DNA of 27,027 nucleotides from a virus. The notes under the pieces were generated by a model that had not been told where the DNA came from, searched no databases, and saw only the letters and a program-made list of their open reading frames with translations. How positions within the stretch are numbered: position 1 is the stretch's first letter; the number at the start of each line of letters is the position of its first letter. The stretch is taken from positions 1 to 27,027 of the IMG/VR virus record IMGVR_UViG_2199352025_000003. One strand, given 5' to 3'. This document shows, piece after piece, positions 1 to 27,027 of this stretch. The position numbers and the translations under genes are program-made.

Positions 1-266
1 AGGCAATCTATTGTCCATGCTATCGCGGCGTTGGCGACGTATTTTGTTGCTACTGGTTTATGCACAAACCCCGTGAATTTAACGCCTTCAAGGAGGTCGG
101 TGATTGTCACTGGTTGACCAAATTGAAAGCTGTATGTGCCGTTAGCATCGTATATTGTTAAGCTAACGGTGGTTCTATTGTCTACTTGAGACTGAAGGTC
201 ATAGGATGTATTTAGAACAGGATATATTATATTTGATATAGACGCTGTAAGCGTTGTTATACTCAT
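1..266 (-). CDS. Tail hub/baseplate-type protein, N-terminal part (cut by window edge)
   Basis: The reading frame opens with ATG at 264-266, one base after the tape-measure stop codon, and stays open for 88 codons to the window edge, so only the N-terminus is present. The visible part is beta-rich and includes VDNRTTVSLTIYD, a FGQPV segment and LLEGVKFTGFV. This resembles the N-terminal domain of proteins encoded just after the tape measure in many siphophages: an 'SxRSTxSFTVxD...GQPVxIxD...FGGxI' pattern seen in distal-tail, hub or baseplate components. Position directly after the tape measure supports a role at the tail tip. The exact component (distal tail, hub or fibre-attachment protein) cannot be decided from 88 residues. 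Confidence 0.7.
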   Translation of the reverse strand, partial: MSITTLTASISNIIYPVLNTSYDLQSQVDNRTTVSLTIYDANGTYSFQFGQPVTITDLLEGVKFTGFVHKPVATKYVANAAIAWTIDC

Positions 267-267
267 A

Positions 268-3200
268 TCACTTAGACCTCAATCCCGTCAATCTTATCTT
301 GTTTGCAATATGAGGCCCAAGTGCATCAGTAAGTTTTTTGCCGTCAATGTAGGTGTCGTTTTGCGGTACATGAACATGGACAATAATTTGCGGCTGCGAT
401 CCTCCAGAATTATTAGCAGTCATTGCTGGATAATTAAAATTGCTTGGAGCACTCGATGTGTTCTTCATTGAGTTGAGTTGAGTTGATGACTTAAAGTTAT
501 TCAGCAAATTTGATGTGCCCAAGGCGTTCAGTACACTAGCGCCTTTAGGCAGATTGACTAGTTCTGGTCCTTTTTCACCAACAAGAGCAGTGCCGCCTAT
601 GAAATTTTCAATGCCAGATGCCAGATGAGGGATAAGGGCAATATGTATGCCCACGCCGCCAACGTTGATATCGTTAATATGGCCTATCACGCCATCTACT
701 AAATCGATAATGCCATTAAATGCCGATTTTACGCCGCTTGTGATGCTGTTCCATACATTTGTAGCGACTGATCCTATTCCTCCAAGTACACTATTAAAAG
801 CATCTGAAACTTTTTGCCATTGATCATGGAACCAACTGCCGATAGGAGCAAATATTTCTTGAATATTTTTCCAGGCATTGCTAAGAAGTGTTGTGATAAT
901 TTCCCATGCACCTTGAAGAAATGTCTTGATACCATCCCACACGCCTTTAAACATGTCTTGCATGTCTGTCCATGCTTGTCCCCAATTGCCGCTTATTATG
1001 TCGAGAGTAACTTTGATAAGTCCCGTAATAATTGCCCATGCAATTTGAATAATGCCTACTATTCCATCCCATACACCTTTTAGCACACCAGACATCATAG
1101 GCCATACCATATTCCAGTAATTCATTACAAGCGCAACTGCAAATGATATACCATCCATTGTTTTTGAAACAATAGGCGCAATTCTGTCTATGAGTTCATT
1201 TGCAAATTTACCGATAGCCTGAGCAGCCTGAAGCACATACGGCATAATAAACTTCAAACCGTTTGCTATATTGTCTGCAAGCACACCAGCGAAGCGAATA
1301 AGGGGAGGGACTATCCTCTCGATTATTGGTGCAAACTTTTCAAAAGCGTGCTGCACGACATCAATAACAACACCGCGTATTTTGATAAATGTCGGTATTA
1401 CATCGGTTAATATGGTCATGCCAAGATTTGCAAAGCCGGGCAGCGCATCTTTGATGGCAGGAGCAACGTCATTTTTAAACCAGCCACCAAGTTGTTTTGC
1501 GTCTTGACCTAGATCTTTAAATACTGTTTTTATTTGGTCCCATTGCAGAGACAGGATATTCCCGACTGCGTTTTTAAGTAGGAGGAGTCCACCTGCAAAC
1601 GGCGTCATATCAATGTGACTAAGTGAGTTGCCGAAATCCTGGAAAGCCTTTGTCGCTTTGCTGATCATATCCATAACAGGGAGAAGTTGGCTCGCTCCCG
1701 CAAATGCACCAGATCCGCCTGCGCTTTTGCCCGCTTCAGGAGGTTTGATGTTCTTGGCATTCTGTGGCAAATCAAGGAAGTTAGGATGAGGATTGGCCGT
1801 GACACCAAAATCTAGTTTCATTCCTCCTTTTAGTTTGTTTTTAATATCTTCAATTTGTTTTCCAGGCAGTGAGCTTATACCTGTTATTTTCGACAATGCA
1901 GTATTAAAATCATCTGCTGCTTTTTTTGAGTCATCAAAGACGGTTTTGAATTGATTGAAAACTTTGATGCCTGTATCTTTGATAATGCCAAATGTGTTTC
2001 CGACAGCGATTCCTAATTTGCGGATATCTTCAATAAAGAGTTGAACAATTGGAAGTTTTAATATATCGAGAAATTCTTGATATACATTTTTTGCTTTTTC
2101 AAATGCTTCATAGAGAACATAACCAATAACTTTTGCAGTATCTTCAAGAAGCGTTTTGAATTTATTGTATCCATCCATGACGGAACTGGGGATATTTGTA
2201 CCTTCTAAGTATTTTGCAAAGCCCCTAACTGTTTCTCCTGCAAGACGGAAAACATTGCCTAAATCTTGCATGACGGTTGATACAAAGCCTACAAGTGTAT
2301 GAGTATCTACAAGATGCGTATTAAATTGAGCAAAGATGCTCATGCCGATGCCTTGAATAATCTGGAAAAGATAACCGACTTGAGCCGTGAAGTATGAGTA
2401 GTCTGCTGCAAGCTTTCTTATGCCTACTTTGTCAAGCGATGCTCCAAATGCATTGAAACTATCGCTAACTTTCCCTGCCATATCCATAAGCCCTTGGAAG
2501 GCGTCGTTAAGCAGATTTACTCCTGCTGTAGCTATTGGCAGAAGCTTTTGTCCAATGTCGATCATCACGACACTAGCAGTAGCCTTGAGGCGTTCCATGG
2601 AGACGGTGAAGCCTTGCTGCGTGACGGACCATGCCTCTTGTGTTTTTGCAGCCATGGCCTGTCTATCTGAGAGTGTAGCGAGGTCGGCATTGTAGACATC
2701 AATGTGTGTAGCGATGGCATGAATAGCCTGTGTTGCCGTAACAGTTGCACCTGTTATGTGCACATGCTTTGTGTTCGCTTCATCTAATGCAGCATTAAGA
2801 TAGACAACTTTGTGTCCGTAGTCCATTGCATTGAACTTGGCATCATCAAATGCTATGCCATTCTTGTGCAAGCTTGCTGAGACCACGCCAATGTTGCCAT
2901 CCATTAGCTTTAAGGAAGCCTGGAAGTCTGTTGAGGCTTGACCTGCCCTAATGCCACTGGAGGTCATCGTGGCAAAAGCTGCATTCATGGTTTCCATGCT
3001 CTCATGGAACTGACTCGCGGAGCCTGCTGCCTTCACAATACTGCTTGCATACTGCTCAAATGTAGACTTACCAAGTGTGACTGTCTCTAGCATCTCACCA
3101 TTTACACGCGTTGCATCTTTTGCCCCAAAATTGAAGCTTGCCATGACATTCGTAAGCGCATCGGTTGTGACTTTCGCTGAAGTCATGCCAATGACACTAT

Positions 3201-3657
3201 CACGTGTAGCAAGCGACAAAACGGTCATTGCGTCAGCGCCTTTGTACCCCGCCGACATGACATTGTAGAGACCTTCTGAGAGCGCTTTAGGCGCAACACC
3301 TGTATCCATGGCTAGTTGCTTGAGCCCACTGTCAAACTGCTTCATTTGATCAGTAGAGGCACCTGTCAATGCCTGTACCTTGTTCATGCTCCGTTCGTAG
3401 TCGGCAGCCATCAGAGTCGCTTTGACGCCGAATCCGACAGCGGCGGCACTCAGAGCAACAACGCTCGCAACAACACCGCCTAAAGCACCACTAGCAGCAC
3501 CACTAGCGCCCTCAACATCTTTTAGTCCACCTTTGGCAGCAGAACTAAAATCATTAAGCATGGACTTGGCTTGACCCGCGCCGCTGCTCAACCCCGTGAG
3601 ATCAGCGCCAAACTTGATCATTATTCCTTGTGAGATGAGTCCTGAACCTGCTGCCAT
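268..3657 (-). CDS. Tail tape measure protein
   Basis: This 1129-residue protein sets tail length and occupies the tail lumen before DNA ejection. Residues about 85-290 match the TP901-type tape measure core, beginning AADYERSMNKVQALTGAS and followed by the GLYNVMSAGY and SSGIRAGQAS segments. A hydrophobic Ala/Val stretch lies at about 58-78. A Trp-rich, helical, repeat-like part (WDGI, WGQAW, VWDGIK) lies at about 860-1010. The C-terminal tail contains ALVGEKGPELVNLPKGASV, a motif common near tape-measure ends. ATG at 3655-3657 follows a GGAG three bases upstream. It comes directly after the tail assembly chaperone genes, the conserved order in long-tailed phages, and is the longest gene in the window. 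Confidence 0.97.
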   Translation of the reverse strand: MAAGSGLISQGIMIKFGADLTGLSSGAGQAKSMLNDFSSAAKGGLKDVEGASGAASGALGGVVASVVALSAAAVGFGVKATLMAADYERSMNKVQALTGASTDQMKQFDSGLKQLAMDTGVAPKALSEGLYNVMSAGYKGADAMTVLSLATRDSVIGMTSAKVTTDALTNVMASFNFGAKDATRVNGEMLETVTLGKSTFEQYASSIVKAAGSASQFHESMETMNAAFATMTSSGIRAGQASTDFQASLKLMDGNIGVVSASLHKNGIAFDDAKFNAMDYGHKVVYLNAALDEANTKHVHITGATVTATQAIHAIATHIDVYNADLATLSDRQAMAAKTQEAWSVTQQGFTVSMERLKATASVVMIDIGQKLLPIATAGVNLLNDAFQGLMDMAGKVSDSFNAFGASLDKVGIRKLAADYSYFTAQVGYLFQIIQGIGMSIFAQFNTHLVDTHTLVGFVSTVMQDLGNVFRLAGETVRGFAKYLEGTNIPSSVMDGYNKFKTLLEDTAKVIGYVLYEAFEKAKNVYQEFLDILKLPIVQLFIEDIRKLGIAVGNTFGIIKDTGIKVFNQFKTVFDDSKKAADDFNTALSKITGISSLPGKQIEDIKNKLKGGMKLDFGVTANPHPNFLDLPQNAKNIKPPEAGKSAGGSGAFAGASQLLPVMDMISKATKAFQDFGNSLSHIDMTPFAGGLLLLKNAVGNILSLQWDQIKTVFKDLGQDAKQLGGWFKNDVAPAIKDALPGFANLGMTILTDVIPTFIKIRGVVIDVVQHAFEKFAPIIERIVPPLIRFAGVLADNIANGLKFIMPYVLQAAQAIGKFANELIDRIAPIVSKTMDGISFAVALVMNYWNMVWPMMSGVLKGVWDGIVGIIQIAWAIITGLIKVTLDIISGNWGQAWTDMQDMFKGVWDGIKTFLQGAWEIITTLLSNAWKNIQEIFAPIGSWFHDQWQKVSDAFNSVLGGIGSVATNVWNSITSGVKSAFNGIIDLVDGVIGHINDINVGGVGIHIALIPHLASGIENFIGGTALVGEKGPELVNLPKGASVLNALGTSNLLNNFKSSTQLNSMKNTSSAPSNFNYPAMTANNSGGSQPQIIVHVHVPQNDTYIDGKKLTDALGPHIANKIRLTGLRSK

Positions 3658-3663
3658 ATGCTC

Positions 3664-4283
3664 CTATTTCGCGTTCTGCTTTGCTTCTTCTATTGCTGCT
3701 TCGTTATCTCTAACTTCTAATTCACAATATGCTTGCCAGCCCGTAAATTCGGTGTTTGGCATCTCTGCCATCATGTCCTCTCGTGTTCCATTCCATCCTA
3801 TCTTTTCTCTGAGATAGAAGCTGAAACGTAAGCGTGAATCCTCGTCTAATTTTTTTTTGCTGCTTCTAAAGCATCTTGAGCGATACCGCTCGATTTCCTA
3901 ATTGCCGCTCCGATCGGCTGTAGAACAAGCAGTCCCCACTCAGCGATAGAGCCTCTATGGTCATCAGTGAAAATGCGCTCTTTCGTGTCGTAGACCACCA
4001 AAGCACGGGCTATCATCCCTGCAAGCGCAAGCACTTCCTGTGGCTCTCCATCAGCACCTTTGCTTGCATTTTGCGCATACTCAACGTCCAGTGCAGATAA
4101 CTCTAAAAATGCCAGTTGATCATCAAGATCTTCCAAATCTGGCAAAGACCCTTCAAACTTTTGCATGCGCTTCTTGCGATTAAGAAGCTTTTCTTGTATT
4201 TCAGCTTTTGTAAGCCGCCTCTTTGGGATTGCTGCAATTGCCTCTGTGGTTACTATTTCATTTTCTACATCATTCGTATTCAT
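3664..4283 (-). CDS. Tail assembly chaperone, long form (gpGT-like) made by -1 ribosomal frameshift
   Basis: A second product of the chaperone gene. Near the end of the short form the mRNA reads GCA AAA AAA AAT TAG. Slipping back one base on the A run continues the frame for 61 codons from TTA GAC GAG to TAG at 3664-3666, six bases before the tape-measure start. The predicted product is 206 residues. The extension contains REKIGWNGTREDMMAEMP and EFTGWQAYCELE, which resemble lambda gpT-type C-terminal regions ('FLREALGW...M...EFTEWxAYYRLEP'). Long-tailed phages commonly make a short and a frameshifted long chaperone before the tape measure, so position, frame direction and extension all agree. 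The frameshift itself is inferred; its efficiency is unknown. Confidence 0.88.
3846..4283 (-). CDS. Tail assembly chaperone, short form (gpG-like)
   Basis: A 145-residue protein. The N-terminal part is charged (KRRLTKAEIQEKLLNRKKRM). The C-terminal half is a helical core with EVLALAGMIARAL, DTKERIFTDDHRGS and WGLLVLQPIGAAI, typical of phage tail assembly chaperones. Such proteins coat the tape measure during tube polymerisation and are absent from the mature virion. It lies between the tail-tube genes and the tape measure, as expected. It ends ...EAAKKN at a run of nine A residues, where a -1 slip gives the long form. ATG at 4281-4283. Confidence 0.88.
   Translation of the reverse strand: MNTNDVENEIVTTEAIAAIPKRRLTKAEIQEKLLNRKKRMQKFEGSLPDLEDLDDQLAFLELSALDVEYAQNASKGADGEPQEVLALAGMIARALVVYDTKERIFTDDHRGSIAEWGLLVLQPIGAAIRKSSGIAQDALEAAKKN
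3850..3858 (-). promoter_or_regulatory. A9 slippery site for -1 frameshift
   Basis: Nine consecutive A residues on the minus strand, read in zero frame as GCA AAA AAA AAT followed at once by TAG. The A-AAA-AAA heptamer permits tandem -1 slippage, and the -1 frame is open for 61 more codons with chaperone-like sequence. I did not identify a confident downstream stem-loop or upstream SD stimulator. Confidence 0.85.
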
Positions 4284-4297
4284 ACGATTTACTCTTT

Positions 4298-4921
4298 CTA
4301 ATTAGCAAAGAATTCATTAGTAATCTGGAATGTCAATGATTCGCCTACTGCCGATTTCACATCTGATTTCGTTGTTAGGTCGGTAGCCAAGACATATCCT
4401 TCATATCGCCTACCAGATGGCGTGGTAAGGTCTATTGCAATCAAGTCACGTGCTGTTAATGATGCCATTCGCGTTGTGTCAAGCCAGTATCGATCAAATT
4501 TCACCTGTCCCGTCAATTCGCCGCCTATGTATGACTCTGTGCCATTTGAATTGAAGGAGGTAACATCAATTGCTGCTATTTTTGACGCCTGCTCAGCGGT
4601 ATGCCCTTGCCCTAATGCAGAATAAGCATAATATGAACCTGAGTGTATTCTAATAACATCATCGCTGTTATTTGCACTGGCAAAGGTGATAATGCCTCCA
4701 ACGTGCTTTAATGTATAGTTTGTGACAGTTGCGAAACCGCCTGTTCCATGCGTCTGTTTTTGGACAACCACCGCCGTATTAAGATCAAGATAGCGCTTGG
4801 CGCTGTTTGTAATCGTATAGGTGGTATGGTCTCCACTGTCCGTGCATGCTTCATCTGTAAGCGATACAGGAGGCTGTGCCGTAATGTTAAACGTTGTATT
4901 GTATCCCGCTTCAGCAGCCAT
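4298..4921 (-). CDS. Second tail-tube paralogue with N-terminal insertion
   Basis: This 207-residue protein shares three blocks with the neighbouring 131-residue tube protein: ASKIAAIDVTSF (112-123) versus ATKIAALDTTSF, GTESYIGG (127-134) versus the identical string, and TDLTTKSDVKS (180-190) versus TDYTVKSDVKG. Between a shared MAA-GY start and these blocks it has about 90 extra residues (13-105), beta-rich and Thr/Ser-rich, with no match I recognise. It could be a minor tube subunit, a tube initiator or terminator ring, or a tube protein carrying a surface domain. ATG at 4919-4921 follows GAGAGGGG, which could be masked by a hairpin. Confidence 0.8.
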   Translation of the reverse strand: MAAEAGYNTTFNITAQPPVSLTDEACTDSGDHTTYTITNSAKRYLDLNTAVVVQKQTHGTGGFATVTNYTLKHVGGIITFASANNSDDVIRIHSGSYYAYSALGQGHTAEQASKIAAIDVTSFNSNGTESYIGGELTGQVKFDRYWLDTTRMASLTARDLIAIDLTTPSGRRYEGYVLATDLTTKSDVKSAVGESLTFQITNEFFAN

Positions 4922-4924
4922 GTT

Positions 4925-4950
4925 ATACCCCTCTCACCCTTATAGGGTAT
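4925..4950 (-). promoter_or_regulatory. Two competing hairpins between the tail-tube genes
   Basis: In the minus-strand RNA, ATACCC (complement of 4945-4950) can pair with GGGTAT (complement of 4925-4930), which covers part of the Shine-Dalgarno region of the downstream tube gene. The left arm can instead form a compact local hairpin, ACCCT-ATA-AGGGT (4936-4948), leaving the SD free. The two pairings are mutually exclusive, and the upstream stop codon (4950-4952) touches the outer arm. This suggests translation-dependent control of the second tube gene. The stems are short, so this is tentative. Confidence 0.35.
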
Positions 4951-5345
4951 TACACGATCGTTACGGTTCCAGATAGCTTCATGCTCCAATCAGCAGTTAC
5001 TAGTCCCTTTACATCGCTTTTAACGGTGTAGTCAGTGATGAGACATGGCATCGCATAGGTATTTGCACCTACGTTTCCGATGGTAAACGTAAATGTGGTG
5101 ATAGTACGTGCATAAAAGTTTGTTTCAATGGTTGCCTGCCCCGTATCAGACTTATCAAACTGTCCGCTGCACTTATAATCGCCGCTGAGTAAGCCGCCAA
5201 TGTAGGACTCGGTTCCAGGCGTTGATGCGCTAAATGATGTTGTATCTAGTGCCGCTATTTTTGTTGCTAATTCTTGGCTTTTAACGTTATTAACAACTGT
5301 CGACGCCACTTTAACAGTACTAAGGTATCCTGCTGTTGCCGCCAT
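4950..5345 (-). CDS. Major tail tube protein
   Basis: A 131-residue, Thr/Ser/Val-rich protein predicted to be mostly beta strand. Landmarks are ATKIAALDTTSF (27-38), GTESYIGG (44-51) and TDYTVKSDVKG (104-114). The 'AAxLDTTSF...TExYIGGL' pattern and a late 'D...K..V...L...GTVT' strand fit the small siphophage tail-tube family, which stacks as hexamer rings around the tape measure. It follows the tail terminator gene and precedes the chaperones, the usual position. ATG at 5343-5345 is preceded by AGGAG. It is the more typical of the two tube paralogues and so the likelier major tube subunit. Confidence 0.85.
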   Translation of the reverse strand: MAATAGYLSTVKVASTVVNNVKSQELATKIAALDTTSFSASTPGTESYIGGLLSGDYKCSGQFDKSDTGQATIETNFYARTITTFTFTIGNVGANTYAMPCLITDYTVKSDVKGLVTADWSMKLSGTVTIV

Positions 5346-5397
5346 AATACATTGCTCCTATCTAATTTACATCGCTCTCATTATTTGCATTGTTTTA

Positions 5398-5841
5398 CTA
5401 TGTTTCTTGCGTGAAAGTATTGTATTGACACATAAAACGTCGTATTCTTTCGTCTTTAGGTTCTCCCAATGGCCGTCCGAAGTTATACAGCGTATAAACA
5501 TGATGATGTGTTGCCAACGACAGTAGTTGTTGATCGAATAAGTCGTTTAGAATATTTAAAATGCTGTAACATTCTTGATAACCTGCATAGATACTCCATA
5601 TGTCTATTTGAGCAGTTGCTACGTAACCCCGTGTGCCAAAGGCATTGTCTGGCCTCTCAGGAGACCCACTAAAAAGCGTGATATATGGAAAGGCTTGGTT
5701 TTCAGGCTGCATACCAAAGTCGAATACCCCTGTTACGCCAAGGTTTGCAAGATCTGTTTGAATCGCTCCATTCGGACCTGGAACAAGTCTTGCAAAAAAT
5801 GCCGTTTGTAATTCAGGTAGAGAGGTTCTTGTAGCTGTCAT
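5398..5841 (-). CDS. Tail terminator/completion protein, DUF3168-like
   Basis: A 147-residue protein with the layout of DUF3168 (gp17/gpU-type tail terminator): an N-terminal helix (LPELQTAFFARL), the PYITLFSGSPE block, a central AQIDIWSIYAGYQECYSILNIL block and a late strand with RRFMCQYNTFTQET. Such proteins cap the tail tube and join it to the head. It overlaps the upstream gp10-like gene by ATGA, which indicates coupled translation, and is followed by the tube genes. The family call rests on pattern and position. Confidence 0.75.
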   Translation of the reverse strand: MTATRTSLPELQTAFFARLVPGPNGAIQTDLANLGVTGVFDFGMQPENQAFPYITLFSGSPERPDNAFGTRGYVATAQIDIWSIYAGYQECYSILNILNDLFDQQLLSLATHHHVYTLYNFGRPLGEPKDERIRRFMCQYNTFTQET

Positions 5842-6164
5842 AAGTCCCCAATTTCACCCAGTAAATATTCCTTAGCGAAATCGAATGCAGGTAACATGAA
5901 GGCTTGAGGTACGTTGTACATGGTCCCCATTTCGACGTATACTGCATAATCTGAGTCTGTTGACACCTCACACTCTAAAAATCCAGGAATGCACATTATG
6001 CTTTCTTGCAATGCGCCGGTATCTACAGGAACCGCTGCCGTTGCATAATCTTGGCAATCAAGACCTGTCTCTTGAATGATTTGATCTACATCAATCGCAA
6101 AAGCATCAATATCATTGCCAATCATCGCAATTGTTGCTTCTACACCGATGATTTCAGTACTCAT
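5838..6164 (-). CDS. HK97 gp10-like tail completion protein
   Basis: A 108-residue protein with hallmarks of the HK97 gp10 family: VDTGAL (47-52) followed by a Ser-Ile strand, YVEMGT (76-81) and the P-x-x-F-M-x-P-A block (86-93). These proteins sit at the head-tail joint. The frame is open seven codons further upstream, but ATG at 6162-6164 is preferred because GAGG lies nine bases before it. This start overlaps the end of the upstream zinc-ribbon gene by 11 bases. Confidence 0.82.
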   Translation of the reverse strand: MSTEIIGVEATIAMIGNDIDAFAIDVDQIIQETGLDCQDYATAAVPVDTGALQESIMCIPGFLECEVSTDSDYAVYVEMGTMYNVPQAFMLPAFDFAKEYLLGEIGDL

Positions 6165-6351
6165 CGCGCAAAACCTCGTTCTCATAGCCTCTAAAAGCGC
6201 CGGATAACATGGCCCTTCTGCCGACTCTCGTTGCTAATTGATCAAGCATTGAATTAGCAACGTCAGGACTAAGATGTCTTAGCTCATCATTGATGATTTG
6301 ACGTATTTCTTCGTTGTTGTTGACTTCGTTGTGACAATGCGGGCAATGCAT
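6154..6351 (-). CDS. Zinc-ribbon microprotein (copy 2)
   Basis: A 65-residue protein starting MHCPHCHNEV: one Cys-x2-Cys knuckle at residues 3-6 and no second Cys pair in the chain, so metal binding would need dimerisation or the nearby His residues. The rest is helical and charged (EEIRQIINDELRHLS, DVANSMLDQLATRVG). The upstream gene begins almost identically, MQCPHCGNEV, so the two are tandem relatives at their N-termini only. Start and upstream stop overlap as TAATG. It sits inside the head-tail completion cluster. Function unknown. Confidence 0.7.
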   Translation of the reverse strand: MHCPHCHNEVNNNEEIRQIINDELRHLSPDVANSMLDQLATRVGRRAMLSGAFRGYENEVLRDEY

Positions 6352-6572
6352 TATTGTTGCTCCGATGCATTAGCAGTGATATCAAGAGAATTGATGACAA
6401 CAGGGTTAAAGCCAAGTCCTCCAGAGCATACCGATGGCATTGGATTAAGCATCGTTGTATTATTGACAACCCACGAAGAAGTCATTGTTGAGGCACAGCC
6501 GTTGACGTTAGGCGCTGCATTCAACGCTGTTATCTGTTGATAGACTTCGTTACCACAATGAGGACATTGCAT
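6351..6572 (-). CDS. Zinc-ribbon microprotein (copy 1)
   Basis: A 73-residue protein beginning MQCPHCGNEV. ATG at 6570-6572 is chosen over an ATG six codons upstream because AGGAG lies seven bases before it and the resulting N-terminus matches the next gene's. Only one Cys-x2-Cys pair is present near the start, with isolated Cys later at about 26 and 49. The remainder is Asn/Ser/Thr/Val-rich and looks flexible, unlike the helical body of its neighbour. It ends by TAATG overlap into copy 2. Function unknown. Confidence 0.65.
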   Translation of the reverse strand: MQCPHCGNEVYQQITALNAAPNVNGCASTMTSSWVVNNTTMLNPMPSVCSGGLGFNPVVINSLDITANASEQQ

Positions 6573-6582
6573 ATCGATACTC

Positions 6583-6807
6583 CTATTCATTCACTGCAAT
6601 GGAACCATTTGCAGCCATACGTGCTTCCCACAGCTTTGTAAGTGCAATCGACTGCTCTCTTGACTCTGGTGTAAGATCTGCAATTAAGAGCGCAAACTCT
6701 TTAAATGCTTCTGTGATCTTTGAATACCGTTCAACTTGGTCATTCTTAGGCGCGTGAAAACTAAATCTATTCTCAATATCTGCACGCTGTTTATCGCTAA
6801 TACTCAT
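6583..6807 (-). CDS. Acb2/Tad1-hairpin-like small protein (candidate anti-CBASS cyclic-nucleotide sponge)
   Basis: A 74-residue, all-helical protein. The features IENRFSFHAPK (11-21), QVERY (24-28) and PESREQSIALTKL-EA---AN--IA-NE (47-74) match the pattern I know for the phage family of Acb2 (T4 Vs.4-related), 'RFxxHxPK...QxxRY...SREKSLALTxLEEAxxWANAxIARNE'. Acb2 proteins form oligomers that sequester cyclic di- and trinucleotides and so block CBASS immunity. The Trp before AN in typical members is replaced here (MAAN), and LEEA reads LWEA. ATG at 6805-6807 has GGGAG four bases upstream. It lies among structural genes rather than in an early accessory block. The family assignment is from memory of the pattern; ligand binding is inferred. 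Confidence 0.65.
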   Translation of the reverse strand: MSISDKQRADIENRFSFHAPKNDQVERYSKITEAFKEFALLIADLTPESREQSIALTKLWEARMAANGSIAVNE

Positions 6808-6817
6808 ATTGCTCCCA

Positions 6818-7030
6818 CTAATCTATAATCGCACCGCTTTCAGTGCGATTTAAGAACGTCAAAGACGTGCCATCATTCTTGATGAAGGAAATCCACGACA
6901 TATCTTGTGGCTCTATCCACCCCTGCCAATCATCTGCAAAACAGCGACATCCTTCAGGCCAATTCTTCCGGTCCTCTTCAGGTGTCTTTTCATACCGTCC
7001 TATGATAAGTGGCTCTGCTACTTGACTCAT
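6818..7030 (-). CDS. Small protein of unknown function
   Basis: A 70-residue protein, not recognised. It is rich in Trp, Asp and Glu (NWPEGCRCFADDWQGWIEP, MSWISFIKNDGTSL) and has a short C-R-C motif. The composition suggests a small folded beta protein. AGGAG lies seven bases before ATG at 7028-7030. It is part of the run of short genes between the connector proteins and the tail completion genes. Confidence 0.65.
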   Translation of the reverse strand: MSQVAEPLIIGRYEKTPEEDRKNWPEGCRCFADDWQGWIEPQDMSWISFIKNDGTSLTFLNRTESGAIID

Positions 7031-7050
7031 GATTTACTCCTAATCCCCTA

Positions 7051-7263
7051 TTACACAGGTGTAAGGGTGACATTGAATTTCTGACCAAGCTTCTCAAAAA
7101 GAGCAGCAACTTCAGCATCAGCAGTAGATATCCGAAGTTCAGCATTGGATACGCTGCCAATAGTGCCACTAAGGTCTACTTCAAGTGTCTCTGCGCCGTT
7201 ATTAAGACTGCTGTAACTTATCGAATTTGTTTTTCTAACAAGGAAAAGCTTTGCTTCTGCCAT
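7051..7263 (-). CDS. Small protein of unknown function
   Basis: A 70-residue protein, not recognised. It starts MAEAKLFLVRKTNSISYSSL and contains two apparent beta segments, a helical SNAELRISTADAEVAALFEKL part and a terminal strand FNVTLTPV. Translation is supported by a GGGAG 11 bases before ATG at 7261-7263 and by tight packing between neighbours. It could be a small virion or assembly factor; nothing in it decides this. Confidence 0.6.
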   Translation of the reverse strand: MAEAKLFLVRKTNSISYSSLNNGAETLEVDLSGTIGSVSNAELRISTADAEVAALFEKLGQKFNVTLTPV

Positions 7264-7280
7264 GTTTCAATGCTCTCCCA

Positions 7281-7838
7281 TCAATTCCTATGCCAACTAT
7301 GCGGTTCTCCGTCAGCACTATGCGGTACTTCGTCTACCATGTCTCCCAATGCCAATCGAAGCTGAGCAATGAGTCTCACGCCGCCTGCGATGATATGCTC
7401 AATGAAAGCGCCGTGCTTATTGCCGTGATGATCGGTATAGACAGCATCGCCCTGCAGTGCTGGTTGCTGTGGCGTTGGTTCCGGTGTCTGTACAACATCA
7501 GGCGTCGTTGATTCGTCGCTAGACGTTGCTTGTGGTGTCTCTGGCGTTATTGGCGCTACGTTAGGTGTTGCCTCTACATTGGCAAACATCGCTGGCTCTG
7601 AGGTCACAATTGGCACTGGCTGTGTAGTGTCTGACGTCGTTGATTCAGCGTCAGACACTACCGCCACAGGAGAGACCTCGGAGGAACTTGGCTCAACAAC
7701 ACTAGGGCTTTGTATTTCACTGTCAGCAACGGGAGCATTGTCTACACGAGGCACATCTGTGGTTGAAACATCGGTATTCGATGCTATTGATGCGGCGACG
7801 TTGGTTTGCTCTGTTGGCAAGGTCTCTTCGTTGTTCAT
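7281..7838 (-). CDS. Low-complexity acidic protein with a small C-terminal phage domain
   Basis: In this 185-residue protein, residues 1-128 are dominated by Ser, Thr, Pro, Val, Glu and Asp, with many near-repeats such as TTDVP, VVEPSSSEVSP and SDESTTPDVV, and are predicted to be disordered. Residues 129-185 form a compact domain with GDAVYTDHHGNKHGAF and VPHSADGEPHSWHRN. This resembles a short domain common in phage head/connector clusters ('VHYxDxxGxxxxAxVT...WHWP'), whose role I do not know. AGGAAAG precedes ATG at 7836-7838. The long tail may be exposed on the virion or act as a spacer. The dense Thr/Ser content also creates a long spurious open frame on the other strand. Confidence 0.75.
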   Translation of the reverse strand: MNNEETLPTEQTNVAASIASNTDVSTTDVPRVDNAPVADSEIQSPSVVEPSSSEVSPVAVVSDAESTTSDTTQPVPIVTSEPAMFANVEATPNVAPITPETPQATSSDESTTPDVVQTPEPTPQQPALQGDAVYTDHHGNKHGAFIEHIIAGGVRLIAQLRLALGDMVDEVPHSADGEPHSWHRN

Positions 7839-7853
7839 TGTTGCTTTCCTAAG

Positions 7854-8966
7854 TTATTTCCAGACAATCGTTGCATCTACGGTGGCTACTCCTACCGTAA
7901 CACTCAAGCCTGTGCTAAATGCGACATCGTATACCACAGTAAATGGGGCTATAGAAGCAGCAAAAAGCATTTTGCCAATGATTGGTGTCGTGTTTGTAAG
8001 CGCGTCATCCAGTTCAATGGTGCCAGTTGAAGTCGGTGTATTTACAACAACAGCGTGCAAAATCCCTGCGCCTGTTTTGACAAGCGTTGTAGCTGCTGTG
8101 GTCACACGGGTATAGTTGTAGCCACCGATAGTGACAGTGCCTTCAACTCCCAATACGACAGGCTTGAAGACTGCCGATGCAGCAGACCATGGTTTCGACG
8201 CGGCTATTGTGGCTTGCGGTATCAGAGGTGCATTATTGGCTTGGTATTGCGATAATGACGCAAAGGAGAACAGGCCTGATGGAGTCGTTGTATTCAGCGA
8301 GGAGTCAACTGTCCAGTTTGTACCTGTTACGGCTGTCACGGCCTCTGCGGTGGTGCCAACGCCCACTCCAAGGAAGGCCAGTGAGTTAGGAGAGGAAGAG
8401 GCAAGAGCTGATGTAGAAGCCGTTGTACCAGTACCAGTACCGATTGACGATTGATCAGGTTGTGCCGTGACCTGTGCAAGCAGACCGCTTACCTCATAAA
8501 TCTCCATGCCCATCGATGCAGCAGTGCCAGCATTCGTAACCGTAACCGTGTTAGTGCCTGCTACGATGTTGACTGCGAAGAAGATGGCAGACTCGAATGT
8601 CGTACTGTTGGGAGCTGTCGCTGCTTGCGTATAGGTATTGCCTGCACTGTCGGCAACCGTCATAGCTGTGCCATTGCCACAACCACACACGACAACAATA
8701 GAATTGCCAGCGACATTGCTATTAGTGAAAGCCTTTGCCAACAACGCAACGGAACCGGTGCTTGCAGCACTCGTTTTCTGCAAGATAGTCGGTACGTTAA
8801 CAGGTAATCCTGTACTGTTAGGTGAAAGAGAAGTAACAAGTGCCGTATCAGCTAATGTTGGCGATGTATTAGCAGCTTTAGCGTCTGTTATAGTAGTTTG
8901 CGTTACCGGATCAGCGATATTTGTTATTGCCGGTGGTGTATATGGTGCTACCGGAAGAGATGGCAT
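7854..8966 (-). CDS. Beta-rich virion-surface protein candidate
   Basis: A 370-residue protein very rich in Thr, Ala, Val, Ser and Gly with almost no charged residues. A central domain (about 65-265) has the pattern 'VADSAGNTYTQA...FFAVNIVAGTNTVTVT...GMEIYEVSGL', which recalls a jelly-roll or Ig-like domain found in secreted and phage proteins. The C-terminal 90 residues (TTLVKTGAGILHAVVVNTP, TGTIELDD, VVYDVAFSTGLSVTVG) match a domain I associate with phage structural proteins. AAGGA lies upstream of ATG at 8964-8966. Its place between the connector gene and the tail genes suggests a capsid or neck surface protein, perhaps adhesive. This is inferred, not demonstrated. Confidence 0.75.
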   Translation of the reverse strand: MPSLPVAPYTPPAITNIADPVTQTTITDAKAANTSPTLADTALVTSLSPNSTGLPVNVPTILQKTSAASTGSVALLAKAFTNSNVAGNSIVVVCGCGNGTAMTVADSAGNTYTQAATAPNSTTFESAIFFAVNIVAGTNTVTVTNAGTAASMGMEIYEVSGLLAQVTAQPDQSSIGTGTGTTASTSALASSSPNSLAFLGVGVGTTAEAVTAVTGTNWTVDSSLNTTTPSGLFSFASLSQYQANNAPLIPQATIAASKPWSAASAVFKPVVLGVEGTVTIGGYNYTRVTTAATTLVKTGAGILHAVVVNTPTSTGTIELDDALTNTTPIIGKMLFAASIAPFTVVYDVAFSTGLSVTVGVATVDATIVWK

Positions 8967-8986
8967 GTATTATGTCCTTATATATA

Positions 8987-9358
8987 CTAAAGCGAGCCTT
9001 TGGCTTGCTGTTCTTCTGCTAAAATTTCTATGTTTGTCTGTTCTTCTTCAATTACCAATATGCTGCGAATGTTATATATCTGATCTCGATACACTATCCG
9101 CATTGAATCATCAATATTCTCCGATGGTCTGTATCGAATATAAAATCTTGAAAATCTCGTTGGATACGTTTGTTGTCCAACAATGCCTTCTTTGCCTTTC
9201 CAAGGCGTAATCTTTGCCATAGTGCTAATATAGTTTGCCCATGTCCTAACAGAGCCTCCCATGCTATCCCGTGTATCAACAGGTTTTTGTATCTTGATAG
9301 GCTTTTTGAATGCGCCTGATCTTATTGTTGTCTCTGCTCTGCTAGTGATCTTGGGCAT
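8987..9358 (-). CDS. Head-tail adaptor (gp16/SPP1-type joining protein)
   Basis: A 123-residue protein with the signature of the phage head-tail joining family: an early 'RSGAFKKPIKIQKPVDTRDSMGGSVRTW' region (residues about 12-39, split here by eye), the FYIRYRPSENIDDSMRIVY block and a final YNIRSILVIEEEQTNIEIL strand. In SPP1, gp16 forms the ring that closes the portal channel at the base of the head. It follows the gp6-like connector, the normal order. Length is typical. Confidence 0.88.
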   Translation of the reverse strand: MPKITSRAETTIRSGAFKKPIKIQKPVDTRDSMGGSVRTWANYISTMAKITPWKGKEGIVGQQTYPTRFSRFYIRYRPSENIDDSMRIVYRDQIYNIRSILVIEEEQTNIEILAEEQQAKGSL

Positions 9359-9360
9359 TG

Positions 9361-10011
9361 CTACACCATGTCCACTCTGTAGGCTAAGATTTTCTGAATC
9401 AACGCTTGCGGCAAATCTTGAGCTTCACGAAATTCAAACCAGTATGCTATGGCTTCTTTGAGGCATTGAAGCAAACCACGTGGCATTATGTAAGTACCAG
9501 CATATCCAGCAGTGAATGTAAATCTCCAGAAATTGGCTGTTTGCGGGTCTTTAATGTAAAACCTCGCAGGTTCTGAGTTATCATCAATCCAGTAATTTGC
9601 AGGATTTGTTACAAGCGTGAATGTTGTCCAATCATCAAATGCTGTTACTTTTGTTTCCGCTGTAAATGGTTGGCTTATCTGAAAAGGCGGCATAGAAAGA
9701 TCATGATAGAATTGAGTCGGCCCGAAGGGATTAGCGCCTATTTCCTGTTGGAACTGATACCAATTAGGTCCAGGGCCTATAGTGCCACTTAACACACCTC
9801 CAAGAGGTCGCTCTATCACGACAGTCTGTTGAATAACCTGAGTAGCCAATGCCCTTCCAGTGATGTGCTCAATGTATTCCCTCGCACTCGTAATGATTGG
9901 CGCTATTGTTGCATCAAGATCATCGAAGTCCACATTAAGGTAATTCTTGACATCAGAAAGCGTTATTGGCTCTACTGACGGCGGTGTTATTACCCTAAAT
10001 GTGCTACTCAT
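9361..10011 (-). CDS. Head-tail connector protein, gp6-like
   Basis: A 216-residue protein. Its N-terminal 60 residues carry the gp6-like connector signature: PPSVEPITLSDVKNYLNVDF, DLDATIAPIITSAREYIEHI and TGRAL. The rest is a beta-strand and loop region ending in helices (GLLQCLKEAIAYWFEF), also typical of the longer members. This family forms a 12- or 13-fold ring beneath the portal. It is immediately followed by the adaptor gene, leaving the expected connector pair. Confidence 0.9.
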   Translation of the reverse strand: MSSTFRVITPPSVEPITLSDVKNYLNVDFDDLDATIAPIITSAREYIEHITGRALATQVIQQTVVIERPLGGVLSGTIGPGPNWYQFQQEIGANPFGPTQFYHDLSMPPFQISQPFTAETKVTAFDDWTTFTLVTNPANYWIDDNSEPARFYIKDPQTANFWRFTFTAGYAGTYIMPRGLLQCLKEAIAYWFEFREAQDLPQALIQKILAYRVDMV

Positions 10012-10023
10012 CGTTATCCATCC

Positions 10024-10464
10024 TTAAACAGCGCTTGGCATAAAGCGAGGGCGACCTGCGAGAATCACCGCGTCAAACAGCGTGTTCGCTGAGGACGATG
10101 TGGATTTCAAGCGAATATAGCGCTTGCCACCGATATAGCCGATCCTCCAGTTGATCGCTGTTCCTGCCGAGCTGATAGCTACAGGCTGAGAATTGCCAAC
10201 CTTGACCGGGGTGTGATCAGTTGGAGATGTGGCGCTCCATGCCACAAGATCAGTGACAGCAACGGTGCTTGGCGTGACAGCATCGTCAGACTCTTCGATG
10301 ACAGGGGTCAATGTGCCACTGGTATAGGTGCCGCTGAAGAGTTGCACACAGGCACCATCAAAGCCCTGTAAATCAACCCACGGGCTTGTTTGTGTGCTCG
10401 TGATAGATGGAAGAGCAGTCAACCCAGTATTGAAGCTCCCAACCTCAGAAACTACATCTCTCAT
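10024..10464 (-). CDS. Putative capsid decoration or structural protein
   Basis: A 146-residue, Ser/Thr/Val-rich beta protein with N-terminal MRDVVSEVGSFNTGL, then WVDLQGFDGACVQLFSG and a late WRIGYIGGKRYIRLKS block ending AGRPRFMPS. The 'YIGGKRYIR...AVILAGRPR' pattern occurs in a group of uncharacterised prophage structural proteins encoded straight after the capsid gene. Position suggests a cement or decoration protein, but I cannot confirm that. GAGG lies 11 bases before ATG at 10462-10464. Confidence 0.65.
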   Translation of the reverse strand: MRDVVSEVGSFNTGLTALPSITSTQTSPWVDLQGFDGACVQLFSGTYTSGTLTPVIEESDDAVTPSTVAVTDLVAWSATSPTDHTPVKVGNSQPVAISSAGTAINWRIGYIGGKRYIRLKSTSSSANTLFDAVILAGRPRFMPSAV

Positions 10465-10511
10465 GTTATTTTATCCTCAAAATGCATGTTTTGTACTATT
10501 AATATGCAATA

Positions 10512-11924
10512 CTATGATGTGGCACATTTCAAAGCCCGAAACGCTTCTGGAAGAAGCACGTCCCCGCCAACACGTTTTCTAGCGATAAAACCGATCAATC
10601 CTTGAGCTGCATAAAGTTCATTAAGTTGCTGCATACTCAGTGCAATGCGATCTACAATCATGTAATTTTTGAAATCACCGACAACGACGGGGTAGTTGTT
10701 TGCGCCAATTTCATTCATGTCAGGCATCTCAACGTAAGGCCTGCCGTAAATTGTTGGCTCTACCTTATCCGCAGCAAACGGCTGCCAAAGGTATCTATTT
10801 TGTGAGTCTTTCAGCAAACGAAGAGTATTGAGTGTGGCCCTAGTAAAGATGTAAGTGGCGTTTGCTTCGTAGAAAGCCTTAAGATCATAGAGAACATTGA
10901 TGATGCTGTCCGCAGTGATAGTTGTTGCATTTGTGGTAGGAACATAAGGAATGGCATCGGTTACATTGTTCTTACCAGCAGAACCACCTATATAGCCTGC
11001 GCTCGCTTTGATCGGATAGCTCAAAATGCCACGAGGCCTACCAACACCATTGCCGCTGACAAATGCAATACCTTCAGCGCGTGCGAACTGGATTGCCAAG
11101 CGCTCTTTAATGAAGCTCTCCAAGTCGAACATGGAATCTTCGATGTTTTGCATCGAAACTTTGAGCAAACCACGCAATTCATGCACTGGGATAGTGATCA
11201 TTGCAACGGTAGGATCAAGGCTATCAGCGAAGTTCTGTTGTTCCACTGCCCACACTGCTGTTGCATCGTTAGCCAAGGCAGGCATTTCGATCCGCTCGCC
11301 TGAAGTTTGCTGTACGCGGCAAATGCTTCTCATCTTTGAAATCAGGACTTGGTAAGCCTGCAATTCCATGATGAAGTCATTGCTAGCGAAGAAACCACCG
11401 GTTGTAGCATCGCCTGCATAAAGAGCTTTGCGCTCTATTGGCATGTGATCGAAGAAGACGAGGCTTTTCTCTTCTGGAGTCAGATCACTAAAGCGATTTT
11501 TAGAGCGGATAGCCTTAATGAAAGCCTTGTAGCCATCGCTCTTTCCCTCTTCCCTGCCTTTTTTGAGGTCCCCCCAAGGGTTGGGTCTTTGTTCAGCAAC
11601 CTTGAATTCCTCAAAAAACTTCATGACTGATTTGTAGTCATTAACCTGTGTTTTAAGAAGATTTTCAATTTCAGTGTTTTTTGCTTCTAATGCAGCATTC
11701 TTAGTTGTTAGCTCAATCTCTCTTGTTTTGAGGATATCTTCAAGATCAGAGAGACGATTGCCCATCTTGTCAACATTTTCTTTGTATTCTCCAGGTAATT
11801 GCCCTGCCTTAGAAACTATTTCATCTCCAAGCTTTTTCTGCTCTTTTTCAATAACATCTATTTTTTCCTGAAACTTATAAGCAGTATTCCTGAATTCATA
11901 CAAAACGTCTTGTACATCTGGCAT
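10512..11924 (-). CDS. Major capsid protein, HK97 family
   Basis: A 470-residue protein. Residues 1-110 are strongly charged and form a long predicted coiled coil (heptads through NVDKMGNRLSDLEDILKTRE), the scaffold-like delta domain removed on maturation. After the ALYAGDATTGGFF block (about 167-179) the HK97 fold follows: SICRVQQTSGERIEMPAL, LLKVSMQNIEDSMFDLESF, RAEGIAFVSGNGVGRPRGIL, and near the end NYPVVVGDFKNYMIVDRI. Cleavage by the upstream protease is expected between the coiled coil and the ALYAG block. AAGGA lies nine bases before ATG at 11922-11924. A short palindrome lies in its leader. Confidence 0.97.
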   Translation of the reverse strand: MPDVQDVLYEFRNTAYKFQEKIDVIEKEQKKLGDEIVSKAGQLPGEYKENVDKMGNRLSDLEDILKTREIELTTKNAALEAKNTEIENLLKTQVNDYKSVMKFFEEFKVAEQRPNPWGDLKKGREEGKSDGYKAFIKAIRSKNRFSDLTPEEKSLVFFDHMPIERKALYAGDATTGGFFASNDFIMELQAYQVLISKMRSICRVQQTSGERIEMPALANDATAVWAVEQQNFADSLDPTVAMITIPVHELRGLLKVSMQNIEDSMFDLESFIKERLAIQFARAEGIAFVSGNGVGRPRGILSYPIKASAGYIGGSAGKNNVTDAIPYVPTTNATTITADSIINVLYDLKAFYEANATYIFTRATLNTLRLLKDSQNRYLWQPFAADKVEPTIYGRPYVEMPDMNEIGANNYPVVVGDFKNYMIVDRIALSMQQLNELYAAQGLIGFIARKRVGGDVLLPEAFRALKCATS

Positions 11925-11948
11925 TTTTTTACGTCCTTATGTGTATAG

Positions 11949-11965
11949 CATCCAATGATTGGATG
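11949..11965 (-). promoter_or_regulatory. Perfect palindrome in the capsid-gene leader
   Basis: The minus strand reads CATCCAATCATTGGATG, 8+1+8 symmetric. As RNA it can form a 7-bp hairpin with a TCA loop, placed between the protease stop and the capsid Shine-Dalgarno. No U-tract follows, so it is not a terminator. It could be an mRNA-stabilising or processing hairpin for the most highly expressed gene, or a protein-binding operator. Confidence 0.45.
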
Positions 11966-11975
11966 TCATAATTAG

Positions 11976-13598
11976 TTAGCTCAGGCTAAGTCCAACTTTT
12001 TTGAGATCTTCAATAACGTCAGCAATGGCTTTGTCCTCGTCCGCAGTGCTTTTCAGCGAGTGCTTCGAGTCACTATGTGCCAGTGGCGGGATAGTGTTTC
12101 TGCCTTTGCCTTCCTGTTGATCGTCGTCAGGTTTGCCGGAATCATCGCCTGTATATGGTGTTTCAGCGCCTTGCATTGTACTTGCAAAATCATCCGCTGC
12201 CGTACGCACAGCTTTAACATGATCTTGCATTGATTTGACAGCTTTCTGTGCCTCGTCCGCCGTATCACGCAGACTCTTTATGTGGTTGTCGATTGTTCGT
12301 TGGTTAGAGGTGCTAATAGAGCGACCTGCTTTTAAATTAGGATTATGATCATTGCTCATATATCCGTAATTCGGCTTGCTGTCAGAGCCATATTGCATGG
12401 TGTAGTCAGCAGGAGTATAGGAATATCCGCTGTCCACAATGTATTTAGTGAGATTACACTCAATAGCCTGTGCTACAAACTTGGAGAGAACTAGAGCCTT
12501 CCAGTCATCAAGCGCTTGGCTAATATCTTGCTCTGGTTGATCTCCGATTTTAAATGCATCAAGAACTGATTTAGTGATTGTGCATAGAAATATATCCCGC
12601 CAATCTTCCAATAAATCTTCACACATTTCTTGAGCATAATGCTCTAATACGGTTTTTCTTTGCATAGTTGTTTGCTTGCCTTTCCCGTCATCCTTCCAGG
12701 AAGGGGTTAATTGTGGATCATCAGGGTATTCATTGTTAATCCGCTTATAAAGTTTTTCTACCTTGCCTTTTAACCCATCAGGAGCATCAGCGTTTCTAGC
12801 GCCCCCAATAGCACCGGCAATTGCAATAACAGCGCCTACACAGATACGAGGCTCATCATTGACAACATAGCAAAACGGATAAGACCACGATCCTTTTTGT
12901 TGAGCATCGCCATCCAGTATCATGAAGCATTGTTTTAATTTAGAGACATCAAAGGTTTCATCGTCTTTTGTTGCATAAGCAAAGATTTGTTTTTCGGCTT
13001 TATTGCCATCCCATGCTTCATCACGAGGTCCTATGGGAAGGCCGGTGCTTCCAGTGATAGTTTTTGTTTCTGCAATAACTGCATTGGCTTTTACATCGGT
13101 TACTACGGCTTCTAAATTCATTGGAAACACTACGATGCTGCCTTCCCATAATCTAACCTCAATCAGGTCACGCACCCATTGCCCATCAACTTTAGTATTT
13201 TCAGATTGTAACGAGTCATAGCCTATAGATTGCTGAAATACATAACCCTTCTTTAATGCGCTATACGCCTCTTTACCTTTTTGCACATCAAGATCTAGTT
13301 CAAGCTCAACAAAGAGGCCAATGTTATCTTCCTTGGCTTCCGTGTATCCCCCGATAGGAGTATTAGGATCATGTTGCCATAGAAGTGGCATTATGTAACG
13401 CTTATTATTAGTTTTTTTATATTCATACTTGTTTTGCAGTGTTCTCTTGAATGCTCCTGGAAGTACTCTATCACCGCCTTCATCCACATTATTGAATGTA
13501 CTCAAGTAACCGCGTACAATACCCTTTTCATCATCAAAGTCTTTGGCTTGGAATGGAAAGGCTTTAGTTTGTCTTGTGATAGTTGTTGTTTTACTCAT
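11976..13598 (-). CDS. Prohead protease with long C-terminal extension
   Basis: In this 540-residue protein, residues 1-170 are an HK97-type (S78) prohead protease: GIVRGYLSTFNNVDEGGDRV (27-46), LLWQHDP with candidate catalytic His76, QQSIGY with candidate Ser124, and IEVRLWEGSIV (146-156), which may supply the acidic residue. It cleaves the capsid delta domain during maturation. Typical members are about 200 residues. Here about 370 more follow: a domain starting AWDGNKAEKQIFAYA (195-209) with ICVGAVIAIAGAIGGARNA, then an unrecognised region, then a predicted coiled coil (IDNHIKSLRDTADEAQKAV). The extension may work as a tethered scaffold. The start overlaps the portal stop by ATGA. Confidence 0.9.
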   Translation of the reverse strand: MSKTTTITRQTKAFPFQAKDFDDEKGIVRGYLSTFNNVDEGGDRVLPGAFKRTLQNKYEYKKTNNKRYIMPLLWQHDPNTPIGGYTEAKEDNIGLFVELELDLDVQKGKEAYSALKKGYVFQQSIGYDSLQSENTKVDGQWVRDLIEVRLWEGSIVVFPMNLEAVVTDVKANAVIAETKTITGSTGLPIGPRDEAWDGNKAEKQIFAYATKDDETFDVSKLKQCFMILDGDAQQKGSWSYPFCYVVNDEPRICVGAVIAIAGAIGGARNADAPDGLKGKVEKLYKRINNEYPDDPQLTPSWKDDGKGKQTTMQRKTVLEHYAQEMCEDLLEDWRDIFLCTITKSVLDAFKIGDQPEQDISQALDDWKALVLSKFVAQAIECNLTKYIVDSGYSYTPADYTMQYGSDSKPNYGYMSNDHNPNLKAGRSISTSNQRTIDNHIKSLRDTADEAQKAVKSMQDHVKAVRTAADDFASTMQGAETPYTGDDSGKPDDDQQEGKGRNTIPPLAHSDSKHSLKSTADEDKAIADVIEDLKKVGLSLS

Positions 13599-16546
13599 TT
13601 TAAAGCTAACTCCATAAATTTACGATATTCATGCTTTGATGTTGATCTTGATTTATACTTTGAAAACACTGATTTATCATCATTACTATTGTCTTCTTCA
13701 TCATTGCTTTGTTTTGCTTCAGATTTCTTAAACCACATGAAACAACGGCACTTACAACAATTCTCAGGACTTCCCGATGGATTTCCAGGGTAATCAAGGT
13801 TTTCACCATCTACCACAAAGGTCTCATCAATCCCTACCTGTTGACCATCAGCATCTCTATGAGCCGGTCTTACATTGCCGTCATTCTGAGATAGCCATAC
13901 CTTGTTCAAAGTTAGTCCAGATGATCTACCAGCCTGGAGGGCAGACCATGACGCGGCGCTATGCGATTCTGTAACGGCGATGTTGGCGCTTCGGCTGGGA
14001 ACGATTTGCTCGAGGTATAAACCATCGATCCGCTTCGCAAGTTGCGGGACGGTTTCACCTGCCTTAACCCCTTGAGATAGTTCTCTTTTGACTTGATCAC
14101 GCGTCGTCTCAGTAATGCCTTTGATTTTCGTTGCTGCCATCTTTGACAAATAATGTTCGGCATTGCTATTAATAATGTCAGTAAAGCTTTTAACATCATA
14201 ATCCGTTGCTCCTGCTTTAAGCTGCTTCAAAATATCATTGCCCACATCGCCTGCCACGTCTTTATATAGTTCAATGATGATCTCTTTAAGATCCGACGCC
14301 TTACTGTTAATCGCTGACTCTGCTCTGTCTTCCGCTGAGCTAGGCAATGCAGCTTCGTAGACAGCGTTAACGACGGCTTTTTGCTCTTTCTTGAAGTAGC
14401 TTTGCAGGCGTTGTTCAGCTTCGGTTTCCCATTTGGCCGTTGCCTTTTCGATGCTCTTGAAGTAGCTTTGCTTTTCTTCGTTAGTGGCAAGGTCTAAGGC
14501 TTTGGTAAGCGACGTTCTGTGTTGTCTCTTCTTAGGTGTTCCCTCTATGGGGAATGAATACCTATCATCTCCGATGCAAAGCCATAGTTGATCGAAGTTC
14601 AGATTTACTGATGGAACATCGTCAATCGGTGTATGGTCCTCGCTATCGATGTAAGCCAACGTTATATGAGGTTGATAATCGAAGTTATTGGCAATATTGA
14701 CATGTGCTGCTTCTAACGTCTCTACCAAGTTCGCACGCCACTTTTGCAGACCACTAATGTTTACTAATGCACATATTGGAGAAAGACCATTGCTCGAATC
14801 TGACGGACTAAAACGAAGGACCCCGCTTGTGATACCTGACAATGGAGAGGCTTCGGAAGCAAAGTCTGACAACAACTTTTTCAATGCATCTACATCGAGA
14901 TCAATGTCATTCTTGTCTCCGAGGAATGCTAGGGTCAGGTGGATTTGATTAACAGGTTCTCCGTCAGGCAGCGCTAATTTCTTTGCTGTCTTTGCATCAG
15001 GGAAGAACGCTATCATAACGCCTGTATGGCCCTCATCGTCATCCTTCGTCACATATCGTCTTTCATCGCTCTTCTTAGGCTTAACAGCATCATCGCTAGT
15101 AGCATTGTCATCTCGATTGTCTGGAGGCTTAACACCGGGCTTATTGTTAGCATTGCCTTGTTGTTGATCGTTGTTTTGTGATGGTTTCGTTGGGTCAGGC
15201 TGATTCGGTTGACCGGGCTTCGTTGGGTCAGGAACATTCAACGGTTCCGGTAGTGCGGCAGGTGCCACTGCTGGCATCGTCAAGCTCTGCTCAGCATATT
15301 TATCAATCTCATCAAGTCGGATAAGGATAGTGCCGATCTTGAGGACATCACCATCGGGTACCGGAGGTAGACCACAAAGCTCACGGCATTCATTAAGGGT
15401 GCCAAGGCCATTCATCCACATCTCGTTGGCTCTTTCGGCCTGCGCTGTTTTCTGCGCTTGAATGATGTTGGCGATGACCTCGACACTTTCTTTGTCATAG
15501 TAAAGAAATGCTTTTGAGTTTTTTAAATCAGAGTACATCGGCACTAGCCACGTATTCCATAATGCATATAAATCGTCAAGCTCAGGAAATATTGCTTCGG
15601 TATAGCTTGCTGCCTTTGCTTGCTCCATATTGTCATAGGTAGACGACGAAGTATCGCCGATAAGCTGTGGCGCGATATTAAGAATGTTGGCTATAGCGCC
15701 TCCGTTGTATTTCAATGAGTCTAGGAAGTCCATCTGAGCAGGATCAAGACCGGTCGGTTTCCAATCAACGCCTCCATCAAAGAGCGGTGCTTTGCCAGCT
15801 CCCTTGGCACCTGCAAACTTTTCATTAAGCTTATCTTCAAGTTTCTTTCTCTCGTTTGGCCCTAGCAGTGCTCCGTACTTCCATATGCCTGGAGGCCTAG
15901 CGCTATTCTGCAAAAGAGCAAGGTTCCACTTCTTAGAATGGGATTGCATATCAATGTTTAATGCTGCTGCTTCGAGAGGGCTTAGTCCCATGCCTGCCTG
16001 ATCATCGTCATCAGGATTCCAGTACTTTGTGTGTCCGATGTTATCCGGTGTGATAACGTCTCTCAGCGTGTCATATTTATAGCCAACAATGCCTTTGTTC
16101 TTAACAATCTGCATTTCAATTTTGTCAGGTCGCAATGTGTACAATTCAGCAGGAGGACCATCCCTTGTTACTCTATTGGCATATTGAAAACAGTTACCAG
16201 CTAAGATCTTATATCCTAATGCTGCTTCTCGATAAGCAACGCCACTTTGATCCTCATTGGGCTTATTCAACAAATCAAGCAATGGATGCTCATCGATCTT
16301 ACCGCTTTTCATTGTCGAATCTTTGAAAAGCACAGGAGGTATTGCTGATCCATTGCGAATAATGTAACTAACGCATTTATAGAGTGTATCGCTGTCTTTA
16401 TAGCCTTCCTTCACAAAGCTCTTGAAGTTCTTTGACATCCTCACTGCCATTGGAACATCGTCGTAATATCCTAGCGACATCCAACGAGGATCGACTTTGC
16501 TTTCGCGACTTTTGAAGGCAGAGGCAACGCGTGTGAAGATATTCAT
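13595..16546 (-). CDS. Portal protein fused to a 2H phosphoesterase domain and a MuF head-morphogenesis domain
   Basis: A single 983-residue frame holds three units. Residues 1-420 are an HK97-type portal (WMSLGYYDD, HPLLDLLNKPNEDQSG, NCFQYANRV, GMGLSPLEAAALNI, NILNIAPQLIGD, LNECRELCGLPPV). Residues 425-495 are a Pro/Asn/Asp-rich linker with DPTKPGQPNQPDPTKPSQ. Residues 505-670 look like a 2H phosphoesterase, with HLTL at 536-539 and HITL at 627-630, as in LigT/2'-5' RNA ligase proteins. Residues 800-938 are a MuF/SPP1 gp7 domain (ANIAVTESHSAASWSAL, KVWLSQNDGNVRPAHRDADG, DYPGNP, CKCRCFMWF). Portal and MuF functions are normally separate genes. It starts by TAATG overlap and ends by ATGA overlap with the protease gene. 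Confidence 0.92.
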   Translation of the reverse strand: MNIFTRVASAFKSRESKVDPRWMSLGYYDDVPMAVRMSKNFKSFVKEGYKDSDTLYKCVSYIIRNGSAIPPVLFKDSTMKSGKIDEHPLLDLLNKPNEDQSGVAYREAALGYKILAGNCFQYANRVTRDGPPAELYTLRPDKIEMQIVKNKGIVGYKYDTLRDVITPDNIGHTKYWNPDDDDQAGMGLSPLEAAALNIDMQSHSKKWNLALLQNSARPPGIWKYGALLGPNERKKLEDKLNEKFAGAKGAGKAPLFDGGVDWKPTGLDPAQMDFLDSLKYNGGAIANILNIAPQLIGDTSSSTYDNMEQAKAASYTEAIFPELDDLYALWNTWLVPMYSDLKNSKAFLYYDKESVEVIANIIQAQKTAQAERANEMWMNGLGTLNECRELCGLPPVPDGDVLKIGTILIRLDEIDKYAEQSLTMPAVAPAALPEPLNVPDPTKPGQPNQPDPTKPSQNNDQQQGNANNKPGVKPPDNRDDNATSDDAVKPKKSDERRYVTKDDDEGHTGVMIAFFPDAKTAKKLALPDGEPVNQIHLTLAFLGDKNDIDLDVDALKKLLSDFASEASPLSGITSGVLRFSPSDSSNGLSPICALVNISGLQKWRANLVETLEAAHVNIANNFDYQPHITLAYIDSEDHTPIDDVPSVNLNFDQLWLCIGDDRYSFPIEGTPKKRQHRTSLTKALDLATNEEKQSYFKSIEKATAKWETEAEQRLQSYFKKEQKAVVNAVYEAALPSSAEDRAESAINSKASDLKEIIIELYKDVAGDVGNDILKQLKAGATDYDVKSFTDIINSNAEHYLSKMAATKIKGITETTRDQVKRELSQGVKAGETVPQLAKRIDGLYLEQIVPSRSANIAVTESHSAASWSALQAGRSSGLTLNKVWLSQNDGNVRPAHRDADGQQVGIDETFVVDGENLDYPGNPSGSPENCCKCRCFMWFKKSEAKQSNDEEDNSNDDKSVFSKYKSRSTSKHEYRKFMELALK

Positions 16547-16962
16547 TATTTACATTGCCTCCCTTCGTTTTTATATAGGCAACTGAGGACATGGATAGGT
16601 GGTTCGTTGGCATTAATGCGATGAGCAAAGTTTTCTTCAAACCAAGCAATAGGAGACCATTGTTTAATAGCATCACAAGGCTCATCAACGATTATCGGCA
16701 AATGAAGATGCGACCAATGGTTTTCATCAAGAACAGTGCCTACTACATCGTCTTCATGGCGACGGCTAGGCAATAACGATATCAATCGGTATTCTTCAAT
16801 AGACTTTGGCAAATAATGCAATCCAGTATTATCACCGTATTTCTCTTTAAGATCATTGACGGTACGTTGTAAATCCTCAACAGTCAATGACGAGCTTTGT
16901 TGAGTAGACGATGTATAACTTTGCTTATTCAGTTTTTCAAGTAAATCATTGTCTTCTAGCAT
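16546..16962 (-). CDS. Small protein built from large-terminase-like segments
   Basis: A 138-residue protein between the large terminase and portal genes. Residues 60-92 (LISLLPSRRHEDDVVGTVL, then WSHLHLPII) resemble the terminase coupling region; this phage's own terminase has IIAGQRIHERDLTGHVL and WEHLVLP. Residues 90-130 (IIVDEPCD, IAWFEENFAHRIN, IHVLSCLYKNEG) resemble the 69-residue protein at 25365-25574 (ILIDDPC, IAWFEETFRDRLN, VIVISKIYEDKS), which itself looks like a terminase Walker B segment. In a real terminase the second block precedes the first, so the order is permuted. No Walker A or nuclease motif is present. It could be a packaging accessory or a remnant. The N-terminus is Ser/Gln-rich and helical. 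Confidence 0.6.
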   Translation of the reverse strand: MLEDNDLLEKLNKQSYTSSTQQSSSLTVEDLQRTVNDLKEKYGDNTGLHYLPKSIEEYRLISLLPSRRHEDDVVGTVLDENHWSHLHLPIIVDEPCDAIKQWSPIAWFEENFAHRINANEPPIHVLSCLYKNEGRQCK

Positions 16963-16965
16963 TTA

Positions 16966-18633
16966 TCACCAATTGTCGCCATAAATACGCGCTGCGAATT
17001 CAAAAGGGTTTATTGGTTTTATTGTTGGTTTTACATATTCAACAGGTATTTCGTTTTCTTCGATATTGATAAAAGGCTGCGTAAACGGTATTTCTCTTTG
17101 GTTTGCGTTGATGGCTTCGGGTTCGATAGGGCCTTCGATGGGATCAGGGATTTCATCGTAATTGCCATCGTCATCGCTGAGAGGACCACGTGACCGGACA
17201 ACGATAGCGGCGAGAGACGTTGCATCTACTTGGTCATCCTTGTGGGCTTTAGGAAACTTATATAACTCACCCTGGAAGCCTGCCAGCCAATTGGCATATT
17301 TAGAAAAATACATTTTGCCATTCGATTGCCAGATAGCCGCCACACCTGCTCTTGATACCTTATCTCTATTAGGCTTAAATGGTTTGCATGGAATACCTTT
17401 TAGCACTAAATCCTGGAAAAGCGCGTGTTGGTAGGCAATGGTTTCTACCGCGCAAAACTCAATATTTTCATCATCATTAAAGATATCCTGTATCTCTTCT
17501 TGCTGCTCATTATGGCCCCAATGCCCTCTAACAAGATCCATAAGCAATATATCGCTATAGGGTGTCTTTGCCCACTTTTGAATTACGGTATAGTCAGCGG
17601 CTTGTTTTTCAGATATAGCAGGATCAACAGTCATAAAGTAAGAACATTCATTTTTATTGATTGCTTTAATACCTTTAGGAGTATGCAAAAAGAATGTATC
17701 ATGGCTCATTGTAAAGAGACGTTCTTTATCACGCGAAAAAACTGCTCCTGATGCTGGTGTAGGCGATTGCTGATACTGTGCTGCATATGCTACGGGACCA
17801 AGCGACTTTTTGAGCATGTCTAGCACTTTTGCAGGAAACTTTTCAGGCCAAAGTAATTCACCGGCCTCTTTTCGCTTATCTTCAAACCCTATGCACGTAG
17901 CATAATGATGTCCAGGCTCGTATTCCGTTGGCAATACAAGATGCTCCCAGCCGCCTAAGCTCAAAACATGGCCCGTAAGGTCACGCTCATGTATCCTTTG
18001 TCCTGCAATGATCATAGCGCCACTATCGTAAGAATTAAGGCGACTCATCCATGTATTGCCGAACCAGTTAACAGTGCTCTCAATTTCGCTATTTGTCGCT
18101 GTTGCATTATTCGGATCATCTATTAGTAAATGCGTTCCTCTTTTGCCTGTTCCGCGTGTTCCAACTGATAACGCCATTCTATGTCCACGACTGGTATTCT
18201 CGAAAAAATTCTTAACATTCTGATCACTGGAGAGTTGAAAAATGTCTCCAAAGCAGGATTGAAACCACTCTGACTCAATGAGGTTACGGCAATTTCGGTT
18301 ATCTCGAATAGCAAGATCAAGACTATGAGAGGCGCAAAGCCATCGGGTGGTAGGATCTTTAATCCACATCCAAGCCGGATACATTACACTAAAAATCGTA
18401 GATTTCATGTGACCCGGCGCTATGTTGCAAACAAGCTTATTTATCTCTCCACGATAGACCGCCTCTAAATGGTCTGCAATAGCGTCAATGTGCCAATTCC
18501 ACAAAAGATCTACACCGGGTTCAATGACATCCCAGGCAAGACGAATAAAAGCCTTAAAAGACTCCTGAGAGCGCCCTCGCACCTCAGTTGCTATTTTTTG
18601 ACTATTTACTACATCTCGCACTGCCAACGTCAT
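16966..18633 (-). CDS. terL: Large terminase subunit (DNA-packaging ATPase-nuclease)
   Basis: A 555-residue protein that pumps DNA into the prohead and cuts concatemers. ATPase motifs: Walker A-like APGHMKST (72-79), Walker B HLLIDDP (168-174) and coupling motif QRIHERDL (212-219). Then WEHLVLP (229-235), GELLWPEKF (258-266) and YAAQYQQSP (283-291), all typical of the family. Nuclease residues: Asp337 in MTVDPAIS, Glu397 in CAVET and the acidic cluster HKDDQVDA (464-471). The protein looks complete and functional. It starts by ATGA overlap with the ASCH/small-terminase gene, which implies coupled translation and stoichiometric production. Confidence 0.98.
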   Translation of the reverse strand: MTLAVRDVVNSQKIATEVRGRSQESFKAFIRLAWDVIEPGVDLLWNWHIDAIADHLEAVYRGEINKLVCNIAPGHMKSTIFSVMYPAWMWIKDPTTRWLCASHSLDLAIRDNRNCRNLIESEWFQSCFGDIFQLSSDQNVKNFFENTSRGHRMALSVGTRGTGKRGTHLLIDDPNNATATNSEIESTVNWFGNTWMSRLNSYDSGAMIIAGQRIHERDLTGHVLSLGGWEHLVLPTEYEPGHHYATCIGFEDKRKEAGELLWPEKFPAKVLDMLKKSLGPVAYAAQYQQSPTPASGAVFSRDKERLFTMSHDTFFLHTPKGIKAINKNECSYFMTVDPAISEKQAADYTVIQKWAKTPYSDILLMDLVRGHWGHNEQQEEIQDIFNDDENIEFCAVETIAYQHALFQDLVLKGIPCKPFKPNRDKVSRAGVAAIWQSNGKMYFSKYANWLAGFQGELYKFPKAHKDDQVDATSLAAIVVRSRGPLSDDDGNYDEIPDPIEGPIEPEAINANQREIPFTQPFINIEENEIPVEYVKPTIKPINPFEFAARIYGDNW

Positions 18634-19733
18634 TTTGTATTGCCTCCCTGCTGTCTCTGTGAGAGCTGCAATGCAATACGCTGTGCCTGTGCTAGTTCCT
18701 CGTCTGTGAGAAGTTGCAATTTAGGATCGCGCTTAATGTTGATGGGACCACCATTAGGACCAGAATGTTCTATCTGCTGTTTGTCTCTATATTCTGGAAA
18801 GTGTTTCTTGATAGCCATAGCAAGCAAATTATCGCTGACAACGCGTTCCATCAGTGGCTCGCCGCGTTTATAAACAGGCTTGCCCTTATCATCTAGTACG
18901 GCATTGCCATGTTTATCAAGAACAGGGGTTTCATTGTATACAATGTGCCCCATTGAAACTACTGTTCTTTCATAGCCTTTCGTCGCTCGCTTTGTAAATT
19001 CAGCGAGAATGATGTCTCCGAAGTCTTTTTCGGCTTGATTGTACTGTAAGCTAAATTGCTCATCATGCTCTAACCATTGATAGAAGGTATTTCTGCTTAT
19101 GCCAGCTTTTTTACAAGACAGCATGATGCTGCCATTAACCTCGTAAGCTTTGAGGAAAGTTTTTTGAGCAAGCTCACGCTCTGCTTTTGTGAGACGTACC
19201 CCATTTGGGCGTGAGTTTGTGCGCACGTGCGTAATAGCCTGTGAAGGTGTGTTAAGGTTATTAGCGCTTTCAAGCTTCTCAGCGTTAATCTCAAAGATGC
19301 TTGGAGCACCTGGAATTGACATAAAAGGTAGGGGATGAGCATCTTGCAGAACGAAACCGTACTTATATTTATTTTGAAACCAAGGGCTAGTACTCTCTTT
19401 GACAGAATCTACGAGATTGACTTTACCTATGATGCCGCCTGTCTTCATTTCTCTGAGCAGGTCTTCACACTGTTCCTGAGACCAATTGAGGATACTTCTT
19501 GCGTGCTCCCATGAGAATGACTTATCAATCCTCTTGCTAGCATGAATGAGCAGAGGACCACGATGCAAGGTAGTCCAGTTCCTATTTTCGATATCCTTCA
19601 ATCCAAGAACAATGAGCTGAGCACATGGTTGCTGAATTGAGATACAGCGCATTCGATTATATTCTTCTAGCTGAGTTTTCTCATCAGATGAAGCAAGAGG
19701 AAACAATTGCGTAGGATATATTTGCATCACCAT
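18630..19733 (-). CDS. terS: ASCH-domain/small terminase subunit fusion
   Basis: A 367-residue protein. Residues 28-150 match an ASCH (PUA-like) domain: MRCISIQQPCAQLIVLGLKD with the GxKxxExR signature at 44-51 (GLKDIENR), then GPLLIHASK, GGIIGKVNLVD and YKYGFVLQD. Residues about 180-320 look like a small terminase subunit: RLTKAERELAQKTFLKAYE, a helix-turn-helix at 199-222 (GSIMLSCKKAGISRNTFYQW), then FTKRATKGYE and VSDNLLAMAIKKHFPEYRD. TerS recognises phage DNA and loads TerL, encoded next with ATGA overlap. ASCH domains bind nucleic acid or nucleosides, and some are amidohydrolases. The N-terminal fusion is unusual and could add RNA or modified-base recognition. AGGAGG lies six bases before ATG at 19731-19733. 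Confidence 0.88.
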   Translation of the reverse strand: MVMQIYPTQLFPLASSDEKTQLEEYNRMRCISIQQPCAQLIVLGLKDIENRNWTTLHRGPLLIHASKRIDKSFSWEHARSILNWSQEQCEDLLREMKTGGIIGKVNLVDSVKESTSPWFQNKYKYGFVLQDAHPLPFMSIPGAPSIFEINAEKLESANNLNTPSQAITHVRTNSRPNGVRLTKAERELAQKTFLKAYEVNGSIMLSCKKAGISRNTFYQWLEHDEQFSLQYNQAEKDFGDIILAEFTKRATKGYERTVVSMGHIVYNETPVLDKHGNAVLDDKGKPVYKRGEPLMERVVSDNLLAMAIKKHFPEYRDKQQIEHSGPNGGPINIKRDPKLQLLTDEELAQAQRIALQLSQRQQGGNTK

Positions 19734-19793
19734 GAAAAACCTCCTGGTCTTGTTAGATTGCTATTGTGTATTATGTGTACATTTATGGCATGT

Positions 19794-21092
19794 TCAGACA
19801 TATGTCGCCTCCCCTGCATGCTCTAGGAGTATGGCCTCGTCCCCAGTTTCAGCTTCGTAACGCTCTAAAATCACGCTTGCGTACTTCTCGTCCAGTTCCA
19901 TAGCATAACAACGTCTACCCTCACGCTCTGCTGCGATAATACAAGTACCACTACCTGCGAACGGTTCATAAACTATTTCATCTGGTTGTGTATGATTGCG
20001 TATCGGGATAGCAAATAATTCAAGTGGTTTTTGGGTAGGATGGATCTTGTCATTTTCTCTTGCGACTTCCCATACGTCGGATTGATTGCGTTCTCCATAA
20101 AAAGGGCATTTGCCATTTCCTTGACGCCAGCCATGTAAAGCCCATTCACAGCGAGGGTGATAGTGCAATCTCCCAATAACAAACCCAGGCTTTACCCATA
20201 CAACGGGTTGATGAACAAAATACCCAGAATCAACAAGAGCCGTTTCAAAGATCATGCGTTGACCCCGATGCCAAACATAGAAAGGCATTGGAGGATCTCC
20301 GGCGTGCTTTGCAGCTTCCAAGAAATCCATGAGGAATTGCTTGAGGTCTTTGCCTGTTTTGTCGTCATTTTCGATTGAGCCATGCAGGACTGCATGGCTA
20401 TGTCCATAGCCATGCGCTTGCATATCTTGCGCTTTCTTCACCCAAGAGTCACCGTATGGAGGGTCCGTAGCCATCAATACGGCCTTTTCGTCCTGCATTA
20501 ATCGGCGTACACTCTCGGAGTTTGTTGAGTCTGCAATAAGTAATCTGTGATTACCAAGCTGCCACAGCTCACCTTTTTTACATCGAACCTCTACCGTCTC
20601 TGGATCAGCTTCAAAATCATCACCACCATCTCCCTCATCATCATCACCACTGTTACCGAGATATTCATCACCCAACGACTCCAGTAATTGTCTTAGCGAT
20701 TCGTCGTCACTTCCCAGTGAAGCGAGGTCATACCCTACATTCTGCTGCTCTTGCAATAATTGCGCTAAAATCTCTTGGTCATCCTGTGCATTCAATGCGT
20801 GTAAATTGTCAGCTACAAGTATAGCGTCAATTTCATCTTGCGGCGTTGAAGGGGGAAGTATGTCCGCTCGTACAGAAGTAACACCATTGCGCTGCATGGC
20901 TTCGATAATGCCATGACCGGCGACAGTGATATATTCACCATTAGGTCTCTCCCAAAGGACGCAGCTTCTAAACTGACCGAAGCGAGAATGAGACACTCCA
21001 AGTTGAGAAAGCTGGCTATCGGGGTGATTTCGATAGTTGCGCTCATGTGGCTTAATTGCTTCGATTGGGACAGCCCTATTGATTACTTCCAT
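19794..21092 (-). CDS. ParB-like domain/DNA methyltransferase fusion
   Basis: The start at 21090-21092 gives 432 residues. The frame is open 26 codons further up, but that stretch contains a transcription terminator and is rejected. Residues 1-115 are ParB/Sulfiredoxin-like (VPIEAIKPHERNYRNHP, ITVAGHGIIEAMQRNG, VADNLHALN). An acidic linker follows at 150-163. Residues 168-415 are an N6-adenine or N4-cytosine methyltransferase: GELWQLGNHRLLIADST, catalytic DPPYG (210-214), HPTQKP (351-356) and the SAM site EPFAGSGT (376-383), catalytic motif before the SAM motif. Such fusions are common in phages and may methylate phage DNA against host restriction. It heads the late gene run just before the terminase genes. 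The target sequence is unknown. Confidence 0.93.
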   Translation of the reverse strand: MEVINRAVPIEAIKPHERNYRNHPDSQLSQLGVSHSRFGQFRSCVLWERPNGEYITVAGHGIIEAMQRNGVTSVRADILPPSTPQDEIDAILVADNLHALNAQDDQEILAQLLQEQQNVGYDLASLGSDDESLRQLLESLGDEYLGNSGDDDEGDGGDDFEADPETVEVRCKKGELWQLGNHRLLIADSTNSESVRRLMQDEKAVLMATDPPYGDSWVKKAQDMQAHGYGHSHAVLHGSIENDDKTGKDLKQFLMDFLEAAKHAGDPPMPFYVWHRGQRMIFETALVDSGYFVHQPVVWVKPGFVIGRLHYHPRCEWALHGWRQGNGKCPFYGERNQSDVWEVARENDKIHPTQKPLELFAIPIRNHTQPDEIVYEPFAGSGTCIIAAEREGRRCYAMELDEKYASVILERYEAETGDEAILLEHAGEATYV

Positions 21093-21114
21093 AACGCTTT
21101 CTATATACTCCGAA

Positions 21115-21157
21115 CAAACAAAAAGGGCGTCTCTCTCCGTATTGGAGAAAAACGCCC
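21115..21157 (-). terminator. Strong intrinsic terminator
   Basis: On the minus strand the inverted repeat at 21125-21157 begins GGGCGTTTTTCTCC, has loop AATAC, and closes with GGAGAGAGACGCCC: a 14-bp stem including three G-U pairs. It is followed directly by TTTTTGTTTG (21115-21124). It lies just after the small gene at 21190-21399 and just before the methyltransferase start, so it separates the accessory arm from the late genes. Late transcription must either start below it or read through by antitermination. Confidence 0.9.
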
Positions 21158-21189
21158 GTGAGTATCTCAATCTAGGTGTTATGCGTTAT

Positions 21190-21399
21190 TCAGTTATTTG
21201 CTTTTGTTCTAATTCTTGATCTGCCAGAGACCTTGTGTGAATACGTATCTCGATACGTTATAGGGTATCCATCCTGAAAAATGATCTCTAGCGATCCATG
21301 TCCACTAATGGATTTAAAGTACTGTGATTTCTCTTTAATCCAATATGCTATTTCAGGTGGCAATACACCGTCTTGGTTAGCGTTCAATGATGCATCCAT
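21190..21399 (-). CDS. Small protein, possibly DUF2292/YezD-like
   Basis: A 69-residue protein from ATG at 21397-21399. An upstream in-frame TTG at 21423 would fall before the predicted transcription start and is not used. Residues PPEIAYWIKEKSQYFKSIS and GHGSLEIIFQDGYPITYRD give a helix-then-strands pattern reminiscent of small YezD/DUF2292 proteins ('GxVxIxVQDGKVVxI'), a weak match. It is isolated: its own candidate promoter lies upstream and a strong terminator downstream, unlike the tightly coupled genes on both sides. That arrangement suggests independent expression. Confidence 0.6.
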   Translation of the reverse strand: MDASLNANQDGVLPPEIAYWIKEKSQYFKSISGHGSLEIIFQDGYPITYRDTYSHKVSGRSRIRTKANN

Positions 21400-21425
21400 A
21401 ATTATATCGCCTAACCTTTGCAATA

Positions 21426-21455
21426 ACTATAACACAAGACTGCAATGCAAATCAA
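21426..21455 (-). promoter_or_regulatory. Candidate sigma70-type promoter
   Basis: On the minus strand, TTGATT (21450-21455) and TATAGT (21426-21431) are separated by 18 bases. The -10 is preceded by TG one base away (TGTTATAGT), an extended -10. The predicted transcription start near 21419 leaves a leader of about 20 bases before ATG at 21399. It sits in the only roughly 100-base gap of this arm, which fits a promoter for the small gene below. Confidence 0.6.
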
Positions 21456-21522
21456 GGGGATGTACTGTCAATATAACGCAATTCATTGAAAACTCATCAA
21501 ACTTCCTTGCCATCGACAAAGA

Positions 21523-22029
21523 TCATCGGCATGCAGAGACAATATTGATATCAATGCTCTTGCTTAGATCCTCCGGTAACGACATACTAAAACGTTGCTT
21601 ATATTGGTCTTCTAGCTTTTCTATGATTGCATCGTCAACTTCAACGCTTTCTGGGAATTTACCGTGTTGACGATAATGATCAGCGGCTAACTGCATAACC
21701 TGCAAAAAAGCAGTGCCAGCATCAATTTCATCAGCAGTATAACCCACTGTAAAATCAATACTTTTTAGCGAAAAGGCACCATCTTCATAATCAAGACTTC
21801 GATTAACTCTAGGCAGTGGTTCATTATCAGAGACCTCTGGAATATCAGAAGAGAGCACAATAGCTTCAACGTAATTCAATGCCTTATTAAATCCGTTCTG
21901 TTGAAGTTGCTCTATCACATAGTTCTCTGGAAGCAATAGTTCTCCTTTGAGTTGATCAAGATCAATCTTTGAAAAATCCGATGTTTGACTTAGTTTCCAT
22001 GAAGGAAATGACAGAATACCTTTACCCAT
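21523..22029 (-). CDS. Accessory paralogue B, two modules, 3' end possibly frameshifted
   Basis: A 168-residue protein of unknown function. Residues 1-95 share DFSKIDLDQLKGELLLPE-NY and SSDIPEVSDNEPLP with the 150-residue gene at 26475-26927 (DFSKITLSTIKEALLLPE-GY, SSNDIPEVSEGETLP). Residues 118-142 (HYRQHGKFPESVEVDDAII) match the start of the gene at 23361-23843 (GYCDIHKKYPEGVEVSEDLL), so the protein combines two local modules. Just past the end, the -1 frame reads MPMIFVDGKEV then stop, like the end of its neighbour (VKAVILVDGKEI), which suggests a recent one-base loss. ATG at 22027-22029 is preceded by GGAG. Confidence 0.75.
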   Translation of the reverse strand: MGKGILSFPSWKLSQTSDFSKIDLDQLKGELLLPENYVIEQLQQNGFNKALNYVEAIVLSSDIPEVSDNEPLPRVNRSLDYEDGAFSLKSIDFTVGYTADEIDAGTAFLQVMQLAADHYRQHGKFPESVEVDDAIIEKLEDQYKQRFSMSLPEDLSKSIDINIVSACR

Positions 22030-22034
22030 GATAT

Positions 22035-22319
22035 TTACTCCTTAATTTCTTTGCCATCAACAAGAATCACCGCCTTAACCCTCGTAAAATCAATGCCAGC
22101 ACCAAGTCTTTCCTCGCTATACACCACATCCATCACTGTCTGGCTTCGAAACCTCATCATCTCTTCCTTGTCTTTCCCTGCAATCTTCGCCGATTCAACG
22201 ATAAACGATATAGCGCCATGTCCCATATCATATTGCGCTGCTATCAATGCGTACTCATCGGGTAACTTCATTAACTGCGCTATTTCATCGAGCGTCTTTG
22301 TTAGTATCGTATATCCCAT
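22035..22319 (-). CDS. Accessory paralogue C
   Basis: A 94-residue protein of unknown function, a short relative of the genes at 26475-26927 and 21523-22029. It has the same order of elements: a helix ending in LPDEY (19-23, compare LLPEGY), a hydrophobic strand AISFIVESAKI (36-46, compare LGILVSSNDI), YSEERL-AGIDFTRV (67-81, compare YSEDKV-GVALLKDI) and a last strand VILVDGKEI. It starts three bases after the preceding gene and is followed closely by paralogue B, so the two are co-transcribed. No known family recognised. Confidence 0.7.
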   Translation of the reverse strand: MGYTILTKTLDEIAQLMKLPDEYALIAAQYDMGHGAISFIVESAKIAGKDKEEMMRFRSQTVMDVVYSEERLGAGIDFTRVKAVILVDGKEIKE

Positions 22320-22322
22320 GCT

Positions 22323-22868
22323 TTACCTCAATAACATCATAAAAGCGCCGATAATAACGAAGCCAATGATAACACCGATGGTATACGATGTTATCGCTTT
22401 GATGAAAACATCGTGGGCCATAATGATTTTGCGAGATAAATCAATGTTCCAACTAGGTTCTGTATCGCTTATCAACGCCTTATCAACATATGGCGTTACT
22501 ACAGTGTGATAAGCATTGTTATCAACGAGCCTACGAAACATGCTATTGTATTGACATTTCCTCCATGTGAACAATGGCTTCATGTTGTCGTCGTATTCTC
22601 GTAGTTCCTCGCAGTCTTGATATTGTTGCATTGGAGGATCTTGCTTAGGCATTGCCTTTTCTTCGATCAACAATGTCTGGCTTTGTTGCCTTAATAGACC
22701 TCGTTGTTCTCGATGCTCATTGATTTGGCATAGACCTTTCGTTATATCTCCCATGCGAACATCGCCCCATTCATCGTCTTCTTCGTTGGTCTTTGATGAA
22801 GCAATGTCTAATCTGTCCTCTATGAGTGCCATAAGAGCAAAGAGCGATCTTTGATCTTGGTAAGTCAT
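22323..22868 (-). CDS. Tail-anchored membrane protein of unknown function
   Basis: A 181-residue protein, largely charged and Gln/Glu-rich (residues 25-110), with one strong hydrophobic segment at the C-terminus, about 163-180 (TIGVIIGFVIIGAFMMLL), followed by a single Arg. There is no signal peptide. This fits a C-tail-anchored cytoplasmic protein. Cys residues occur at about 47, 87 and 105. It could be a membrane-located accessory such as a superinfection-exclusion or lysis-timing factor, but nothing specific identifies it, and it has no holin-like multi-span layout. Confidence 0.7.
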   Translation of the reverse strand: MTYQDQRSLFALMALIEDRLDIASSKTNEEDDEWGDVRMGDITKGLCQINEHREQRGLLRQQSQTLLIEEKAMPKQDPPMQQYQDCEELREYDDNMKPLFTWRKCQYNSMFRRLVDNNAYHTVVTPYVDKALISDTEPSWNIDLSRKIIMAHDVFIKAITSYTIGVIIGFVIIGAFMMLLR

Positions 22869-22872
22869 AGCT

Positions 22873-23364
22873 TCACCTCTCTGCCATTTTATCGGTTACA
22901 CTGACATCTCTCAATATCCGTTCTCCGGTATCCAAGTAGATAAGCATAACCTCATCAGACTTCCAGTGCCACTTGAAATCCAGAAACAGACACCCTGCAT
23001 TATTAAAAAACTTCGGACCTGCTGCGGTACAGATGTCTAATACAATGCATCCATCGTCCCACTCTGTAGCCTTGATGACTCCCCAAGTTTTTGCTGTCTT
23101 TTGCCGATAGGCAATGAGTACAGGACGATCTTTCTGAGCACGTTCTTTGTATTCATCGATCTTTTCTTGGAGATCTTCTTCTGCCAACGACTCTCTTTGT
23201 ATGTAATCTATGATCTCGTTGCCATACCCTTTCCACAGAGCCCCAATGCCGGTCTCTTCATTGGAATTAGGCGGCGTTGATACTGACTTTTTGTCATCCC
23301 ACGCAAGAGCGACAACTAAGCTATGTGACTCCCATGTTGTCCTAAATATATCCTTTGCTTTCAT
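22873..23364 (-). CDS. Accessory protein of unknown function
   Basis: A 163-residue protein, not recognised. A Trp-rich, mixed alpha/beta sequence: TTWESHSLVVALAWDDKKS at the N-terminus, a charged central helix (ESLAEEDLQEKIDEYKERA) and a beta-rich C-terminal half (AGCLFLDFKWHWKSDEVML). Its start overlaps the stop of the preceding gene by ATGA, so the pair is translationally coupled. No membrane segment or catalytic motif seen. Confidence 0.7.
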   Translation of the reverse strand: MKAKDIFRTTWESHSLVVALAWDDKKSVSTPPNSNEETGIGALWKGYGNEIIDYIQRESLAEEDLQEKIDEYKERAQKDRPVLIAYRQKTAKTWGVIKATEWDDGCIVLDICTAAGPKFFNNAGCLFLDFKWHWKSDEVMLIYLDTGERILRDVSVTDKMAER

Positions 23365-23843
23365 CCCTTAATAATCTCCTTTAAATCCTTTAAAATCGCC
23401 TCGTATCCATAAGCAACACCATATACATCGCACATATATTGATTTTCTTGAAATGGATGTTTTCTCGTTGTTTTATCAATGATGTGTGTATTGATATTGA
23501 TGTTCTTTACTGCCAAGTCATGCTGCAATTTACCATAACAAAACTCTGTACATCTCTGTGCTCCATCAGGATCGAGGTCAACTTGACGAATAAAGAATGA
23601 CCTTGCCACATCGTCACCAATGGGAACGACGGGAACGGTGATGATATCGAAGGTGGGATGATCATCTCTGCCAATCTCGAAAAAACGAAAATCTTGCTGT
23701 GGCAACGGCGGAAAACGAAAGCACGTCTGCGTCATTTGCCATAAAAGATCTTCGCTTACCTCGACTCCCTCAGGATACTTTTTGTGTATGTCGCAATAGC
23801 CTTGAATAGCACGTTGTACATAGCGATCTGTATCATTCAACAT
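23361..23843 (-). CDS. Accessory protein with a 'YPEGVEV' N-terminal module
   Basis: A 160-residue protein, not assigned to a family. Its first 40 residues (AIQGYCDIHKKYPEGVEVSE, DLLWQM) are related to residues 115-142 of the gene at 21523-22029. Similar short 'hGxxPxxIEVsxxvwxxL' modules occur in scattered phage hypotheticals. The remainder is beta-rich (FDIITVPVVPIGD) with a C-terminal helix. ATG overlaps the previous stop by several bases. Part of the tightly coupled accessory operon. Confidence 0.7.
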   Translation of the reverse strand: MLNDTDRYVQRAIQGYCDIHKKYPEGVEVSEDLLWQMTQTCFRFPPLPQQDFRFFEIGRDDHPTFDIITVPVVPIGDDVARSFFIRQVDLDPDGAQRCTEFCYGKLQHDLAVKNININTHIIDKTTRKHPFQENQYMCDVYGVAYGYEAILKDLKEIIKG

Positions 23844-24208
23844 TGTAATCTTCGCCCATTATCGAATATCATCAAAAATACATTGCCATCGGTATAAGTG
23901 TCGACAATGATCATAGAGAACTTTTTGTCTTTGTCTTCATAGATTGACAACGCAAATGGATCTAGATACCTACTTCCCCTGATTTCTCCAGAGTACACAT
24001 CATCACCGTGAATATCGTCAATTTCATATTCTTGATCTATGAGTTTCTGATGGTTTTCTTTTTTATCCGACCAATATACCGTATTGGACCCTATGCTCCA
24101 CCACGCTTCTCGCATGTCGTCAAGCGGATATACACGCCATCCTTCTTTGAATTGAAAAAGATCATAGATTGTTTGCTGTAACTTAAAATATTCGTCTAGT
24201 TCTTTCAT
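23837..24208 (-). CDS. Accessory protein of unknown function
   Basis: A 123-residue protein, not recognised. An acidic, Tyr/Trp-rich sequence with EGWRVYPLDDMREAWWSIGS near the N-terminus, a YDxDD-like acidic loop (EIDDIHGDDVYSGE) and a C-terminal strand pair (KFSMIIVDTYTDGNVFLMIF). It starts by ATGA overlap with the preceding gene and overlaps the next start. Composition suggests a small, soluble, acidic protein. Confidence 0.65.
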   Translation of the reverse strand: MKELDEYFKLQQTIYDLFQFKEGWRVYPLDDMREAWWSIGSNTVYWSDKKENHQKLIDQEYEIDDIHGDDVYSGEIRGSRYLDPFALSIYEDKDKKFSMIIVDTYTDGNVFLMIFDNGRRLQC

Positions 24209-24663
24209 AAATATCTTCCCTCTATAACGCTTTCCTGCGTAATACGAAGCTTTCCATTGCCATCAACGCGTACATCGAACTCCATGCCATTTTTTCGAGG
24301 ATGCGGTGATAACGCTGTAACACGAAATATTTCATCGATCTCTGTCAAAATATGCTGTGGTATAAGGTCGTTCTTTGTTTTCAATGTAGGGCCATAGTTT
24401 GACTTTGATCTTCCTTCAATGGCAGTGACGAGATAAGGCAGATCGTTGTCAATTAAGTGAGACGACATGAAGTCGCGGACTTGTTGATGTATTGCTTCGA
24501 GGCGTTGGAAGATCAATGGCTGTTTGTCGTTTGTCTTAGCGGGAGCATCGATTTGGTCAATGATTTCATGAAATCGTGGCATTGCCTTTTCGTTGATGGC
24601 CTTGCCACGATGTAGACCAGCCCACGCTAGGAGATCTTGTTTGATCTGCTCTAGATTATCCAT
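24205..24663 (-). CDS. Accessory protein of unknown function
   Basis: A 152-residue protein, not recognised. ATG at 24661-24663 is preferred over an ATG two codons upstream because GAGG then has a six-base spacing. The N-terminal half is helical (LEQIKQDLLAWAGLHRG, HEIIDQIDAP), the C-terminal half mixed and ending in FDVRVDGNGKLRITQESV, a likely beta hairpin. It overlaps the next gene by ATGA. Confidence 0.65.
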   Translation of the reverse strand: MDNLEQIKQDLLAWAGLHRGKAINEKAMPRFHEIIDQIDAPAKTNDKQPLIFQRLEAIHQQVRDFMSSHLIDNDLPYLVTAIEGRSKSNYGPTLKTKNDLIPQHILTEIDEIFRVTALSPHPRKNGMEFDVRVDGNGKLRITQESVIEGRYL

Positions 24664-24934
24664 TAGCATCCTCTTTAGTCATATCTGGCACGTCATTTTC
24701 TACTATCTGACTTGCAGCATGCCCTTTACCTTTACGCCACGCTACATCTTCATCAAGGTACGTTACAACATGGCAAGCCAAATCATAGGCCCAACGCGCT
24801 ATAGCTAACTCATATGCTTCTCTAGCTTTATCAAGACTGGCATAGGTTGTTGTGCTCACAGCATCCAAATCACGCATAAGAACTTTAGCAAAACCTGCAA
24901 ATTGCGTGTCTCTGCTTAAATCATCACTCATCAT
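24656..24934 (-). CDS. Accessory protein of unknown function
   Basis: A 92-residue helical protein: GFAKVLMRDLDAVS, then a helix with EAYELAIARWAYDLACHVV, then a basic loop (AWRKGKGHAA) and an acidic end. ATG at 24932-24934 is followed directly by a second ATG, and which is used is unclear because only a weak purine-rich stretch precedes them. It overlaps both neighbours by a few bases. Function unknown. Confidence 0.6.
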   Translation of the reverse strand: MMSDDLSRDTQFAGFAKVLMRDLDAVSTTTYASLDKAREAYELAIARWAYDLACHVVTYLDEDVAWRKGKGHAASQIVENDVPDMTKEDANG

Positions 24935-25223
24935 TACTCATGTCTTCTAATTTATCGATTACTTGAAACAACAAATAAGCTTGCATAGTCTTTTGATCAA
25001 CTCTATACAACAATTTATCACCGCACGCCGCTGCAATCCTAGCACACGACGCCATTTCTTCGTCAACCTCGCATCGCAATATATCAATGATCTCTTTGTT
25101 TGCTATTGCTTTTCGATATGTTTCTTGTTGCTCTTTTTGCCTTTGCCATGCCTTGTGTTGCATGGCATGGTCTCTTTGATGCGTATCAGCGCCACATTGT
25201 TGGCAATAGCTATCGAAGATCAT
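24924..25223 (-). CDS. Small protein with N-terminal Cys-x2-Cys motif
   Basis: A 99-residue protein. It opens MIFDSYCQQCGADTHQRDHA, with a single Cys-x2-Cys and nearby His residues that may bind zinc. A long Gln/Lys/Glu-rich helix follows, then Cys residues at about 50, 60 and 66. GAGGG lies six bases before ATG at 25221-25223. Its start overlaps the end of the broken small membrane gene just upstream. Function unknown. Confidence 0.65.
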   Translation of the reverse strand: MIFDSYCQQCGADTHQRDHAMQHKAWQRQKEQQETYRKAIANKEIIDILRCEVDEEMASCARIAAACGDKLLYRVDQKTMQAYLLFQVIDKLEDMSNDE

Positions 25224-25378
25224 ATCTTGCCCTCACCATTTCTTCGATGTCCTTCTGTGCATCCCTAAGAAACTTGATGTACCATACAATGATATCATAC
25301 AATGATATAAGGAATGATATAGAGAACAGTGACCCTTATTGCTATCGATGTCAGTAATAACCAATCACAAATGCTCAT
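25210..25378 (-). pseudogene. Small membrane-protein gene interrupted by a 13-bp tandem duplication
   Basis: ATG at 25376-25378 has GAGG nine bases upstream and overlaps the end of the 69-residue gene. The frame now stops after 27 codons (TGA at 25295-25297), inside an exact 13-bp duplication. Removing one repeat copy restores a 51-codon frame ending at TAG 25210-25212, just past the next gene's start, with no other stop. The restored product would have a hydrophobic span (WLLLTSIAIRVTVLYIIPYI, then IVWYIKFL) and a charged helix (RDAQKDIEEMVRARYDLR). So the site fills what would otherwise be a 140-base gap. A short 27-residue peptide may still be made. Confidence 0.65.
25283..25308. repeat. 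13-bp perfect tandem duplication
   Basis: The plus strand has CATACAATGATAT twice in a row (25283-25295 and 25296-25308), followed by a degraded partial third unit (GGAATGATAT). The junction creates the palindrome ATGATATCAT (25289-25298). The unit is not a multiple of three, so it shifts the frame of the small membrane gene it lies in. Confidence 0.9.
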
Positions 25379-25574
25379 TACTCTTGTCCTCGTAAATCTT
25401 GGATATCACAATGACAGGCTTTGCGTCTGTGTTCAACCGGTCTCGAAAAGTCTCTTCGAACCACGCAATAGACGCTGCTCTCTTAGCGTTATCATAGCTT
25501 TCATCGATACTACATGGATCATCAATAAGAATCATTGCTTTATGTTGTTTTTCAATGCAGTCTTTATCTTGCAT
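25365..25574 (-). CDS. Terminase Walker B-like mini-protein
   Basis: A 69-residue protein. AMILIDDPC (13-21), IAWFEETFRDRLN (36-48) and VIVISKIYED (54-63) line up in order with this phage's large terminase (HLLIDDPNN 168-176, NWFGNTWMSRLN 189-200, AMIIAGQRIHER 206-217), so it looks like the Walker B-to-coupling part of a terminase ATPase on its own. The coupling motif is eroded (KIYEDKS versus RIHERDL), and there is no Walker A. The 138-residue gene at 16546-16962 has the same WF..F..R(L/I)N block. Its start overlaps the upstream stop. It may be a relic, or an expressed partner or competitor of the terminase. Confidence 0.6.
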   Translation of the reverse strand: MQDKDCIEKQHKAMILIDDPCSIDESYDNAKRAASIAWFEETFRDRLNTDAKPVIVISKIYEDKSNEHL

Positions 25575-25902
25575 AGTTTCTTATTGCCTCTTCGACATCT
25601 TTTTCAATAAATTCCATCGCATATCCTTGTCTCATAATGTCCTCCCTGACTTGCCTCGCATTTTTGTTGACAAGACCTAGCTCTCCGCCATCGATAGGCA
25701 TCGCTTCTCCGGTTCTTGGCGATATCCCCGTGCAGACAGCATCATCGAAGGCATCGCATCGACTATGATATTGCTCTGCCAATCCTTGCAGTTTTAGCTC
25801 ATCTTCGGTAGGTCCTAGCCATTCGCCGTAAAGCATTGATCTACGCTTTGGCTGCAAAAGCTTTGCTAAGTCTTCGATTTCAAGGTAATCTTTGAACATC
25901 AT
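25564..25902 (-). CDS. Conserved-looking phage protein of unknown function
   Basis: A 112-residue protein. A basic N-terminal part with LLQPKRRSMLYGEWLGPT precedes the block YHSRCDAFDDAVCTG (45-59), MPIDGGELGLVNKNARQVRE (68-87) and a C-terminal helix. The 'RCxAxDxxVCTG...GELGLxNxNAxxV' pattern recalls uncharacterised proteins of other phages. The two Cys residues could be functional. AGGGG precedes two consecutive ATGs at 25902. The stop overlaps the start of the terminase-like mini-gene. Confidence 0.7.
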   Translation of the reverse strand: MMFKDYLEIEDLAKLLQPKRRSMLYGEWLGPTEDELKLQGLAEQYHSRCDAFDDAVCTGISPRTGEAMPIDGGELGLVNKNARQVREDIMRQGYAMEFIEKDVEEAIRNYAR

Positions 25903-25914
25903 TGCCCCTTTGCC

Positions 25915-26232
25915 TTAATAAATATCATAGTTTTCCAGTAAAACCTTGACTGCATCCCATAAGGCATCGACTAACTCTGTTGCATCATCCTCATCGAAGT
26001 CAATGTATCTGCTTTGTATCCTCCATCCTGTTTTGTCTGTTTCACGTTCAATGTGCCACCATTCATCTTTAATGTGGTCATCGATAAACTGTATTAAATG
26101 CTGTATTGATCGATAAGCAACATGGTAATCTTTGTTAATGCTTTGTTTCTCAAAGACCCATGCAAGATATTTTTGCCTGCCTTGATTGGACAATGAGTCA
26201 TATTGCTCTTGCGTTATTTCTTGCTTCATCAT
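25915..26232 (-). CDS. Accessory protein of unknown function
   Basis: A 105-residue protein, not assigned. N-terminus MMKQEITQEQYDSLSNQGRQ with a following Trp (YLAWVFEKQ) is of a kind often seen in short phage proteins. The middle holds a Trp-rich strand (DEWWHIERETDKTGWRI), and the C-terminus is an acidic helix (ATELVDALWDAVKVLLENYD). Six bases separate it from the upstream stop. No catalytic motif seen. Confidence 0.65.
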   Translation of the reverse strand: MMKQEITQEQYDSLSNQGRQKYLAWVFEKQSINKDYHVAYRSIQHLIQFIDDHIKDEWWHIERETDKTGWRIQSRYIDFDEDDATELVDALWDAVKVLLENYDIY

Positions 26233-26238
26233 CGTCTT

Positions 26239-26475
26239 TCATCGCCTCGTTGTATCTCCATGCGTTTTAATGCTCTTTGTCATCTCTTCCATAACATCTT
26301 TGGCTATCTCTGGTCTCATATCGTTTAACTTCGCTTTTACCTCGCTTCCTAATGAAGCACGGAAACTATGCATTGCTTTGCTTACGGCGTCTTGCACTAA
26401 TTGATTAATGACTTGCACTAGGGCTTCGGTGCCTGTTAATGATTTTTCGTTGTCGTCTTCGGTGTATGATGACAT
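26239..26475 (-). CDS. Small helical protein of unknown function
   Basis: A 78-residue protein, mostly helical and charged: TGTEALVQVINQLVQDAVSK, FRASLGSEVKAKLNDMRPEI, then DVMEEMTKSIKTHGD. The two heptad-like helices suggest a small coiled coil or dimer. It begins by TAATG overlap with the end of the paralogue A gene. Not recognised. Confidence 0.65.
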   Translation of the reverse strand: MSSYTEDDNEKSLTGTEALVQVINQLVQDAVSKAMHSFRASLGSEVKAKLNDMRPEIAKDVMEEMTKSIKTHGDTTRR

Positions 26476-26927
26476 TATTGTCTATCCTTTGCGTAAATCA
26501 CTGTTGTTCCTATTTTGATGTCTTTCAGCAATGCAACACCGTTAACCTTGTCCTCACTGTAATCCCTGATATACCATGGATCAATGAAGGGCAATGTTTC
26601 ACCTTCGCTTACCTCTGGTATATCATTGGATGACACCAATATGCCTAAGCACCTACCATGGCTACCATAAAACTCTTTAAGCACTTGATGCACAGCATAG
26701 CCTTCAGGGAGCAACAACGCCTCTTTGATTGTCGATAACGTTATCTTTGAAAAATCGATGTCCTTATCGCTTTCTTGCTCTACAACGCCTAGCTCTGAAG
26801 GATCGACATGAACGATGTCTTTTCGTTTGTCAGGGTCGTTATAGTCGATAGCGACTTGCAATGCTGACGGCGTTATTCTGATGATGCCTTTGCCGTTACC
26901 TCTACTATGGATATCTAGTACACCCAC
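26475..26927 (-). CDS. Accessory paralogue A
   Basis: A 150-residue protein of unknown function. It starts with GTG at 26925-26927, preceded by AAGGAGG at good spacing. Residues 58-115 (DFSKITLSTIKEALLLPEGY, then CLGILVSSNDIPEVSEGETL) are clearly related to the gene at 21523-22029. The end (YSEDKVNGVALLKDIKIGTT) aligns with the 94-residue gene at 22035-22319. Before the shared part is a variable N-terminus with GKGIIRITPSAL. It is the most upstream complete gene of the accessory arm. Confidence 0.7.
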   Translation of the reverse strand: MGVLDIHSRGNGKGIIRITPSALQVAIDYNDPDKRKDIVHVDPSELGVVEQESDKDIDFSKITLSTIKEALLLPEGYAVHQVLKEFYGSHGRCLGILVSSNDIPEVSEGETLPFIDPWYIRDYSEDKVNGVALLKDIKIGTTVIYAKDRQ

Positions 26928-27027
26928 AGCTTTGTTCCTCCTTCCACCAGGGTAGTTTCACTTGAACTTTCACCCAAGCCAGAGCTACTCTGTCCAGAGG
27001 CGTTATGTTCCCGTGTAACTCACGGTA
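26905..27027 (-). CDS. 3' end of a gene entering from the right edge
   Basis: A minus-strand frame is open from the window edge for 40 codons to TAG at 26905-26907. It includes LHGNITPLDRVALAWVKV and KLPWWKEEQSCG, a plausible protein sequence. It overlaps the GTG start of paralogue A by 23 bases and contains that gene's Shine-Dalgarno. Too short to identify; it could be chance. Confidence 0.4.
   Translation of the reverse strand, partial: YRELHGNITPLDRVALAWVKVQVKLPWWKEEQSCGCTRYP

Follow-up and report, generated by a model that had tools for sequence, protein, structure and literature searches.

A phage portal protein carrying a LigT-like 2H phosphoesterase domain and a MuF domain in one reading frame

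The fusion gene and its late-gene neighbourhood

The stretch of DNA analysed here (the window) is a virus contig of 27,027 bases. Within it, a single open frame on the minus strand, starting with an ATG at position 16,546 and closed by one terminal stop, encodes a protein of 983 residues, while the plus strand across the same interval is rich in stops. A reading made from the sequence only had proposed, with no strand stated, that a portal, a 2H phosphoesterase and a MuF domain are fused in this frame, and the proposal is borne out by Pfam matches that all exceed their curated cut-offs. These comprise Phage_portal at residues 54-390 (194.4 bits against a cut-off of 39.1), 2_5_RNA_ligase2 at residues 533-638 (1.7e-6), LigT_PEase at residues 531-580 (5.8e-6), and Phage_Mu_F at residues 817-936 (46.8 bits against 29.6). 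In NCBIfam, the portal_HK97 model (TIGR01537) also passes its threshold (148.6 bits, cut-off 112.05), and the 2H and MuF matches lie under theirs. PHROGs returned portal families, an "RNA ligase" family (phrog_14859, 1.9e-29, residues 507-667), and head-morphogenesis families. A Pfam match to Cas9_PI (E 0.005), below cut-off, was treated as spurious.

The full-length AlphaFold model displays three separately folded modules (residues ~45-424, 506-670, and 689-945), each confident, with weak stretches in the portal module between residues 178 and 272 and a short C-terminal helix of lower certainty. The pTM of this model is low (0.37); confidence holds within the modules and not for their arrangement. 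The Pro/Asn-rich linker noticed earlier between the portal and 2H parts is present and disordered in the model, and a flexible tether of 81 residues is thus predicted to precede the 2H domain. Table 1 collects the features of the locus.

Table 1. Features of the fusion gene and its neighbours in the window, in window coordinates
Feature	Position	Strand	Basis
Terminase large subunit	16966..18633	(-)	Pfam, PHROGs
Portal-2H-MuF fusion gene, 983 aa plus stop	13595..16546	(-)	ORF, Pfam, full-length model
HK97-type portal core, aa 45-424	15275..16414	(-)	PF04860 3.7e-57; portal_HK97 2.4e-43; PDB 6tba portal 4.4e-37
Disordered Pro/Asn/Gln-rich linker, aa 425-505	15032..15274	(-)	pLDDT <50 in full-length model
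2H (LigT-like) phosphoesterase domain, aa 506-670	14537..15031	(-)	Pfam; AlphaFold pLDDT 92.9; Foldseek
First HxTx motif HLTL, aa 536-539	14930..14941	(-)	H and T invariant in 70/70 aligned domains
Second HxTx motif HITL, aa 627-630	14657..14668	(-)	H in 69/70, T/S in 70/70 aligned domains
MuF domain, aa 689-945	13712..14482	(-)	PF04233 5.8e-12; phrog_2468 6.4e-46 over aa 693-946
C-terminal tail helix (..EYRKFMELALK)	13598..13645	(-)	Kept in relatives with and without 2H/MuF
HK97-type prohead protease (S78), long C-terminal extension	11976..13598	(-)	PF04586 1.7e-28; 4-nt overlap with fusion gene
Major capsid protein	10512..11924	(-)	Pfam
Acb2/Tad1 hairpin-family gene, 74 aa, candidate cyclic-nucleotide sponge	6583..6807	(-)	PF24729 5.9e-15

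The gene lies between the terminase large subunit gene and those of the prohead protease and major capsid protein, as is the case for an HK97-type portal, and it shares 1 nt with the upstream ORF as well as the overlap with the protease gene. The prohead protease that had been read next to the fusion is confirmed as HK97-type. Scans of the operon for promoters and terminators gave nothing clearly above chance. Two further minus-strand genes were recorded beyond the terminase: a 367-residue terminase small subunit-like protein (18630-19733), with N-terminal matches to phrog_3193 and, at weak strength, to an ASCH domain, and a 458-residue protein (19794-21170) whose matches are ParB-like at the N-terminus and to N6/N4 DNA methyltransferases at the C-terminus.

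An Acb2-like gene had also been placed in this cluster, and its match to Acb2_Tad1_hairpin (55.6 bits, cut-off 27) sustains that assignment; in the PDB, the best chain, Acb2 homolog 43, scores only E 0.27. This gene sits among small ORFs between the head-closure and tail genes. A homologue with 51% identity lies in the corresponding tail-gene region of one related record (L044), a different phage (L045) has a weaker match just above cut-off, and no match came from the 68 remaining records searched, of which many are fragments. Because two of the three positive records are syntenic relatives, the association between the Acb2-family gene and a head-fused 2H domain is only suggestive.

Fold and relatives of the 2H domain

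The HLTL and HITL motifs were found at residues 536 and 627, exactly where the first reading had put them, and of the 70 aligned 2H domains 69 retain both HxT motifs. That reading had been staked beforehand on a 2H fold, and this is the fold that emerged. Built on a 70-row alignment, the AlphaFold model of the domain reached a pLDDT of 92.9, and Foldseek matched it in the PDB to CPDase (5h7e, 3.4e-7) and E. coli LigT (5ldm, 7.1e-7), with a probability of 1.00 for both. Viral 2'-5' phosphodiesterases were also matched, Acb1 (7t27) ranked lower at 2.7e-4, and matches to Usb1 were weak. A search of PDB sequences with the single 2H sequence produced nothing useful; a profile search gave LigT-like enzymes as best matches (2e-10 to 3e-8), with alignments spanning both HxT motifs, and Acb1 at 0.013. 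Altogether, the domain is apparently a catalytically competent, LigT-like phosphodiesterase, as judged from its profile and its predicted fold.

An affinity to Acb1, the anti-CBASS phosphodiesterase named in the first reading, is not supported by these comparisons. LigT and other RNA 2',3'-cyclic phosphodiesterases are closer by both sequence and fold, and membership in Acb1 is rejected at the profile level. The Pfam family of Acb1 (PF23474) gave no match in the fusion protein at E<=1, and only weak matches, below cut-off, in some distant relatives. Acb1 is not known to occur within a head protein. Although Acb1 has in common with the window domain a 2H fold with the HxT/HxT tetrad, it is more remote from it than LigT; features described for Acb1 include base-stacking aromatics and a lid with Glu141 (PMC9117128).

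The proximity to LigT bears on the possible, though not favoured, explanation that the domain serves in RNA-end repair or processing. It would then open 2',3'-cyclic phosphates or cut 2'-5' links as LigT/ThpR does, on substrates such as tRNAs cleaved by host defence, with the link to the head merely securing late expression. LigT/ThpR shares the fold and the HxTx pair and supplies the best PDB matches, so that RNA 2',3'-cyclic phosphodiesterases are the nearest relatives on both counts, and the LigT/ThpR equivalog model TIGR02258 does match (1.9e-5), albeit under its cut-off (24.6 bits against 65.7). LigT/ThpR itself is a free cellular enzyme. Against RNA repair, repeated fusion to portals, MuF proteins, and proteases would be unexpected for a free repair enzyme, and Iyer et al. 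never observed these 2H versions in association with RNA ligases (PMC5512222).

Recurrence and exchange of the 2H domain

The single 2H sequence recovered no relatives from viral contigs, but a scan with a six-row 2H alignment yielded 436 encoding loci, 80 of which were kept. These 80 were retrieved by 2H sequence and not by context, the seed rows themselves being head-gene 2H domains. Portal, 2H, and MuF follow one another in one frame in L044, L050, L051, L053, L071/L079, L077, L090, and L099, and also in L138, a Streptomyces albipurpureus contig. The MuF part is clear in L044, L051, and L099, falls under the Pfam cut-off in L050, L071, L077, L090, and L138, and was called in L053 from a local profile together with PHROGs. 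These fusions are built on more than one type of portal, being Mu-type in L077, L090, and L099 and of another family (phrog_3753) in L053. L044 and L051, at 46% and 38% identity across 989 and 990 aligned columns, respectively, share the domain order and flanking gene order of the window. Since the same triple fusion recurs in independent records (L044, L051, L099, and L138), a sequencing error or frameshift joining separate genes is ruled out.

Other records carry a portal and 2H domain with no MuF detected (L042, L043, L045, and L048, among others), and in further loci the 2H domain lies within MuF or prohead-protease proteins. In a phage collection, 354 records match the window 2H domain, nearly all of them actinobacteriophages and many in head genes. 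Genome contigs scanned with the portal alignment gave no matches; with the 2H alignment they gave mostly actinobacterial genomes at about 25-33% identity, which does not thereby identify the host.

Close relatives of the window portal differ in what follows it. L004 (the same place as L022) has a portal 69% identical and a MuF domain 62% identical to those of the window but lacks the 2H domain, keeping the "TKALDL" that flanks the start of MuF. L003 consists of the portal only, and L002 has the portal with a different short tail. In the portal tree, these three cluster with the window under full support, a single group containing three architectures. Conversely, the window 2H domain shares 56-59% identity with its counterparts in L042, L045, and L048, although the portals of these records have ~20% identity or no detectable similarity to that of the window; the 2H tree likewise mixes portal types in several places, its deep branches being weak. 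The 2H domain therefore behaves as an exchangeable cassette, given its presence or absence between portals ~70% alike and the occurrence of 54-59% identical 2H domains on portals only ~20% alike. Furthermore, a peptide of the form Y-R/K/Q-x-F-M makes up the C-terminal end in the window, L002, L003, L004, L023, L043, and L044, with or without 2H and MuF. As this tail is kept whatever precedes it, insertion of the domains behind the portal core and ahead of a retained tail appears, from sequence comparison, to have taken place. The L002 protein (4977-6848, plus strand) bears a short C-terminal Cys-rich stretch (CEFCLDNDG...CHRFCRC) that by eye resembles the end of MuF.

The absence of the domain from L002, L003, and L004 is what would be seen if it were a tolerated or structural spacer in head assembly for which catalysis is unneeded. 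We regard this as highly improbable, since intact HxT/HxT motifs in all but one of the divergent domains favour an enzyme over a spacer, and the domain occurs on several portal types. The general statement in the sequence-only reading that portal and MuF are usually separate genes needs qualification, as fusions of the two are not rare (L004 and L024-L026). They are also found in a single chain in Bacillus phage Silence, Geobacillus phage GBK2, and Microbacterium phages of clusters EA and EB, in which a 2H domain is neither reported nor found. Microbacterium phages are described as having both portal-MuF and MuF-toxin fusions (PMC7302621).

Proposed role in infection

Both the kind of fusion and the counter-defence hypothesis are already published. 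In 2017, Iyer et al. described fusions of 2H domains with MuF or portal domains, for which they suggested an RNase function or a part in degrading nucleotide immune signals (PMC5512222), and a 2022 paper restates the proposal for 2H domains whose packaging and injection are predicted (PMC9503650). The window gene shares with these systems a 2H domain on a portal or MuF head protein, for which packaging and action on nucleotide signals or RNA are proposed there; the head-protein fusion of the virion-delivered effectors in PMC5512222 is found here as well. It is a clear additional example, with a three-domain order that the relevant passages of the two texts, which name MuF or portal fusions, do not spell out.

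Our reading, in which we place about even confidence, is that the gene product is a phage portal subunit extended C-terminally by 2H and MuF domains and that the 2H domain protects infection by cutting a ribonucleotide substrate. Judging from established portal biology, roughly twelve portal chains would assemble into a ring, and segments that follow the portal core could reach the head interior, placing several 2H domains inside the procapsid and virion. The substrate, a less certain step, would most likely be an immune nucleotide signal, RNA ends being the main alternative. The domain could act while attached to newly made portal in the producing cell, with no cleavage needed. Alternatively, the 2H-MuF part could be cut loose, for instance by the adjacent prohead protease, leave with the DNA, and act in the next cell. 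We give these two possibilities equal weight.

Several observations speak for the protective reading. In the loci fetched by 2H sequence, albeit with seed rows drawn from head genes, the domain occurs on several portal types, MuF proteins, and prohead proteases, a context that counts as evidence for an enzyme belonging with the head. Another candidate anti-signalling gene, from the Acb2 family, occupies the late cluster of both the window and L044 and is also found in L045. Among LigT-like phosphodiesterases, phage T4 Acb1 (PMC9117128) and avian poxvirus enzymes (PMC11410667) cleave cGAMP. In phage 80alpha, one ejection protein is a minor capsid protein whose gene lies between those of the portal and the capsid (PMC7290940). 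Against the same reading, an enzyme anchored to the portal and left uncleaved would not be expected to pass into the cell, the closest solved relatives by profile and predicted fold are RNA 2',3'-cyclic phosphodiesterases and not Acb1, and most records with a 2H head fusion, many being fragments, have no Acb2-family match.

It is unlikely, in our judgement, that the domain acts instead as a virion RNase or effector degrading host RNA after delivery, in the manner of the PBECR domains found on MuF and portal proteins. This was among the proposals of PMC5512222, and Usb1 does appear weakly among the fold matches, but LigT is closer than Usb1 by sequence and fold. A wider version of the protective reading, which we consider rather doubtful, would combine two layers of counter-defence, in which a signal-cutting enzyme borne on the portal of every virion and a late Acb2-family sponge silence cyclic-nucleotide immunity, with the enzyme cassette traded between unrelated portals.

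If the 2H domain is active and present in the virion, the phage would have resistance to nucleotide-signal immunity, or RNA repair, ready to hand at the point of DNA entry. Since the cassette is exchanged between very different portals and is present or absent among near relatives, what Iyer et al. predicted can be put to a direct test, for which there are cultured actinobacteriophages whose head genes contain a 2H domain, Microbacterium phage OneinaGillian (gp22) among them. These phages encode head-region "RNA ligase" or "capsid maturation protease and MuF-like fusion" proteins (phrog_14859, phrog_2659, and phrog_18402; for example, Arthrobacter phage Edmundo gp18, Streptomyces phage TP1604 gp11, and Gordonia phage GMA2 Orf10) with the same 2H type in the same head-gene region. 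In the examples examined, however, the domain lies on MuF and/or the prohead protease, or in a neighbouring gene, and not between portal and MuF. Other arrangements were seen among the retrieved records, all on the plus strand. Two Streptomyces contigs join the 2H domain in a single frame to an S78 prohead protease (L147, 1331-3868) or to a GNAT-like match (L148, 4510-6504). In L117 (2621-6049), the MuF pieces of a 2H protein are split by an intein-like stretch (PF14890, 1.1e-6, below cut-off), and a MuF protein in L027 (3509-5368) has a weak zinc-metallopeptidase match close to its C-terminus (PF15890, 2.6e-5, just below cut-off).
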